Assembly: GCF_014279775.1 (NCBI RefSeq)
Contig: NZ_CP047961.1
Location: 248,001-312,000, forward strand
Origin: Synechococcus sp. PROS-9-1
GTDB taxonomy: Bacteria; Cyanobacteriota; Cyanobacteriia; PCC-6307; Cyanobiaceae
DNA: 64,000 bases
Reading direction: 5' to 3'
A program made the translations under genes and the position numbers. The notes under the pieces are model-generated. The model was not told the DNA's origin. It saw only the letters and a program-made list of their open reading frames with translations, and did not search any database. Shown here piece after piece: positions 1 to 64,000 of this stretch. Numbering within the stretch: position 1 is the first letter of the stretch; every line of letters begins with the position of its first letter.

Positions 1-861
1 TTGATCAACAGCCTGAAGGAGCGCATTCATGCTGCGACCCCATCGGAACTGATCCAAGAGGTGATGGAGAAGAGCGGCTATGTCAGCGAGTTGATCGCTG
101 ATGGCTCCGATGAGGCCGAAGAGCGTCGCCGCAACCTCCAGGAGCTGGTGAATGCGGGTCTTCAATATCAGGAAGAAAATGATGAGGGTGACCTAGAGGG
201 TTTTCTGGCCTCCGCCGCGCTCGCCAGTGATGCCGATAGCAAAGACACGGCGGCAGACAGGGTCACCTTGATGACCTTGCACAGCAGCAAGGGACTCGAA
301 TTTCCTGTGGTTTGCCTGGTTGGACTGGAGCAGGGATTGTTCCCCAGCTATCGCTCCCTCGATGATCCAGCGTCGCTGGAGGAAGAGCGCCGACTTTGCT
401 ACGTCGGCATCACCCGTGCCAAAGAGCGATTATTCATCTCTCACGCCAGTGAAAGGCGCTTGTGGGGGGGGATGCGCGAGCCGGCGATGCCCAGTGTGTT
501 TCTTTCCGAATTGCCGGAAGGTCTTGTTCAGGGCGATGTGCCTCGAAGCGGAGGAGCGGCGCTGCGGCGTGAGCAGCGCCTGGAGCGCCTTACCCGCGTT
601 GACCGCAATGACTCACAACGGGTGGCCTCCGGTGGAGCATCCGGAGCGCCAGCTAATGCCGTGCGTCGCCGCCAGGCCGGACCAGCCCCAGGAAAAAGCT
701 GGAGTGTGGGCGATCAGGTGGTCCATGCCAGCTTCGGGGTCGGGGAGATCACCCACACGTTTGGTAGTGGCGAAAAGGTGTCGATTGCCGTGAAATTTGC
801 GGGCATGGGCCCCAAAATTCTCGACCCGCGCTTGGCCCCCATTGAGCCTGCTGGAGGCTGA
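1..861 (+). CDS. pcrA: ATP-dependent DNA helicase PcrA/UvrD, C-terminal part (5' end outside window)
   Basis: This is the last 286 residues of an SF1A helicase, a 3'-5' DNA translocase used in repair and replication restart. Helicase motif V is seen as VTLMTLHSSKGLEF and motif VI as CYVGITRAKERL. After a low-complexity linker the tail SWSVGDQVVHASFGVG matches the small C-terminal domain of PcrA-type enzymes. The reading frame is open at base 1, so the TTG there is not the start; the ATPase Walker motifs must lie upstream. The stop is followed at once by cca, whose Shine-Dalgarno sits inside this gene's last codons, which suggests co-transcription. Assignment to PcrA/UvrD is secure; exact subfamily less so. 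Confidence 0.93.
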   Translation: MINSLKERIHAATPSELIQEVMEKSGYVSELIADGSDEAEERRRNLQELVNAGLQYQEENDEGDLEGFLASAALASDADSKDTAADRVTLMTLHSSKGLEFPVVCLVGLEQGLFPSYRSLDDPASLEEERRLCYVGITRAKERLFISHASERRLWGGMREPAMPSVFLSELPEGLVQGDVPRSGGAALRREQRLERLTRVDRNDSQRVASGGASGAPANAVRRRQAGPAPGKSWSVGDQVVHASFGVGEITHTFGSGEKVSIAVKFAGMGPKILDPRLAPIEPAGG

Positions 862-865
862 GCGG

Positions 866-2101
866 GTGGAACATCCAGGCCTTCCATCCCAGCTTTTGCC
901 GGCGCTTCAGGCCATCGCATCAGCGGCTGGAGTGTCGCGCTTAGCCCTTGTGGGTGGTGCTGTCCGTGATGCCTTGCTGCATGATCAGCACTGCGATCCA
1001 TGGCGAGACCTGCCGGATTTGGATTTGGTACTGGAAGGCTCGGCCTCCGAGTTGGCGGCAGCGCTGGAGCGGCACTACGGAGACCAGCGGGTGGAGGATG
1101 TTCGCATCCACGCTGCCTACGGCACCGCTGAGCTGTCCTTCGATGGCGTCCTGCTCGATCTCGCTGGGGCGCGGCAAGAGCATTACCCAGCTCCGGGCGA
1201 AAACCCTGTGGTGGAGAGCGGCTCTTTGGAGCGAGATCTGCAGCGCCGGGATTTCACGGTGAACGCGATGGCCTTGGAGCTGTCGCTCTCCGGCGATGGT
1301 GAGCCATGGCTCTTGGATCCGCACGGCGGCCAGGACCATCTGGCGCGCCGTGAACTTGCCTTCTTGCACGGCTCCAGCGTGGCCGATGACCCCACGCGCG
1401 TGGTGCGTGCCTGCCGTTATGCCGCTCGATTGGCATTCGTTTTGGCACCAGAAGCGCAGCAGCAGATCAACCAGACGCTCGAGGCCTGGCCTTGGGCATG
1501 GACCCACGGCGATCCGCCGGCTGCCTCTCCCCCTGCTCTCGCCACGCGTCTCCGGATGGAATTAGAGCTCCTATTTGAACGGGAGCCATGGCCTGAGGCT
1601 CTTCTTGCTCTTCAGTCCTGGGGAGCTTTGATGCTGCTGGACCCCGCCCTGCAGGCTGATTCCCGCCTGGTTCGCAGTTTGATTCAGGCCCAGCGGTTGC
1701 ATCTTCCATTGCTGCTAGCGCTCGTGGCTGGAGCCGATGATCCGCTGGAGTTGGCGGCTCGGCTGCAGTTGCCGCAGCAACAGCAGCGCTGGTTGCAGCA
1801 GATGCAGGAGCTCAGCGCTTGGCTGGAAGTCAACGCGTTTGAGGACGCCTTGGCTGGCTGGACGGCGGAGGAGTGGTGTGATGCCTTGGAGCAGCAAGCC
1901 TGGGGTGCGGAAGCGGTGGCGTTGCTGGTGAGTCAGAACCCGCCGCAGAGAAGACCGTTGTTGCGCTGGTGGGGGCGCTGGCGCCATTGCCCATCTCCCC
2001 TAACCGCTAAAGATCTGCTGGCCCAGGGCTGGCAGCCAGGTCCAGATCTAGGGGCTGAATTGCAGCGCTTGCGCAGGCAGAGTCTGCGCGCAATGCGCTG
2101 A
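866..2101 (+). CDS. cca: CCA tRNA nucleotidyltransferase / poly(A) polymerase family protein
   Basis: Class II nucleotidyltransferase of about 411 aa that adds or repairs the CCA end of tRNA, possibly polyadenylating RNA instead. Seen: the ALVGGAVRD motif, the catalytic pair in DLDLVLEG, RRDFTVNAMAL, and the arginine-rich ADDPTRVVRACRYAARL segment. A GTG start at 866 is chosen because GGAGG lies at 853-857, 8 nt upstream; an ATG at 797 would overlap pcrA by 65 nt. The C-terminal half is Leu/Gln/Trp-rich and less conserved, as usual. The 3' end overlaps the convergent selD gene by 95 nt. The tRNA-Met in this window lacks an encoded CCA, so such an enzyme is needed. Confidence 0.9.
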   Translation: MEHPGLPSQLLPALQAIASAAGVSRLALVGGAVRDALLHDQHCDPWRDLPDLDLVLEGSASELAAALERHYGDQRVEDVRIHAAYGTAELSFDGVLLDLAGARQEHYPAPGENPVVESGSLERDLQRRDFTVNAMALELSLSGDGEPWLLDPHGGQDHLARRELAFLHGSSVADDPTRVVRACRYAARLAFVLAPEAQQQINQTLEAWPWAWTHGDPPAASPPALATRLRMELELLFEREPWPEALLALQSWGALMLLDPALQADSRLVRSLIQAQRLHLPLLLALVAGADDPLELAARLQLPQQQQRWLQQMQELSAWLEVNAFEDALAGWTAEEWCDALEQQAWGAEAVALLVSQNPPQRRPLLRWWGRWRHCPSPLTAKDLLAQGWQPGPDLGAELQRLRRQSLRAMR

Positions 2102-4190
2102 CCACACCAATGTGATGCCACTCCGTGTCGTGGGCTTGTAGCAACGCGTCCGCCATCGCTCCGGAACAGCTCAGCATTAGAGGTCCGCAGGTTTGGGGAT
2201 CCACCAGCAGTTCGAGCATTGCCTGGTGATCCTCGGGAGTGCAGCCGCTGCTTGCACGAGCAAGGATCACCTTTGCGGGTTTGCCTTGAGTGGGATCGAG
2301 CAACGACCAGGCCCTGCGGTTGGCTGGCGCCAAGCTGCTCGCGTACTGGCCTTTCAAGAGCTTCAAGGCTCCCGGCAAGGCGGGAATTGCCGAGCCATCG
2401 AGCACCACTTGTAGGTTTTGGCTGCTGGCCTGGAGCATTTCACTGAGATGGCCAAGCAGGCCAAAACCAGTCACATCGGTGCAGCTTGGTAGAGCCTCGG
2501 CTTCAAGGCTGATCAGCTCCTGTAGCTGCTGAACGATGGGGTGCTGGCTCGTCCCCATCTGAGCCAAGGCATGGTCGAGATCCTCGGGTTGGGCGGCACC
2601 GGCCATGGCCGCGGCAAACAGGACTCCAGTTCCGAGTGGGCGGGAGAGCAGCAGCTGATCTCCCGGCTGCAAGCCTCCTTTGCTCCAGGGGTGAGCGGGC
2701 CGTTTGCCATTCACACTCAGGCTCACTTGCAGCCCGAGTGACAGAGGAGTGGGAGCATCTGCGCGAGCCTCCAAGGTGTGGCCGCCGATGAGCTGCGCCC
2801 CCTGTGGTTCGAAGGCGGAACGAAGTCCCGAAAGGGTTTGGCTCAGCAGCTCCTGTTGCAGCGCGGCTGCTGTTTTGGGCAAGGTGATCACGGCCATGGC
2901 TGAATCCACGCTGGTGCCACAAGCCCAAAGATCAGAGCTGGCATGCAAGGCGGTGAGCCGGCCATTGAGCCATGGATCATTGATCAAGGCCGGGAAGCCG
3001 TCCACACTTTGCAGCCAGTCGTTGCCAAGGCTGGCGGCGTCTTCCGGTGAGCTGCCGAGCGATTTCAGGCCAGCCGCTTCCAGTGCTGCTTCCAGCGGGG
3101 CGGCAGGGAGCTTGGCCGCGCAGCCGCGGCAATCCATTGCTCTGGAGCCCATAGCCGGACCCTGATCAAACCGTGCCATGAACCGGCGGTCGATGCGCTG
3201 TTTCCAGCGCCAAATCCAGGGGTGGGGACCGATCTTGATCCCGCCCCACAGAGCCCAAGCTTGTGGGTAGCCCTTTGGATGCACACCACCCAGTAGCTGC
3301 AGGGCAAGACGTTGAGGGTGCCAGTGGCGTAAGGGATCACCTTCGCTCCAGGCCCGGAGATTGTGGGCCAAGGTGGCGGTAGCGCGAACGGCCCACACGC
3401 CAGATGGCGGGCGGGGTTGGTCGTCTACGACCGCGCAGTCCCCGGCCGCAAAAATTGCTGGATGCCCAAGCACTTGAAGGCTGGAATGAGTCCGCACCCG
3501 TCCGCTCTCTCGGCAACAGGGCAAGCCGCTGGAGCTCAGCCACTCAGGGGCTTGGCTGCCCGTGCAGCGCAGCCCTGGACCTGATGGGTTGAGTGCAGTA
3601 TTCGGTAGCGCTTCAATGCTTACTTGGCTGAGGCTTGAGAGCAGCTGGCTCGGTACTGTTTCGGGCCGATGAAGCAGTTGCAGCCTTCGTTTGGGCCAGC
3701 GCTTCCGCAACGCCAAGGCCACCTCCATGGCCGCCAGGCCGCTGCCAAGCAGTTGGAAGGGAGTGGAGTTCGGGCCCTGGTTCTCATCCAACGTTTCCAG
3801 TGCTAGTTCCAGGGGCCTGATCGCCTGCAAAGAGCCTGGCAATGTGATCCCGCCCACGTTGATGCTCAGTTGGCTGAAGCTCAGGGGAGGTCTGTCCCGT
3901 ATCTTCAGCTGCTGTTGCATCACGTCCAAACCGGTGATCTCGGCGATCACCAGCGAAACGCCGGCCCGATCGCACAGGCGGCGGAGGTCAATGGCGACGT
4001 CAGAGCGTTTGTAGTGGCCGGCGATCAGGCCGGGAATCATCCCGGAATACAGCGTTGAGCTCTGCCGATTCACCAACGTGATCAATCCAGCTGGTCGCCG
4101 TTGCGGATGCATGCACCAATCGAGAAGCACCAGGGCGTGGCTGTGCCCACCTCCGGCCAACACGAGATGGTGAGCGCTCGTCAGAGGCAT
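2007..4190 (-). CDS. selD: Selenide, water dikinase (SelD) fused to an N-terminal NAD(P)/FAD-dependent oxidoreductase domain
   Basis: A 727-aa two-domain protein. The N-terminal half begins with a dinucleotide-binding motif (HHLVLAGGGHSH) and has IFAAGDCAVV, the second flavin motif of pyridine-nucleotide-disulfide-type oxidoreductases. The C-terminal half is selenophosphate synthetase: DCRGCAAKLP holds the catalytic Cys and Lys, followed by conserved segments such as QLIGGHTLEA, DVTGFGLLGH and DPQTCGPL. SelD makes selenophosphate from selenide and ATP. The ATG at 4190 overlaps the galE stop by 10 nt and precedes the Rossmann motif directly; an in-frame start at 4226 would extend the overlap. 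No selA, selB, tRNA-Sec or mnmH is in the window, so use for tRNA 2-selenouridine is inference. Confidence 0.93.
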   Translation of the reverse strand: MPLTSAHHLVLAGGGHSHALVLLDWCMHPQRRPAGLITLVNRQSSTLYSGMIPGLIAGHYKRSDVAIDLRRLCDRAGVSLVIAEITGLDVMQQQLKIRDRPPLSFSQLSINVGGITLPGSLQAIRPLELALETLDENQGPNSTPFQLLGSGLAAMEVALALRKRWPKRRLQLLHRPETVPSQLLSSLSQVSIEALPNTALNPSGPGLRCTGSQAPEWLSSSGLPCCRESGRVRTHSSLQVLGHPAIFAAGDCAVVDDQPRPPSGVWAVRATATLAHNLRAWSEGDPLRHWHPQRLALQLLGGVHPKGYPQAWALWGGIKIGPHPWIWRWKQRIDRRFMARFDQGPAMGSRAMDCRGCAAKLPAAPLEAALEAAGLKSLGSSPEDAASLGNDWLQSVDGFPALINDPWLNGRLTALHASSDLWACGTSVDSAMAVITLPKTAAALQQELLSQTLSGLRSAFEPQGAQLIGGHTLEARADAPTPLSLGLQVSLSVNGKRPAHPWSKGGLQPGDQLLLSRPLGTGVLFAAAMAGAAQPEDLDHALAQMGTSQHPIVQQLQELISLEAEALPSCTDVTGFGLLGHLSEMLQASSQNLQVVLDGSAIPALPGALKLLKGQYASSLAPANRRAWSLLDPTQGKPAKVILARASSGCTPEDHQAMLELLVDPQTCGPLMLSCSGAMADALLQAHDTEWHHIGVVSALRADSACASAAIQPLDLDLAASPGPADL

Positions 4191-5302
4191 GCCTCTCCAT
4201 AGCCATTGGGATTGTCCTGTTGCCAAGCCCAGCCATCACGGCAGATGTCTGTGAGCGAGCGTTGAGTCCGCCAATGGAGCTGTTGGGCTGCCAGGGTTGG
4301 ATTGGCCACAGTGATCGCGGCATCGCCAGGACGCCGGGGCGCGATGCGATGGGGGATTGCTCGCTGGCTTGTGGCTTCCATGGCCTTCACTACATCCAGC
4401 ACGCTTGCTCCCTGCCCGCTCCCCAGGTTGAGGGTGAGCAATTGGGGATCAGAATTGAGAAGGGAGTGGAGCGCTTCTCGGTGACCTTCGGCGAGGTCCA
4501 TCACGTGGATGTAGTCGCGAACTCCGGTTCCATCCGGCGTCGGCCAGTCATCACCAAACACGGTGAGTTCGGGCCGGCGGCCAACGGCCACCTGAGTGAT
4601 GAAAGGGAACAGATTGTTGGGGATGCCATTGGGGTCTTCCCCAATCCGGCCACTGGGATGGGCGCCTACGGGATTGAAGTAGCGCAACCGGGCAATGCGC
4701 CAGCCTCCGCTGCTGGCTTGGATCGGTTCAGGTTTGCCACTGCAGCCGGCCAGATCGGCGAGCAGCGCTTCTGCAGCGTGTTTGCTGGCGCCATAGGGAT
4801 TGATCGGCTGGATCGGAGCTGTTTCCGGAATAGGTATTTGATTTGGGTGTGGGTAGCCGTAGAGGGTGGCGCTACTGCTAAAAACGATGGTGCGGCAATG
4901 GTGAAAGTTCATCGCCGTGAGCAGTCGCTGCGTACCAACAACGTTCACATCCCAATAGCGCAAAGGCTGTTGCACGGATTCGCCTACAGCCTTGAGTCCA
5001 GCGAAATGGATCACCGCTTCGATGGGTTGGCCGAAAGCTTTGGCACTTGTAAAGAGTGCATCCAGGCACTGGGTGTCCCTGATGTCTCCCTCCACCAGGG
5101 TGAACGCTTCCAGTGTTGCTTTCAGGGTTGGTTGATCCCGCTGCAAGGGAACGCCTGCGAGTTCGGCGACGCGTTCCAGGGAGATCGCTGAGCTGTTGCT
5201 GAAATCGTCAAGCACCAGCAGTTGATGACCCGCTTCCAGCAGCACGAGGCAGGTATGGCTGCCAAGGAAGCCGGCTCCGCCCGTAATCAGCAGCTGGGCC
5301 AT
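4181..5302 (-). CDS. galE: UDP-glucose 4-epimerase
   Basis: Extended short-chain dehydrogenase of about 373 aa interconverting UDP-glucose and UDP-galactose with bound NAD. Seen: the start MAQLLITGGAGFLGSH (nucleotide-binding GxxGxxG), the catalytic YGASKHAAE (YxxxK) with an upstream SSSATLYG serine, and RYFNPVGAHPSG in the substrate region. The ATG at 5302 is taken because it precedes the Rossmann motif directly; a start at 5326 would add eight residues. Its stop lies inside the first codons of selD, so the two are probably translationally coupled. It provides precursor sugars for envelope polysaccharides, together with ugd and the epimerase downstream on the other strand. Confidence 0.94.
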   Translation of the reverse strand: MAQLLITGGAGFLGSHTCLVLLEAGHQLLVLDDFSNSSAISLERVAELAGVPLQRDQPTLKATLEAFTLVEGDIRDTQCLDALFTSAKAFGQPIEAVIHFAGLKAVGESVQQPLRYWDVNVVGTQRLLTAMNFHHCRTIVFSSSATLYGYPHPNQIPIPETAPIQPINPYGASKHAAEALLADLAGCSGKPEPIQASSGGWRIARLRYFNPVGAHPSGRIGEDPNGIPNNLFPFITQVAVGRRPELTVFGDDWPTPDGTGVRDYIHVMDLAEGHREALHSLLNSDPQLLTLNLGSGQGASVLDVVKAMEATSQRAIPHRIAPRRPGDAAITVANPTLAAQQLHWRTQRSLTDICRDGWAWQQDNPNGYGEACL

Positions 5303-5392
5303 TGATCCATCCCTATACCCAAGCATTCTGAGGGGGATAGGGCCGATTCAGGTTGTGAAACGGCAGACTGCCCTTGGAATGGTGATGGCGCT

Positions 5393-6679
5393 GTGAGTCA
5401 GCTGCAGACGTTGCGCGGCATGGTTGATCTGCTGCCAGAGCAGACAAGACGTTGGCAGGCTGTTGAGTCTGTGGCGCGCGAACACTTTCGTTGCGCAGGC
5501 TTAGACGAGATTCGAACGCCTTTGCTCGAATTCACTGACCTGTTTGCCCGGGGCATTGGTGAGGCCACGGATGTGGTGGGCAAGGAGATGTACACCTTTT
5601 TGGATCGGGGCGACCGCTCTTGCACCCTGCGACCAGAAGGCACCGCCTCTGTGGTGAGAGCAGCGCTCCAGCATGGTTTGCTGACCCAAGGAACGCAGCG
5701 GTTGTGGTATGGCGGCCCAATGTTCCGTTATGAACGTCCTCAAGCTGGTCGTCAGCGCCAGTTTCACCAGATCGGTGTTGAATTCCTCGGGGCCAGCAGT
5801 CCGCGGAGCGATGCTGAGGTGATCGCCCTGGCTTGGGATCTGCTCTCTGCTTTAGGGATTCAAGGCCTCAAGCTCGAAATCAACAGCCTCGGCACTCCTG
5901 AGGATCGACAGCGCTTTCGCTCTGAGCTGGTGGGTTGGCTCGAGGAGCGCGTTGAACAGTTAGATCCGGACTCCCAGGAGCGTCTCACGACGAACCCTCT
6001 GCGCATTCTGGACAGCAAAGACAAGGGCACCCAGCGGCTATTGAACGAGGCTCCCACGTTGTTAGGAGCCCTAAGCGAGGAGAGTGCCCATCGCTTTGAT
6101 GAGGTGCGCGCCCTGCTGACGGCGCTGCAGATTCCCTATCAACTCAATCCCCGCTTGGTGCGCGGCCTTGATTACTACGGCCACACCGCGTTTGAAATCA
6201 CGAGCGATCAACTCGGCGCCCAGGCCACGGTCTGCGGCGGTGGTCGTTACGACGGTCTGATTCAGCAATTGGGTGGCCCAGCCACGTCCGCGATCGGCTG
6301 GGCTTTAGGGATGGAGCGTCTCTTGCTGGTGATCGACGCGGCTGCGCAAGCCGATCCCGAGGGACCTGCGGCCAGGCTCACAGCAACGCCAGCACCGCTG
6401 GTGTATTTGATTAATCGCGGAGCGCAGGCTGAACCAAAAGCGTTGACCTTGGCCAGGAAATTACGGGGGGCAGGTCTTGCTGTTGAGCTGGATGGCTCGA
6501 GTGCGGCGTTCGGCAAGCAGTTCAAGCGTGCCGATCGCTCAGGGGCGCCATGGGCTGTGGTGCTTGGCGATGAAGAGGCTCTGGCCGGCCAGTTACGGCT
6601 GAAGCCCTTGCGGGGTGAGGGTGAGGAACAGCAACTCACTTGGGAGGATGCCCTGTCTTACCTAACGAAACAGCGATAA
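5393..6679 (+). CDS. hisS: Histidyl-tRNA synthetase
   Basis: Class II aminoacyl-tRNA synthetase of 428 aa charging tRNA-His. The N-terminus [14 protein letters not shown] carries the family start. Motif 2 is seen near [13 protein letters not shown] and [18 protein letters not shown]. The histidine-specific motif is [12 protein letters not shown], followed by motif 3 ([14 protein letters not shown]). A C-terminal anticodon-binding domain follows. The start is a GTG at 5393, the first candidate giving the conserved N-terminus. It is divergent from galE with a 90-bp gap that must hold both promoters. Normal length, no anomalies. Confidence 0.96.
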
Positions 6680-6715
6680 CCTGCCGAAATCAAAGCTGGC
6701 GCCAACGTTTCTCCG

Positions 6716-8155
6716 ATGAGCAGCAATCACTCCATACGATCGATTTGCTGTATCGGCGCTGGCTATGTGGGTGGCCCCACCATGGCTGTGATCGCCGATC
6801 GCTGTCCGGAGCTGAAGGTCACGGTTGTGGATATCAATCAAGCTCGAATCGATGCTTGGAACCATCGCGATCTATCCAAATTGCCGGTCTATGAGCCAGG
6901 CCTGGATGCGGTGGTGGAGAGGGCGCGCGGCCGCAATTTGTTTTTCTCCACGGAGGTGGAGGAAACAATTGCGGCTGCAGACATGGTGTTCATCTCGGTG
7001 AACACACCCACCAAGACCAGGGGGCTGGGAGCTGGTCAGGCCAGTGATCTTCGCTGGGTGGAAGCCTGCGCTCGCACTGTGGCTAAAGCAGCTGTAGGCC
7101 ATACGGTTGTGGTGGAGAAAAGCACCCTTCCGGTTCGAACGGCTGAAGCGGTCAAGGCGATTTTGGGGTCCGTTGATTTATCCCCGGAGCCGAAAACCTT
7201 TTCGGTGCTCTCCAATCCTGAGTTTTTGGCTGAGGGGACGGCCATTCGCGATCTTGCGAATCCTGATCGCGTATTGATCGGTGGGGAGAATGCCGAAGCG
7301 ATCGATGCTTTGGCGGAGATCTACAGCAAGTGGGTGCCTGAAGAGAAGATTCTGCGCACCAATTTGTGGAGCAGCGAGCTGTCCAAGCTCACCGCCAATG
7401 CCTTTCTGGCGCAGAGAATTAGCTCGATTAACTCTGTGGCGGCCTTGTGCGAGGCCACCGGTGCGGATGTGCGCGAGGTAGCGAAAGCGATCGGCACCGA
7501 TACCCGGATTGGACCCAAATTTCTCAGTGCAGGCCCTGGTTTTGGGGGTAGCTGTTTTCAAAAAGACATCCTGAATTTGGTGTACCTCTGCCGTCACTTC
7601 GGTTTGCCTGATGTGGCCGACTATTGGGAGAGCGTGGTTCTTCTCAATACTTGGCAACAGCACCGCATTGCCCGCTTGGTGGTTCAGAAATTGTTTGGCA
7701 CGGTTACGGGCAAGCGCCTGGCCATTTTGGGCTTTGCGTTTAAGGCGGATACCAATGACACGCGGGAGGCTCCAGCGATCCGAATTTGCAGTGACCTTCT
7801 TGAAGAGGGGGCCCAACTGGCCATTCATGACCCGAAGGTGGATCCGGAGCAGATCAGCCGCGATTTAAAACTGATCGCGAGCCTCGCTCCGGAGGCTGAT
7901 GCCGGGCCGACTCGTGGGGCCTTGAGTGGGGAAGCAACCTGGTGGCCGAGTCTCGATGTGGCTTCAGCGCTGCGGGGTGCTGATGCAGTGCTGATCCTCA
8001 CGGAGTGGCAGCAGTACCGGGAGCTGGATTGGGCAACACTTGCGCCTCTGATGCGGAAACCAGCGTGGGTGTTTGATGCCCGTGGGGTTGTTGACTCGAA
8101 ACAAGTTGAGTCTGCAGGTCTGAATGTCTGGCGTGTCGGAGAGGGCGACGCGTGA
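6716..8155 (+). CDS. ugd: UDP-glucose 6-dehydrogenase, long animal-like form
   Basis: A 479-aa NAD-dependent enzyme that oxidises UDP-glucose twice to UDP-glucuronate. Seen: the NAD-binding ICCIGAGYVGGPT, SVNTPTKT, EKSTLPVR, NPEFLAEGTAI, the catalytic Cys in GFGGSCFQKD, and the dimer segment LSKLTANAFLAQR. Many stretches are close to what is recalled of vertebrate UGDH, more than to the shorter bacterial Ugd/TuaD type. It starts at ATG 6716, 36 nt after hisS. The stop overlaps the GTG start of the next gene (GTGA), so the two form a pathway pair turning UDP-glucose into UDP-glucuronate and then UDP-galacturonate. Confidence 0.95.
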   Translation: MSSNHSIRSICCIGAGYVGGPTMAVIADRCPELKVTVVDINQARIDAWNHRDLSKLPVYEPGLDAVVERARGRNLFFSTEVEETIAAADMVFISVNTPTKTRGLGAGQASDLRWVEACARTVAKAAVGHTVVVEKSTLPVRTAEAVKAILGSVDLSPEPKTFSVLSNPEFLAEGTAIRDLANPDRVLIGGENAEAIDALAEIYSKWVPEEKILRTNLWSSELSKLTANAFLAQRISSINSVAALCEATGADVREVAKAIGTDTRIGPKFLSAGPGFGGSCFQKDILNLVYLCRHFGLPDVADYWESVVLLNTWQQHRIARLVVQKLFGTVTGKRLAILGFAFKADTNDTREAPAIRICSDLLEEGAQLAIHDPKVDPEQISRDLKLIASLAPEADAGPTRGALSGEATWWPSLDVASALRGADAVLILTEWQQYRELDWATLAPLMRKPAWVFDARGVVDSKQVESAGLNVWRVGEGDA

Positions 8156-9192
8156 GCCAGTTGTCTTCACGGCCGATTCTGGTCACAGGAGCTGCCGGGT
8201 TCATCGGAGCCGCGTTGAGCGAGCGACTCCTCCAACGGGGCGATCGTGTGATCGGTATTGACAATCTCAATGATTACTACGACCCAGCTCTAAAGCAGGC
8301 ACGCCTTGCTCGCATCGAGACGCTGGCCGCACCAATGGCTGGAGCTTGGAGATTCCAGCGCATGGCCTTGGAGGACGGTGATGCCTTGCTCAAGCTGTTT
8401 GCGGCTGAGAGACCGCGCGTGGTGGTGAATCTTGCAGCTCAGGCGGGTGTTCGCTATTCGTTGGAAAATCCAGCTGCCTACATCCAGAGCAACCTGGTGG
8501 GTTTTGGCCACATCCTTGAAGGCTGTCGTCACCACGGCGTTGAGAATTTGGTCTATGCCTCCAGCAGCTCGGTATATGGCGGAAACCGCAATTTGCCGTT
8601 CCACGAACAGCAAGCCGTGAATCACCCCGTGAGTCTTTATGCGGCCAGCAAGAAAGCGAATGAGTTGATGGCGCACACCTACAGCCACCTGTATGGGGTG
8701 CCAGCCACTGGCCTGCGCTTTTTTACGGTCTATGGCCCATGGGGCAGACCGGATATGGCTCCAATGTTGTTTGCTAAAGCGATCTTGGCTGGTAAGCCGA
8801 TCAAGGTGTTCAATCACGGCAAAATGCAGCGTGATTTCACCTTCATCGACGACATCGTGGAGGGCGTGATCCGCTGTTGCGATCAGCCAGCTACGTCGAA
8901 TCTCGACTTTGATCCGATGCAGCCTGACCCGGCGACGGCTGCTGCACCCCATCGCGTGTTCAATATCGGCAACAGTCAGCCCACCGAACTGCTCCGTTTC
9001 ATTGAGGTGATGGAGCAGGCGTTGGGCAGGGAAGCAATCAAGGATTTTCAGCCGATGCAGCCTGGTGATGTGGTTGCCACTGCTGCAAACACGGAGGCTT
9101 TAGAGGCCTGGGTTGGCTTTAAGTCTGCGACCCCGATCGAAGAAGGCATCCAACAGTTTGCTGATTGGTATCAGCATTTTTATCAACCGTAG
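8152..9192 (+). CDS. NAD-dependent epimerase, probable UDP-glucuronate 4-epimerase
   Basis: Extended SDR of 346 aa. Seen: ILVTGAAGFIGAAL (NAD site), YASSSSVYG, YAASKKANE (catalytic YxxxK), and RFFTVYGPWGRPDMA, a stretch characteristic of CapI/LpsL-type UDP-glucuronate 4-epimerases, as is IDNLNDYYDPALK near the N-terminus. The GTG start overlaps the ugd stop by 4 nt, and the substrate of this family is the ugd product, which supports the call. The probable product is UDP-galacturonate for extracellular or envelope polysaccharide. The stop overlaps the convergent zinc-ribbon-like gene by 10 nt. Another sugar-nucleotide epimerase activity cannot be excluded from sequence. Confidence 0.88.
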   Translation: MSQLSSRPILVTGAAGFIGAALSERLLQRGDRVIGIDNLNDYYDPALKQARLARIETLAAPMAGAWRFQRMALEDGDALLKLFAAERPRVVVNLAAQAGVRYSLENPAAYIQSNLVGFGHILEGCRHHGVENLVYASSSSVYGGNRNLPFHEQQAVNHPVSLYAASKKANELMAHTYSHLYGVPATGLRFFTVYGPWGRPDMAPMLFAKAILAGKPIKVFNHGKMQRDFTFIDDIVEGVIRCCDQPATSNLDFDPMQPDPATAAAPHRVFNIGNSQPTELLRFIEVMEQALGREAIKDFQPMQPGDVVATAANTEALEAWVGFKSATPIEEGIQQFADWYQHFYQP

Positions 9193-9635
9193 AAACGTTT
9201 CCCATCCACCCGTTTTTGTTGGTGCCTGCGGGCTTGCTTTCGGGTGTATTCGCTCACGGTTGGATTGGCCACGCTCGGGTCAACATGGGCTACCTGCTCC
9301 CAGAGATGCTGGGGCGCCCAGCGCACCGTGTATTGATCAGGGGAATGTTTGGTGATGTGGCACCAATGGTTGCTGCCGCATTGTTCGCAGAACAACTCTT
9401 CAAGCCATTCGTTGCTCAATACAAACACTGGATAAGCATGAATCACGAGTCGCGCGGTTTTGGCAGCCATGCCGCGTTGCTGCAGTGCTTCTGCGCTTAA
9501 TAAATGCAAAAAATATTTCTTTCCGTTCCCATGCAGGATTTGGTCCTGGTGCATCGGGCAAACGAGTTGTCTCCCTTTTGGTCGCCTTTTGCGAGGCGAT
9601 GGCTTTGTCTGAGACTGATTCACAGAACAGGACAC
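9183..9635 (-). CDS. Conserved-looking hypothetical protein with possible Cys/His metal site
   Basis: A 150-aa basic protein that I do not assign to a named family. It has a Lys/Arg-rich N-terminus, then CPMH (C26, H29), and later CEQCGSNHWCH (C83, C86, C92, H93), which look like zinc ligands. The C-terminus is again rich in Arg/Lys/Gln. Such a pattern suggests a small nucleic-acid or regulatory protein, but that is inference. The start is a GTG at 9635; another GTG at 9623 is possible. It converges on the epimerase with a 10-bp overlap. Codon use is similar to its neighbours. The 226 bp between its start and psbJ hold the psb terminator and otherwise nothing recognisable. Confidence 0.65.
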   Translation of the reverse strand: MSCSVNQSQTKPSPRKRRPKGRQLVCPMHQDQILHGNGKKYFLHLLSAEALQQRGMAAKTARLVIHAYPVFVLSNEWLEELFCEQCGSNHWCHITKHSPDQYTVRWAPQHLWEQVAHVDPSVANPTVSEYTRKQARRHQQKRVDGKRFYG

Positions 9636-9794
9636 GCAGTAACACCCTTTCCGTAACTGTTAGCAGCGTACGGTTTCAATCGCTCTTAAAAGGTTCAAAT
9701 AGTCCGAACTTGGATCAAGGACCCACCCTATGCACGATCGGAATCAAACCTCATGTTTCGCGACTTCGTTATGCCTTGACAATTGGACTGCAAT

Positions 9795-9829
9795 AAAAAA
9801 TCCCATCTATAGCAACGCTACATATGGGA
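9795..9829 (-). terminator. Probable intrinsic terminator of psbEFLJ
   Basis: On the minus strand a hairpin with 6-bp stem (TCCCAT / ATGGGA, arms 9801-9806 and 9824-9829) is followed by six T residues (9795-9800). It lies 33 bp after the psbJ stop and fits the end of the photosystem II operon. The loop is long (17 nt) and the stem short, so efficiency is uncertain. Confidence 0.6.
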
Positions 9830-9861
9830 AGGGTTTCAAAAGAATTTGAGGTGAGACGTGG

Positions 9862-10062
9862 TTAAGCAGAACCAACGCCTACGTACGAACCGTAGAAGAA
9901 GAGGCCCACGACGAAAAGTACAGCCATTCCTCCCGCTGTAGCAACGAGCCACAAGGGAAGGGTTCCTTCAGTCCAGCGAGACTTCCAGGCAACTGCTGGT
10001 CGGCCGTCGGGAAGACGATCTGGAATGCGACCGTCGGGGAGATTGGATTTCTTGCCGCTCAT
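9862..10062 (-). CDS. psbJ: Photosystem II protein PsbJ
   Basis: A 66-aa one-helix thylakoid membrane protein of photosystem II that affects plastoquinone exchange and assembly. The C-terminal helix [18 protein letters not shown] followed by [10 protein letters not shown] is the diagnostic part. The N-terminus ([18 protein letters not shown]) has a duplicated PDGR, making the soluble arm longer than in many plastid PsbJ proteins, as expected for picocyanobacteria. Last gene of the psbE-F-L-J operon, 11 bp after psbL. Confidence 0.96.
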
Positions 10063-10073
10063 GATTCAGGCCT

Positions 10074-10193
10074 TCAGTTGAAGAAGTAGCTGGAGAAAAG
10101 GATTCCAGTGGTGAAAACAATCAGCAGTCCTAAATAAAGACTGGTACGGTTCAGTTCAACCGGAAGATTGTTGGGGTTTTGATTGCGCTCCAT
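10074..10193 (-). CDS. psbL: Photosystem II protein PsbL
   Basis: Very short gene found by reading the minus strand between psbF and psbJ. It encodes 39 aa beginning [20 protein letters not shown] and ending FSSYFFN, which is the standard PsbL sequence. It is a single-span subunit at the monomer interface of photosystem II. The ATG at 10193 and TGA at 10074 give exactly the family length. It sits between psbF (18 bp upstream) and psbJ (11 bp downstream), the conserved operon order. Confidence 0.97.
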
Positions 10194-10211
10194 GGAGATC
10201 TCGTTGGGTAG

Positions 10212-10349
10212 TTAGCGGCGAATAAACTGCATCGCAGCTAGGGCACCCAAGAAGAAAACTGTGGGAACACCCAAGGTGTGCAAAGCGAGCCAACGCACCG
10301 TAAAAATTGGGTAATTGCGAGGCGTTGAGGTGGCGGGAGTCTGTGTCAT
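10212..10349 (-). CDS. psbF: Cytochrome b559 beta subunit PsbF
   Basis: Short gene of 45 aa: after [20 protein letters not shown] comes the heme-ligand His in [15 protein letters not shown], and the protein ends QFIRR. Together with PsbE it binds the heme of cytochrome b559 in the photosystem II core. The ATG at 10349 starts 3 bp after the psbE stop, so the two subunits are co-translated in near 1:1 fashion. No oddities. Confidence 0.97.
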
Positions 10350-10352
10350 GGC

Positions 10353-10601
10353 TTATTTCAAGCGCAGGTCGAGATCAGCTTTGCCCTCAAAACGCTGGCT
10401 CACAACCGGAGCCTTGCTTTCAGAGGCCTGGAAATAAGCGTCTGGACGAGGAGTGCCGAAGGCGTCGTAAGCGAGACCTGTAGACACAAAAAGAAACCCA
10501 GCCAGGAAAATTGATGGCAAGGTAATCGCATGAATCACCCAGTAACGAATACTGGTGATGATTTCAAAAAAAGGGCGTTCCCCGGTGGAGCCGGCAGCCA
10601 T
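10353..10601 (-). CDS. psbE: Cytochrome b559 alpha subunit PsbE
   Basis: An 82-aa subunit of the photosystem II core. [17 protein letters not shown] contains the heme-ligand His and transmembrane helix, and the C-terminal lumenal part has GTPRPDAYF. It is the first gene of psbEFLJ. The ATG at 10601 lies 109 bp downstream of ycf48, so the operon may have its own promoter. That gap contains a perfect 12-bp palindrome (10632-10643). Cluster order rubredoxin-ycf48-psbEFLJ is widely conserved in cyanobacteria. Confidence 0.97.
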
Positions 10602-10710
10602 AGCGTCGGGCGTATCAGCTAATTGATCTTAGGGCAGCTGCCCCGAACTCGCGCTGCTCACAACGCACTGGTTACAGAGCGTTGTCAGAGCAGAACGAAA
10701 TTACGTTGGA

Positions 10711-11721
10711 TTAGCTCGTCGCCGACCAGCGCAAGAGGTTGCCGCGCTCGCCGAGAAGGAAGGCGTGCAGTTGATTGCCGCTGTGGTCAAACACGAAACG
10801 GTTGAAATTCGTTGGGGTCTGATTCGCTTCGGGATCCCGTTCCCAGCTGTCGCCGTTGTCACGACTCACCAGCAAAGTCCCATTGCCACCGCCGGCCCAA
10901 ATGGCACCGTCATCGGACCAGGCCATATCCATATAGCCGTAACCATTGGTGATCGGGATGATCGCCTTGCCCCAGTTCTCGTTGTCAATGGCATCTTCGT
11001 TAAAGCGAATCTGAGCGCCTCGAGCCACCATCCACAACTTTCCGTCAGGTTGGTAGCCGATGCTTTGCAGGCGCTGACTGCTGACACGTTGGTGAACTTG
11101 CCAGATGTCTTGACCGGGAGCCCATCCGGCATAGAAGTTGCCGAGGCTGCTCACGCTTACATATCCGCCTTCTGGTCCGCGGCGCAAATCGCGAATCGCA
11201 CCTGCTGCGTCACTCACCTCCGCTTCCCAGCTTCCGCCTCCGTCACTGGTGCGATACACCGCGCCAACATTGGTAGCCAGTTCGGCTGTGTTCGGTCCAA
11301 GAGCGGTAATCAGGTAGGGCTCTCCTGGCAGCTTGGTGTCAAGAAAGAGCCGGGTCCAATTATTGCCACCATCGGTGGTGTGCATCAGCAAGCCAGGCTG
11401 ACCGGCAATCCAGCCATCGTCGCCGTCGAAGGCGATGCTGATTAAGCGAAAATTCTCTTCCTCTGGAAGATCAAGACTGCGCTCATTCCAATTGGCGCCG
11501 CCATCATTGGTTTCAAGAATCAGTCTGTTACTTCCCACAAGGAAGCCATGGTCGGCACTTGTGAAGGCCACATCCAAAGGATTGCCCTTGGTGTTGAGGT
11601 CAATGGCTTGCCAAGGGCTGGATTGTGCCATTGGCAAACGCGTGGTGACACATCCGCCAAGGCCGAGGCCAATGCAGGCCACTAAAAAAAGATTAAAGAG
11701 AGGGGTAAGCAGTTGCTTCAT
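10711..11721 (-). CDS. ycf48: Photosystem II assembly factor Ycf48 (HCF136 homologue)
   Basis: A 336-aa lumenal lipoprotein that stabilises newly made D1 during photosystem II assembly. The signal peptide ends with the lipobox LGGC (Cys24). Downstream, repeated TSDGGGSWE, TTDGGNNWT and SRDNGDSWE-type blades mark a seven-bladed beta-propeller with BNR-like repeats. It lies 17 bp downstream of the rubredoxin gene and upstream of psbEFLJ, so all act in photosystem biogenesis. The ATG at 11721 is the natural start of the signal peptide. A long open frame on the opposite strand is a shadow. Confidence 0.95.
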   Translation of the reverse strand: MKQLLTPLFNLFLVACIGLGLGGCVTTRLPMAQSSPWQAIDLNTKGNPLDVAFTSADHGFLVGSNRLILETNDGGANWNERSLDLPEEENFRLISIAFDGDDGWIAGQPGLLMHTTDGGNNWTRLFLDTKLPGEPYLITALGPNTAELATNVGAVYRTSDGGGSWEAEVSDAAGAIRDLRRGPEGGYVSVSSLGNFYAGWAPGQDIWQVHQRVSSQRLQSIGYQPDGKLWMVARGAQIRFNEDAIDNENWGKAIIPITNGYGYMDMAWSDDGAIWAGGGNGTLLVSRDNGDSWERDPEANQTPTNFNRFVFDHSGNQLHAFLLGERGNLLRWSATS

Positions 11722-11738
11722 TGGGATAAGAGGTGGTC

Positions 11739-12221
11739 TCAGCGCAGTGAATAAAGGGAGAGGAAGAAAGCAAAGCCGAGGGCGAGGCCGCCAAAAATCA
11801 GCACATTTTTTTGCCCGGGAGTGAGGCGGTTAACGCCAAGACCGAAATTAAGGTTTTCCTCAAATCCACTCGCTTTGGAGCGAGGTCCAATGTCGGTGAA
11901 GGCTCCCACCCTGCTGCGGCAGACCGGACAACGGAATCCGATGGGGTCGAGATCTTCAAAAGCGGTGCCCACAACGATGCCCAGCTTCTTGACACCTTCA
12001 TTGGGGTCGTAAACGTATCCACAGCTTCGGCATTCGAACCGGTGCGTGCGTGGATCAGACGTCTCATTGTCTGCGCTGATATTTGCCACATCTTCGATGG
12101 CTGCTTCGGCTTCGATGGCTTCGGCCGCGATTAACTCCTCTGCGAGGGGTTCCACTTCGGCGGGAACTTCAGTGGGAACTTCAGCGGGAACTTCCGCTGC
12201 TGGGCTGATCTCGTCGCTCAC
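11739..12221 (-). CDS. Membrane-anchored rubredoxin (RubA type) with an acidic repetitive N-terminal extension
   Basis: A 160-aa protein. The central rubredoxin domain has two Fe-binding pairs, [11 protein letters not shown] and [12 protein letters not shown]-terminal helix ([18 protein letters not shown]) anchors it in the thylakoid membrane. RubA homologues are needed for photosystem assembly, and linkage to ycf48 and psbEFLJ supports that role. The first 60 residues are Ala/Glu/Pro-rich, with [17 protein letters not shown] produced by an in-frame repeat of a 12-nt unit. The start is a GTG at 12221 with GGAGGA close upstream. The extension is longer than the short tail usual in the family. 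Confidence 0.92.
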
Positions 12222-12257
12222 CGCTCCTCCTCAAGGTGACAAGACTCTATCGGCGTT

Positions 12258-12281
12258 GGGCCTTTCAACGGGCCTTTCAAC
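12258..12281. repeat. Perfect 12-bp tandem duplication in the rubredoxin-ndhC intergenic region
   Basis: GGGCCTTTCAAC occurs twice head to tail (12258-12269 and 12270-12281), between the divergent rubredoxin (start 12221) and ndhC (start 12335) genes. It lies in the shared promoter region, so spacing of regulatory elements may vary between strains by this unit. Confidence 0.9.
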
Positions 12282-12334
12282 GACAGAGGTGGTCTGCGAA
12301 TGCCAGACTGGGCTTTATACAGGGGGCTGCCTTG

Positions 12335-12697
12335 ATGTTTGTGCTGCCGGGGTATGACGCATTTCTGGGATTTCTGCTGATTGCAGCAGCTGTACCGGTC
12401 TTGGCGTTAGTGACCAACAAGCTTTTGGCTCCTCGCAGTCAGTCCGGAGAGCGGGAGCTTACCTACGAATCCGGGATGGAGCCGATCGGTGGAGCTTGGA
12501 TTCAATTCAATATTCGCTACTACATGTTTGCGCTCGTCTTCGTCATCTTTGATGTCGAGACGGTCTTTCTTTATCCCTGGGCTGTTGCCTTCCATCGCTT
12601 GGGTTTATTGGCATTCATCGAAGCTCTCGTTTTTATTACCATTCTTCTTGTGGCATTGGCCTATGCATGGCGCAAAGGCGCCCTCGAGTGGAGCTGA
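12335..12697 (+). CDS. ndhC: NAD(P)H-quinone oxidoreductase subunit 3 (NdhC)
   Basis: A 120-aa three-helix membrane subunit of the NDH-1 complex, which works in cyclic electron flow, respiration and CO2 uptake. Seen: [17 protein letters not shown] and [18 protein letters not shown], both diagnostic. The ATG at 12335 gives the family length of 120 aa; an upstream in-frame start at 12236 would run through the tandem repeat and add unrelated residues. It is followed directly by ndhK and ndhJ in the usual order. Confidence 0.96.
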
Positions 12698-12700
12698 TTG

Positions 12701-13480
12701 ATGACCGACCCCATCACCATGACCTCAACCGGCGATAGCCCTTCGATCCAATCCCTTCGCGATCTTCGTGAAGCGAGTTGTGGGCCGGTTGGTGGTGCTG
12801 CAGAGGGTTCGCCCACTGTCACGAACGATCTGAGTGAAAACGTCATCCTGACGAGCTTGGATGACCTACACAACTGGGCTCGTCTCAGCAGCCTTTGGCC
12901 ATTGCTGTACGGGACGGCCTGTTGTTTTATCGAGTTTGCCGCTCTCCTCGGCTCGCGCTTTGACTTTGATCGCTTCGGACTTGTGCCTCGCAGCTCGCCT
13001 AGGCAAGCCGATCTTTTAATCGTTGCTGGCACGGTCACGATGAAAATGGGTCCGGCGTTGGTGCGTCTCTATGAGCAGATGCCAGAACCTAAATATGTCA
13101 TCGCGATGGGAGCCTGCACTATTACTGGTGGCATGTTCAGCGCTGACTCCACAACCGCTGTTCGTGGCGTGGATAAATTGATTCCGGTGGATCTTTATCT
13201 TCCCGGATGTCCGCCGCGTCCTGAGGCGATTTTTGATGCGGTGATCAAGCTTCGTAAGAAGGTTGGTAATGAGTCGGTCAGTGATCGCCGCCAGCTCAAG
13301 CAAACCCACCGCTATTGCACCGTCGATCACGCCATGGTTCCCGTTGAACCGATCGTGACGGGCGCCTACCTGCGCGCTGAAACTCAGGTTGCAGCCCTGG
13401 CCCCTGGAGCAGGGGTCCCCATGGCTGCACCAGCGCAAACTGAGTCCGCTGAGCCCGTCTCCTCAGGTACGCCGTCATGA
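12701..13480 (+). CDS. ndhK: NAD(P)H-quinone oxidoreductase subunit K (NdhK)
   Basis: The NDH-1 subunit (about 259 aa) that carries iron-sulfur cluster N2. Cysteine ligands are visible in [18 protein letters not shown] and [11 protein letters not shown]. The ATG at 12701 is 3 nt after the ndhC stop; a TTG at 12698 is also in frame. The N-terminal 45 residues before the conserved core and the last 40 (Ala/Pro/Glu-rich) are variable. The stop overlaps the ndhJ ATG by 4 nt. Confidence 0.96.
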
Positions 13481-14028
13481 GTCCTAACTCTCCCGAGCAG
13501 CAGTCGACTGCTGATGTCCCTGTAGCTGCGTCTCCTCAGCCGGGGCCCGTGAGCCAGTGGCTGAACCAGCAAGGCTTCGATCACGATGCCTTGGATGCCG
13601 ACCATCTTGGTGTCGAGCAAATCGGGGTTGAAGCTCTCTTTCTGCAAGTGATCGCTGCTGCCTTGAAAAGCAATGGTTTCGACTATTTGCAATGTCAGGG
13701 CGGATATGACGAGGGCCCCGGCGAGCGGCTCGTTTGCTTTTATCAGTTTGTGGCGATGGCTGAGTTCATCGACGGAAAGAGAGACACGCTGCGTGAAGTG
13801 CGTCTCAAGGTGTTCTTGTCTCGGGAAGGGGAGCCCAGTCTTCCCAGCCTGTATGGGCTCTTCCGTGGTGCGGATTGGCAGGAGCGTGAAACCTTTGACA
13901 TGTTCGGTATCCACTTCGAAGGTCATCCCCATCCCAAGCGGCTACTGATGCCTGAGGACTGGACGGGCTGGCCGCTTCGCAAGGACTATGTGCAGCCAGA
14001 CTTTTATGAAATGCAAGACGCTTATTAA
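13477..14028 (+). CDS. ndhJ: NAD(P)H-quinone oxidoreductase subunit J (NdhJ)
   Basis: A 183-aa peripheral-arm subunit of NDH-1 (30-kDa subunit family). Seen: [29 protein letters not shown] and the end [16 protein letters not shown], characteristic of cyanobacterial NdhJ; the first of these is given here as a landmark at about residues 125-155. The first 25 residues are low-complexity. The ATG at 13477 overlaps the ndhK stop (ATGA). It converges on the yvcK-like gene with a 1-bp gap, with no room for a separate terminator. Confidence 0.96.
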
Positions 14029-14029
14029 T

Positions 14030-15430
14030 TCAAGCGTTTTGATTGTCTCGCTTATGGCGCCTGTAAAAGCGCATCACAGCTAAAGCAAGGCTGCGCGGAT
14101 CGTGGCGGAGCGTCGCAGTGGGCCGACTCCCTTGAAGTGGGGCTTGCATGACGTCAAAGCCTTCTTGTTGCAATTGCCTGCTGTCGCAGATCACTGGTTC
14201 TGCCCCTAACTTTCGATAGTGAGAGACAAGGGCAGACTCCCTGATTGGTTCCTGGGCCAGCACGCAGTCGAACAAGCGTTTGCTCACCCCGAGCGAAGCC
14301 AATTGCGCTTCGATGGCGCGAAGGTGACCACTCACATCCAACCCATCCGTTTCGCCTGGTTGGGTCATCAGGTTGCAGATATAGAGCCTGGGCGCGCGGC
14401 TGCGTTGAATGGCAGTGACCAATTCAGGCACCAGCAAGTTCGGGAGAAGGGAGGTGTACAGGCTTCCTGGCCCCAGCAAAATTAAATCGGCATTGGCAAT
14501 GGCTTCCAGTGCTCTGGGTAAAGCCGGTGGCTTCTCAGGCAGGCATCCCATCCGCACAATCGGGCTGCGTGCTTTGCCGATCGCCGATTCCCCTTCAATC
14601 CTGGTGCCATCTTCCAGTTCAGCCCAGAGACGGACGTCGGCGTTGGTGGCAGGAACCACTTGGCCTTGAACCGCTAGGACGCGACTGGAGGCTGTGATCG
14701 CTGTTTCTAGGCTCCCCGTAATCGCGCTGAGGGCGGAAAGAAAAAGATTGCCAAAGCTGTGGCCTTCTAGGCCGCTGCCTGCTGAGAAGCGGTATTGGAA
14801 CAGACGGGTGAGTAAGGGCTCTTCCGTGGAGAGCGCGGCAAGACAGTTGCGGATGTCGCCTGGAGGCAACACGCCAAGTTCGCGACGCAGCACTCCGCTA
14901 CTGCCTCCGTCATCGGCAACGGTCACGATCGCGGTGATGTGGCTGCTGTAGCGCTTCAGTCCACTTAGCAACGTTGATAGGCCTGTCCCACCCCCAATCG
15001 CGACAATGCTGGGGCCTCGATTGAGGCGACTTTTTGCACGCAGCGCATCCACTAACACCGTGTCTTTTTCCGGCGCTAGAGCCTGTTGGATCGAGCCAAA
15101 GCTCTGGCTTTGGCCCCAGAGCAGCAGTCCAACCCCCAGCAGCAGAACGAGTGGACCCGTGATCGCCCCAGGCAACACTCTCGTGATCCAACCGAGAGCT
15201 TCTTGAATGGCCCAGAGCATCCAATAGATCGGTTGCAGATCGGCCCAGACGGCAGCCCCTAACAGGGCTAAGACCAATCCGATTCCCGAGGTAAACAGCC
15301 ATCGCTTCACGACCAGTCCGGGTCGCAACCAGCTCATTGCCCTGCGGGAGCGCAGCATCAAATCTCGCTGCCGTTCCGCCTGCATGGCTCGGAGTCGTTG
15401 ACGATTTCCGCGGCGTGGAGGGCTGGTCAA
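14030..15430 (-). CDS. YvcK/CofD-like protein with N-terminal membrane segments
   Basis: A protein of up to 466 aa. The C-terminal 320 residues match the YvcK/CofD-like family (putative gluconeogenesis factor or uridine diphosphate-sugar-binding regulator): VAIGGGTGLSTLLSGLK, TVADDGGSSGVLR and GDIRNCLAALS. Two hydrophobic helices precede it (near residues 45-65 and 88-107), an arrangement found in cyanobacteria. The frame opens with TTG at 15430; the next candidate is ATG at 15385, so the start is uncertain. YvcK proteins are linked to cell-wall and carbon-flux control in Firmicutes; the role here is not established. Confidence 0.85.
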   Translation of the reverse strand: MTSPPRRGNRQRLRAMQAERQRDLMLRSRRAMSWLRPGLVVKRWLFTSGIGLVLALLGAAVWADLQPIYWMLWAIQEALGWITRVLPGAITGPLVLLLGVGLLLWGQSQSFGSIQQALAPEKDTVLVDALRAKSRLNRGPSIVAIGGGTGLSTLLSGLKRYSSHITAIVTVADDGGSSGVLRRELGVLPPGDIRNCLAALSTEEPLLTRLFQYRFSAGSGLEGHSFGNLFLSALSAITGSLETAITASSRVLAVQGQVVPATNADVRLWAELEDGTRIEGESAIGKARSPIVRMGCLPEKPPALPRALEAIANADLILLGPGSLYTSLLPNLLVPELVTAIQRSRAPRLYICNLMTQPGETDGLDVSGHLRAIEAQLASLGVSKRLFDCVLAQEPIRESALVSHYRKLGAEPVICDSRQLQQEGFDVMQAPLQGSRPTATLRHDPRSLALAVMRFYRRHKRDNQNA

Positions 15431-15525
15431 AAGGGCTCGGGTGCGATGGCGTCAAATCCACCGAATTAGCTGAACTGTACGGAAGTTGAATCTGATCACC
15501 AACCTTTTGCGGCAATCCAGGCAGG

Positions 15526-16353
15526 ATGAATCAACTTTCAGTCATCAGCCCTTTGGTTAACGCGCGGGAGTCATCGTTCAAACCCGTTGTTGAGATGAGA
15601 GGTCTCACGATGCAATGGGGCTCCCATCCGGTGCTGGACGGGGTGAATCTATTGATGAAACCCGGAGAGCGAATAGCAGTTGTGGGGCCTTCAGGAGCGG
15701 GAAAATCCACGGTCTTGCGTTTGTTGGCTGGTTTGCAACTGCCCACCGCTGGCGAATTGAGGTTGTTTGATGAGCCTCAGCCTTACCTGCGCCTCGATCA
15801 GCGCCTTCCTCCGGATGTTCGGCTTGTGTTCCAAAACCCAGCACTGCTGGCGTCCTTAACGGTGGAGGAAAACGTTGGCTTTCTCTTGAACCGGCTCGGA
15901 CGGATGGGTCCGGCCCAGGTTCGAGATCGTGTCATGGCCTGCTTGGAAGCCGTGGGCCTTTATGAAGTCGCCGATCAATATCCTGGGCAGCTCAGCGGAG
16001 GGATGCAGAAGCGAGTGAGCTTTGCTCGCGCCTTGATTGACGATCCAGATCGAGATGAAGCTGCGATGCCTCTTTTGTTATATGACGAGCCCACAGCAGG
16101 TCTCGACCCAGTCGCAGCCACGAGGATTGAAGACTTGATTGTGAAAACCACCACCGTGGCTCAGGGGTGTTCGGTGGTGGTTAGTCATGTGAGTAGCACC
16201 ATTGAACGCACGGCGGAGCGCATCGTGATGCTGTACGGCGGCCGGTTCCAATGGGACGGAACAGTGGACGATTACCGAACAACGGATAATCCCTACGTTG
16301 TTCAGTTCAGGACGGGTAACCTGCGCGGACCGATGCAGCCTGCTGAGCACTGA
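15526..16353 (+). CDS. ABC transporter ATP-binding protein, MlaF/TGD3-like
   Basis: A 275-aa ATPase. Walker A is GPSGAGKST, the signature LSGGMQKR and Walker B LLLYDEPTAGLDP. LSGGMQKRV with a Met/Gln after the signature and the partner gene downstream point to the MlaF/TGD3 branch, which moves lipids between membranes. The next gene, 3 bp away, is the MCE-domain substrate-binding partner. The MlaE-like permease is not in the window. The ATG at 15526 follows a 95-bp divergent intergenic region shared with the yvcK-like gene. Confidence 0.9.
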   Translation: MNQLSVISPLVNARESSFKPVVEMRGLTMQWGSHPVLDGVNLLMKPGERIAVVGPSGAGKSTVLRLLAGLQLPTAGELRLFDEPQPYLRLDQRLPPDVRLVFQNPALLASLTVEENVGFLLNRLGRMGPAQVRDRVMACLEAVGLYEVADQYPGQLSGGMQKRVSFARALIDDPDRDEAAMPLLLYDEPTAGLDPVAATRIEDLIVKTTTVAQGCSVVVSHVSSTIERTAERIVMLYGGRFQWDGTVDDYRTTDNPYVVQFRTGNLRGPMQPAEH

Positions 16354-16356
16354 ATT

Positions 16357-17250
16357 ATGCGTAGGAGCGTCCGTGAGGGGATTGTTGGTTTTTCTGTGAT
16401 TGCTGCTTTGGTTGCCTTTGCAGGCACCATGCTTTGGCTCCGGGGTGAGCGCGTCTTGTCGAAGACCTGGAGCGTGACCGCTGATTTCCAGGATGCAGGG
16501 GGATTGGCAGTTCGTTCACCGGTGACCTACCGGGGAATCATGGTGGGCAATGTTACGGACATCAAGGTGACGCCCCAAGCGGTGAAGGTGTCGATCGAGA
16601 TTTCTCAGGATGATCTTCAGTTATCGCTGCCTGTTAAAGCCACTGTGGCTTCGGCATCGCTGTTGGGTGGCGATTCTCAGGTGGCCCTAAGCAGTCTTGG
16701 CCCGCCGCTCAAGAAGAATGCCCCGATGCCCAAATCTCAGCGCTGTAAGGGCCAAGTTGTTCTTTGTGATGGAGCAACGATTCAAGGCAGCGAAGCCCCC
16801 AGCATCGCAACCATTACCAACTCCCTTCAAGAGATTTTGGAACAGGTGAAGAAAGAACAGTTGGTTCCCAGGTTGGTTGGATCGACCCAACAATTCAATG
16901 CCATGTTGGCTGATATTCAAAAACTATCCACTCAATTAAGCGTTGATTTGGCAAGGGCTGCGCCCATGATCTCGAACCTGAACGAAGCAACGGCTCAGGC
17001 CGCTAGTGCCAGTCGTCATATCAATAACGTTGTAAGCGCTTTCGACACGCCTACAACGATTACCGACCTCAAGCAAACGGTGAGTAATGCACGCTCGTTG
17101 ACGGAAACCTTTGATGAGGTGGGCGGTGACGTTGAAAAACTCACAGCAGACCCCCAATTCATGGCGGCTGTGCGCAGCGTCACGATTGGTTTAGGACAGT
17201 TTTTCAACGAGCTATATCCCGCCAGCACCTCGGATGTCGCCAAGCCTTAA
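16357..17250 (+). CDS. MlaD/TGD2-like MCE-domain protein
   Basis: A 297-aa protein with one N-terminal transmembrane helix (IVGFSVIAALVAFAGTMLWL), then an MCE domain (SVTADFQDAGGLAVRSPVTYRG...), and a long helical C-terminal region (about residues 150-290) likely to form a coiled-coil barrel. It acts as the membrane-anchored lipid-binding subunit with the upstream ATPase. In chloroplasts the homologue TGD2 takes part in lipid import, and a lipid-transfer role in the cyanobacterial envelope is inferred. Cys residues at CKGQVVLCDG may form a disulfide. It converges on chlD with an 11-bp gap. Confidence 0.9.
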   Translation: MRRSVREGIVGFSVIAALVAFAGTMLWLRGERVLSKTWSVTADFQDAGGLAVRSPVTYRGIMVGNVTDIKVTPQAVKVSIEISQDDLQLSLPVKATVASASLLGGDSQVALSSLGPPLKKNAPMPKSQRCKGQVVLCDGATIQGSEAPSIATITNSLQEILEQVKKEQLVPRLVGSTQQFNAMLADIQKLSTQLSVDLARAAPMISNLNEATAQAASASRHINNVVSAFDTPTTITDLKQTVSNARSLTETFDEVGGDVEKLTADPQFMAAVRSVTIGLGQFFNELYPASTSDVAKP

Positions 17251-17261
17251 ACCGCATTGAT

Positions 17262-19376
17262 TTAAACCGAGTTCAGAGCATCCATGGCAACTGCGGCAAT
17301 TGCCTGATCGCTCGCTTTTGGGAGCTGAACATATTTGCCTCCAGCGGCTTCGGCGAGATCTTTTCCCATACCGCTACCGATAAATTTGCGCTCGGTGTCG
17401 ATCACCAGCAGCTTGAGTCCGAGCATTCGATAGCGGCTGGCCACATCCAGCACTTCTTGCTTTAAGTCGGGCTTTTCCTCTCCCTCCAGCACGGGTTGCC
17501 CAAGGGAGGTGCTGAGAGGAACATTGCCCCTACCATCCGTGATCGCGACAACTACCACTTGGCCGAGATCACCTGTTGCTAAGGCGTTGGCACCAACCCG
17601 TGCGGCTTGGGTGAGGCCGTGGGCCAGCGGTGAGCCACCGCCGCAGGGCATGGATTCCAGGCGTCGACGTGCGGCTGTAATCGAGCGGGTGGGGGGCAGG
17701 AGCACTTCCGCTTGGTCCCCTCGGAAGGGGATGAGTGCCACCTCGTCTCGATTTTCATAGGCCTCGGTGAGGAGTCGAATCACGGCACCTTTGGCGCTCT
17801 GCATCCGATTCAGAGCCATCGAACCACTGGCATCCACCAGAAAGATCACCAGGGCACCGGCCTGGCGTTGCAGCAGCTTGGCGCGGAGGTCTGATTCTTC
17901 AACGATGACGACGCGATCAGGCTGACGCGCTCGGCGCGCCTTTTGATATGGAGCTGCAGCGCGCAGGGTGGCGTCAACGGCGATGCGGCGCACTGGGCCG
18001 CGGGGCAGCATCGGTTTTACATAGCGGCCGCGGCTGTCACTGAGGACGACGGAGCGGCTGCCGCTGTTGCCGCTTTTGCTCTTGGCAGCGTTGAAAAGCA
18101 GCAGATCGGGATCAATCGCCACGGCCTCTGGATCGAGCATGAATTCTTCCGGCACCGACGGTGGTGCCTGCTCCTCAGGGGAGTCGTCGTCATCTTCATT
18201 GTCATCCTGATCACTGTTGTCGTCACTGTCCTGCTCCTCGCTGTCCTGCTCTTCCTCGTCCCCTGAGCCCTCAGGTGGTGGCGGTGGCTCTTGGTCTTGG
18301 GGTGGCTGTTGTTCCTGGGGTGGCGGCGGCTCCATCTGTTGATCAGGTGGCGGCATTTGCGACGCGCGTGGGGCGATCACCAACGCAACGGCCACTTGCA
18401 AGTCTTCGGCTTCCACCTGGTCGCGCCCGCTGAGGGCGGCATGGGCTTTGGCGGCACGCACGGCATAGAGCTCGGAACGATGCCCTTCCACGCCACCGCG
18501 AATCGCCTCTGTCACCAGATATTCGATCTGTTCGCTGCTGGCCTTCACATCCGGTAGCCACTGCCGCGCCAAGAGCAGTTGGGTGGCGAGCGCGTCGGTT
18601 TCTTCGCTCCATTGCTCTGAGAAGCTCCGGCTGCACTGACCGTGGGCCAGCACCGCGTTGGTGATCTCTACTCGTTGCTCAGTGCTAACGATTTGATTGG
18701 CGGACAAGACGATCGCAAAGCGATCTAACAGGTGATCTCTGATGGCCCCTTCTTCAGGGTTATAAGTGGCAATCAGCAGTGGCCGGCAGGGGTGGCTCAG
18801 GCTGAGCCCCTCCCGTTCCACCTGGTTTTCGCCGCTGCCAACGGCGGCGAGTAAAAGATTGATGATCCCGTCGTCGAGCAGGTTCAGCTCATCCACGTAG
18901 AGCACACCGCGGTGTGCTTCCGCCAGCAATCCCGGCTGGAAAATGGCGGAACCACCGGCCAAGGAGGCGGTGACATCAACGGAGCCCACCAGGCGGTCTT
19001 CCGTAACGCCAAGGGGGATCTGGATGAACGGGGCTGGAATCACTGTTGTGGGTGGATTTTGCTGCCGTTCGCCCCAATCCTGGGCATCTTGTGGATCGAG
19101 GTTGCGTCCCGGCAGCTTGGTCTCTCCAGCCGCTTCAAGGTCAACGATGTCGATGGGAGGAAGCAGGGCATGCAATCCTCGAGCCAGCACCGACTTTCCT
19201 GTTCCACGCCCGCCAGCAATGATCACGCCGCCTAAGCCTGGATCCACTGCTGCCAGAAGCAGAGCCAGCTTGAGGGTGCCGTGGCCGGTGATCGCCGCCA
19301 ACGGAAATGCACGGCTGGCTTGATCCAGCGAAGCTGTACTGATGACTCCGTTTGATGTCACCCCGCTTGCAACCAT
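17262..19376 (-). CDS. chlD: Magnesium chelatase subunit ChlD
   Basis: A 704-aa subunit of the ATP-dependent enzyme that inserts Mg into protoporphyrin IX, the first committed step of chlorophyll synthesis. It has an N-terminal AAA+ domain ([16 protein letters not shown]), a long Pro/Gln then Asp/Glu-rich linker (about residues 355-435), and a C-terminal integrin I domain with the MIDAS motif [10 protein letters not shown] 19376 ([10 protein letters not shown]) is chosen; the frame stays open to 19577 but that part would cross folK on the other strand. Its start lies only 9 bp from the folK start, so the promoters must overlap coding sequence. Confidence 0.96.
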
Positions 19377-19385
19377 GGATGCGCC

Positions 19386-19946
19386 TTGACTCCACCTGTG
19401 AGAAACAGTCTCGCTGATCAGAGCTACAGCCTTGCTGTGGCCCTTGGCGCCAATCAGGCCAGTCCTGCTGGCTCGCCGCTGCAGACCCTGACGGCCGTAA
19501 GGCCTTTGCTTGAGGGTGTGATGCGCAGCTGGGCCCAGTCGATGGAAGGGAGCAACCCAGGGACAAGGACTCCGCACTGCAACTCTTCAGCACTGACGTT
19601 GTCTTGGTCTCCGTTGCAGCAGACCGCACCTGTGGGTGGACCGATCGATCAGCCCTCCTATCTCAATGCCGTTCTGCTGGTGAAGGGGATGGACGTTAAA
19701 CCTGCGTCGACCACTGCATTGCATTTGCTGGATGCACTTCAACAGTTGGAGCAATCGTTCGGGCGCAACCGCTCTCAAGAAGAACGCTGGGGTCCTCGGC
19801 CATTAGACCTTGATCTGTTGTTTTGGGGCGAGTTGCGTTTGGATCACCCGCGTTTAACGCTGCCCCACCCCCGCTTGCATTTGCGCTGTTTTGTGATGGA
19901 GCCACTGCTGGCGGCCATGCAGAACTCAACGCCCTGGCTGAGCTGA
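19386..19946 (+). CDS. folK: 2-amino-4-hydroxy-6-hydroxymethyldihydropteridine pyrophosphokinase (HPPK)
   Basis: About 180 aa, folate synthesis: transfers pyrophosphate from ATP to the pterin. Seen: VALGANQ near the start, the [11 protein letters not shown] strand, and [15 protein letters not shown], the HPPK signature with the Mg-binding Asp pair. The start is either TTG 19386 or GTG 19398; the second would begin just before the conserved core. It is head-to-head with chlD, and probably co-transcribed with the NUDIX and photolyase genes downstream. Confidence 0.92.
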
Positions 19947-20002
19947 TCGCACGCCTGTGGACCTGAACCCGCCATGCTGGTTTTAACGATTGCTCGACCT
20001 GC

Positions 20003-20563
20003 ATGGCCCCGCTGCCCGCGCCTGAGCCCTCCATGTGTTTGGAGACCCTCGAGACCATGGATGCGCGCAAGATTCGTTTCGAGCGCAATCGCATCCGCTT
20101 GCCGATGGGGGTGGAAGGAACGTTTGGAATCATTCGCCACCCCGGGGCTTCATTGGCGGTTCCGATCAACGCTGACGGCCAGGTGGTGATTTTGCGCCAA
20201 TACCGTTTTGCAGTGCAGGCACGTCTCCTTGAGTTTCCAGCGGGCACCCTTGAAGAGGGTGAAGATCCTTTGGAATCGATGCAGCGCGAGCTTGGGGAAG
20301 AAGCTGGATACAGCGCTGCTCGTTGGGATTCGCTCGGACCGATGTTGCCTTGTCCTGGCTACTCGGACGAAGTGATTCATTGCTTTCTGGCGCGGGACCT
20401 CACGCGTTTGGAGCATCCACCTGCTGGCGATGACGATGAGGATCTTGAGGTGATCCTGATGAGTCCGTCCGAACTGGATGCCCGCCTTGCGTCCGGTGAT
20501 GAGTGGCTGGATGGCAAAAGCGTCACCGCCTGGTTCCGTGCCAAGCAACTGCTGGGTCTCTGA
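20003..20563 (+). CDS. NUDIX hydrolase, ADP-ribose pyrophosphatase type
   Basis: A 186-aa hydrolase of nucleoside-diphosphate-linked compounds. The Nudix box is complete: G81, E87, then REL-GEEAG at 95-102. The fold and the ROYR-type segment (ILRQYRFAVQARLLEFPAG) resemble ADP-ribose/ADP-sugar pyrophosphatases such as NudF. The start at ATG 20003 is likely but ATG 20033 or 20057 are possible. The stop TGA shares its last base with the photolyase ATG (TGATG), implying translational coupling of nucleotide clean-up and DNA repair genes. Confidence 0.88.
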   Translation: MAPLPAPEPSMCLETLETMDARKIRFERNRIRLPMGVEGTFGIIRHPGASLAVPINADGQVVILRQYRFAVQARLLEFPAGTLEEGEDPLESMQRELGEEAGYSAARWDSLGPMLPCPGYSDEVIHCFLARDLTRLEHPPAGDDDEDLEVILMSPSELDARLASGDEWLDGKSVTAWFRAKQLLGL

Positions 20564-22041
20564 TGGCAGCGTCTCGCGTTCTGTTTTGGCATCGCCGCGA
20601 CCTGCGCTTGGCCGACAATCTCGGTCTGCAGGCGGCTGTGGAGATCAGCCCTGCGGTGACGGGCGTGTATGTGCTGGATCCAGCGCTGATCCACCCTCCT
20701 GAGTCGTTGCCACCCATGGCTCCGGCCCGCCTTTGGTTCTTGGTGGAAACCCTGCGCGAACTCCAGCAGCGTTGGAGTGAAGCTGGGAGTCGTTTGCTTG
20801 TGGTGGCTGGCGACCCGGTGCAGGTGTTGCCGCGATTGGCGTCGCTGCTGGAGGTGCCGGCGGTGGTGTGGAGCCGTGATGTTGAGCCTTATGCACGGGA
20901 ACGCGACCGTCAGGTGGCCAAAGCCCTGCAAGCTGATGGGCGCAAGGTTTTGGTGGACTGGGATCAGCTGCTGCTGGCACCAGATCTGATCAAAACAGGC
21001 GGTGGTGATCCTTATCGGGTCTATGGCCCCTTTCTGCGCAATTGGCGCGGACAGGTGGAGCGCAGTGCACCAACCACTGTGGACGCTCCCATGGCCTTGA
21101 TCGATTTGGAGGCCGAGACGCTGGTGGCTGTCAGTGGCGGTGAGGGCTCTCTCGGCCGCTTGTGCGCTGAGGGTCAGCGGCAGCTGGAGCAGCTGCAGGT
21201 TGAGCATGGTTTTCATGGCGTGGATCTCTGCCCAAGCCGCCCAGGAGAGGCCGCGGCTGCTGAGCAGTTGGCCACCTTTGCGGACGGAGCATTGCTGGCC
21301 TATGAACCCGATCGCAATTTTCCTGGGATGCCAGGAACCTCTTATCTCAGTGCGGGCCTGAGTGTGGGTACGGTCAGTCCTCGTCAGGCCTGGTGTGCTG
21401 CCCAAGGCGCCAAGGAGATCGCCCGCAGCGATGAGCAACGGCAGGCAATCACGGTGTGGGAACAGGAACTCTGCTGGCGTGAGTTTTACCAGCAGGCCTT
21501 GTTTCATTTCCCTGAGCTAGTGGATGGTCCTTACCGAGAGCAGTGGCGGCGTTTCCCTTGGGAGAACAACAACGACTGGTTTGATGCTTGGCAGGAAGGA
21601 CAAACGGGGATGCCGATCATCGATGCAGCGATGCGACAGCTCAACCAAAGCGGCTGGATGCACAACCGTTGCCGCATGATCGTGGCCTCCTTTCTTGTGA
21701 AGGATTTGATCTGTGATTGGCGTTGGGGCGAGCGTGCCTTCATGGAGCTGGAGGTGGATGGAGATTTGGCCGCCAATAACGGCGGCTGGCAATGGAGTGC
21801 CAGCAGTGGCATGGATCCCAAGCCTTTGCGGATCTTCAATCCGGCCACTCAGGCTTCAAAATTTGACGCCGAAGGCGAGTACATCCGCGAATGGGTGCCT
21901 GAATTGCGGCACGTGAACACCAAGGATTTAATCAGTGGTGAGATCGCTGCTTTAGAGCGCAGGGGGTATCCGGAGCTGCTGATTAATCATAAGGTGCAGC
22001 AGGCCAAGTTCAAAGCCCTTTACGCCACCATCCGCTCTTGA
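20563..22041 (+). CDS. phrA: Deoxyribodipyrimidine photolyase (class I CPD type)
   Basis: A 492-aa light-driven enzyme that splits UV-induced pyrimidine dimers. The N-terminal antenna domain starts VLFWHRRDLRLADNLGL. The FAD-binding half has the family pattern TGMPIIDAAMRQL, GWMHNRCRM and DLAANNGGWQWSASSG; the NGGWQW sequence is of class I CPD photolyases. ATG 20563 overlaps the NUDIX stop by 1 nt; upstream in-frame codons belong to the NUDIX gene. The end overlaps the convergent aminotransferase by 22 bp. It is distinct from the split photolyase pair at 24.4-25.8 kb. Confidence 0.95.
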   Translation: MAASRVLFWHRRDLRLADNLGLQAAVEISPAVTGVYVLDPALIHPPESLPPMAPARLWFLVETLRELQQRWSEAGSRLLVVAGDPVQVLPRLASLLEVPAVVWSRDVEPYARERDRQVAKALQADGRKVLVDWDQLLLAPDLIKTGGGDPYRVYGPFLRNWRGQVERSAPTTVDAPMALIDLEAETLVAVSGGEGSLGRLCAEGQRQLEQLQVEHGFHGVDLCPSRPGEAAAAEQLATFADGALLAYEPDRNFPGMPGTSYLSAGLSVGTVSPRQAWCAAQGAKEIARSDEQRQAITVWEQELCWREFYQQALFHFPELVDGPYREQWRRFPWENNNDWFDAWQEGQTGMPIIDAAMRQLNQSGWMHNRCRMIVASFLVKDLICDWRWGERAFMELEVDGDLAANNGGWQWSASSGMDPKPLRIFNPATQASKFDAEGEYIREWVPELRHVNTKDLISGEIAALERRGYPELLINHKVQQAKFKALYATIRS

Positions 22042-23234
22042 CTCTGAGCAACGAGTTGTTCGCGCAACACCGCGATCACGCGATCCTGTTGTTCGGACGT
22101 TAATTCCGGAAAAATCGGCAGACTCAGCACCTCGCTGCACAGTTGATCTGTGATGGGAAGGTCGTCTTCAGCGTGCTTTTGGTCGTCGTAAGCCGGCTGG
22201 CGATGGATGGGGATGGGGTAGTAGATGATCGTGTTCACGCCCTGCTCTTGAAGGCTTTGCTTGAGCCAGTCCCGGCATCGACTGGTGGGCAGGCCCAAGG
22301 GGCTGGCTGCTTCAGCGCAGGTTCCGCCGCAAGACGGCTGATGTCCTGGGCAAAGACGCACGCGCACCACAAACTGGTTCCAACCATGGCCAACGCTTTC
22401 CTCAGCGGCGGAATCGGGCAGCTGAACGCCTGGGAGGTCTTTGAGAACATCGAGGTAGCGCTTGGCAATCGCTGTGCGCTTCTCGACCCATTCGTTGAGG
22501 TGAGGCAGCTTCACGTTGAGAACAGCGGCCTGAATTGAATCCAGGCGGCTGTTGTAGCCCAAGGCGGTGTGAAGGTAGCGACGTGGCATGCCGTGCACCG
22601 CGAGTTCACGCATGCGTTGCGCCAAAGCATCGTCTTGGCAGGTCATGGCGCCGCCATCACCAGCAGCTCCGAGATTTTTCGTGGGAAAAAAGCTGAAGCA
22701 GCCGACATCGCCCCAACTGCCTACGGGTTTGGAGTCCCAGCTGGCTCCGGTGGCCTGGGCGCAGTCCTCCACCACTTTGAGCCCATGGCGATGAGAGATG
22801 TCCATGATGCGGGCCATATCCACCGGACGGCCAAACAGATGGACCGGTAGGAGGACCTTGGTGGCGGGTGTGATCGCCGCTTCAATCAGATTGAGGTCGA
22901 TCAGATAGGTCTCAGGGTCCACGTCCACGAACACGGGCGTCGCCCCTACGGCGCTGATCGCTTCAGCCGTTGCGAAGAAGCTGAAGGATGCGGTGATCAC
23001 CTCATCGCCAGAGCCGATGCCAAGGCCTCTTAGTGCCAGGACCAACGCATCGGTACCGCTGTTGCAACCCACGGCATGGCGACAGTTCACGCTTGCTGCA
23101 AACGCGTCCTCAAAGGTTTTGATCTCGGCGCCACCGATGTATTGCCCACTGCGCAACACCCGCAAGACGGCATCATCGAGCTCCGATCCGAGGTCGGCAA
23201 GCTGATCTGTGAGGCTGAACGGAGGCACCTGCAT
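22020..23234 (-). CDS. DegT/DnrJ/EryC1/StrS-family aminotransferase
   Basis: A 404-aa PLP enzyme that aminates keto-sugars on nucleotides for surface polysaccharide synthesis. Seen: CNSGTDALVLALRGLGIG (cofactor phosphate contact), VEDCAQATGA, and the PLP lysine in FFPTKNLGAAGDGGA. An unusual Cys-rich insert lies near residues 305-325 (CPGHQPSCGGTCAEA...). ATG 23234 is chosen: the upstream redoxin gene stops 10 bp before it. The specific sugar is unknown. Confidence 0.92.
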   Translation of the reverse strand: MQVPPFSLTDQLADLGSELDDAVLRVLRSGQYIGGAEIKTFEDAFAASVNCRHAVGCNSGTDALVLALRGLGIGSGDEVITASFSFFATAEAISAVGATPVFVDVDPETYLIDLNLIEAAITPATKVLLPVHLFGRPVDMARIMDISHRHGLKVVEDCAQATGASWDSKPVGSWGDVGCFSFFPTKNLGAAGDGGAMTCQDDALAQRMRELAVHGMPRRYLHTALGYNSRLDSIQAAVLNVKLPHLNEWVEKRTAIAKRYLDVLKDLPGVQLPDSAAEESVGHGWNQFVVRVRLCPGHQPSCGGTCAEAASPLGLPTSRCRDWLKQSLQEQGVNTIIYYPIPIHRQPAYDDQKHAEDDLPITDQLCSEVLSLPIFPELTSEQQDRVIAVLREQLVAQSQERMVA

Positions 23235-23244
23235 GGCGGGCACC

Positions 23245-23862
23245 TTAAGTCGATTGATCAAACCATGGGGGTTCTTCGCCCGGGTCCCATTTGATGTTGC
23301 AGCCCACCGAAGGCAGCTGCGTCTCGCTCACAGGCGTTCCAGCCAAGATATTTGTGAGGGCAGCCCGTAGGTCAGCTCCGTCGAGAGGCTGGTTATTCCC
23401 TGGCCGACTCGCATCCAGTTGGCCGCGATAGCGAAGCGTTTGCGTGCCATCGGCATCGGGTGCGAAGGCATAGAACTCAGGGGTGCAGGCTCCACGCAGG
23501 TCTTTGGCCAGAGTTTGCTGCTCATCCAGGAGATAGGGGAAGCTCCAACCCTGCTGATCGGCCTGTTGACGCAGCCCATCACGACCGTCTTGCGGATGGG
23601 TGGTGAGGCTATTGCTGGAGATGGCGATCAGGGTCATCTGGTCACCGAAATCCGCCTCCATACGGCTGATCTCTGGCTCCACGTGTTTCACGAAGGGGCA
23701 GTGAGCACAAATCAGCATCACCAACAGGGGGCGCCCTGGTAGATCCCTGCTATTCACCACGGCATCCAGTGAGGACCAGGGGGCATGACCCGACACCAAG
23801 GGCAGTGAGAATCGAGGCAAAGGATGCTGAAGAGGAAGCATCGTGGATGGTGTCAGGACCAT
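23245..23862 (-). CDS. Thioredoxin-like redoxin (AhpC/TSA family)
   Basis: About 205 aa. The thioredoxin-fold core holds MLICAHCPFVKHVEPEI, where CxxC is AHC plus the preceding Cys (CAHC), and the cis-Pro region is ACTPEFYAF. A C-terminal VGCNIKWDPGEEP segment is shared by a family of cyanobacterial and bacterial redoxins of unproven function. No signal peptide, so probably cytosolic. Start ATG 23862 or ATG 23841. It is 10 bp upstream of the aminotransferase and likely co-transcribed. Confidence 0.83.
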   Translation of the reverse strand: MVLTPSTMLPLQHPLPRFSLPLVSGHAPWSSLDAVVNSRDLPGRPLLVMLICAHCPFVKHVEPEISRMEADFGDQMTLIAISSNSLTTHPQDGRDGLRQQADQQGWSFPYLLDEQQTLAKDLRGACTPEFYAFAPDADGTQTLRYRGQLDASRPGNNQPLDGADLRAALTNILAGTPVSETQLPSVGCNIKWDPGEEPPWFDQST

Positions 23863-23933
23863 GGCATCAAGCGATGGTGGATCTCGCCATCCTGGGCCGG
23901 TACACAATGACCTGTCAAAGAGGGATCGAGTTG

Positions 23934-24437
23934 ATGGTGCGGCTGCTGACAATGGTGGTCATGGCAGGACTATTGAGCGCCTGTGCGCAGAAGAAAGCAA
24001 CCACCTGGAAAGTCTTTCCCCTGCAACGCAATACTCCCCATGACGGACTTGCTGTCGTCAGTCAACCCGATGGTTATGGGGTTCATCTCTACTTGGAAAC
24101 CGAGACCAGCGATCCAGGCGTGTGTTCGCCCCGCTGGCTTCCAGACTCGGCGCGATTATTCAATGGCAACGGCAGTGCTCCGTTTAGTTCGGGATTGGCG
24201 CCCCGCTCAGAGTTCCTTTCAGCAGTAAATCGGAGAGACGTTCGCAACACCTTGAAGCAAGAGCTCGAGGCGCTGTGCAAGCTCCGAGCTCCCAAGGCGC
24301 GTTGGCAATGGCTGGAACCACCGTTGAATCCATCAGAGCTGACGCCTGTGAGCCTTCCTGCCTTGGAACATCCAGACCTTCTCACCGATCCTGTTGAGGA
24401 ACAAGAGCGCGAGGACAAGCTTTTGAAGGAGGACTAA
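23934..24437 (+). CDS. Hypothetical lipoprotein
   Basis: A 167-aa protein with a short signal peptide MVRLLTMVVMAGLLSAC whose LSAC is a lipobox, so it should be lipid-anchored at Cys17. The mature part contains two further Cys (VCSP, LCKL) and no domain I recognise. ATG 23934 is preceded by AGGG at 23921-23924. An alternative ATG at 23907 would give a longer n-region. It is divergent from the redoxin gene and its 3' end overlaps the convergent split-photolyase gene by 4 bp. Confidence 0.7.
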   Translation: MVRLLTMVVMAGLLSACAQKKATTWKVFPLQRNTPHDGLAVVSQPDGYGVHLYLETETSDPGVCSPRWLPDSARLFNGNGSAPFSSGLAPRSEFLSAVNRRDVRNTLKQELEALCKLRAPKARWQWLEPPLNPSELTPVSLPALEHPDLLTDPVEEQEREDKLLKED

Positions 24438-24862
24438 AACCCCTCCCAGACCACAGGTTCTGCCTCCCTCCAATAGCGGCTAAAGCGCCCCAGCCGTGGT
24501 GATTTGGCTAACTCGACAAAGGGATCCGGATCGAGCATCCAGAGGGGAAGTTCTCGATCAATGGCCGCAGCGATGCGTTGGAGACGGGGATCCACTGCGG
24601 TGCTGGTGACTACAGCATCAGCTCCGTGGCGTTGCGCAAAACGCAGCACTTCAGCCGCTACATCGCCTCGCCTGAGGGTGAGCGGAAGGCTCAAGGCGGA
24701 TTCGTACAAAAAGCCGATGCGTTTGCGGCTGATGGCCTGGTCTTGAATCCAGGCGTCGTCGAACACGAACAGACCTGGTGCGCTGGGATAGTCCTGAAGA
24801 GCAGGATTGGCTGGTCCCAGGGCTTCTTCATGCACCCAAAGGATTGGTTTGCGTGGGTCCAT
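24434..24862 (-). CDS. Stand-alone photolyase/cryptochrome N-terminal (alpha/beta antenna-like) domain protein
   Basis: A 142-aa protein that looks like the Rossmann-like N-terminal domain of photolyases without any FAD domain. PILWVHEEALGPANPAL corresponds to the usual first strand and R-D-L-R...NPAL segment, though the Arg residues are replaced. LFVFDD and RIGFLYESALSLPLTLRRGD match the next strand and helix, and HGADAVVTSTAVDP the following one. ATG 24862 shares one nt with the stop of the FAD-domain gene upstream (TGATG), so the two are translationally coupled in reversed domain order. Binding of an antenna chromophore is unproven. Confidence 0.72.
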   Translation of the reverse strand: MDPRKPILWVHEEALGPANPALQDYPSAPGLFVFDDAWIQDQAISRKRIGFLYESALSLPLTLRRGDVAAEVLRFAQRHGADAVVTSTAVDPRLQRIAAAIDRELPLWMLDPDPFVELAKSPRLGRFSRYWREAEPVVWEGF

Positions 24863-25773
24863 CAAAATCGCTGGGTACTGGGCCGTGAGCTGGGGCGGGA
24901 TGAGCGACGCGCTGTCCCCTCACGGATGGCTGGCTGAACCTTGAACAGCTGTTGTTCCAACTGCTCGTAACTGCGATCAAAGGGACAGGATTTGTTGCTT
25001 GGACAGTCCTGGCAATACAACCCGTTGCTGTAGCGCTCCAGGTTTTGGCGATTAAAGAAATAGGGCTTGTGACTGAAGCTGCTGGCCACCCACTGCCAGC
25101 TGAGGTGGTTGCTGGCGGGGTCGCCATCCAGTAGGTGCTCCAGGAACCAGTCAGCCCCCGCACGCCAGTGCACCCGTCTCCAGTGCACGAGATAGGCCGC
25201 CATCCACATCCGCGCGTGGTTATGCAGCCATCCATGGGTAACTAGTTCGTTCCTGAAGCCGTCCATGCAGGCAAGTTGTGTTTGTCCTTCCCGGATGTCA
25301 TCGGGGAGATCCTGCTGATACTCACTGGCGTCATGGCCGGTTTTGTGATCTTCCTGATCGTCATAAACACGATCGCCGAGATCAAGCCACATCCGCTGCC
25401 AGAAATCGCGCCATCCCAGCTCATTGATCAGTTTTCCGCCGTCGTTCCTTGCTTGGTTGTTCTGTTTCAGCTGTGAGAAGACGGCATCTCGCACTTCCGC
25501 GAGCGTGAGAATTCCGTGGCGGATGTAGGGCGAGAGGCGTGTGACCGAGCCGTTGAGGTGGTTGCGACTGCGGCCGTAGCGCTTGGCATCTATCGCACTC
25601 AGTTGCCATTCAGCAGCGGCTCGACCGCCTGCGATCGGACTGAGCTCCCCGGATGCGGTTGGAAACTCTTGCGCTAACAAGGAATTCAGCGCCGAGCGCT
25701 CGTGAAGATCTCGGGGCAGATCTGTGGATTCGCTCGGCCAACTGAGCGGCGCAACGTGCGGCAGCCTGGACAC
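24862..25773 (-). CDS. FAD-binding photolyase/cryptochrome domain protein with four-Cys iron-sulfur-like pattern
   Basis: A 303-aa protein holding only the helical FAD domain. Seen: RLSPYIRHGILT, ELGWRDFWQRMW, GWLHNHARMWMAAYLVHW and DPASNHLSWQWVASSF, all in the order found in photolyases. Cys169 (TQLACMDG), Cys254 and Cys257 (YCQDC) and Cys263 (SCPFD) fall where the [4Fe-4S] ligands lie in FeS-type bacterial cryptochromes/photolyases; the tail SHKPYFF...YCxxC...CPF is strikingly similar to that group as recalled. The start is a GTG at 25773. The Arg/Ser/Pro-rich last 20 residues are probably disordered. The antenna-like domain follows as a separate gene. Confidence 0.82.
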   Translation of the reverse strand: MSRLPHVAPLSWPSESTDLPRDLHERSALNSLLAQEFPTASGELSPIAGGRAAAEWQLSAIDAKRYGRSRNHLNGSVTRLSPYIRHGILTLAEVRDAVFSQLKQNNQARNDGGKLINELGWRDFWQRMWLDLGDRVYDDQEDHKTGHDASEYQQDLPDDIREGQTQLACMDGFRNELVTHGWLHNHARMWMAAYLVHWRRVHWRAGADWFLEHLLDGDPASNHLSWQWVASSFSHKPYFFNRQNLERYSNGLYCQDCPSNKSCPFDRSYEQLEQQLFKVQPAIREGTARRSSRPSSRPSTQRF

Positions 25774-25882
25774 CGGGGCATGTCAAAAAAATGCAACACC
25801 ATGCTGACGATGTGTCGTTGTGAGCGTGAGTGGCCCGGCATGGGACAGAATCGCTCGAATAACCACTCCGGGGTGCGGCCTG

Positions 25883-26665
25883 ATGCTTCTTGATCTCACT
25901 GGTAAGAAGATCCTTGTTACTGGCATCGCCAACAACCGCTCCATTGCCTGGGGCATCGCGCAACAGCTCAAGGCGGCTGGAGCCGAGCTTGGGATCACCT
26001 ATCTGCCTGATGAGAAGGGTCGATTTGAAACCAAGGTTCGTGAGCTCACGGCTCCGTTAGAGCCGTCGTTGTTTTTGCCTCTCAATGTTCAGGATGCCGC
26101 TCAGATGGAGACGGTGTTCGCTGAAATCAAAGACAAGTGGGGGCAGCTTGATGGCCTCGTGCACTGTTTGGCTTTTGCGGGGAAAGAAGAACTGGTGGGC
26201 GACTTCAGTGCCACCACGGCTGAGGGTTTTGCCCGTGCTTTAGAGATCAGCGCCTATTCCCTTGCTCCTCTTTGCCGTCACGCCAAGCCGTTGTTCAGCG
26301 AGAAAGCGGGTGTGGTGACCTTGACCTACCTCGGCGCTGAGCGAGCGATCCCTAACTACAACGTGATGGGTGTGGCCAAGGCGGCGCTGGAAGCCTCCGT
26401 TCGCTATCTCTCCGCTGAGCTTGGGCCCGAAAAGCAGGTGCGAGTGAATGCGATCAGTGCTGGCCCGATCCGCACGCTGGCGAGTTCTGCGATCGGAGGG
26501 ATCCTCGACATGATCCACAACGTGGAGGAGAAGGCACCACTGCGCCGTACGGTCACTCAAAACGAAGTAGGGAACACTGCGGCGTTCCTGCTCAGTGATT
26601 TGTCGAGTGGCATTTCTGGCCAAACCATTTATGTGGATGCTGGTTATTGCATCAACGGCATGTGA
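25883..26665 (+). CDS. fabI: Enoyl-[acyl-carrier-protein] reductase (NADH)
   Basis: A 260-aa SDR-type enzyme for the last reduction in each cycle of fatty-acid elongation. Seen: LVTGIANNRSIAWGIAQ (cofactor loop of FabI), LVHCLAFAGK, the YNVMGVAKAALE stretch with the active-site Tyr/Lys, and AGPIRTLASSAIGG. ATG 25883 gives the family N-terminus MLLDLTGKK. It is 109 bp from the divergent FAD-domain gene. Normally complete, no anomalies. Confidence 0.95.
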   Translation: MLLDLTGKKILVTGIANNRSIAWGIAQQLKAAGAELGITYLPDEKGRFETKVRELTAPLEPSLFLPLNVQDAAQMETVFAEIKDKWGQLDGLVHCLAFAGKEELVGDFSATTAEGFARALEISAYSLAPLCRHAKPLFSEKAGVVTLTYLGAERAIPNYNVMGVAKAALEASVRYLSAELGPEKQVRVNAISAGPIRTLASSAIGGILDMIHNVEEKAPLRRTVTQNEVGNTAAFLLSDLSSGISGQTIYVDAGYCINGM

Positions 26666-26683
26666 TTCGGCCGCGCGGATGTC

Positions 26684-27024
26684 TTGATGACCTGCAGCTC
26701 TCTGACGTTGCTTCCGGAAACGTTGGTGCAGGTTCTCGGCCTGCTTCTCAGCCTTCCCCTGGGTTTCCGCTATAGCCAGGCCTACAGCCGCTGGTGGGAA
26801 GCGCGTGTGCTCTGGGGGGCAATGGTCAATCAAAGTCGCAATTGGCGTGATTTGATCACGCGTGTTTTGCCTCGCCAGTTGGCACCGTCCTCGAGCATCT
26901 GTTCGTTGATCGCCAGTTCGCCTTGCCCATGGATCGGTTTTGTGCCCTGATCAGCCTTGATCTTCTGGGGGCCTCCAACCCACTGGCTCAACCTTCTCCC
27001 ACGAAGGGCCCCTGGCTGCGCTGA
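26684..27024 (+). pseudogene. Remnant of a bestrophin-family (UPF0187) channel gene
   Basis: Two pieces of one family lie in different frames. Frame starting 26684 reads LGLLLSLPLGFRYSQAYSRWWEARVLWGAMVNQSRNWRD, the second-helix region of bacterial bestrophins (quoted as a landmark, about residues 18-56 of the frame). It then loses similarity. From about 26900 another frame reads FALPMDRFCALISLDLLG and stops at 27024, matching the typical C-terminal motif of the family. The N-terminus (about 50 aa) and a middle part (about 150 aa) are missing, so deletion plus frameshift is inferred. Intact bestrophins are near 300 aa. The remnant separates fabI from hisB. Confidence 0.7.
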
Positions 27025-27078
27025 GCGTGATTCGCGATGATCTAGTCAGTCACGGGGCGTCGAGCGGCGCCGGAACGC

Positions 27079-27684
27079 ATGCGCACTGGGGAGATTCACC
27101 GCGTTACAGGCGAGACCGATGTCAGCGTTCGGCTCGGGCTTGACGGCAGCGGACGCTGTCAGGCCAGCACAGGTGTGGCTTTTCTCGATCACATGCTTCA
27201 TCAGATCAGCAGCCATGGCCTGATCGACTTGGAGATCACGGCAAGAGGCGACACGCATATCGATGACCATCACACCAATGAGGACGTTGGGATTGCCTTT
27301 GGTCAGGCGCTCTCGAAGGCCCTTGGTGATCGGCGTGGGATCTACCGTTTTGGCCACTTTGTGGCACCGCTGGATGAGGCGTTGGTGCAGGTGGTTCTTG
27401 ATTGCTCCGGACGCCCCCATCTCAGCTGGGGGCTCACCATCCCAACGCAGAAGATCGGGACCTATGACACCGAATTGGTGAAAGAGTTTTTTGTGGCTGT
27501 CGTTAATAACTCAGGCCTCACCTTGCATGTTCGCCATTTGGATGGGGTGAACTCCCACCACATCGTTGAGGCCTGCTTCAAGGCCTTCGCCAGGGCGCTG
27601 CGGATGGCGACTGAGATTGACCCTCGCCGGTCGGGATCGGTGCCCAGCAGCAAGGGGGTGTTGGAGCAAGCGGGTGGCAGCTAG
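27079..27684 (+). CDS. hisB: Imidazoleglycerol-phosphate dehydratase
   Basis: A 201-aa enzyme of histidine biosynthesis, monofunctional form. Both metal-binding histidine motifs are present: [13 protein letters not shown] with [14 protein letters not shown], and the repeat [25 protein letters not shown]. The ATG at 27079 gives [17 protein letters not shown], the standard N-terminus (R-T-x-x-T-E-T). It lies 54 bp after the bestrophin remnant. Nothing odd. Confidence 0.96.
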
Positions 27685-27739
27685 CCAACGGATCTTCTCC
27701 TAGGGCCACGCTTCATGGTCTGTTACGAGAGGATGGGGA

Positions 27740-29245
27740 TTGCCTCTGGGTAGCCCAGTGACCGTTGCACCCACCTCTGCTCGTTTCAATCGCTCGGAAT
27801 GGTCCAGTGCCTTCCGCAACGTGGACGAAGAACTAACGGATGTGCCCTTGAAGCCAGTGCGTGGTGAGGTGCCGGATGCGTTGCTCGGTTCGCTGTATCG
27901 CAATGGACCTGGCCGTTTGGAACGGGATGGTCAGCGCGTGCATCATCCGTTCGATGGTGACGGAATGATCACAGCTCTTCACTTTGACTCCGAAGGCGTG
28001 CGTTGCAGCAACCGCTTCGTTCGCACCAGTGGTTGGAAAGCTGAGGAGGCTGCAGGCAAGGTGTTGTTTCGCGGTGTTTTTGGGAGCCAAAAACCAGGAG
28101 GTCCGCTGGCGAATGCCTTTGACCTAAGGCTCAAAAATATTGCCAACACCAGCGTGGTTCGGCTTGGAGATGATCTCTTGGCTTTGTGGGAAGCCGCTGA
28201 GCCCCACGCCTTAGATCCCCAAACCCTGGAGACAAGGGGGATTTCCCTTCTCGGTGGTGTGCTCAAGAAAGGCGAGGCCTTTAGTGCTCACCCCCGTTTT
28301 GACCCCGGCCATCACGGTGACCCGCGGATGGTGACCTTCGGAGTGAAAACCGGTCCTCGCAGCACGGTTCGCTTGATGGAATTTGCGACCACCGACAATG
28401 CTGCGGCTGGAATTCGAGCCGGTGATCTGCTCAGCGATCGCCGGGATTCGTTCGCCGGCTTCGCCTTCCTGCATGACTTCGCGATCACTCCGAATTGGGC
28501 GGTGTTTCTGCAAAATGCGATCAATTTCAATCCGCTCCCCTTTGTGCTCGGACAAAAAGGAGCGGCTCAATGCCTCACGTCCAACCCCAATGGCAAGGCC
28601 AAATTTTGGTTGATCCCCAGAGATAGCGGTGTTTTCGCTGGTCAGGAACCACGGGTTATTGATGCTCCCGATGGCTTCGTGTTTCATCACCTCAATGCCT
28701 GGGAAGAGGACGGAGAGGTGGTCGTGGAGAGCATCTACTACAGCGACTTTCCTTCGATTGGTCCCGATCAGGATTTCGCAGATGTGAATTTCGACCTCAT
28801 CCCCGAGGGCTTGCTCGAGCAATGCCGCATCAATCTTGATTCTGAGTCGATCAAAACCACCCGTCTCAGTGAGCGCTGTTGTGAGTTCGCCATGGTGAAC
28901 CCCAAACAGCAGGGCCTTCCCTGCCGCTTTGCCTGGATGGCGGCCGCGGCGCGAGAACAGGGGAATGATCCTTTGCAGGTGATTAAAAAACTCGATCTTC
29001 AAACCGGCGAACGGCACATTTGGAGTGCAGCGCCATCTGGTTTCGTCAGTGAACCGTTGATGGTGCCTCGCCCCGGCGCCAGTGCAGAGGACGACGGCTG
29101 GGTGTTGGACCTGGTTTGGAATGGAGCGAGACAGGCCTCTGATCTGGTGATTCTTGCTGCTTCTGACCTTGAAGAAGTGGCTGTGCTGGAGCTCCCCCTA
29201 GCGATTCCCCATGGACTGCACGGCAGTTGGGTGGCGGAGTCCTGA
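27740..29245 (+). CDS. Carotenoid cleavage dioxygenase family protein (RPE65/apocarotenoid oxygenase-like)
   Basis: A 501-aa beta-propeller oxygenase that cleaves carotenoids or apocarotenoids with a non-heme Fe(II). The four His ligands can be placed at H184 (FSAHPRF), H245 (FLHDFAITP), H316 (FHHLNAWE) and the C-terminal GLHGSW. The N-terminal LYRNGPGR and HPFDGDGMI motifs are typical. The start is TTG 27740, with GAGAGG 7 nt upstream; a GTG at 27758 is the alternative. Substrate is unknown; retinal or apocarotenal formation is possible by family precedent. Confidence 0.92.
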   Translation: MPLGSPVTVAPTSARFNRSEWSSAFRNVDEELTDVPLKPVRGEVPDALLGSLYRNGPGRLERDGQRVHHPFDGDGMITALHFDSEGVRCSNRFVRTSGWKAEEAAGKVLFRGVFGSQKPGGPLANAFDLRLKNIANTSVVRLGDDLLALWEAAEPHALDPQTLETRGISLLGGVLKKGEAFSAHPRFDPGHHGDPRMVTFGVKTGPRSTVRLMEFATTDNAAAGIRAGDLLSDRRDSFAGFAFLHDFAITPNWAVFLQNAINFNPLPFVLGQKGAAQCLTSNPNGKAKFWLIPRDSGVFAGQEPRVIDAPDGFVFHHLNAWEEDGEVVVESIYYSDFPSIGPDQDFADVNFDLIPEGLLEQCRINLDSESIKTTRLSERCCEFAMVNPKQQGLPCRFAWMAAAAREQGNDPLQVIKKLDLQTGERHIWSAAPSGFVSEPLMVPRPGASAEDDGWVLDLVWNGARQASDLVILAASDLEEVAVLELPLAIPHGLHGSWVAES

Positions 29246-29305
29246 GTCCGCTTGCTGAAAGGTCATGCTTAGACACATCTGAATGGATTGTTGGCCGCTC
29301 CATTG

Positions 29306-29521
29306 ATGTTCACCGCGTCAGGGTGGGACTCGACATTGATTCTTTTGATTCCGGTTGTTGTTGGAGTTGCCCTGGGTTCAGCTTCGCCGGCATTGGCTCT
29401 AGCTCAGGTCTGTAAAGGCACCTTGTTGCAACTCCAAGCGGAAGCTCCGTCTAAAGCGGCCGAGATGGCGCTTGTCAGTCCGCAGCTTGAGCAGCTTGAC
29501 CAGTGCGTTGCCATTCCTTGA
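29306..29521 (+). CDS. Possible small secreted protein
   Basis: A 71-residue frame downstream of the carotenoid oxygenase. It has a hydrophobic stretch STLILLIPVVVGVALGSAS followed by PALALAQ, which looks like a signal peptide with an AxA cleavage site, then a helical tail with two Cys. Evidence is weak: no clear Shine-Dalgarno, the n-region lacks positive charge, and the last 47 bp overlap the convergent BCCT gene. TTG 29288 is another possible start. I do not recognise a family. Confidence 0.35.
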   Translation: MFTASGWDSTLILLIPVVVGVALGSASPALALAQVCKGTLLQLQAEAPSKAAEMALVSPQLEQLDQCVAIP

Positions 29522-31040
29522 AAGCCAACCTTGGAGCGCTCCACAGCGTGAACAACACCAGCGGTGTGACCGGCACTGCTGTGATCACGATGAACGCTTG
29601 TAGGGCGTCAATCGAGGTGCTGTCACCTAAACCCGTACCGATTCTCAATAACACCAAGGTGAGGCTGCCGATCATCAAGGCCCAGAACAGCCGCAACCGT
29701 TGCGATGGCTCATTGCGTCCACTCACCACCATGGCGGCGGCATAACTCATCGAATCGGCACTTGTGCACATGAACAGAACCACCAACAGGAGCCCGATCG
29801 GGATCAGCAGACCTGAGAGGGGAAGCGCACTCAGGATGGCCAGCAAGGATGCAGCCGCTCCGCTCTGCGCTAGGGCCTCACTGATGCCTGCGCCTCCAAG
29901 CTCCAGGCTCATTCCAGTTCCACCAAGCAAGGTGAACCAGATATTGGTCACAATCGGGCAGAGGATGGCAACGGCTAAGACCAGTTCACGGATGCTGCGG
30001 CCGCGGCTCACCCCGGCCGTGAACAGACCCATGAGTGGTGCATAGCCCAAAAACCAGCCCCAATAAAAAACAGTCCAGCTGTTCAGCCACGGTTCAGTGA
30101 CGTCTGATCGAGGCATCAAAGCCATCTGAGGCAGATGTACCAGGTAGGTCCAAAAACCGCTGAAAAAATGCTGGATCAGCCAAATGCCAGGTCCAAGGAT
30201 CAGCAACCCGGCCCCTAAAACAAGGGTGAGCCAGACGTTGAGTTCCGAAAGCCACTTAATGCCTTTTTGGATGCCGCTGACGGTGGATGTGGCAAAGACT
30301 GCTGTGAGCAGGACCACCACAAGGGACTGAAGTCCGGCACTATCACTTAGCCATGGGAGTTGTCCCGCTGCATTGCTGAGTTGAAGCGACAGGAAACCAA
30401 GAGGGCCAACGGTTCCGGCGATGGCCGCGACAACCGAAAGGCCATCCGCAACATCTCCAATGGGGCCGTTCACCCAACCCTTGGGAAGGATGTTGACTAA
30501 GAGAGTTCGAGGCCGCAGCGGTTCGCCCCTCTGTTCCAAAATTGAAAATGTGATTGTTGTTGTGGTGGTCACGAGCGCCCAGGCGAGGAAGCCCCAATGC
30601 AGAAAGCTCACGGCTAAAGCTGGATCAACAGCTGCCGGCGTGCTTCCCACTACTCCCTCAAAGACAGGGGAGGGCGTTTGAAAGTGGTAGAGCGGCTCAG
30701 CTGCAGACCAGAACACACCGCCGCCCGCGAGCAGGGTGCAAATCAAGACAGCGCACCAATCGAAAAATTTCAGACTTGGCTTCGCTGTTGCTCCCCCAAG
30801 CCGTAGTTTCCCTACCGGACTGATTGCAATGGCCAGGGCGATCAGGAACAGCAGCATCACCATCCATTGCCACAGCCCACCTAGCGAATGGCTGACGATG
30901 GTTTTGCCGGTTTCCGTGAAGTGCTTCGCTAACGCCAGATCGATGGCGGAGACCAGCAGGAAAATCAGCAGTGGGATGGCACCAACCCAAAGGGGTGGCT
31001 GGCTCAGCGAGGAGCGTTTTGTCGTGGGGGATTCAGACAA
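29475..31040 (-). CDS. BCCT-family transporter
   Basis: A 521-aa membrane protein with about 12 hydrophobic helices, of the betaine/carnitine/choline transporter family. The signature region reads TVFYWGWFLGYAPLMGLFTAG followed by SRGRSIRE. The aromatic-box positions that are Trp in glycine-betaine carriers such as BetP (WAWWISW as recalled) read WGWFLGY here, so the substrate may differ. The start is a TTG at 31040 directly after an in-frame stop; no good Shine-Dalgarno is seen. It is the last gene of the operon, 20 bp after the flavoprotein gene, and the likely uptake route for that pathway's substrate. Confidence 0.9.
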   Translation of the reverse strand: MSESPTTKRSSLSQPPLWVGAIPLLIFLLVSAIDLALAKHFTETGKTIVSHSLGGLWQWMVMLLFLIALAIAISPVGKLRLGGATAKPSLKFFDWCAVLICTLLAGGGVFWSAAEPLYHFQTPSPVFEGVVGSTPAAVDPALAVSFLHWGFLAWALVTTTTTITFSILEQRGEPLRPRTLLVNILPKGWVNGPIGDVADGLSVVAAIAGTVGPLGFLSLQLSNAAGQLPWLSDSAGLQSLVVVLLTAVFATSTVSGIQKGIKWLSELNVWLTLVLGAGLLILGPGIWLIQHFFSGFWTYLVHLPQMALMPRSDVTEPWLNSWTVFYWGWFLGYAPLMGLFTAGVSRGRSIRELVLAVAILCPIVTNIWFTLLGGTGMSLELGGAGISEALAQSGAAASLLAILSALPLSGLLIPIGLLLVVLFMCTSADSMSYAAAMVVSGRNEPSQRLRLFWALMIGSLTLVLLRIGTGLGDSTSIDALQAFIVITAVPVTPLVLFTLWSAPRLAFKEWQRTGQAAQAAD

Positions 31041-31060
31041 AGTTGTTCAGAAGAAAGGGT

Positions 31061-32248
31061 TTAGGCGCGGACAGCGTCGCGTTGATGGCTCCAGCAGGAG
31101 ATATCGGCTGCTGGTTGTTCACCGCTAGCAAGACGGGCTAGCGAATCACCAATGAGCGGCGCAAATTTGAACGATTGGCCGGATCCACCGGCAAACAGGC
31201 TCAGTTTGGGGGTGAGACGATCCAATACGAAATTCACATCGCTCGTCATCGAATAGGGGCTCATCACCGTTTCCACCCGCTCTTGCACGCCGTCCAGTTC
31301 GTTAAACAGGAAGGTGTCCAGGAGCTCCAGGAGGCGGGCCGGCGCTTCGGTGCACATCGCATTGGGTTCCGCGACGCGGAGCTCCTTGGGAGACCAGTCG
31401 ATCCCGGCTTTGATGCGAGGACGTCCGTCAGCTGTGGTGCTGAGGGAGGGGAAGCCGTAATAGAGGCCTCCGTCATCGCCGCGCTCTTTTTGGAAACAAA
31501 ACCACTGGGGGTAGCGGCTAGCGAGAGCTGGATCCACGGTGTAGTGGGCCCAAAGCATCGGCCAGATTTCCAGTTTGGGAGCCAGCCCTAGAGGGGTCAG
31601 CAGGAGTTGACTCCAAATGCCGCAGGCCACAACAACGTGTCCTGCACTGATGTGCTGACCGCCTTCGAGAGTGACGCCGCCGCCGTCAGCATCAATGCTG
31701 CTAACAGGGCTGTGCTCAACGAGCTGATGGCCTGCTGTACGGGCGGTGCGCACCCAATGGGCAATGACTTTGTCGCTGCGGACGGCACCAGCGGTGGGTT
31801 CGAATAGTCCGGTGAAATCGGCTTTAGGTTTCAGCGGGAAGCGCTCTGCGATCTGAGAGGCACTTAGGGCTTCATAGGGGATGCCCTGATCATCCATCAC
31901 TTTGCGCGCTCCGGGGATTGATCCTTCGATCGTCTCCTCATCCCAGCTTTCTCCGTAGAAGAGAAGTCCATGGGTGTCGCGCAAAATTTCCCCTGCATGG
32001 GTCTCCTCTTCTCGCCAAAGGCGATTGGCTTCCTGAGCGAGACGGCAGAGCACCGGGTCGGAATACATCTCCCGGAACATTCGGGTCTCGCCGAAGCTGC
32101 TGGCTCGCGCATGGGCGAGGGTTTTGCCTTCAAGAAGAATGACGTCGCTGATTCCTCGGCGCGCGAGTGATGCGGCACAGCTGAGGCCGGCCATACCGCC
32201 CCCGATGATCACCACTGCTGCGCTGGAGGGGAGAGAGGTGGAAGTCAT
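31061..32248 (-). CDS. FAD-dependent amine/N-methyl amino acid oxidase, sarcosine oxidase (SolA/MSOX)-like
   Basis: A 395-aa DAO-family flavoprotein. The FAD site is VVIIGGGMAGLSCAASLARRG, followed by the SSFGETRMFREMY segment typical of monomeric sarcosine or N-methyltryptophan oxidases, and the C-terminal FAGGSGQSFKFAPLIGDSLA. The position that carries the covalent-flavin Cys in MSOX appears to be Ser (VMSPYSMTSDVNF), so FAD may be non-covalent. The ATG overlaps the dehydrogenase stop by 4 nt. Likely reaction: oxidation of a secondary or primary amine, releasing H2O2. Substrate unknown. Confidence 0.87.
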   Translation of the reverse strand: MTSTSLPSSAAVVIIGGGMAGLSCAASLARRGISDVILLEGKTLAHARASSFGETRMFREMYSDPVLCRLAQEANRLWREEETHAGEILRDTHGLLFYGESWDEETIEGSIPGARKVMDDQGIPYEALSASQIAERFPLKPKADFTGLFEPTAGAVRSDKVIAHWVRTARTAGHQLVEHSPVSSIDADGGGVTLEGGQHISAGHVVVACGIWSQLLLTPLGLAPKLEIWPMLWAHYTVDPALASRYPQWFCFQKERGDDGGLYYGFPSLSTTADGRPRIKAGIDWSPKELRVAEPNAMCTEAPARLLELLDTFLFNELDGVQERVETVMSPYSMTSDVNFVLDRLTPKLSLFAGGSGQSFKFAPLIGDSLARLASGEQPAADISCWSHQRDAVRA

Positions 32249-33309
32249 GCGGCCATTCCGAAGCTGAGTCCTATGGGATCTTTACCGCTGTGGGCGGCAA
32301 CTTCAACCAGAGCGTCACTGACAGTGAGACCATCTCCCCGTTGTTTTAAGAAATCAGTGGAGCGCTGACGCACTTCGTGGCGAACAAAGTCGTACACCTG
32401 CTGTGGTGTGGCACTGCCCCAGGCCTCAGGAGAGAAGCGCTCGATCGAGTCGGCAATGACGGCGCCTGCATTCACGAGTGGATCGGGTAGGACGCGGATG
32501 CTGCGATGACGCAGATCATCGGCAATTTCGGGCTTCTGGAAAGGAGCATTGGCGGCTGGGACGATCGCTTTGACCTGCAAAGCACTGGCCATCTCCCGGT
32601 CGATTAGACCCGAGATGGAGCAGGGCAAGAGGAGGTCGAGTTCCTGGTCCCACCACGGGCTGTTGGGGGGAAGGGGTGTCGCGCCTGGAAGCCCCGCACG
32701 CTCGGGATCCATGTCAACGGTAAAGACGTCCCAGCCGTGCTGGATCAAGGTTTTCGCCACCGTTCCACCCACAGCCCCACATCCGTGTACCAGGGCTCTG
32801 CCTGGCTTCGCTTCTGTAAGAGATTGTGCAAGAACCGCCTCAACGGCTCCCACGGTTCCAAAGGCGGTGGCGGCGCTTGCATCCACGGGGCTTCCGACAG
32901 CCGCCAAAACATGAGGTGTGAGCGACATCAATCGCTCCATGTCTTCCAGGCTTGTGTTGAGATCACAGCCGGTGATCATGGCGCCGTTCAAGGATTGGAG
33001 GAGGTCAGCGGTGACGCTGATCAACTCATCTTTGACAGAGGCGGGTTCCGCAGCCCTGGCGACAATTTTGCCGCCAGCGAAGCCCGTTCCGTAGAGGTCG
33101 TGCTTGTGGGTCATCAGGCTGGCCAACCGGTGCCCATCAGCGATGCAGTCTTCATCACTGGAATAATTGAGCAGCCGCAGGCCGCCGTTAGCGGGCTTGC
33201 CGGTATCGCTGCTTTCGGCCACCACGAACACCGAAAGATGATCGGAGACATGTTGAGCCAGCACCGACACCGCAGGGGTGCCGGCGGATTGCAGAGAGCC
33301 GATGGTCAT
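32245..33309 (-). CDS. Glu/Leu/Phe/Val dehydrogenase family protein
   Basis: A 354-aa NAD(P)-dependent amino-acid dehydrogenase of the leucine/phenylalanine dehydrogenase type. Substrate-binding Lys residues are seen in LMTHKHDLYGTGFAGGK, the acidic TGCDLNTSLEDM segment matches the catalytic Asp region, and ALVHGCGAVGGTVAKTL is the Rossmann motif, with VPAANAPF downstream. ATG 33309 overlaps the methyltransferase stop by 1 nt. It would interconvert a 2-oxo acid and an amino acid, possibly an unusual one given its partners. Confidence 0.87.
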   Translation of the reverse strand: MTIGSLQSAGTPAVSVLAQHVSDHLSVFVVAESSDTGKPANGGLRLLNYSSDEDCIADGHRLASLMTHKHDLYGTGFAGGKIVARAAEPASVKDELISVTADLLQSLNGAMITGCDLNTSLEDMERLMSLTPHVLAAVGSPVDASAATAFGTVGAVEAVLAQSLTEAKPGRALVHGCGAVGGTVAKTLIQHGWDVFTVDMDPERAGLPGATPLPPNSPWWDQELDLLLPCSISGLIDREMASALQVKAIVPAANAPFQKPEIADDLRHRSIRVLPDPLVNAGAVIADSIERFSPEAWGSATPQQVYDFVRHEVRQRSTDFLKQRGDGLTVSDALVEVAAHSGKDPIGLSFGMAA

Positions 33310-34346
33310 CAGGCCACACGCTCCATGATCTGGTGGTGCTCCACGTAATCGAGGCTCCACTCCTCTGGAGACGCTGCGATGCGCTCCTTTAGACGCTCAT
33401 AGACGAGATCCGCTGTTTGATCCCCAGCGACGGAGGCAAAACTGTGGCGGCTCCAGCTACGGATGGTCGCCATCAGTCCCTCAGCGAAAGATGCTGTGTC
33501 AGCGTCTTCGTTCCAACGCTTGCGATAAGGGCAGGGCACGTGAACGGTGCGCTCTTCAACGAGCCTGAGGCCATTGATATAGGCCGCTGAAGTCTTGTCC
33601 TTCAGGGGGGCCATGAACTCCTCTGGAGACTTGTAGAAGTTCAGGATCGTTCCCTTGCGGTAGATCTCTTCGCTGATCACCCCTTCATCAGCCAGGCTGC
33701 GCCAGATCTGATGCAGCTGGTCGTGAACATTGCGAGTCACCCCACCGTTGTGCCCCAGGTATCGGCCCTCCTCGTCACGGGACAAATTCACGGTGAGCAG
33801 GCGGCCTCCCACGGCGAGCTCCGCGCTGCGCAGTTCGAGAACGCTGGCCCAATCCTTCATCGCTTGAGCGGTGAAGCGCTCTAGGGCTTCTTTGTCGTCT
33901 GAGGCGAGCACGTGGGTGTGCGTGTTGAGGGGGCCAGGGGATTCACTCAACCAATGCATGGCTGTGGCTGAGAATCCGAAACTCACGGTTTCAGGGGCCA
34001 CCAGGGGCTCATAAAAGCTGCGAGCACTCACCAGCACGGTGGGATTGGGGGGGCGCCCCAGTTGCTTAGCGATATTTTCGGCCAAAGCAACGTTGTCGTT
34101 GCTTGGTAGATCGTTGCCAATCAAGGTGAGATGGGCTTTGGGCTGGCGTTTGTGGAGCCGATCCAAAACCTGGGACCACAGTCCAACAGCGGTGCCACCG
34201 TCGGCAGCGCCGTAATCCATCAGCACGTAGCTGGAATCATTCGTTAATTGATCAACACAAGTCAGGGCCCAGTCCGAGGCGGCATCGATGCAGAGGCGTG
34301 CGCCCTCGGTTTGCGCGCTGTAACCCGTGGTCATGGCGATGGCCAT
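33309..34346 (-). CDS. SABATH-family (carboxyl) methyltransferase-like protein
   Basis: About 345 aa, first gene of the operon. It resembles the SAM-dependent SABATH family, best known from plant salicylate, jasmonate, IAA and theobromine methyltransferases: GYSAQTEG at the N-terminus, the SAM-site MDYGAADGGTAVGLW, LIGNDLPSND, and ARSFYEPLVAPETVSFGFSA before TAMHWLS (landmark near residues 110-140). The later FYKSPEEF and YRKRWNE segments fit the family too. ATG 34346 is chosen; TTG 34364 and ATG 34334 are options. It would methylate a carboxylate or a ring nitrogen; the acceptor is unknown. Confidence 0.82.
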   Translation of the reverse strand: MAIAMTTGYSAQTEGARLCIDAASDWALTCVDQLTNDSSYVLMDYGAADGGTAVGLWSQVLDRLHKRQPKAHLTLIGNDLPSNDNVALAENIAKQLGRPPNPTVLVSARSFYEPLVAPETVSFGFSATAMHWLSESPGPLNTHTHVLASDDKEALERFTAQAMKDWASVLELRSAELAVGGRLLTVNLSRDEEGRYLGHNGGVTRNVHDQLHQIWRSLADEGVISEEIYRKGTILNFYKSPEEFMAPLKDKTSAAYINGLRLVEERTVHVPCPYRKRWNEDADTASFAEGLMATIRSWSRHSFASVAGDQTADLVYERLKERIAASPEEWSLDYVEHHQIMERVA

Positions 34347-34415
34347 AGACCTCGTCAGTAGCAAGGGGCACCGTACAGGGTTGTTCTGTAAGTGGTTTGG
34401 CGTTGTGCTCGCGTC

Positions 34416-35009
34416 TTAGCTTGGGATGTTGGCGAGAAGCTTCTCCAGCTCTGGCTTTAGCAGGGCAAAGGCGCGACCTCGATGCCCGTGTTGTTTTTTG
34501 TGATCCAGAGTCATTTCGGCAAAGGTGAGCCCACTGTTTTTGACCTCAAACACCGGGTCGTACCCAAACCCTTGCGTCCCCCGAGTGCTGAAGGTGATCG
34601 ATCCTTCGCAGTGACCCTCCACTGCTGCTAACACGCTGCCGTCAGGTGCTGCAATACACAGCGCCGCACTAAAACGCGCCTGGCGGTCGTTGCGATCTCC
34701 CAGCTCTCTGAGCAGTCGTTGAATGCGTTCGGGGTCGGAGTCTGCGTACCGCGCCGAATAAACCCCCGGAGCACCACCTAGTGCATCCACGCTCAGGCCT
34801 GAATCATCGGCGAGTGCCCAATGGCCAGTGGCTTCTGCAACAGCCCTGGCCTTGAGGAGGGCGTTGGCGCGGAAGGTGATTCCGGTTTCTTCAACCTGGA
34901 TCCCCTCGGGTTGAGGATCCACTTGCAGGGGCAACTGTTGTAGCAGGTTCGAAAACTCTCGGATTTTGCCGGCATTGCCGCTGGCAATCACCAGAACGCG
35001 CTTGGTCAT
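34416..35009 (-). CDS. rdgB: XTP/dITP diphosphatase (RdgB/HAM1)
   Basis: A 197-aa house-cleaning pyrophosphatase that removes deaminated purine nucleotides. Seen: the start RVLVIASGNAGKIREF, ALADDSGLSVDALGGAPGVYSARYA, and FGYDPVFEV. ATG 35009 overlaps the phosphohexomutase stop by 4 nt; a much longer in-frame extension to 35186 lies inside that gene and is rejected. Ends 70 bp before the SABATH operon start. Confidence 0.95.
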   Translation of the reverse strand: MTKRVLVIASGNAGKIREFSNLLQQLPLQVDPQPEGIQVEETGITFRANALLKARAVAEATGHWALADDSGLSVDALGGAPGVYSARYADSDPERIQRLLRELGDRNDRQARFSAALCIAAPDGSVLAAVEGHCEGSITFSTRGTQGFGYDPVFEVKNSGLTFAEMTLDHKKQHGHRGRAFALLKPELEKLLANIPS

Positions 35010-36469
35010 ATGGCGGCGGCAAAGGTGCGGGCCCAGCTCAGAACCTCCTCGACCCGCGACGGGCTTGGCGCTTCGCAATACAGGCGAAGCAAGGGCTCTG
35101 TTCCAGAGAAGCGCAGCATCAGCCAATGGCTTGGGCCGAGCCTGAGTTTGACGCCGTCTGTGGTGATCACCTCGAGCACAGGACATCCAGCGACTTCCTG
35201 GGGAGGCGTGTTAGCCAAAAGGGCTTCCAGTCGGCGGCGGGAGTCCATGTCGGCGAGGCGGAGATCGAGGCGGTCGTAATGGGCCTCTCCACCACACCGC
35301 TCTTGGATGGTTTTCATGCGCTCGCCAAGGGGTTCCTTCCCTTCCACCAACGCTTCGAGCACGAGCACGGCGGCAAACAGGGCGTCCCGTTCTGGCAGGT
35401 GCATGCCAAATCCCACGCCCCCGGACTCCTCTCCGCCGATCAACACCTCTCCGGCCAACATTTCAGCAGCGATGTACTTGAAGCCAACAGGCAGTTCAAG
35501 AACCTCCCGGCCCAGATCTTCCGCAACAAGGCGCATGAGGTCGGAGCCGCTCACCGTTTTCACCACCGACCCAGGCAGATTTTTGGCACGAGCCAAGTGA
35601 TCGATCAGCAGTGGCATTAACTGCTGGGTGCTGCAGAACCGTCCGTTTTCATCCACGGCGGCAATGCGGTCGCCATCGCCATCAAAGACCAGTCCAACGG
35701 CATGGCGGCCCGCAGCTTTTGAGGCTTTCACCGCTGCAATCAGTTCCCCGAGGTGAGGGGCCAGGGGTTCTGGTGCACATCCACCAAACAGGGGATCACG
35801 GTTGGTTCGGATCTCAGTGATCAGATCCTTTGCGGCGTCTCCCAAGAGGTCTGCGACGCAACCGGCTGCCGACCCATGCATGGGATCGACAAACACATGA
35901 AGGCCCATGGCCCGAAGACCAACGGTCAAAGCCTGGAGGTCAAATTTGGTTCGCAATCCTGCGAGATGTTCTCCGCGTCCATCAAAGCGTTCGCTGGTGC
36001 CAGCCATCGGCACCGTGATGCCTCCAGCGGCCAGCCGTCGCTCCACTGCTGCTGTGAAGGTTCCCTCAACCGATCCACCAAAGGGGCCTTTGATTTTCAG
36101 GCCAAGCCATTCCGGAGGGTTATGGCTGGCCGTGATCACCAGTGCTCCGAGTGATTGGCGCTCCACGACCGCCCAGCTGCAGGCTGGTGTGGGAACGGCC
36201 GTATCGGTGAGAAGCGGTTCCAGGTCGCAGCCGCGGACGGCTGCCGCCACGACTTCGGCGAGTTCAGGGGCGAGGAAGCGACGGTCATAGCCGATCACCA
36301 CTGTGCGGCTGTTTAAGCCTTCAGGTGCCTGGTGGGCGAGCTCCTGGGCTGCCGCGACGGCAACAGGAAGCAATCGCTCCACAGTGATATCCACCCCCAA
36401 AATGCCCCGCCAACCATCGGTACCAAACCGGATCGGGGAGGCATCCAGTGGGAGAGGGGAAGACACCAT
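35006..36469 (-). CDS. Phosphoglucomutase/phosphomannomutase family protein
   Basis: A 487-aa alpha-D-phosphohexomutase. Seen: RFGTDGWRGILG near the N-terminus, the phosphoserine loop VITASHNPPEW, the metal loop DGDGDRIAAVD, the sugar-binding GGEESGGVG and the phosphate site RFSGTEPLLRLY. ATG 36469 (MVSSPLPLD) is chosen; GTG 36487 is possible. It supplies hexose 1-phosphates for UDP- or GDP-sugars. It is divergent from the TM0106-like nuclease with a 52-bp gap. Glucose versus mannose specificity cannot be read. Confidence 0.93.
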   Translation of the reverse strand: MVSSPLPLDASPIRFGTDGWRGILGVDITVERLLPVAVAAAQELAHQAPEGLNSRTVVIGYDRRFLAPELAEVVAAAVRGCDLEPLLTDTAVPTPACSWAVVERQSLGALVITASHNPPEWLGLKIKGPFGGSVEGTFTAAVERRLAAGGITVPMAGTSERFDGRGEHLAGLRTKFDLQALTVGLRAMGLHVFVDPMHGSAAGCVADLLGDAAKDLITEIRTNRDPLFGGCAPEPLAPHLGELIAAVKASKAAGRHAVGLVFDGDGDRIAAVDENGRFCSTQQLMPLLIDHLARAKNLPGSVVKTVSGSDLMRLVAEDLGREVLELPVGFKYIAAEMLAGEVLIGGEESGGVGFGMHLPERDALFAAVLVLEALVEGKEPLGERMKTIQERCGGEAHYDRLDLRLADMDSRRRLEALLANTPPQEVAGCPVLEVITTDGVKLRLGPSHWLMLRFSGTEPLLRLYCEAPSPSRVEEVLSWARTFAAAI

Positions 36470-36521
36470 GGGTTGCAATCGATGCACAGGATCTAGCAGC
36501 TGGCCGCCTTACCGTCGGTTG

Positions 36522-38024
36522 ATGGGTGCCACCCCTCACGCTGACAAGCCACTCACGGACAGGTTGCTGCGGAGCTGGGTGCGCTGCCGTAGGAGAGCAT
36601 GGCTCGACCGCCATGCCAATCCAGGAGATCGCCTTTACACCGCGCATCGCACCTTGCAGCTGGATGACCAACAGCGCGGTTTTGTGGCCTTGCTGCCGGG
36701 AAAGCCAGGGCACGGCCAGGCCGCTTGCGAGCGAGGAGATGCCGGTGTTGTCGGGGTGAGGTTGCGCGGGACCCTGCTGGACGACTCAGCCCTGAAGGGT
36801 GCGGCTCTAGAAGCCCATCCGCCTCTGCTTGAGAGGGTGACAGGGTCGAGTCGCTGGGGGGACTTTGCCTATCGGCCCGTGATCGCTCGGCAGGGACGCC
36901 GATTAACCCGAGAACACCGATTGCAGCTTGCCTTGGCTGGACGCTTGTTGGCTGAATTTCAGGGTGGGCCCGTGCTTGATGGCCTTGCGGTGGCAGGCTC
37001 AGGGCGACGGTTGGAGCGTGAGCGCTTACCGCTTGCCAACAGCTTGAATCGCCAGCTCGACGACTCTCTGCTGCGATTGTCGGCCGACCTGAACAGAACT
37101 GATCCGCCAGCGTTGACGGCAGATCGTCGCAAGTGCACGCTCTGTAGCTGGCGGGGTCTCTGCAATGACGTTGCTTCTCAAGAAGGGCATCTCAGTGAAG
37201 TGAGTGGGATTGGCGCCAAAAGGCGGGAGATGCTTCAAGAGATCGGGATCAATAGCCTTCAGGCTCTGGCCGCAGCCAACCCCAAGGATCTCGCTGGGCA
37301 ACTCAAGCGCTTTGGCGAGCAGCATGCAGCGATGGCGACCCCTTTGGTGGCCCAAGCTCGTGTTCAACGCGATGGGGTTGTTGAGCGTCTCGATGCGCTC
37401 CCCGCCTTACCTGAATTGCTGAATGCTCCAGGGGTGTTGCTCTACGACATCGAATCAGATCCGGATGCGCGCGATGACTTTTTGCACGGATTTGTCCGCT
37501 TACCCAATCACGGTTTGCTTAATGACGGAGTCCCTAGTTGGGATCTGACGCGTGCCAGCTACCACCCGCTGCTGGTGCTTCAAGAGCATGGTGAGAAACG
37601 TTGCTGGCAAAGGATCCAGCGATTTCTTGCCACCTATCCCGATTGGATGATCCTTCATTACGGCGAAACCGAGTCGCTGGCCCTGTTGCGCATGGCCGAA
37701 CGTCAGGGTGTTTCAGACAAAGAACAGCAAGCCCTGCGGGAGCGGTTGATTGATGTGCATGCCCGCTTGCGTGCCCATTGGCAACTCCCCCTCAGCAGCT
37801 ATGGCCTCAAGGCCGTCGCGGGCTGGAGAGGATTCAAATGGGGCCAGTCAGGGGTCGATGGAGCAAGGGCTCTGTTGTGGTGGCGTCAGTGGCGGGGTGA
37901 AGGAGTCCACGCGCGCGGCTCTATCCATGCCTTGCGTTGGATTCTCACTTACAACCGCGATGATGGCTTGGCCACATGGGCGGTGGCCCAATGGTTGTTG
38001 AGTGGTGATCAACCCAAGGCCTAA
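36522..38024 (+). CDS. TM0106-family RecB-like putative nuclease with C-terminal RNase H-like domain
   Basis: A 500-aa multidomain protein. The N-terminal half is RecB/Cas4-like: a Cys in SWVRCRRRAW and CTLCSWRGLC (C-x2-C-x5-C) could bind an iron-sulfur cluster. A helix-hairpin-helix-like stretch SGIGAKRREMLQEIGI follows. The C-terminal half is an RNase H-like/3'-5' exonuclease domain: LLYDIESDPD, LHYGETESLALL, SSYGLKAVAGW and TYNRDDGLATW. The RecB catalytic D-x-K expected after WGDFAYRPV reads IARQGRRL, so that site looks degenerate. ATG 36522 is used; the frame extends to 36303 inside the divergent gene. Confidence 0.85.
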   Translation: MGATPHADKPLTDRLLRSWVRCRRRAWLDRHANPGDRLYTAHRTLQLDDQQRGFVALLPGKPGHGQAACERGDAGVVGVRLRGTLLDDSALKGAALEAHPPLLERVTGSSRWGDFAYRPVIARQGRRLTREHRLQLALAGRLLAEFQGGPVLDGLAVAGSGRRLERERLPLANSLNRQLDDSLLRLSADLNRTDPPALTADRRKCTLCSWRGLCNDVASQEGHLSEVSGIGAKRREMLQEIGINSLQALAAANPKDLAGQLKRFGEQHAAMATPLVAQARVQRDGVVERLDALPALPELLNAPGVLLYDIESDPDARDDFLHGFVRLPNHGLLNDGVPSWDLTRASYHPLLVLQEHGEKRCWQRIQRFLATYPDWMILHYGETESLALLRMAERQGVSDKEQQALRERLIDVHARLRAHWQLPLSSYGLKAVAGWRGFKWGQSGVDGARALLWWRQWRGEGVHARGSIHALRWILTYNRDDGLATWAVAQWLLSGDQPKA

Positions 38025-38875
38025 GCGCGTGAGGGTGGCTCGGAAAAGGCCTGCGGTTTGAACAGCTGAATCGATCCTTGATCGCCGTCGAGGCTGAGTT
38101 GGGGGTCTGCCAATGCTTGTCGGCGCACCAGGGCGAGGCCAATCCACTCCCGAGGCGTCCCTTCAGCAGAAGCAATCTGAACAGCGGAGGTGATGACACC
38201 AGCGCGGTCCCCTTGGCGTCTCAGCACAGTGCCCGGCTGAGGGACTGACCCTTGAAGGTCGCTGGAGAGGGCGCGCCAACTCCGTAGTTGTTGTTTAACT
38301 TCCCCTTTTGAAGCCAGCTTTGCCACCGTTTCCTGCCCCAGATAACACCCTTTATTGAGGTGCACCCAGGGGGAGAGGCCCAGTTCAAAGGGATTGGTGG
38401 TTCCATCCAATTCACCAGCACTAAGAGGCCATCCCTGTTCCAGGCGCCAACGATCGAGTTGGTTGCTGTTGGCGGCCTCACTGCTGGGGAATCGATCGCT
38501 TTGGTTCGGCTCATCCTCTGTCCAACACACGTTGACCGGCTCCATTGGCTGGCCTTGAACCAGGAGCTCTTGTCTGCGTTGTTGTCGGGTCCCCTTGAGG
38601 CGGACGCGGTCGGCGGGAAAGATCACGCGATCGAACCCTTGGCTAACGGCATCCACCGCACCAGCCAGAACGAGCACATCAGCGCCTGTGGCATCCATTC
38701 GGATTTCAAGCAGGGCCTGCACCCGTCCGGTTGCATCAAGCCAGCAGGCCGGGAGGGGATCGCCCTCCTCAGCCTGCTGGACGTCGGCACTGGTTTGACC
38801 TTGAAGGAACGTGCGACTGCCACTCCCCTCGAGTCGCAGCACCGGGAAACTTTGATCCCAAAGGAGCCTGCTCAT
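38021..38875 (-). CDS. ygfZ: YgfZ/GcvT-like folate-binding protein
   Basis: A 284-aa protein of the YgfZ family, which uses tetrahydrofolate to assist iron-sulfur protein maintenance. The diagnostic KGCYLGQE motif is present (in [13 protein letters not shown]), along with [13 protein letters not shown] at the N-terminus. It overlaps the pyrE stop by 4 nt and the convergent nuclease by 4 nt. Its role here in FeS enzymes is by family knowledge. Confidence 0.88.
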
Positions 38876-39441
38876 GCTTGGAGCTCACGGGATTTGGCGG
38901 CCACCTTTTCCAGGCGATACAGGCTCTGTAATTCAAGGCCAGCAGCTTGCATCGCAGCAGCCCCTCCCTCTTCACGGTCAACAATCGTCACCACCCGATT
39001 CACGGTGTAGCCAGCAGCGCGGAGTTGTTCAACAGCCTTGATGGATGACCCACCGGTGGTGACCACATCCTCAAGAACGGTGACGAGCGCGCCCTGCTCT
39101 GGCAGGGGACCTTCTAGCCAGGCACCTGTGCCGTGGCCTTTGGCCTGCTTACGCACGATCAGAGCATCAAGAGAGCGTCCTCCCTGGGCGGCAGCAAGGG
39201 CGACGCCACTTACGAGCGGATCGGCTCCCAGGGTGAGGCCGCCAACGGCTGCCGCATCGGCTTCCACCAGAGCCAACATCGCTGGGCAGAGCAGGGCTAG
39301 GCCTGAGCCGCTCAAGCTGACCGGCTTGCAATTCACGTAGTGATGACTGCTGAGACCGGACGCAAGGGTGAAGTTGCCATGGCGGTAAGCCTCTTTCGCT
39401 AAGCGTTCCAGCAGGGGGTCGTGTTCAAAACGTTGAGACAT
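38872..39441 (-). CDS. pyrE: Orotate phosphoribosyltransferase
   Basis: A 189-aa enzyme of pyrimidine synthesis that joins orotate to PRPP. Seen: [17 protein letters not shown] near the N-terminus and the PRPP-binding [15 protein letters not shown] 39441 gives the usual N-terminus. Its stop overlaps the ygfZ start (ATGA), so the two are coupled. Slightly shorter than enteric forms, within the family range. Confidence 0.94.
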
Positions 39442-39486
39442 CGGGGCTGGTGCGCAGCGAATCCTTTGCCTAGTTTGCGCGCAGTT

Positions 39487-40020
39487 GTGACGGTTTTTGT
39501 GCGCGGGCTCCCTTTTGGTGTTCTGGTGATCATGGCCCCACTCGCTCTGTGGCAGGCCGATCCTGCTGATGCCAATCCTGTGGTTTGCCTCACGAGCCTT
39601 GAAGCTCCTGCGCCTTCAGGTGGTGGTGGCGAGGTCGGTGCTCCTGTTGAGGTGAGTCGTTGCGGCCCTGTCAAAACCACCGACGTGCTTGTAACGGAGC
39701 GGTTTTATACCTGGACGGCACCCTTCGCTCGTGGTGTGGATGTGATGCACCAGATCACCGATCTTCTTGGCATTGCTGTTGCGGGGCCTGAGGGCAACAG
39801 GGTGATGGGATTTGGCTTCCCCGATCAGACGATTGTTTGGGATGGATCTGCCTTGCAATCCACCTATCAGGTGTTGCTGGAGGAGCAAAGTCCTGCGATT
39901 CCGTGGCGCACGGTGGATATTTCCAACGGATTCACGAGCAGCTTGGCGGAGGAAGCTCAGGTCAGAATGCCAATCAAGCGGGATGATCCACCCTCAGCAC
40001 CCATTCGTGCCTTGTGGTAA
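39487..40020 (+). CDS. Hypothetical exported protein
   Basis: About 177 aa, not recognised. The N-terminus [19 protein letters not shown] followed by ADPADANP looks like a cleavable signal peptide, so an envelope or periplasmic location is inferred. Two Cys ([14 protein letters not shown]) could form a disulfide in the mature protein. The start is uncertain: GTG 39487 fits the signal peptide; GTG 39421 would overlap pyrE on the other strand by 21 bp. Followed closely by tRNA-Met. Confidence 0.65.
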
Positions 40021-40034
40021 TTCCGTGATAACGC

Positions 40035-40107
40035 GGGGGTCTAGCAATCTGGTGAATGCAGCGAACTCATAATTCGCCTTAGCCGAGTTCGATCCTCGGG
40101 ACCCCCA
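40035..40107 (+). tRNA. tRNA-Met (anticodon CAU)
   Basis: 73 nt folding into a cloverleaf: acceptor GGGGGTC/GACCCCC (7 bp), anticodon stem GCGAA/TTCGC with loop CTCATAA and anticodon CAT at 40068-40070, T stem CCGAG/CTCGG with loop TTCGATC, discriminator A. CCA is not encoded. The first acceptor pair G-C excludes the classic initiator mismatch, so it is elongator Met, or less likely Ile2 with lysidine-modified CAU. The D arm (TAGCAATCTGGTGAATGC) is atypical. Confidence 0.9.
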
Positions 40108-40121
40108 TTCATTCTTGACTC

Positions 40122-41399
40122 ATGCGCAACCTGCTGCTGATCGCGCTTTTGGTCTTACCGGCGTTTTTTGCAGCGGCTGAAGTGTCACTGCTGCGTTTGC
40201 GTCCGAGTCGAGTCCATGAACTCCGTGAAGAGGGCCAGCCCGGTGCTCCAGCGGTCGAGCGCCTCCAGCGCCGGATGAGAACAGCTCTGCTGATGACCCA
40301 GTTCGGGACCACCTTGTCGTTGGTGGCGCTCGGTTGGATTGCGAAAGGTTTTGGTCAGCGTTGGTGGCCGATGGAAACACCAGCCGGCCGTTGGTGGGAT
40401 CTGGCCTGGTTCCTTGTGTTGGTGGTCTTGGCCACGCTGTTGTCCGGGCTGCTCCCACGTGCTCTGGTGCTCAGCCGTCCGGAGCCGGCTGCCTTGAAAT
40501 TGTCTCCGGTGTTGGAAACCACCATGCAGGTGTTGCGTCCCCTGCTGTCTTCCCTGGAAGTCATCGCCTCACTCCTGCTTCGTCTTGTGGGCCTGAAGCC
40601 TCGCTGGGATGCACTCGTGCCGGCACTAACAGCCGGTGAGTTGGAGACCTTGGTGGAGAGTGGGGGGGTCACGGGCCTACGGCCGGATGAACGCAACATC
40701 CTTGAAGGGGTGTTTGCATTACGGGATATGCAGGTGAGGGAGGTCATGGTTCCTCGCTCGGGGATGGTCACCCTGCCGGTGGAGGTGCGTTTCGCAGAGT
40801 TGATGGAGGCTGTTCACCGCACTCGGCATGCGCGTTTCCCTGTGATTGGGCAGTCGCTGGATGATGTCCGTGGCGTGCTGGATTTACGCCGTTTAGCGGA
40901 GCCCATCGCCCGTGGTGAACTGCAAAAAGATTCCGCTCTAGAGCCTTACTTGAGTCCTGCCGAGCGGGTGCTGGAGACCAGCAACCTCGCTGAATTGCTT
41001 GCGATTATTCGATCTGGGCATCCTCTGCTGTTGGTGGTGGATGAACACGGGGGCACCGAGGGATTGGTCACGGCCGCTGACCTCACGGGTGAAATTGTTG
41101 GGGATGAGCCAGAGCATGAAAGTGCCGAGCCCGATCTGCAGGCGATCGAGGGCCAGGAGGGTGCCTGGCTGGTTGCTGGTGATTTGGAGATCTTGGAGCT
41201 CAATCGCCAACTTGACCTTGACTTGCCTGAGGCCTCGGAACATCACACGCTTGCTGGCTTCCTTTTGGAACGCTTACAGCACATTCCTGCCGCTGGAGAA
41301 GCGCTGCGGCACAACGGAGTTCAATTTGAAATCATCACGATGAGAGGCCCTCGTATCGCTCAGGTGCGATTGCTGATGCCTGGTGTGACGAACCCATGA
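40122..41399 (+). CDS. CNNM/CorC (hemolysin C-like) membrane protein with CBS domains
   Basis: A 425-aa protein. The N-terminal DUF21/CNNM transmembrane domain includes LPAFFAAAEVSLLRLRPSR and a LLSGLLPRALVLSRPEPAAL segment. A CBS pair follows (DMQVREVMVPRSGMVTLP and HPLLLVVDEHGGTEGLVTAADL), then a C-terminal CorC_HlyC domain (VAGDLEILELNRQL). The family is tied to Mg or other divalent cation transport. It starts 15 bp after tRNA-Met. Confidence 0.92.
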   Translation: MRNLLLIALLVLPAFFAAAEVSLLRLRPSRVHELREEGQPGAPAVERLQRRMRTALLMTQFGTTLSLVALGWIAKGFGQRWWPMETPAGRWWDLAWFLVLVVLATLLSGLLPRALVLSRPEPAALKLSPVLETTMQVLRPLLSSLEVIASLLLRLVGLKPRWDALVPALTAGELETLVESGGVTGLRPDERNILEGVFALRDMQVREVMVPRSGMVTLPVEVRFAELMEAVHRTRHARFPVIGQSLDDVRGVLDLRRLAEPIARGELQKDSALEPYLSPAERVLETSNLAELLAIIRSGHPLLLVVDEHGGTEGLVTAADLTGEIVGDEPEHESAEPDLQAIEGQEGAWLVAGDLEILELNRQLDLDLPEASEHHTLAGFLLERLQHIPAAGEALRHNGVQFEIITMRGPRIAQVRLLMPGVTNP

Positions 41400-41452
41400 A
41401 GCGGTCAGAGCTGTTGATCACCGATAATCAGATCTGACCTGCATTCCCTCCG

Positions 41453-42457
41453 ATGACCGACCCTATGGTTCCGGTAAAGGTCGGAGTGATCGGAATCGGC
41501 AACATGGGTTGGCATCACGCCCGTGTGCTCAGCCTTTTGAAGGACGCGGATCTGGTGGGCGTCTCCGATCCGGATGCCAAGCGCGGAGCGTTGGCAAAAG
41601 ACCAATTTAATTGCCGTTGGTTCGCGGATTACCACGACATGCTCTCTGAGGTCGAAGCGGTTTGTATCGCTGTGCCGACCCTGCTTCACCATGCCGTTGG
41701 TTTGGCCTGTTTAGAGGCTGGGCTGCACGTTTTGATCGAAAAGCCGATTGCTGCCAGCCAGGAGGAAGCGGCTTCGCTCAGCGAGTCGGCAAGCCGGGTG
41801 GATCGGCTGCTGCAGGTGGGGCATATCGAGCGCTTCAATCCTGCGTTTCGTGAGTTGACCAAGGTGGTGGCGAATGAGGAAGTTGTCGTGCTGGAAGCCA
41901 GACGTCATAGCCCCCATTCCGATCGAGCCAATGATGTTTCGGTGGTTCTTGATTTGATGATCCACGATTTGGATCTTGTCTTGGAACTCGCAGGGGCATC
42001 TGTCGTGCATTTGTCAGCGGCCGGCGGACGTAGCTCTGAAGGGCCGATCGATTACGTCAACGCCACACTTGGATTCGACAACGGCGTGGTGGCCAGCCTC
42101 ACGGCTAGCAAAATGAGCCATCGCAAGATCAGGAGCTTGAGTGCTCACTGCCGTGGAAGCCTTGTTGAAACGGATTTTCTGAATCACACCTTGCATATTC
42201 ATCGTCGTGCCCACGAGTGGTACTCGGCTGATCACGGCGAGCTGTTGTATCGCAATGATGGTTTCATCGAAGAGGTGAGCACCACTTCGATTGAGCCGCT
42301 ATACGCCGAGCTGGAGCATTTTCTTCAGTGTGTTCGTGGACGTGAAACCCCCGCCGTAGATGGCCAGCAGGCTTCTCGGGCTCTCTGCCTTGCCGACTTG
42401 ATTGAGCAGGCTGTGGAGCGTCCAGGAGTTGGCATTGCTCTCGAGGCTCCAATTTGA
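41453..42457 (+). CDS. Gfo/Idh/MocA-family NAD(P)-dependent oxidoreductase
   Basis: A 334-aa dehydrogenase. Seen: VGVIGIGNMGWHHARV (cofactor fold), the catalytic-region HVLIEKPIA (EKP motif), and DLMIHDLDLVLEL with the active-site His. Family members oxidise sugars or sugar nucleotides such as UDP-GlcNAc derivatives. It lies 53 bp after the CNNM gene and 1 bp from the convergent GH15-like gene. Substrate cannot be read from sequence. Confidence 0.9.
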   Translation: MTDPMVPVKVGVIGIGNMGWHHARVLSLLKDADLVGVSDPDAKRGALAKDQFNCRWFADYHDMLSEVEAVCIAVPTLLHHAVGLACLEAGLHVLIEKPIAASQEEAASLSESASRVDRLLQVGHIERFNPAFRELTKVVANEEVVVLEARRHSPHSDRANDVSVVLDLMIHDLDLVLELAGASVVHLSAAGGRSSEGPIDYVNATLGFDNGVVASLTASKMSHRKIRSLSAHCRGSLVETDFLNHTLHIHRRAHEWYSADHGELLYRNDGFIEEVSTTSIEPLYAELEHFLQCVRGRETPAVDGQQASRALCLADLIEQAVERPGVGIALEAPI

Positions 42458-42458
42458 T

Positions 42459-45400
42459 TTAAAGCAGTCCTTCTTGTTGGACTAGCTCTCGAAGCGCTTC
42501 GATTTGCCACCGGCGGCATTGCGCCGGAGAGGCTTGGTAAAAATGTTCCCAAGCCGCGGCTTTGTGCTGGCTGTAGGTTTCGATGTCTTGTTGGGGATGG
42601 GTGCTTTGCCAGCCCACCCGAACGGCATGACCAATCACCACATCGAGTGCGATGTCGTCTTCAAAGCGCATGTCTGGGTTGGTCGTCGTGAAGGCCATCA
42701 GTGAGAGCAGGCTTTCTGTACAAAGTTGGCGGTATTCAGCGGCTTCAATGCGACTGAGCAGGTGCTCGACCTGAATGGCGAAATTGCGTTCTCCTGGTGT
42801 TTTTTCCAGCACCAAGGAGCTGGTTAGCCGGTTGCGCCGCTCCAATTTGTCACCGATCACAAGGCCGCGGCAGTGATGCAGTAAGGACCAGATGCCGGCA
42901 TAGAACTCCTTCGGGACTTGCTGCAGGGAGCCCAGTCGCATGCGGTGTTGCAGCCAGTCCGATCCGCTGGGTCGTTCCTCAAGGGGCTCAGGCACGGTCC
43001 ACTGCACATGTCCCCGCAGGTGAAGCAGCTCTCGTCGCTGTAGGGCTGCTCGAGCGTGGTCGACGTCATTGAGCAGGGCTTGAAGGCGCAAGCTGATCCC
43101 ATGCGGGGCTTCGCTGCACAGGGCTTCAAAGGCTTCGTCCTGGCTTAGTTGGCGTTCGGCCGCGAGTTCTGAGGTGAGCAGAAGCAGGAGTTGACCCAGC
43201 TGCAGGGTGAGCGTCCCCTTGAGTTTTTCCGGTTCTCGACGGGCAAGGCCATCAAGAGCCACCAGCAACTCCTGTTGCAACATGCGCTCACGGCCGTCAT
43301 TGCCACAGGTGCGTTCAATCAGGGCAGCGATCGCCGGGCTTGAGGCCGGGGCGCTGAGGCGGGAGTCGCTGGTGTAGTTCCTTCCCACAACCACTTGTTT
43401 TTGGCGGCTGAGCAGGTCGATCACAGCATCCTCGAGTTGGGGATGGACGAGCCCCATCGCGCCTGCGCAGCGGCGAGCTACGTTCCAGTCCTCCTGGCTG
43501 AGCCCGCGGTGGTAAATCTCCTCCAGCAGGGTGATCAGCTCAATCGGTGTCCCCTTCGGACCGCTGAGAATTGCTCGGTAGCCGAGTTGGCGTTTCAGCA
43601 GTTCAAGCACTTCGGCTTGTTCTCGGAGTGAATGGCTACTCCAGAGACGATCACGGAGTTGAGCGAGGGGGATGTCATCGAGCTCCTGCTCCTGGGCTGC
43701 GGTGAGGTCACTGAAGTCGGTGGAGTCTTGTAAATAACGCGCTGCATCGCTGCGTTGATGGGCGTTGCTTCTTGCTGTTGTGGCTGGCAGAGTCACCCAC
43801 TGAGCGCTGTGGGCGAGTGTTTCAAGGTCGCTGAAGCAAACGGGAACATCTTCGAGCCGTCCTGAGTGCAGACGCGTTGTGAGATCCATCAGCAGCTCTG
43901 GATTGTTCTCCAGAAGAGTGGCTTCAATCGGGATCATTAAGAGCGGTGAACCCTCTCCGCGCCAGTGCCGCTGCAGCAGGTGCAGTTCATTGAGGACTGA
44001 TTCCATGAGCTGGCGTGGGTCATGACTGACGAAAAAGGTGTCTTCTTCCAAGACAGCCGGTAGGACGGCAAGCTGCTCGTCGCCCTGTCGATAGAGGCGG
44101 GCTGTGTCCGAGGTGTCGGCTCGGAGCATCGGCAGACCGCTCAAGCGGAGAGCCTCATCTCCTCCGACGGCGCTGAGACGATCGTTGAGGTTGCTGGATG
44201 GCACCACCTGGATAGGGCAGGTCTGTGGATCGCTCACTGGTAACCCGTGTGCTTTGAGTGCAGCTGCGAGTGCGCTGCTGCTTGGTGCAAGGGCAACCAG
44301 GACTTGTTCGGCGCCGATCTTGGCCTGAAATCTGCGGCCGCAGGGATCAAGGTCCGCTGGCTCGATCAGTCCTTCCATCAACATCTCCCCAAGCCAGGCA
44401 AGGCTCTGGGTCCACAGCAGAGGCACGTTGTCGTTAGCCAGCCGTTGTTGGCTTCCCGGTGCCCGTCGTTCGAGTTCTACCGCACTGTCTGGAACCAAAT
44501 AGAGCTCGGGGTAGAGCTGTTGTCCATGGCGTTCGACCTGCAGGATTTTGAGCCTTTCTTGCCAGTAATGCGCGTCGGTCCAACGCTCTTCACAGCAGGC
44601 TGTGAGCTGCTCATAGGCCAGGAAGAGAGGCCATTCCGATTCCACTCCTTCGAAGTTGACCAGTTCGGCCCGTTCGTAATGCAGTCGACTGACGTCTTCG
44701 ACAACGGTTTGATGACCGTCCCGGCGGAAGCGTTTGTATCCGTAGGGGCCTCCTAGCTCACGTCGGATCCGCTGGACGGTTCGCTCCACCAGGTCTCGCT
44801 CCTCCACCGCCCAGGCCGGGTAGCCGATCACGGAGAGACAAGCGCTGTCGACTTCTTTGCTAGCGGATTCCCTTGGCAGAAGTCCTTGGAGTGCCCGCCG
44901 TAAGCGGACGACAGCACCTTGAGGCACCAGCACCTGCACCGATCCATCGCCGTGGGAACCAAAGAGATCCACGCCATCGAGGGCCTCTAGTGCCGCTTTG
45001 GCCATGCCAATGGAGCTGGCGTTGCGTTCGGGTAAACCTTCATTCCCCTTGTCCCCACGCTCCCAGATTCCGTAGTCGGGCACGCGGTAGGCCCGGGCTA
45101 CGTAGTACACGAGGTTTTGGATGAACGCCACTTCGTGGCGGTTGCGAATCACGGCGAGACCGCTGCGGCTGAGTTGGGCTAGCTGCAATAAAAACAGAGA
45201 TGTCGCATCAAGCTGAAGATGCCCCCAGCCGTTATCGGCAACAACCTGATCGCCATTGGTGCTGTTGTATTTGGCATGCAAGGCATCGAGTGGATCGAGG
45301 CTGTACTTAAAGCGCTCCACTTTTGAGGCTTGGCGCATCATGCTGTTGAGCAAACCGCGCATCAGTCCCAGCACCCGTTGTTCGAGTTCCCAACTGCGTT

Positions 45401-45707
45401 GGGTGGAGCCCCCGTGATGGCGACGATGGGCGATGGCCAGGCCCCAAACGCACTGAATCGAGTACACGCAGTCGCGAACCCAGGCGTCTCCGTAATTTCC
45501 GTGCACGGTGTTTGCTGTGCTGGCTGGAAGCAATCCACTCACTGGATGCTGACGTTGTAGGACCACCGCTTCGATGGCCGCATCCAGGCTCTTTAGTTTT
45601 TCAAGCCGTAGCTCGTGGTGCTCCTGAGGGTTCGGATGCGACAAAACCGTGGCCTTCCAGGCGACCGGATCTAGATTCTCCCTCGCAGTCGAGTTAGGGA
45701 TGGACAT
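42459..45707 (-). CDS. GH15-like protein related to phosphorylase kinase alpha/beta regulatory subunits
   Basis: A very large protein of 1082 aa. The N-terminal 420 residues match the GH15 (glucoamylase-like) fold as used in eukaryotic phosphorylase b kinase alpha/beta subunits: HGNYGDAWVRDCVYSIQCVW, SLDPLDALHAKYNSTNGD and DNGWGHLQLDATSLFLLQ. The later SVIGYPAWAV and YGYKRFRRDG are also typical. The rest is helical, with a YAGIWSLLHHCRGLVIGDKLER segment and a C-terminus ending in EHFYQASPAQCRRWQIEALR. Whether it hydrolyses glucan or only regulates is unknown. ATG 45707 (GTG 45716 possible) overlaps the start of the divergent wecG-type gene. Confidence 0.85.
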   Translation of the reverse strand: MSIPNSTARENLDPVAWKATVLSHPNPQEHHELRLEKLKSLDAAIEAVVLQRQHPVSGLLPASTANTVHGNYGDAWVRDCVYSIQCVWGLAIAHRRHHGGSTQRSWELEQRVLGLMRGLLNSMMRQASKVERFKYSLDPLDALHAKYNSTNGDQVVADNGWGHLQLDATSLFLLQLAQLSRSGLAVIRNRHEVAFIQNLVYYVARAYRVPDYGIWERGDKGNEGLPERNASSIGMAKAALEALDGVDLFGSHGDGSVQVLVPQGAVVRLRRALQGLLPRESASKEVDSACLSVIGYPAWAVEERDLVERTVQRIRRELGGPYGYKRFRRDGHQTVVEDVSRLHYERAELVNFEGVESEWPLFLAYEQLTACCEERWTDAHYWQERLKILQVERHGQQLYPELYLVPDSAVELERRAPGSQQRLANDNVPLLWTQSLAWLGEMLMEGLIEPADLDPCGRRFQAKIGAEQVLVALAPSSSALAAALKAHGLPVSDPQTCPIQVVPSSNLNDRLSAVGGDEALRLSGLPMLRADTSDTARLYRQGDEQLAVLPAVLEEDTFFVSHDPRQLMESVLNELHLLQRHWRGEGSPLLMIPIEATLLENNPELLMDLTTRLHSGRLEDVPVCFSDLETLAHSAQWVTLPATTARSNAHQRSDAARYLQDSTDFSDLTAAQEQELDDIPLAQLRDRLWSSHSLREQAEVLELLKRQLGYRAILSGPKGTPIELITLLEEIYHRGLSQEDWNVARRCAGAMGLVHPQLEDAVIDLLSRQKQVVVGRNYTSDSRLSAPASSPAIAALIERTCGNDGRERMLQQELLVALDGLARREPEKLKGTLTLQLGQLLLLLTSELAAERQLSQDEAFEALCSEAPHGISLRLQALLNDVDHARAALQRRELLHLRGHVQWTVPEPLEERPSGSDWLQHRMRLGSLQQVPKEFYAGIWSLLHHCRGLVIGDKLERRNRLTSSLVLEKTPGERNFAIQVEHLLSRIEAAEYRQLCTESLLSLMAFTTTNPDMRFEDDIALDVVIGHAVRVGWQSTHPQQDIETYSQHKAAAWEHFYQASPAQCRRWQIEALRELVQQEGLL

Positions 45708-46485
45708 CACCAGCACCGGTCCGCGTGATCAACGTCGCTTCCAAGTGCTTGGGGTTCCAGTGGATGCGTGTCGCGATGTCACCGCAGCAGCCATCGGTGT
45801 GTATGCCGATGGGGGAGGTCAGATCGTGACCCTGAATGCAGAAATGACGATGGCAGCGCGAGCCAACCCTCGCTTGGGCGCCGTGATTGCTGACGCCGAT
45901 CTGGTGGTTCCTGATGGTGCTGGCGTTGTCTGGGCTCTGCGTTTACAAGGTGTGCGCGTTCGCCGCAGCCCTGGCATTGAGCTGGCGTGGGAACTTCTGG
46001 GTTACGCAGAGGCCCATGGTTGGTCGGTGGCGCTTGTGGGTGCTGCGCCGCAGGTGATGGAACGATTATGTGATCGCTTGGTGGTGGAGCGCCCGGAATT
46101 GCGCCTAGTGCTGGCGCAACATGGGTATCTCAGCCAGGAAGATTGGCCAGAGCTCGAAGCAAGCTTGTGCGAGCTCAACCCTGATTTGGTGCTTGTGGCT
46201 CTCGGAGTTCCCCGTCAAGAACTTTGGACGCAGCGTTTAAAAGCGGCTCAAACCGGTGTGTGGATGGGTGTTGGTGGCAGCTTTGATGTCTGGTCTGGCC
46301 TCAAGAAACGAGCGCCACAATGGACCAGCCGTTTCCAGGTGGAATGGCTGTTTAGGCTTTTCCAGGAACCAAGCCGCTGGAGGCGTTATCTCGCGCTACC
46401 CCAGTTTGTGTGGGCTGTTTTGGTCAGCGGAAGCCGACTGAAGCCTGCCAAACAAAAGCAAGCAACAGGAAAAACAACGGAATGA
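45700..46485 (+). CDS. WecG/TagA/CpsF-family glycosyltransferase
   Basis: A 261-aa GT26 enzyme that adds a sugar to a lipid-linked precursor for surface polysaccharide. Seen: [27 protein letters not shown] and the C-terminal [23 protein letters not shown] with [17 protein letters not shown] 45700 follows AGGG; it lies inside the first codons of the divergent GH15-like gene. The 3' end overlaps psbK on the other strand by 62 bp. Functionally linked in theory to the wecA-like gene at 61.8 kb. Confidence 0.93.
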
Positions 46486-46567
46486 TCGGCAGGATGTCGA
46501 TCAGCGGACCGAAGGCTTGATAGGCCTCAGGTAACTGGGCCAGCAAATCGAGGGTGTAAGCAGCCAT
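46424..46567 (-). CDS. psbK: Photosystem II protein PsbK
   Basis: A short gene found by reading the minus strand after tgt. It encodes 47 aa: a leader [11 protein letters not shown], then [19 protein letters not shown] and the end [10 protein letters not shown], which is the PsbK pattern. The precursor leader is removed in the mature protein. It is a one-helix photosystem II core subunit. It starts 30 bp after the tgt stop, so tgt-psbK is likely an operon. The last 62 bp overlap the convergent glycosyltransferase gene. Confidence 0.96.
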
Positions 46568-46597
46568 CCCGGCGAATTCATGGTCGGAGCTCGGACG

Positions 46598-47716
46598 CTA
46601 CCACGTGTGATGGGCTCTTGAGCTCGGCTCCCACGGAGCGAAATCCTCTGAAAAGCAACCATCACGAATGGCTAGCCCCATCGCGGTGGTGAATCGGATC
46701 AAATGGGTGAGGTTATGGATGCTCAAGAGCGTGAGGCCGAGCAGTTCCTCACTACGAATTAGATGATTCAGGTAGGCACGGGTGTGCTGGCGGCAGGCGA
46801 TGCAGGGGCAGCTTGCGTCTAACGGAGTGTGGTCGTGCCGGAACCGAGCGTTGCGCAGGTTCCAGCGCTCGCCCCCAACCAGTGCCGTGCCATGCCTGCC
46901 GAGACGCGTGGGCAGAACGCAATCAAACATGTCAATTCCATTGGCGACGGCGACGGCCATCTCACGCAGGGTGCCAATGCCCATGAGATAGCGGGGGCGA
47001 TCATCTGGCAATAGGGGTGTGACTTGGCGCACGATCTGATGCATCTCCTCCACCGGTTCACCAACGCTGACGCCGCCGATGGCGATGCCGGGCAGGTTGA
47101 AGTCCGCCACCGTTCGTGCGCTGAGATCACGGAGGTGGGGGAAACAACCTCCTTGGACAATCCCGAAGAGGGCTTGATCGTCGCGTTGATGGGCGTCTGC
47201 ACAGCGGCCTAGCCAGGCGTGCGTGCGCCGGCAGGCCTCCGCGACATCATTTTCTGTGGCTGGATAGGGCGGACATTGATCGAAGGCCATGGCCACATCA
47301 GCGCCAAGGCGCATTTGGATCTGCATCGACCGCTCTGGGGTCAGCAAGATGCGGCTGCCATTGCGTGGGTTGCGGAAGTCCACCCCTTCGTCGTCAATGC
47401 GGTTGAGGTCGCCGAGGCTGAACACCTGGAAGCCACCGGAATCGGTGAGCATCGGACCGTCCCAGCCCATGAACCGATGCAACCCCCCGGCTTCAGCAAC
47501 GATCTCCTCCCCAGGTTGGAGATGCAGGTGATAGGTGTTGGACAGCACCATTTGGGCGCCGGTCTCTGCCAATTGGGAGGTGGTTACCCCTTTCACGGTG
47601 CCCAGCGTGCCCACGGGCATGAACCGTGGCGTCATGACCGGACCGTGTGGTGTGTGGAAACATCCACAACGGGCGCCCGTGTTGCGGCAAGTGGCCTGAA
47701 TCTCGAACTGGAACAC
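46598..47716 (-). CDS. tgt: Queuine/preQ1 tRNA-ribosyltransferase
   Basis: A 372-aa enzyme that exchanges guanine-34 for preQ1 in tRNAs with GUN anticodons. Seen: [23 protein letters not shown], the catalytic [16 protein letters not shown], and the second Asp in [12 protein letters not shown]. The zinc site is [21 protein letters not shown] at 47716 (FQFEIQATC) preceded by GGAGGG is preferred; TTG 47731 is in frame. psbK follows 30 bp downstream. Confidence 0.95.
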
Positions 47717-47775
47717 AGGCCCTCCATGCAACGCATCAATTTACGGTGAGCCGTGTTGGAACATTGGTCGAGGTC

Positions 47776-48549
47776 ATGCCTTCAGCGCCCTCGTGGCTGC
47801 GCGATTTAGTGGGTGCCTGGATTTTTTATTCAGTGCTGCCTGCCTGGCCCTGGCCTCAGCCTCGCTTCGAACGCATCGCCCGCTTTGCTCCTTGGATCGG
47901 CTTGGTCATTGGTGGCCTGCAGGCGGGATTGTGGTGGCTTCTGTCCGGTTTGGGCTGGCCTCAAGTCGCGGTCGTCCCAGCTGTTTTGGCTTTGGGGTTG
48001 TGGCTCACCGGTGGGCTCCATTTCGATGGATTGATGGATACGGCTGATGGTCTCGCTGCAGGGCCTGAGCGTTGCCTGGAGGCGATGGAGGACAGCCGTG
48101 TGGGTGCCAGTGCTGTGCAGTTGTCAGTGGTGGTGCTGTTGTTTCAGTTCGCTGCTTTGGTGCGTTTGGGCCCCCTGGCACCGATCGCTTTGGTGGTCAC
48201 GAGCGCGTTGGCAAGGGTGTCGCCCCTTTGGGCGATGGCGCGGTTCGATTATTTGCGGGTGAATGGAACGGCTGGTTTTCACCGCCGTCACCAAAAGGGT
48301 CTTGGAGACGCTGTTCCCACCCTCGTTTTGTTGGTGGTGTTGAGCCCATTGAACCCACTGCTCCAGCAGCTGCCGCTCTTGACGGCGCCTCTTTGTTTGC
48401 TGAGCGCATTGGTCGCGGCAGAGTGGCTCGGCCGTCGCCTGGGAGGGATGACGGGAGATGGCTATGGAGCTGTTGTGATGCTCAGCGAAACCTCTAGTTT
48501 GTTGCTGATAGCCCTGTTGGAGTCTGCGCTTGGCTCGGGGGCAGGCTGA
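47776..48549 (+). CDS. cobS: Adenosylcobinamide-GDP ribazoletransferase (cobalamin synthase)
   Basis: A 257-aa polytopic membrane enzyme that joins the lower ligand to adenosylcobinamide-GDP, the last step of (pseudo)cobalamin assembly. Seen: TGGLHFDGLMDTADGL, the catalytic acidic motif, MEDSRVGASAV, and GGMTGDGYGA near the C-terminus. ATG 47776 is preferred; the frame extends back to 47647 across the tgt start. The 3' end overlaps the convergent kinase by 56 bp. Confidence 0.94.
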   Translation: MPSAPSWLRDLVGAWIFYSVLPAWPWPQPRFERIARFAPWIGLVIGGLQAGLWWLLSGLGWPQVAVVPAVLALGLWLTGGLHFDGLMDTADGLAAGPERCLEAMEDSRVGASAVQLSVVVLLFQFAALVRLGPLAPIALVVTSALARVSPLWAMARFDYLRVNGTAGFHRRHQKGLGDAVPTLVLLVVLSPLNPLLQQLPLLTAPLCLLSALVAAEWLGRRLGGMTGDGYGAVVMLSETSSLLLIALLESALGSGAG

Positions 48550-49642
48550 GGAGAAATCCATTTCCGCGGCTTGGGAGGCTTGGGTCGAGCTGGTTTGGAT
48601 TGGTGTGTAAAACCAGTGCGCCGCCTCGTTCTTCGGCGAGAAGTCGAGCGAGTGCGAGCCCTAGCCCGGATCCGGATTGATCCTTGCTGCTGCTTCCCCG
48701 TTCGCCTTTGCGGAAGATCAGCTCTTGTTCTTGATCTGGGATGGGAGGCCCCCCGTCCCAGATCAAGATGCTGTGGTCCAGCAGGCTGAGGCCCAGTGGA
48801 CAGCCTGTAGGGCTATAGCGGAAGGCATTTTCCAGCAGATTGGCCACGATCTCTGAGACAACGGCATCGTCATTGGGCCGAATCTCCTGAGTCCATGTAG
48901 GCCAGTTGGTTGGTGTTTGCCAAGCGCGGCTCTGGAGTGCTGCGGTTGCGGCAGCCCGTTCAATCAGAGGTTGGAGTAATTGTTCGATCGTGAGCCCTGG
49001 GCCCTTTGCTTTCATCTGGGGAAGCAGAAGTGGGGCGGGCGCCTCGGGGCCATGTGGCAGGTTCTCTTGACCGATGAGATCCAGGGATGTGATGTAGCGG
49101 TCGAGCTGGGCCTGTTCTTGAAGGAGCCCAGTGACGAGTGGGCGTTGGAGATGTTCGGGCCCCAAACGACGGAGCAGAAGCTGGGCATAGGTGCGCAAGG
49201 CTGCCAGTGGGTTGCGCAACTGATGCACCACAAGATTCATCTGTTGGCGTTGCTGCTGGAGCTCGTCCAGTAGACGGCTGCGTTCGAGCTCAAGGCCAAG
49301 GCTGTAAGCCAAGGCTGAGGCGCTGGCTTGCAGTCGACGATCGAGTTGGTCGGACCATTCCGATTCGCGGTGCTGCTCTGCCCTCAGAACTCCTAATAAG
49401 AGGTCGTCATGGCGCAGGGGAAACCAGTGGCGCTCTGGCGCTGGAATGCGCAGAAGGGGGTCGTCGGCAATCTCGGGGAGTCGGCCACCATCTTGAGGCC
49501 ACTGATCCAACATCGTGAAGCTGGGCGCGTCTCCTTCACTGCTTTGCGCGATGTAAACAACGAGTTTGTCCAGAGACGCGTCGCTAGAGAAGCTCTGCAG
49601 CTGTTGCTTGACCAGGGTTAGGAACCGGTTGGACAGCTGCAT
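48494..49642 (-). CDS. Sensor histidine kinase, Hik2/CSK-like
   Basis: A 382-aa cytosolic kinase with no transmembrane segment. An N-terminal GAF-like region (about residues 20-125) precedes the dimerisation helix MNLVVHQLRNPLAALRTYAQL, with His as phosphoacceptor in HQLRNP. The ATPase lobe has VANLLENAFRYSP (N box), ILIWDGGPPI (G1) and SGSGLGLALAR (G2). The QLRNPLxALRT wording resembles Hik2/chloroplast sensor kinase as recalled, which senses plastoquinone redox. That identity is inference. No response regulator is next to it. Confidence 0.85.
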   Translation of the reverse strand: MQLSNRFLTLVKQQLQSFSSDASLDKLVVYIAQSSEGDAPSFTMLDQWPQDGGRLPEIADDPLLRIPAPERHWFPLRHDDLLLGVLRAEQHRESEWSDQLDRRLQASASALAYSLGLELERSRLLDELQQQRQQMNLVVHQLRNPLAALRTYAQLLLRRLGPEHLQRPLVTGLLQEQAQLDRYITSLDLIGQENLPHGPEAPAPLLLPQMKAKGPGLTIEQLLQPLIERAAATAALQSRAWQTPTNWPTWTQEIRPNDDAVVSEIVANLLENAFRYSPTGCPLGLSLLDHSILIWDGGPPIPDQEQELIFRKGERGSSSKDQSGSGLGLALARLLAEERGGALVLHTNPNQLDPSLPSRGNGFLLSLPPSQAQTPTGLSATN

Positions 49643-50035
49643 GCGTGAAATTGTGTGCCTGGATACAGCCGTGGCGGCAACCCATGAGCGGACCGTCTTG
49701 CCAATTCAGGAAAAAGTCTTAAGATCAGAAGATCGACCAACGGCGCTCTTCGTTGAGGTGCCGGTTTCCTGTCGATTCTGCTCGGGTTGCACTTTCGTTG
49801 CTACCAAGGTTACAGCAGAGGTTGATGTGTCTCTTGTTGTCAGCGGTTTTATGCCGTTGAAAGCGATGGTGTTTGTCGGTTGATCGTGCCGCTTTGGCTG
49901 CGCGATCAATCCTCCGATTCGCTGACGTCACGATGCTCTTTATGAGCGTCTCACTTGATCGTTTGCCGCTTCAAAACGGTGCCGGTCTTTCTTGACAGCC
50001 CCCTCTCATTCCCTCAAGCAGGGATTTTTGCCCAT
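49643..50035. other. 393-bp intergenic region, no gene recognised
   Basis: Region between the divergent kinase and DUF3155 genes. No coding frame is convincing; a plus-strand frame through it ending at 49883 has no start signal. It must hold both promoters and contains the inverted repeat at 49881-49908. A small RNA is possible but not shown. Confidence 0.6.
49881..49908. repeat. Inverted repeat, 12-bp imperfect stem
   Basis: TGATCGTGCCGC and GCTGCGCGATCA pair over 12 positions with one mismatch and one G-T pair around the loop TTTG. No T-run follows on either strand, so it is not a standard terminator. It lies 128 bp upstream of the DUF3155 start and could be a leader hairpin or an operator. 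Confidence 0.6.
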
Positions 50036-50404
50036 ATGTCCAAAAAACGTAAGAGGATTAGTCGTCGCCGCCTCGCTGGCCAGCGTGTGCTGGCGCATGT
50101 GCCGACTCATCATCTAGAAACTGGTGAACACAAGCCTGTGACAGCGGCTCGGCGCTACATCGCCGAGGGCGTTCTCATGCCACCGGCCCTGGTCAACGTC
50201 CGCCGTAACGAACACACCACAGACAAATTCTTCTGGGGTGAAAAAGGACTGTTTAGTGCTCAGTACGCCGAGGAAAATCATTTTCTGTTCCCTTCCCTTC
50301 GTTCCATCGTTGATCACGTTGGTGAAGAGGTCATCTTTGAAGGCCTAGATCTGGCGTCTGACGATTGGGAGGAAATGGAAGAGTACGAATACGCCTTCGT
50401 CTGA
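50036..50404 (+). CDS. DUF3155-family protein
   Basis: A 122-aa cyanobacterial protein of unknown function. The start MSKKRKRISRRRLAGQRVLA is very basic, followed by GEHKPVTAARRYIAEGVLMPPAL, the family core. The C-terminus is strongly acidic (DDWEEMEEYEYAFV). ATG 50036 is chosen over an in-frame 49955 because the family starts here. The charge split suggests a nucleic-acid or ribosome partner, which is inference only. It sits alone with a long leader. Confidence 0.85.
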   Translation: MSKKRKRISRRRLAGQRVLAHVPTHHLETGEHKPVTAARRYIAEGVLMPPALVNVRRNEHTTDKFFWGEKGLFSAQYAEENHFLFPSLRSIVDHVGEEVIFEGLDLASDDWEEMEEYEYAFV

Positions 50405-50438
50405 TTCCCTTTCATTCCAACCCTTGATTGCAAAGCCC

Positions 50439-51062
50439 TTAAGCGCTCTGAGCTGGTTGATCCAGCCAACGCTCGAGGGCTTTTTTCATTTCAGCTTGAG
50501 CCTCAACGGGGATGGCATGCCCATGGTCGAAACTGAAAAGCTCACAGGCTTGATGGCTAAGAGCTAGGTCGTTTTTAAGCGCTAAGGCTGCTGAATGCGG
50601 CACGACCTCGTCATGCCGTCCATGCAGAAGAAGCGCAGGTGGGCGAGTAATAGGGGCTTGCCAATGGGGATGGGGATAGGCACTGCATGCGATGAATCCG
50701 GCAAGTGGTAAGTCACAACCGGCGGCGATGGCCATGGCACCTCCTTGAGAAAAGCCCAACAGCACCGTTGCTTCCAGTGGGATCTCCGCTGAGCCCAGAT
50801 TGTTGATGCGTTCTTTTAATTCTTCAACAGCTGCTGGAACGGCGGCCCAGTCGGCCGGGAAGAGGCCATACCACTGTCGTCCTGATCCTTGGGTTTGCAG
50901 TTGGGGAGCTTGCAGGGCAACCAACTCGAGTGGTGTCGCGATCGCCTCGGCGAGCGCTTGTCCCAGCGGCATCAGGTCGCCGGCATCGGCTCCCCATCCA
51001 TGAAGAAGAACCAGGCGTGCCCGAGCCTTCGCTGTGGGTTGGCGGAGCAGATCGGCGGCCAT
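50439..51062 (-). CDS. Alpha/beta hydrolase, carboxylesterase/phospholipase family
   Basis: A 207-aa serine hydrolase. The nucleophile elbow is LLGFSQGGAMA (GxSxG), the acid is LHGRHDEVVP and the catalytic His is FDHGHAIP. The N-terminal VLLHGWGADAGDL gives the oxyanion region. The small size and motifs fit the YpfH/acyl-protein thioesterase-like group. Substrate is unknown. It is divergent from purH with 60 bp between. Confidence 0.88.
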   Translation of the reverse strand: MAADLLRQPTAKARARLVLLHGWGADAGDLMPLGQALAEAIATPLELVALQAPQLQTQGSGRQWYGLFPADWAAVPAAVEELKERINNLGSAEIPLEATVLLGFSQGGAMAIAAGCDLPLAGFIACSAYPHPHWQAPITRPPALLLHGRHDEVVPHSAALALKNDLALSHQACELFSFDHGHAIPVEAQAEMKKALERWLDQPAQSA

Positions 51063-51122
51063 GGCATCAGATGGGCGGTTGCTGCGTAGGTTGGCTCAAG
51101 CCCTGTCTTTCGTCCTGCTGCC

Positions 51123-52730
51123 ATGGCTCCAACTGCCTTGCTGAGCGTGTCTGATAAACGGGGGGTGGTGCCTCTTGCTGAGGCTCTCAATCGGCTCCAT
51201 GGCTACCAACTGCTGTCCAGTGGTGGAACAGCCAAAGTGCTTGAAGAGGCTGGTTTGCCCGTCACACGAGTGGCAGACCACACCGGTGCTCCTGAGATCC
51301 TTGGCGGTCGCGTTAAAACCCTCCATCCTCGAATCCATGGCGGAATCTTGGCGCGAAGGGGAGATCCGGCCCATGAGGCGGATCTCCTCGCACAGAAGAT
51401 CGATCCCATCGACGTGGTGGTGGTGAACCTCTACCCGTTCAGGGAAACCGTCGCAGTCCCCGATGTGAGCTGGGACAGTGCCATTGAGAACATCGACATC
51501 GGCGGCCCCACGATGGTTCGCTCTGCTGCCAAAAATCATGCCCATGTCGCGGTGCTCACCAGTCCTGAGCAGTACGACAGCTTTTTGCAAGCGCTGTCTG
51601 GATCGGCTGGAGGCGTGGACGCCAATGTGCGCCGGCAATTGGCCTTAGAGGCATTTGCCCATACGGCTGCGTATGACGTCGCGATTAGTCGTTGGATGCA
51701 ATCTCGTCCAGAGTTGCAACCTGCTGTTGATGCCAACTCTCCCGCCGAAGCCAAAGCTCCAGACGAAGCCCTGCCATGGCTAGAGGCTCTGCCGCTCCGG
51801 CAGACATTGCGCTACGGGGAGAACCCCCACCAAAAGGCGGCTTGGTTCAGCAGCCCTGTGGGATGGGGGGGCGCCAAGCAGCTGCAAGGAAAGGAGCTCA
51901 GCACCAATAATCTGCTCGATCTGGAAGCGGCCCTGGCCACCGTTCGTGAGTTTGGATATGGCTCAGACGGCCTTCATCGCGCAGAGCAAGCGGCAGCTGT
52001 GGTGGTGAAGCACACCAATCCCTGTGGCGTGGCGGTGGGTGATGGCGTGGCCATCGCCCTTACTCGGGCTCTCGATGGTGATCGAATCAGCGCCTTTGGT
52101 GGCATTGTTGCCCTGAATGCTGTGGTGGATCACCTAGCTGCCAAGGAGCTCACAAGCTTGTTCTTGGAGTGTGTTGTAGCGCCTGGGTATAGCCCAGAAG
52201 CGCGTGAGATTTTGGCAGCCAAAGGCAATCTCCGCCTCCTCGAATTGGCGCCTGAGGCGATTGATGCGGCAGCTAAAGACCACGTCCGCAGCATTCTTGG
52301 TGGTGTTTTGGTGCAGGATCTCGACGATCAACCGATCGATCCCTCCGCTTGGACGGTGGCGAGCCAGCGTCAACCCACTGCGGCTGAAGACGCCGATCTC
52401 CGCTTTGCTTGGCAGCTCGTGCGACACGTGCGCTCGAATGCGATTTTGGTCGCACGTGATGGGCAGAGCCTGGGTGTTGGGGCTGGTCAGATGAATCGCG
52501 TTGGGTCTGCCCGACTTGCTTTAGAGGCTGCTGGAGAGCAAGCAGTGGGGGCTGTGCTCGCGAGTGATGGTTTCTTCCCATTCGATGACACCGTGCGTCT
52601 TGCCGCAAGCCATGGAATTAAGGCCGTCATCCATCCAGGTGGCAGCCTTCGGGATGCTGACTCGATCAAGGCCTGCGATGAGCTTGGTTTGGCCATGGTG
52701 CTGACCGGACGACGTCACTTTCTTCACTAA
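51123..52730 (+). CDS. purH: Bifunctional AICAR formyltransferase / IMP cyclohydrolase
   Basis: A 535-aa enzyme for the last two steps of IMP synthesis. The N-terminal cyclohydrolase part has [23 protein letters not shown] and [13 protein letters not shown]. The formyltransferase half has [36 protein letters not shown] and the Lys/His region before [17 protein letters not shown] 51123 is the only sensible start. Slightly longer than enteric forms because of an insert near residue 205 (Pro/Ala/Glu-rich). Confidence 0.96.
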
Positions 52731-52780
52731 GAACACGGGCACCTAGTCTCGCTGTACTCGTCCACTCAATGAACTGACCC

Positions 52781-53242
52781 ATGACCCTGCCAGCTTTGCC
52801 TTTTGCCGCCAGCTTCATGCACCCCCTGATGATGTTTGGGCTCCTGGCGGCAGGTGGCTATTCCATGTTTCTTGGGATCAAAGCCAAGAAGGTGCGCACA
52901 GGCACCCCAGAGCAGCGCAAGGCCCTGCTGCCAGGCAAGTTTGCTCAGCGTCATTACCGCTGGGGAAGCCTGATCCTCGCGGTGATGGTGACCGGAATGA
53001 TCGGTGGTATGGCCGTGACTTACATCAACAATGGCAAGTTGTTCGTGGGCCCGCATCTGCTCGTGGGCTTAGCGATGACAGGAATGATTGCCTTAGCCGC
53101 ATCATTGGCTCCGTTCATGCAGCAGGGCAATGTGATCGCTCGTAAAGCTCATGTTGGGCTCAACATGGGCACGCTCACCTTGTTCCTTTGGCAAGCGGTG
53201 AGCGGAATGGAGATTGTGAACAAGATCTGGGTGAACCGCTGA
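52781..53242 (+). CDS. DUF4079-family membrane protein
   Basis: A 153-aa protein with four predicted helices: MHPLMMFGLLAAGGYSMFLG, LILAVMVTGMIGGMAV, LLVGLAMTGMIALAAS and a C-terminal GLNMGTLTLFLWQAVSG. His residues in helices 1, 3 and 4 (FMHPL, GPHLLVG, KAHVGLN) resemble a b561-like arrangement; heme binding is inference. The family is cyanobacterial and algal with no proven role. ATG 52781 is 50 bp after purH. Confidence 0.85.
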   Translation: MTLPALPFAASFMHPLMMFGLLAAGGYSMFLGIKAKKVRTGTPEQRKALLPGKFAQRHYRWGSLILAVMVTGMIGGMAVTYINNGKLFVGPHLLVGLAMTGMIALAASLAPFMQQGNVIARKAHVGLNMGTLTLFLWQAVSGMEIVNKIWVNR

Positions 53243-53248
53243 TCTTGA

Positions 53249-53917
53249 TCAAAAGGCTGCCCGCCTTCTGGGCGGGCAGGTGAGCCCTTGGCTGGCATGA
53301 AAATCTTCCTGCACTTTCCAGGTGAGACGCCTAGAAATTTGGCGGACAATCTGGCGCAAGAGGTGATCCCCGCTGGACTGAACAAGCCCATCAGGAAGCA
53401 ATGTGATCACTTTGGGAAGGTGAATCCAAACAGAGAGATCAAGATCCCAGCTCACAGCAGTGAGCTCTTCAGGGGAGTCACTTGTGCCGTTGTTCTCAAG
53501 ACTGAGATTGGCCTGGAAATCAACGTCGTAAAGATCAGCTAAGGCTGGATCTTGATTGCTGAGAGGAACCGTACAGATCGCATAATTACCTGCGTTCTGA
53601 GGTAGTAAGCGCAATCCGATTGTTGGTTCTACCTCAAACCCGAAGTTGCCAAATCGTCCGAGAGTGAGGGCATAGGCCTGCTCGTCAATGGACTTGACCT
53701 CCATGGGCGCTGCACAACGTCGAAACCAGCCTTCGTGCCGATCGAGGTAGGCCCCAACGGTTTGAAAGTCGGCACGCATTTCCATGCGATCGCGAAATTG
53801 ACTGCGGTAGCAGCGAACTTGACGGCTATCGCTATCGCGCAATGTCTCGGTTGAGGATCTCGTCAAGAGCAGCACGTGTGCAGGTCCCCGGTTGGAGAAG
53901 TCTCCATGATGAACCAA
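53249..53917 (-). CDS. DUF1997-family protein
   Basis: A protein of up to 222 aa. The core (about residues 45-205) has YALTLGRFGNFGFEVEPTIGL, DLDLSVWIHLP and DHLLRQIVRQISRRLTWKVQ, matching the cyanobacterial/plastid DUF1997 family of unknown function. The frame opens with TTG 53917, 18 bp after the ispH stop; a later ATG (MEMRADF) would shorten it, so the start is uncertain. The last codons (PPRRRAAF) are part of the terminator hairpin. Confidence 0.8.
   Translation of the reverse strand: MVHHGDFSNRGPAHVLLLTRSSTETLRDSDSRQVRCYRSQFRDRMEMRADFQTVGAYLDRHEGWFRRCAAPMEVKSIDEQAYALTLGRFGNFGFEVEPTIGLRLLPQNAGNYAICTVPLSNQDPALADLYDVDFQANLSLENNGTSDSPEELTAVSWDLDLSVWIHLPKVITLLPDGLVQSSGDHLLRQIVRQISRRLTWKVQEDFHASQGLTCPPRRRAAF
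53251..53279. terminator. Strong hairpin between convergent genes, probable bidirectional terminator
   Basis: A perfect 9-bp stem CTGCCCGCC (53257-53265) / GGCGGGCAG (53271-53279) with loop TTCTG. On the minus strand it is followed by CCTTTTG. It begins 15 bp after the DUF4079 stop and overlaps the final codons of the DUF1997 gene. Confidence 0.75.
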
Positions 53918-53935
53918 TGTAAAGGGATCTGGGGA

Positions 53936-55132
53936 TCAGTTTTCGCTCAGGGCGATCAGTCTCTGGATGACATGCTCCACAACCCGATCTGGGGTGGAGG
54001 CCCCGGAGGTGATCCCTACGGTTATGGGTCCACTGGGCAGGAATAACTCTTCCACTGTGAGTTCTTCTCCAAGGGGCTTGTGCTCAATCGAGTTGTCCGA
54101 GTGGATTCGCTCTGGAGTGTCGATGTGGAAGGAACGGATCCCGCGGGTGACGGCGATTTCTTGCAGATGGGTGGTGTTGGAGGAGTTGTATCCCCCAATC
54201 ACCACCATGAGATCAACCGTTTCGTCAACGAGCGAGAACATGGCATCCTGCCGCTCCTGGGTGGCATCGCAGATGGTATTGAACGCTAAAAAATGCTCGT
54301 TGAGTTCGGTTGGCCCGTATTTGCTGAGCATGGTGCGCTCAAACAAACGGCCAATTTCTTCGGTCTCACTTTTGAGCATGGTGGTTTGGTTGGCCACACC
54401 CAAATGTTCGAGATCACGATCGGGGTCAAACCCTGGGGAGCAGGCCTTGGAGAACCGTTCCATAAACGATTCTCGATTGCCGTTGCCGAGAATGTATTCA
54501 GCGACAAGCCTGGCTTCTTCAAGATCGAGAACGACGAGATACGTTCCTGCAAATGAACTTGTTGCAAGCGTTTCTTCGTGTTTCACCTTGCCGTGAATGA
54601 TCGACGTGAACGATTGCTTCTTGTGCTTCTCAACGGTTGTCCACACCTTTGAAACCCAAGGACAGGTGGTGTCAACAATGTGACAGCCACGCTCATTGAG
54701 AAGTTGCATCTCTTGAACGGTGGCACCAAAAGCGGGAAGGATCACCACATCGCCCGATGCCACACCAGAAAAGTCTTTAACTCCACCCTCCACGGAGATG
54801 AACAACACATCCATTTCGCGTAGGTGGTCATTCACTGAGGGGTTATGGATAATTTCGTTGGTAATCCAGATGCGTTCTTGCGGGTAGTGACGTCGAGTTT
54901 CGTAAGCCATGGCGACAGCCCTTTCCACTCCCCAGCAGAATCCAAACGCTTCGGCGAGGCGTACCTGGAGTCGGCCATGGGTTAGGCCATAGCCGTTGTC
55001 ACGGATCGAACCAATCAGGCTGCTTTGGTAAGCCTGTTCCAAACTGCCAGCCACCTCTTCGGCTCGACCGAAGCCTCGCCGGTTGTAGCGATCGGAGTGA
55101 TGCAGCGAGCGTTTGAAGGCGTGAGTATCCAT
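53936..55132 (-). CDS. ispH: 4-hydroxy-3-methylbut-2-enyl diphosphate reductase
   Basis: A 398-aa [4Fe-4S] enzyme of the MEP pathway making IPP and DMAPP. Cluster cysteines are seen in [22 protein letters not shown] and [11 protein letters not shown]. The [10 protein letters not shown] and TVEELFLP segments are typical of the long cyanobacterial form, which has an N-terminal extension of about 60 aa ([17 protein letters not shown]). ATG 55132 is used. DUF1997 follows 18 bp downstream, suggesting co-transcription. Confidence 0.95.
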
Positions 55133-55193
55133 ATCTGTAACGGCAGTGGTTTGACTCTATGGGCTGTCTGGCACTAGCGACTGATCGCAGATG

Positions 55194-55226
55194 CCAATAA
55201 AAAACCCTGTCCCAGGATGGGACAGG
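55194..55226 (-). terminator. Intrinsic terminator of amt
   Basis: On the minus strand a perfect 9-bp stem (CCCTGTCCC / GGGACAGGG, arms 55204-55212 and 55218-55226) with loop ATCCT is followed by GTTTTTTATT-like T-rich sequence (55194-55203). It lies 35 bp after the amt stop. Confidence 0.85.
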
Positions 55227-55261
55227 GTGAACTGCAGATCAAATGCTGCGAATGAAACGAG

Positions 55262-56734
55262 TTATCGGCCTGATGACACGAAATCTGGATAGGCCTCCAT
55301 GCCGTGCTCACCAATGTCCAGGCCTTCAGCTTCTTCCTTCTCGGTGACTCGGATGCCTCCGAACAAACCACCGATCACAGACCAAGCAATCCAGCAGGTC
55401 ACGATCGTCCAAATGGCATAGGCAGCACAACCCAGTGCTTGGATTCCGAGCTGGCTGATGCCACCTCCGACGAGCAAGCCGAGTGGTGAGCCATCCCCCT
55501 GGATGTCAAAACCCCAAAGACCAACCACCAAGGTTCCCCAGACGCCACAGACGCCATGGACTGAGAAGGCTCCGACAGGATCATCGATGCCTGATGCGTC
55601 AAGAGCTGAGACGGCAAAGACGACGATGATGCCGCCAATCAGACCAGCAACCCAGGAGCCAACAAAGGTGAGGTTGCCGCATCCTGCAGTGATGCTGACC
55701 AGGCCGGCAAGGATGCCGTTGATGATCATGGTCAAATCAGGTTTCCCCGATGTCATGGTTGAGATCACGGTGGCTCCGATCGCACCGCCAGCTGCCGCCA
55801 ATGTTGTGGTTACAGCGACGTAAGGAACCCACTGATCCATTGCGAGCTGAGATCCAGGGTTGAATCCATACCAGCCAATCCACAGAATCAGTGCACCAAG
55901 AGTGGCAATGGCCATGTTGTGGCCAGGGATCGCCTGAGGCTTGCCATCAATGAATTTGCCAATACGTGGGCCGAGGAGCATGGCCCCAACGAGTCCAGCC
56001 CAGGCTCCAACGGAGTGAACAATGGATGATCCAGCAAAATCGATGAATTCTGTGTCACCAACAGAATTCAGCCATCCGCCATTCCATTCCCAACTGCCTG
56101 CAACGGGATAGATGAAAGCGGTGAGAACGAGTGAGAACACCACAAACTCACCAAATTTCACGCGCTCTGCCACGAGGCCTGAAACGATCGTTGCTGCAGT
56201 TCCGGCAAAAGCAGCCTGAAACAAGAAGTCAACACTTGGAACGAGTCCAGCTTCCGAGATGAGTTCGGGCGTAACAGCCGGATCGAAAAACAACCCGTTG
56301 AAATAGAGCCAGCCTGCGGCTATGGCATCGCCATACATCAACGAATAGCCAACAAACCAATAAGCGGTTACAGCAAGGGCGAAGACGAAGAGATTTTTAG
56401 CAAGAATATTGACTGCATTTTTTTGGCGGCACATTCCGGCTTCCACCATGGCGAAACCGGCGTTCATGAAAATCACCAGGATCGTCGCGACCAGTAGCCA
56501 AAGATTGTTGGCTAAAAACGCTGCGTTGAGTTCCGGCATCTCTGCGGCATGAGCCGAGAGGTTGAAAAGGCCAAGCCCGAACAGGGCAAGTGGCACGCAG
56601 CCAAGCCACAAGAGCGAGCGATTGGTTTTAAATCCGCGGATGCTTTGAAGGAGGAGCATCGGGCCCTCCAGAAGACTGGCCTCCTGGAGGCGAGATTTGC
56701 GCCGCATGTTGGGCGACTCGTAAGCAGTTGTCAT
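55262..56734 (-). CDS. amt: Ammonium transporter (Amt family)
   Basis: A 490-aa inner-membrane channel for ammonium. An N-terminal signal-like stretch (LALFGLGLFNLSAHAAE) precedes 11 helices. Seen: ANNLWLLVATILVIFMNAGF, FAGSSIVHSVGAWAGL with the pore His, GAFSVHGVCGVWGTL with the second His. ATG 56734 is chosen over 56797 because the intervening bases are a tandem repeat. The C-terminal tail is short and would bind PII. Nitrogen control by NtcA is expected in the group; a near-consensus site lies upstream. Confidence 0.94.
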   Translation of the reverse strand: MTTAYESPNMRRKSRLQEASLLEGPMLLLQSIRGFKTNRSLLWLGCVPLALFGLGLFNLSAHAAEMPELNAAFLANNLWLLVATILVIFMNAGFAMVEAGMCRQKNAVNILAKNLFVFALAVTAYWFVGYSLMYGDAIAAGWLYFNGLFFDPAVTPELISEAGLVPSVDFLFQAAFAGTAATIVSGLVAERVKFGEFVVFSLVLTAFIYPVAGSWEWNGGWLNSVGDTEFIDFAGSSIVHSVGAWAGLVGAMLLGPRIGKFIDGKPQAIPGHNMAIATLGALILWIGWYGFNPGSQLAMDQWVPYVAVTTTLAAAGGAIGATVISTMTSGKPDLTMIINGILAGLVSITAGCGNLTFVGSWVAGLIGGIIVVFAVSALDASGIDDPVGAFSVHGVCGVWGTLVVGLWGFDIQGDGSPLGLLVGGGISQLGIQALGCAAYAIWTIVTCWIAWSVIGGLFGGIRVTEKEEAEGLDIGEHGMEAYPDFVSSGR

Positions 56735-56741
56735 AGAAGAA

Positions 56742-56780
56742 AGCAGGACTGCAAGAGAGCAGGACTGCAAGAGAGCAGGA
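56742..56780. repeat. 16-bp direct tandem repeat in the amt leader
   Basis: AGCAGGACTGCAAGAG is present at 56742-56757 and again at 56758-56773, followed by a partial third copy (AGCAGGA, 56774-56780). It begins 7 bp upstream of the amt ATG, in the 5' untranslated region, where changes in copy number would alter leader length. Confidence 0.92.
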
Positions 56781-56831
56781 GCAAGTGTCCATTTCACTCA
56801 CCAAAATTGCTCGCTTGCGAACACTTTTCAA

Positions 56832-56845
56832 GTCGTTGTTGCTAC
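56832..56845 (-). promoter_or_regulatory. Possible NtcA-binding site upstream of amt
   Basis: On the minus strand GTA-N8-GAC (one mismatch from GTA-N8-TAC) lies about 98 bp before the amt ATG. Nitrogen-regulated amt genes in cyanobacteria often carry such a site. The -10 element is not clear, so this is tentative. Confidence 0.25.
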
Positions 56846-56876
56846 CGAATGGGCGTTTCGCAACGTTTTGCGTTTT

Positions 56877-57629
56877 TTACTGACGGGGATGAACCGGCTG
56901 GAGGCCCTCCCAGTTGATCCGATCTTCGTCAAAACTGAAGCGGCAAGGCAGCACTTCCACCCCTGCTGCCATGGCCAACCTGAACAGATCTCCATAGCGG
57001 GGATCTGCGCTGTCTCCGGGCGCAAAAGCATTGACATCAGGACGGCTCAGGCAGGGAACTAAGACACCTCGTGCCTCAGGAATGAGTGCCGTGAGCTCCT
57101 CCAGGTGCTTTTGGCCCCGTTCCGTCACCGTGTCCGGGAAGAGTGCAACGTCGCCGTGACTCCAGGTGGTGTTTTTGACTTCGACATAAATGGGGCGTTG
57201 ATCGTCTGCGCTGTCGTCTGGGGTGATTAATAAGTCAATGCGACTTCTGCGATTGAGGCCATAGGGGACCTCGGCACGGATGGTCTTGATCGGGCCGAGC
57301 TGGTCTTTAAGTTCACCGGCTTCAATCAGGGCCCGAATCAGTTTGTTCGGCAAAGCGGTATTGATGCCAGCCCAGCACAGCGTTCCGTCGCTGCTTGGGA
57401 CCTCAGCCTGTTCCCATGTCCAAGCCAACTTGCGCTTCGGGGAAGGGGCATAACGGACCCGGACTCTCCCACCTGGATGGAGCACGCCTTTCATGGGCCC
57501 AGTGTTGGCGCAGTGGACGGTGACGATCTGTCCATCGCTGAGCTCCACATCAGCCAGAAAGCGTTTGTAGCGCTTGAGGAGCACTCCTTCGCTGAGTGCA
57601 GGAAATTGCAGGATCGACGTGCCGGTCAT
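56877..57629 (-). CDS. sfsA: SfsA-family protein
   Basis: A 250-aa protein of the SfsA family, DNA-binding or nuclease-like and named for sugar fermentation stimulation. Seen: YKRFLADVELSDGQIVTVHC, CANTGPMKGVL, the SRIDLLI segment and YVEVKNTTWSHGDVALFPD with conserved acidic and Lys residues, then FAPGDSADPRYG. ATG 57629 (MTGTSILQFP) is chosen over 57665. It is divergent from murJ with 80 bp between. Confidence 0.92.
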   Translation of the reverse strand: MTGTSILQFPALSEGVLLKRYKRFLADVELSDGQIVTVHCANTGPMKGVLHPGGRVRVRYAPSPKRKLAWTWEQAEVPSSDGTLCWAGINTALPNKLIRALIEAGELKDQLGPIKTIRAEVPYGLNRRSRIDLLITPDDSADDQRPIYVEVKNTTWSHGDVALFPDTVTERGQKHLEELTALIPEARGVLVPCLSRPDVNAFAPGDSADPRYGDLFRLAMAAGVEVLPCRFSFDEDRINWEGLQPVHPRQ

Positions 57630-57709
57630 GGCTGCTGGCTGAATCAGGCCATCGTGGACTGGCACAGGGTTGAGAATGCTGGCTCAGAAGGGCTGTTAAC
57701 AAACGACGA

Positions 57710-59317
57710 ATGGCGAGATCTCTGAAGCGCATTGCCTTGGTCGTCACCTACGGCACGTTGTTGAGCAAAGTTGGCGGTTTAGTGCGTCAGTTGGTGATTG
57801 CGGCAGCCTTCGGGGTGGGTGCCGCTTATGACGCTTACAACTACGCCTATGTGCTTCCTGGATTCCTATTGATTCTTCTGGGAGGGATCAACGGGCCATT
57901 CCATAGCGCCATGGTGAGCGTGCTCAGCCGCCGTCCCAGGGAGGAGGGGGCGCATATTTTGGCCACCTTGAACACGATGGTCAGCGCTCTGCTGCTGGTG
58001 GTAACGATCGTTCTCGTGCTGGCAGCTGATCCTCTGATTACGTTGGTTGGCCCTGGTCTCAGTCCGGAGTTGCATCGCATTGCTGCAGTGCAACTGCAAG
58101 TGATGGCTCCGATGGCTTTGTTGGCTGGTCTGATCGGCCTTGGCTTTGGATCGCTCAATGCTGCTGATGAGTTCTGGATCCCGGCGATTTCGCCGTTGAT
58201 GTCCAGCCTTGCGCTCATCGTGGGCATCGGTTTGCTCTGGTGGCAGGCGGGCTCTGCGATCTCAACGCCCGCTCTCGCGCTTTGGGGAGGGGTGGTATTG
58301 GCGTTATCCACCCTGGTGGGGGCATTTCTGCAATGGCTTCTGCAGCTGCCTGCCCTGATGAAGCAGGGACTGGTTCAGTTACGTCTCGCCTGGGATTGGC
58401 GCCATCCCGGTGTTCAGGAGGTTTGGCAGGTGATGGGCCCGGCCACCCTGTCGTCGGGAATGCTGCAGATCAATGTGTTCACCGATTTGTTTTTCGCATC
58501 GGGGTTGCTTGGAGCGGCGGCTGGGCTTGGTTACGCCAATTTGTTGGTTCAGACGCCGCTGGGGTTGATTTCAAACGCGTTGTTGGTGCCTCTGTTGCCA
58601 ACCTTTTCCCGTCTGACGGCTCCGCAAGATCGCCCAGAGCTGATCGCTCGAATCCGTCAGGGCTTGATGTTGTCGACGGCGTCGATGCTTCCCCTTGGCG
58701 CCTTATTCCTGGCCCTTGCCACTCCCATTGTGGCGCTGGTGTACGAACGGGGTGCCTTCAATCAAGGTGCGGTGGAGCTCGTAACGGGCTTGTTGATGGC
58801 CTATGGACTTGGCATGCCGGCCTATCTCGGCAGAGATGTGTTGGTGCGCGTGTTTTACGCCCTGGGCGACGGCACAACACCCTTTCGTCTTTCGGTCATT
58901 GGCATTGGTCTCAATGTCGTGTTCGACTGGGCCCTCGTGGGTGGTCCAACGCCATGGGGGCCTCAACTTCCCTTCAATTTTGGTGCAGCGGGTTTGGTGC
59001 TGGCCACCGTGTTGATCAATGTGCTCACCTGCGTCGCCCTTTTGTTGGCCCTGCAGCATCGGCTGCAAGTGTTGCCGTTAAAACAGTGGGGCCTTGATGG
59101 TTTGCGCCTCATGGTTGCAGCCGTAGGCGCTGGAATCGTGGCCTGGGGATTGAGCCAAGGAGTGCGTTGGCCTGTTGATCTTGTGGGACGCCTCCTGCAG
59201 GTTGGCCTTTCGGGATCACTGGGCGGTCTGGTGTTTATGGCGCTGGGTCAAGCTTTCGATGTCCAAGAGGTTCGCGAGATCAGTCAAGGCCTGACACGTC
59301 GCTTTATTCGTCGCTGA
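57710..59317 (+). CDS. murJ: Lipid II flippase MurJ (MviN family)
   Basis: A 535-aa integral membrane protein with about 14 helices that moves lipid-linked peptidoglycan precursor across the membrane. The start ALVVTYGTLLSKVGGLVRQLVIA (landmark at residues 8-30), the DAYNYAYVLPGFL segment, and VYERGAFNQGAVELV with FYALGDGTTPF are family features. ATG 57710. The end overlaps a small convergent gene by 14 bp. Confidence 0.94.
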   Translation: MARSLKRIALVVTYGTLLSKVGGLVRQLVIAAAFGVGAAYDAYNYAYVLPGFLLILLGGINGPFHSAMVSVLSRRPREEGAHILATLNTMVSALLLVVTIVLVLAADPLITLVGPGLSPELHRIAAVQLQVMAPMALLAGLIGLGFGSLNAADEFWIPAISPLMSSLALIVGIGLLWWQAGSAISTPALALWGGVVLALSTLVGAFLQWLLQLPALMKQGLVQLRLAWDWRHPGVQEVWQVMGPATLSSGMLQINVFTDLFFASGLLGAAAGLGYANLLVQTPLGLISNALLVPLLPTFSRLTAPQDRPELIARIRQGLMLSTASMLPLGALFLALATPIVALVYERGAFNQGAVELVTGLLMAYGLGMPAYLGRDVLVRVFYALGDGTTPFRLSVIGIGLNVVFDWALVGGPTPWGPQLPFNFGAAGLVLATVLINVLTCVALLLALQHRLQVLPLKQWGLDGLRLMVAAVGAGIVAWGLSQGVRWPVDLVGRLLQVGLSGSLGGLVFMALGQAFDVQEVREISQGLTRRFIRR

Positions 59318-59582
59318 GACGGACCTCTCGGTCTTCCCGCACCTGGATCGGTAATTCGAGGTGTTGACGACCGACCAGCTGGGGCCCTTGCACAGAAAGA
59401 ATGCGCGCTTCAATTCCAAAGTCGCGAAAGGCGGTTTCCATTTCCTGGATGAGAGCTTTCTCAACTTGGGCTTCGGGATCGACAACCTTCCCGATCAAGC
59501 GTTCGCCGAGGCGGCCGATCCGTTGCCGGACCACATCGCGGGCGTTGGTGACCTCGATGATCAGCACGGCAGAGTCCAACAA
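59304..59582 (-). CDS. Small conserved-looking hypothetical protein
   Basis: About 92 aa: LDSAVLIIEVTNARDVVRQR, then RLGERLIGKVVDPEAQVEK, and GIEARILSVQGPQLVGRQHL. Charged, soluble, no domain recognised. The start is TTG 59582, 10 bp after the DUF3181 stop, with AAGG about 8 nt upstream; GTG 59567 is possible. The frame is open further upstream, but without start codons and inside DUF3181. Probably co-transcribed with DUF3181. Confidence 0.65.
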   Translation of the reverse strand: MLDSAVLIIEVTNARDVVRQRIGRLGERLIGKVVDPEAQVEKALIQEMETAFRDFGIEARILSVQGPQLVGRQHLELPIQVREDREVRLSDE

Positions 59583-59592
59583 CGTTTCAACC

Positions 59593-59883
59593 TTATCGGC
59601 AGTGTCCTTCGAGAATCTCCTCGAGGTCCGAAAGTTGAGAGGACGGCAACAGACGCGCCATCGGTAATCGCGCACTTCCTCCCCCAATCGGTACTTGAAC
59701 AGCCTCCAAAGCTTGTCGAGCGGCCACAACCGCGCCTTGATCGAGCAGCGCGCTGCATTCAATCGCAAGGGCTTCGGCTAAGCCGGCATCTCCCAAATAC
59801 AAATGCCATCCAGCCACCTGGATGTAAAGACGGTCCGCCAGCGTGGAGGTGAGGGCGCGTAGATCAGCTGTGTCCAGAGTCAT
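59593..59883 (-). CDS. DUF3181-family protein
   Basis: A 96-aa cyanobacterial protein of unknown function. LADRLYIQVAGWHLYLGDAG is the N-terminal family motif, and VPIGGGSARLPMARLLPSSQ the C-terminal one. ATG 59883 (MTLDTADLRAL) is preferred; 59934 would translate the tandem repeat. It sits between two other small genes in a likely operon. Confidence 0.82.
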   Translation of the reverse strand: MTLDTADLRALTSTLADRLYIQVAGWHLYLGDAGLAEALAIECSALLDQGAVVAARQALEAVQVPIGGGSARLPMARLLPSSQLSDLEEILEGHCR

Positions 59884-59902
59884 CGTTGTGGAGTCGGAGC
59901 GG

Positions 59903-59942
59903 CTGACTCCATGCTGACTCCATGCTGACTCCATGCTGACTC
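59903..59942. repeat. 11-bp direct tandem repeat before the DUF3181 gene
   Basis: CTGACTCCATG is repeated three times exactly (59903-59913, 59914-59924, 59925-59935), with a partial fourth copy (CTGACTC). The repeat fills most of the 57-bp gap between the DUF3181 gene and the upstream small membrane gene, running into that gene's stop codon. Confidence 0.93.
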
Positions 59943-60195
59943 AGCTTTCGTCCATGTCTGCGTCTTTCCCAGGGCGCAGACGGATCACGACCAGCAGGTG
60001 AACAATCAACACCCCCAGCCAAGCTTCACTCCACAGGTCGAGATGGCTCCAGGGGTGGCGCATCTCTTGCACAAACCAAAGGCCGCTATTCACAGCGGCA
60101 AATCCCCCGGCGTGGAGGCAGAAATTCACCACCCTGTTGAAATGCCTGTAGGTGGCATTGTTCGGATCGGCGGGTCCGTACCAGCGGAGCGGCAT
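59941..60195 (-). CDS. Small two-helix membrane protein, function unknown
   Basis: An 84-aa protein. After MPLRWYGPADPNNATYRHFN come two hydrophobic stretches, NFCLHAGGFAAVNSGLWFV and AWLGVLIVHLLVVIRL, separated by a short polar loop, and a basic-acidic tail. It looks like a 2TM-domain protein. The ATG at 60195 is preceded by AGGAGG-like sequence (AGGAGGTTC), a good Shine-Dalgarno. It is upstream of DUF3181 and the third small gene. Confidence 0.75.
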   Translation of the reverse strand: MPLRWYGPADPNNATYRHFNRVVNFCLHAGGFAAVNSGLWFVQEMRHPWSHLDLWSEAWLGVLIVHLLVVIRLRPGKDADMDES

Positions 60196-60286
60196 GGGAT
60201 GAACCTCCTAACTCCGTTGATTTTGACGTGTTGATGCCGGTTGGTTGACGAAGGGTGCCTTGATACGGTCAGATGGTGACTTCCAA

Positions 60287-60360
60287 GCGCTTGTAGCTCA
60301 GCGGATTAGAGCATCTGACTACGGATCAGAGGGTCGGGAGTTCGAATCTCTCCAGGCGCG
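60287..60360 (+). tRNA. tRNA-Arg (anticodon ACG)
   Basis: 74 nt with acceptor GCGCTTG/CAGGCGC (one G-T pair), D arm TAGCTCAGCGGATTAGAGCA, anticodon stem TCTGA/TCAGA with loop CTACGGA (ACG at 60321-60323), T loop TTCGAAT, discriminator G. CCA is not encoded. A34 would be deaminated to inosine by TadA to read CGN codons. Confidence 0.95.
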
Positions 60361-60366
60361 TTTCTG

Positions 60367-60394
60367 AAAACTGCCTACAAGGCAGTTTTTTTTT
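60367..60394 (+). terminator. Intrinsic terminator of tRNA-Arg
   Basis: Stem AAAACTGCC (60367-60375) / GGCAGTTTT (60381-60389), loop TACAA, followed by a run of T to 60394. A clear rho-independent terminator 6 bp after the tRNA. Confidence 0.9.
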
Positions 60395-60454
60395 GAAGAT
60401 TCGTGAGTGCAATGGGCCTGTTCCCTACGATTCATGCATTGATGTTTGAAACGC

Positions 60455-61744
60455 ATGACAGACCGCTCAGCAGCCCCGATTAATGCATCTTTGAAGGCTG
60501 CAGACCCTGCCATTGCTGGTTTGATCGATCAAGAGCAGATGCGTCAGGAGACGCACCTTGAGTTGATTGCATCGGAGAACTTCACCTCCAAGGCGGTGAT
60601 GGAAGCTCAGGGTTCTGTTCTGACGAATAAATACGCCGAGGGGCTGCCCCACAAGCGTTACTACGGCGGCTGCGAGCACGTGGATGCCATCGAAGAATTG
60701 GCCATCACTAGGGCGAAGCAACTTTTCGATGCGGCTTGGGCGAATGTTCAGCCCCACAGTGGCGCTCAGGCGAACTTCGCTGTGTTTCTTGCCCTGCTTC
60801 AGCCCGGTGACACGATTCTTGGAATGGATCTCAGCCATGGGGGGCACCTCACCCATGGCTCACCGGTGAATGTCAGCGGCAAGTGGTTCAACGTGGTCCA
60901 GTACGGCGTTGATCGACAGACTCAGCGCCTTGATATGGAGGCCATTCGCCAGCTGGCTCTGGAGCACAAGCCCAAGCTGATTATTTGTGGTTACTCGGCC
61001 TACCCGCGCTCGATCGACTTTGCTGCCTTCCGCAGCATTGCGGACGAAGTGGGTGCGTACCTGTTGGCAGACATGGCCCATATCGCCGGCCTCGTGGCTG
61101 CTGGGGTGCATGCCAGTCCAGTCCCTCACTGTGATGTTGTCACCACCACCACGCACAAAACCCTGCGCGGCCCCCGTGGTGGCTTGATCCTTTGTCGCGA
61201 TGCAGAGTTCGCACGCCGATTTGATAAAGCGGTGTTTCCAGGGTCGCAAGGTGGACCGCTTGAGCACGTGATTGCAGCCAAGGCTGTGGCTTTCGGCGAA
61301 GCGTTGCAGCCCGACTTCAAGGCTTACAGCCATCAGGTTGTTGCCAATGCTCAGGCCCTTGCGGCGCGTCTTCAGGAGCGAAAGATTGACGTGGTGAGTG
61401 GGGGTACGGATAACCATGTGGTGCTTCTGGATCTGCGCAGCATCGGGATGACCGGCAAGGTGGCTGATCTTTTGGTGAGTGATGTGCACATCACGGCCAA
61501 CAAGAACACGGTTCCCTTTGATCCTGAGTCGCCCTTCGTGACAAGTGGATTGCGTTTGGGAACGGCTGCTCTCACCACCCGTGGATTCGACGAGCAGGCC
61601 TTCCACGAGGTTGCAGATGTGATCGCTGATCGCCTTCTGAACCCTGCGGATGATGCCATTCAGGCGCGTTGTTTGGAGCGAGTCAGTGACCTCTGCAAGC
61701 GGTTTCCGCTGTATGCCCCTGCTTTGGAACCGGCTCTCGCTTGA
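60455..61744 (+). CDS. glyA: Serine hydroxymethyltransferase
   Basis: A 429-aa PLP enzyme interconverting serine and glycine with tetrahydrofolate. Seen: [40 protein letters not shown], and the PLP lysine in [22 protein letters not shown] 60455 is chosen; a TTG at 60446 is in frame. No riboswitch is seen in the short leader. It is in the order glyA, wecA-like, cinA. Confidence 0.96.
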
Positions 61745-61833
61745 GAGCCTTAATAGACGTGTCCCTCAGCTTGTTTCTGCCTAAACTTAATTTCTAAAAG
61801 ATCCTGTTTGGTGTCCTTGCGCCGGAGTTTTTT

Positions 61834-62958
61834 GTGACGTTCGCGAGTACTCCTCTCGCAGTCGCTTCGGCGAGTCTGGTGGTTGCGGCCATCATTACAA
61901 CGTTGCTCGTCCCCCTGGTGCGTGGGTTGGGTTTGAGATTAGGTCTCACGGATCAGCCAGATTCCCGCAAACAGCACACCACTCCCATGGTGCGATTGGG
62001 GGGCATCGCCCTGGTTCTTGGTTTTTGTTTGTCCCTTGGGGTGACGTGGTGGATGGGCGGTTTTGGCATGTTGGCTCCGGCCCGTGACCAGCTCATCTGG
62101 ACCACACTTGCCGGTTCTCTTTGCTTTTTCGTGATCGGTCTTGCAGACGATCTTTTTGCCCTATCTCCTTGGCCGCGCTTGGCTGGTCAAGTTGCGGTTT
62201 CGGTGGTTGTTTGGTCCCAGGGCGTGCGGATTGGAGCGATTGATCTGCCCTGGTTAGCCAGCAGCTCTGAAGCCTTGCTGCTTCCTGATCTGCTCAGCTT
62301 GGTTGCCACGGTGATTTGGCTGGTGGGCATCACCAATGCGATCAACTGGCTGGATGGCCTTGATGGTTTGGCCGCAGGTGTTGGTGGAATCGCAGCAGTT
62401 GGCTTGGTGTCAGTTAGTTTTTCGCTCCATCAGTCAGCGGCTGCTTTTCTTGCTGCAGCCTTAGCTGGAAGTTGTCTTGGTTTCCTCCGCCACAACTTCA
62501 ATCCAGCTCGCATCTTTATGGGTGATGGCGGATCGTATTTTTTGGGGTTCACCCTGGCCGCCGTGAGCATTGTTGGTCCGGCAAAAGGGCTGACAACGGT
62601 GAGCTTGTTGCTGCCGTTGTTGATTCTTTCTTTGCCTTTAGCCGACATGTCGGCTGTGATTATGGGGCGTCTCAGCGATGGTCACTCCCCCTTCTATCCA
62701 GATCGGCGCCATCTCCATCACCGCCTTCTTCGTGCTGGCTTTAGCCATCGCCGCACGGTTGTTTTGATCTACGTGTTCACGCAGTGGTTGGCGTCGTTGG
62801 CCATGGTGGTGGCCAACGTGGAAATGCGTTTTCTTTGGCTCGGTCTGGCTACGGCCATCCTTGTTGCCACGGTTGTGACTATCAATCGTCAGCGTCATCT
62901 CGAAGCGGCGATTGACCCTTCAAGCCTGGAATCTCCAGCTTCTGACCGCCATGGCTGA
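61834..62958 (+). CDS. MraY/WecA-family glycosyl-1-phosphate transferase
   Basis: A 374-aa membrane enzyme with about 11 helices that transfers a sugar phosphate to undecaprenyl phosphate. Seen: [19 protein letters not shown], the catalytic [29 protein letters not shown] and [14 protein letters not shown], ending with the HLHHRLL motif of the WecA/TagO group. The start is GTG 61834. It probably begins O-antigen or exopolysaccharide synthesis. Its last 8 bp overlap cinA. Confidence 0.92.
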
Positions 62959-64000
62959 TCGCTCGGAGCGTTCTGGTGTTGAGATTCTCTGTGTTGGAAC
63001 GGAGCTACTGCTTGGCAACATCCTCAACGGCAATGCCCGTTGGCTGTCTGAGGAGCTTGCTTGCCTTGGCCTCCCTCATTTTCGCCAAACCGTTGTGGGC
63101 GACAACCGCGATCGCCTGATTGCCCAGGTTCAGGAGATATCGCAACGCGCCAGCGTGTTGATCGTTACCGGTGGGCTTGGACCAACCCCGGACGATCTCA
63201 CCACGGAGGCGATTGCAGCTGCGTTTTCTGTCCCTTTGGAAGAGCGAGCAGACGTTTGGTCTGACATACAAAAGAAGGCCCAAAGCCGTGGTCGCAGCCC
63301 TGGCCCTGAAACCCGTCGTCAGGCGCTTTTGCCCGTAGGGGCTGAGGTTTTATCGAATCCAACCGGAACTGCCCCCGGCATGATCTGGACCCCGGTGCCT
63401 GGATTCACAGTGCTCACGTTTCCTGGAGTGCCCAGTGAGATGAAAGCGATGTGGCACGCTACGGCCGCGCCCTGGTTCCGGTCGTCCGGGCTCTCCAAAG
63501 GTGTGTTTGTGAGTCGTGTCCTTCATTTCTGGGGAATTGGCGAATCCACGTTGGCCGAACAGCTGGCCGATCTATTGGAGGGAGTGAATCCCACCGTTGC
63601 TCCCTATGCCGGTTGCGGAGAGGTGAAGCTGCGGATTACGGCCAGCGCTGATGAGCCTTCGAAGGCTTGGCTGCTGGTGGATCAAACCGAGCAGGCGTTG
63701 CGCCAGCGCACGGGCAACCTTTGCTTTGGCGTGGATCAAGAGTCGCTTGCTTCTGTTGTTTTGAAACGGCTGGGGCAGGCAGGCCAAACCTTGTCTGTGG
63801 CGGAATCCTGCACGGGTGGGGGTTTAGGTGCTGAGCTCACAGCGGTGCCTGGTGCATCTTCCGTGATGCTTGGCGGGGTGATCTCCTATGCCAATGGCAT
63901 CAAGCGAGATCTGTTGTCCGTGCCTGAAGAACTGCTCGAGCAGCACGGTGCCGTGAGTGCGCCAGTGGCCGAGGCGATGGCGCTGGGTGTACGTCGTCTC
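62951..64000 (+). CDS. cinA: CinA-like protein (competence/damage-inducible, nicotinamide-nucleotide amidase), 3' end outside window
   Basis: The first 350 codons are present. The N-terminal molybdopterin-binding-like domain has [19 protein letters not shown] and [16 protein letters not shown], followed by GTAPGMIW and [12 protein letters not shown]. The C-terminal amidase domain begins at [16 protein letters not shown], and the window ends inside it. ATG 62951 overlaps the upstream gene by 8 bp, suggesting translational coupling. The family hydrolyses ADP-ribose and deamidates NMN. Confidence 0.95.

Follow-up and report, generated by a model that had tools for sequence, protein, structure and literature searches.

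The phr4 and phr5 genes of Synechococcus sp. PROS-9-1 very likely encode two subunits of one photolyase, a catalytic subunit that holds FAD and an antenna-type subunit made as a protein of its own. They lie in the window, the 64,000-nucleotide stretch of DNA analysed here. What was seen in support of this reading are the parts and their folds, the co-inheritance of the two genes, their encoding in trans and the conservation of four cysteines. The locus and its architecture are not new, because Haney et al. 2022 (PMC9426592) have described the same pair, named phr4/phr5, in all marine Synechococcus they examined. The original prediction was therefore mistaken in regarding a split FeS-type enzyme as a novelty. 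The present analysis adds evidence for two subunits in trans, a near-invariant cysteine set and doubt about the (6-4) specificity assigned earlier.

Organization of the locus

Both genes are on the minus strand. phr4 occupies positions 24862-25773 and codes for 303 amino acids from a GTG start, and phr5 occupies positions 24434-24862 and codes for 142 amino acids from an ATG start at 24862. They meet in the sequence TGATG (24860-24864, minus strand), where the stop and start codons share one A, giving an overlap of 1 nt. Phr4 matches the Pfam family PF03441 (FAD_binding_7, E=2.2e-21) and has no antenna domain, while Phr5 matches PF00875 (DNA_photolyase, E=2.7e-5) and has no FAD domain. The Phr5 match scores 24.6 bits, 2 bits short of the curated cut-off of 26.6; the family is matched at E<=0.01 by nine of 14 Phr5 homologues. 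The homologues of phr4 in near relatives are 88-91% identical.

A complete canonical photolyase gene is located nearby at 20503-22041 on the plus strand (TIGR03556, E=7e-191) and is of the class I/8-HDF type according to the model that it matches. The original prediction was thus correct about this gene, about the two overlapping minus-strand frames and about their reversed order, with one domain in each. An ORF judged by eye to be NUDIX-like overlaps the start of the canonical gene (together 20003-22041, plus strand), an arrangement that resembles the nudix-photolyase operon of Prochlorococcus MED4 as cited in PMC9649867. On the other side, a fabI-like enoyl-ACP reductase gene diverges from phr4. 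The promoter scan found no sigma-70-like promoter in the gap between them (25774-25883), and the scan for promoters and terminators was uninformative.

Structure of Phr5

The AlphaFold model of Phr5 has a pLDDT of 88.5 and a pTM of 0.78. When it was searched with Foldseek, photolyase antenna domains ranked first, with Usp folds behind. The best match in the PDB was 2j07, a Thermus photolyase with an 8-HDF antenna (E=1.3e-5). By its predicted fold, Phr5 is a photolyase antenna-type alpha/beta (Rossmann-like) domain, in agreement with the expectation that the small protein would be antenna-like. A sequence-only search of the PDB with Phr5 gave nothing significant, and a fold search was needed.

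In Synechococcus sp. HJ21-Hayes the two domains are fused naturally (L164). With a pLDDT of 90.5 and a pTM of 0.90, the model of this fusion is in keeping with a definite arrangement of the FAD and antenna-type domains against each other. Its FAD half is matched best by class I photolyases; PhrB is also matched.

An 8-HDF antenna on Phr5 is unlikely, because CofH (FO synthase) has no match at E<=1e-3 in the PROS-9-1 genome. CofG has only a sub-threshold match of 35 bits there. Phr5 may be only structural. PROS-9-1 may thus not make 8-HDF, the chromophore that PMC9426592 takes Phr3 of a related strain to use.

Cysteines and the putative iron-sulfur cluster

Phr4 has cysteines at residues 169, 254, 257 and 263, where the original prediction placed them. 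Their codons lie on the minus strand at 25267-25269, 25012-25014, 25003-25005 and 24985-24987, respectively. The same cysteines were named in strain RS9916 in PMC9426592, and the numbering is identical in the two proteins. In a profile-profile alignment (hhalign) the four columns fall on the FeS ligands of PhrB (5kcm; C350, C438, C441 and C454, respectively) and of three other FeS-BCPs. When every cysteine was masked, C169 and C263 still aligned, and the CxxC pair shifted by four columns at a gap. Phr4 homologues retain all four cysteines in 220 cases. Alignment and conservation thus agree with the proposed correspondence to the [4Fe-4S] positions of PhrB, and Phr4 probably holds a structural [4Fe-4S] cluster. 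The last spacing, which had appeared short relative to PhrB, varies among homologues: between the CxxC pair and the last cysteine there are usually five residues and up to 13, which explains the initial doubt.

The exceptions to the cysteine set are two broken or truncated sequences (L107 and L150), two intact ones (L151 and L152) and the Prochlorococcus Phr7s, which are also intact. In L151 (genome G505) phr4 and phr5 are both intact and the full set is missing, which makes this pair a natural FeS-free version. L152 (genome G324) is a single ORF in which a Phr4-like FAD domain without the cysteines is followed by a C-terminal domain of another kind, with FSQFWEVA at its end. This ending is reminiscent of the RFSRYW motif of Phr5, but the hhalign match is weak (E=0.006, probability 6%). 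L152 may stand between Phr4/5 and NewPHL as an intermediate.

Active site and substrate

An Asn/Met pair is typical of CPD photolyases and a His/His pair of eukaryotic (6-4) enzymes. This rule fits the PDB titles "H365N" and "H369M", given to mutants of the Drosophila (6-4) photolyase. In the A. nidulans CPD photolyase (1owl) the residues aligned with E118, N185 and M189 of Phr4 are the same, E, N and M, whereas their counterparts in PhrB are Q, H and L. These residues are well conserved: N185, W121, W226 and W228 are present in 221 of 221 sequences, E118 in 216 and M189 in 206. To judge from these residues, Phr4/Phr5 is likely, though far from certain, to be specific for CPDs.

Haney et al. 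inferred a (6-4) photolyase from the FeS cysteines, which indeed occupy the PhrB positions, and from a phenotype confined to UV-C. In their experiments knocking out phr4 lowered survival after UV-C 20-30 fold, and disrupting it had no effect after UV-B (PMC9426592). A two-subunit (6-4) photolyase would differ from the present reading in its substrate only. It is nevertheless rather unlikely, given the CPD-type residues at the active site, the sequence of Phr4, which is nearest to class I/DASH, and the tree in PMC9426592, which places Phr4 beside Phr7/NewPHL, a single-strand CPD photolyase. Specificity for CPDs appears the better supported of the two, as far as sequence can tell.

The lack of an effect after UV-B also counts against a two-subunit photolyase as such. 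The protection that the phr4/phr5 region gives E. coli against UV-C, which is equal in light and dark (PMC9426592), counts against a simple photolyase. Such light-independent protection would suit a light sensor or an FeS redox sensor of the cryptochrome kind, and an FeS-type cryptochrome, CryB (3zxs), does exist. However, over 97% of homologues retain the active-site Glu and Asn and the tryptophans that would sandwich the substrate, and the UV-C sensitivity of the knock-out points to repair. A sensor is improbable.

One protein or two

Whether the locus yields one frameshifted protein or two proteins was left open in PMC9426592, where a +1 shift was raised as a possibility. An even set of 386 cyanobacterial genomes was surveyed for the two genes. 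A relative of phr4 was found in 82 genomes and phr5 in 83; both were found in 81 and neither in 302 (Fisher p=4e-80, a statistic that ignores shared ancestry). The small protein thus accompanies the FAD protein in 81 of the 82 phr4 genomes, and the concern that the two might never co-occur is removed. Together with the four cysteines kept in 220 homologues, this shows that the pattern did not arise by chance. The exceptions are G324, with the one-ORF relative that has another C-terminal domain, G045, where phr5 sits at the end of a contig, and G625, whose phr5 is broken. One genome has a second, partial phr4-phr5 copy (G548:C1:293232-293917).

The genes need not be neighbours. Outside the family to which the window belongs there are 55 pairs, of which 32 are adjacent and 12 share a contig at distances of 25 kb to 4.9 Mb, eight of these with the genes on opposite strands. 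In the other 11 the genes fall on separate contigs, in assemblies made up of several. Since unlinked phr4 and phr5 remain co-inherited, the two proteins appear to act together. Of the 129 loci that contain both parts, 99 are split and 30 are single-ORF fusions that begin with the FAD half. In the split loci phr5 starts between -7 and +1623 nt from the phr4 stop, apart from two outliers, one at -47 and one, in a broken gene, at -128. Relative to phr4, phr5 is in frame 2 in 57 loci, in frame 0 in 26 and in frame 1 in 16. A tree of 153 Phr4 domains, made by a quick method, requires four changes between the fused and split states. The fusions occur only inside the family of the window, nested among split outgroups, which makes the split the apparent ancestral state, as far as such a tree can show.

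These observations bear on programmed ribosomal frameshifting at the phr4 stop, which would produce a single chain of reversed order like Phr6. The tight overlap of the two genes, seen in the window and in near relatives, and the existence of natural fusions at 30 loci are in its favor. However, phr5 of the window is in the -1 (=+2) frame of phr4, so that the proposed +1 slip, at the TTTT before the stop, would not enter phr5. The use of all three frames, the gaps of up to +1623 nt, the 12 distant pairs on one contig and the nested position of the fusions show that frameshift fusion is not the general mechanism, and in the window it is very improbable. Some homologues have extra TGA stops inside their matches. 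Recoding at these stops was considered and rejected: at the loci that were read, such as L014, L016 and L018, the stops fall where a shorter phr4 terminates.

Relatives of Phr4 with 51-60% identity also occur in records labelled Chloroflexota and Acidobacteriota and in one Tatlockia MAG. Six of these eight non-cyanobacterial records have phr5 just downstream of phr4, and the remaining two break off at a contig end no more than 160 nt from the phr4 stop. Because all are metagenome bins, binning errors are possible. No relative of Phr4 was confirmed on viral contigs; phage records gave only weak photolyase matches, under 31% identity, none of them covering 80% of the query. That the split ORFs with their 1-nt overlap are a decayed photolyase gene has a negligible probability, because simple breakage of a normal photolyase cannot reverse the domain order, both ORFs are conserved in Cyanobacteria and in the Chloroflexota and Acidobacteriota records, and the phr4 knock-out has a phenotype (PMC9426592).

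Proposed mechanism

For a two-subunit photolyase we infer a physical complex, translational coupling, the FeS cluster, an antenna pigment and CPD specificity. Phr4 would be the catalytic subunit holding FAD, and Phr5, made as its own protein, would dock onto it and complete the photolyase fold. The TGATG overlap would couple translation of the two genes in this genome by termination and reinitiation; elsewhere the genes are either unlinked or joined in a single fusion led by the FAD half. Both genes show UV and diurnal induction (PMC9426592). After UV exposure, blue light would excite the reduced flavin, either directly or by way of a pigment on Phr5. An electron would then pass to a pyrimidine dimer and split it, CPDs being the likelier substrate.

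Comparison with other photolyases

The pair in the window is that of Haney et al. 2022: the FAD-only ORF comes first, the cysteines are at the same positions and a canonical phr3 is nearby. The fixed phr4/phr5 spacing of seven base pairs reported in PMC9426592 differs from the survey, in which the spacing varies, all frames are used and some pairs are unlinked. The substrate assignments also differ, (6-4) in that study and CPD as suggested here by the active-site residues. On the question left by that study, the survey indicates that two separate proteins are the norm and a frameshift fusion is not. Phr6, the one-gene form described there in two Cyanobium strains (NS01 and PCC 7001), has the same reversed order and the same cysteines but, unlike the pair in the window, is a single gene.

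PhrB, a prokaryotic (6-4) photolyase of the FeS-BCP group, has its four cysteines in the same places as Phr4. It differs in having a PF04244 N-terminal domain in the same chain, a family matched by neither Phr4 nor Phr5, and in its Q/HH active-site residues, which in Phr4 are replaced by E118, H184-N185 and M189. The PF04244 gene of this genome is located elsewhere. The genome's PhrB-type photolyase, Phr2 (L032:682-2088; G000:C1, about 1077600), lacks the FeS cysteines and adjoins a uvrC-like ORF, in line with reports on marine Synechococcus.

NewPHL/Phr7 is the nearest relative of Phr4 in the PMC9426592 tree and shares with it the FAD half in first position and the HN..RM active site. It is one gene, however, with a C-terminal Z-domain in the same chain and without the FeS cysteine set. 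No homology was detected between Phr5 and the Z-domain of Prochlorococcus Phr7 (hhalign E=0.42), although the small profile makes this weak evidence. In class I CPD photolyases the antenna domain is N-terminal and fused ahead of the FAD domain, which is not so in Phr4/Phr5.

Phr4 probably belongs to the "short photolyase-like" (SPL) class. An SPL gene, SephrC, is counted in S. elongatus in PMC9178010. Genome G334 encodes a class I photolyase with 95% identity to a fragment of 1OWL (A. nidulans photolyase), and its phr4 is followed by phr5 3 nt downstream. Like Phr4, members of the class have an FAD domain without a fused alpha/beta domain. The class was reportedly described by Xu et al. in 2021 as having no antenna domain; some members are said to have the four cysteines, and a Rhodococcus member that was tested is said to have an FeS cluster and to repair CPDs. 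Short photolyase-like proteins have reportedly been put forward as the ancestors, with one domain only, from which all photolyases and cryptochromes descend. It is conceivable, at somewhat less than even chances, that each is the catalytic subunit of a photolyase that obligatorily consists of two proteins, with the antenna subunit Phr5 encoded separately and often megabases away, that the split is older and the fusions came later, and that the FeS cluster serves a CPD enzyme and not a (6-4) enzyme. Phr5 would be the missing antenna domain of the class, supplied in trans. Such a partner makes possible a test of photolyase origins, namely whether docking preceded gene fusion. The results suggest an antenna-type partner in trans for proteins that had been described as antenna-less: among cyanobacterial genomes with phr4, nearly all carry the antenna domain as a gene of its own.
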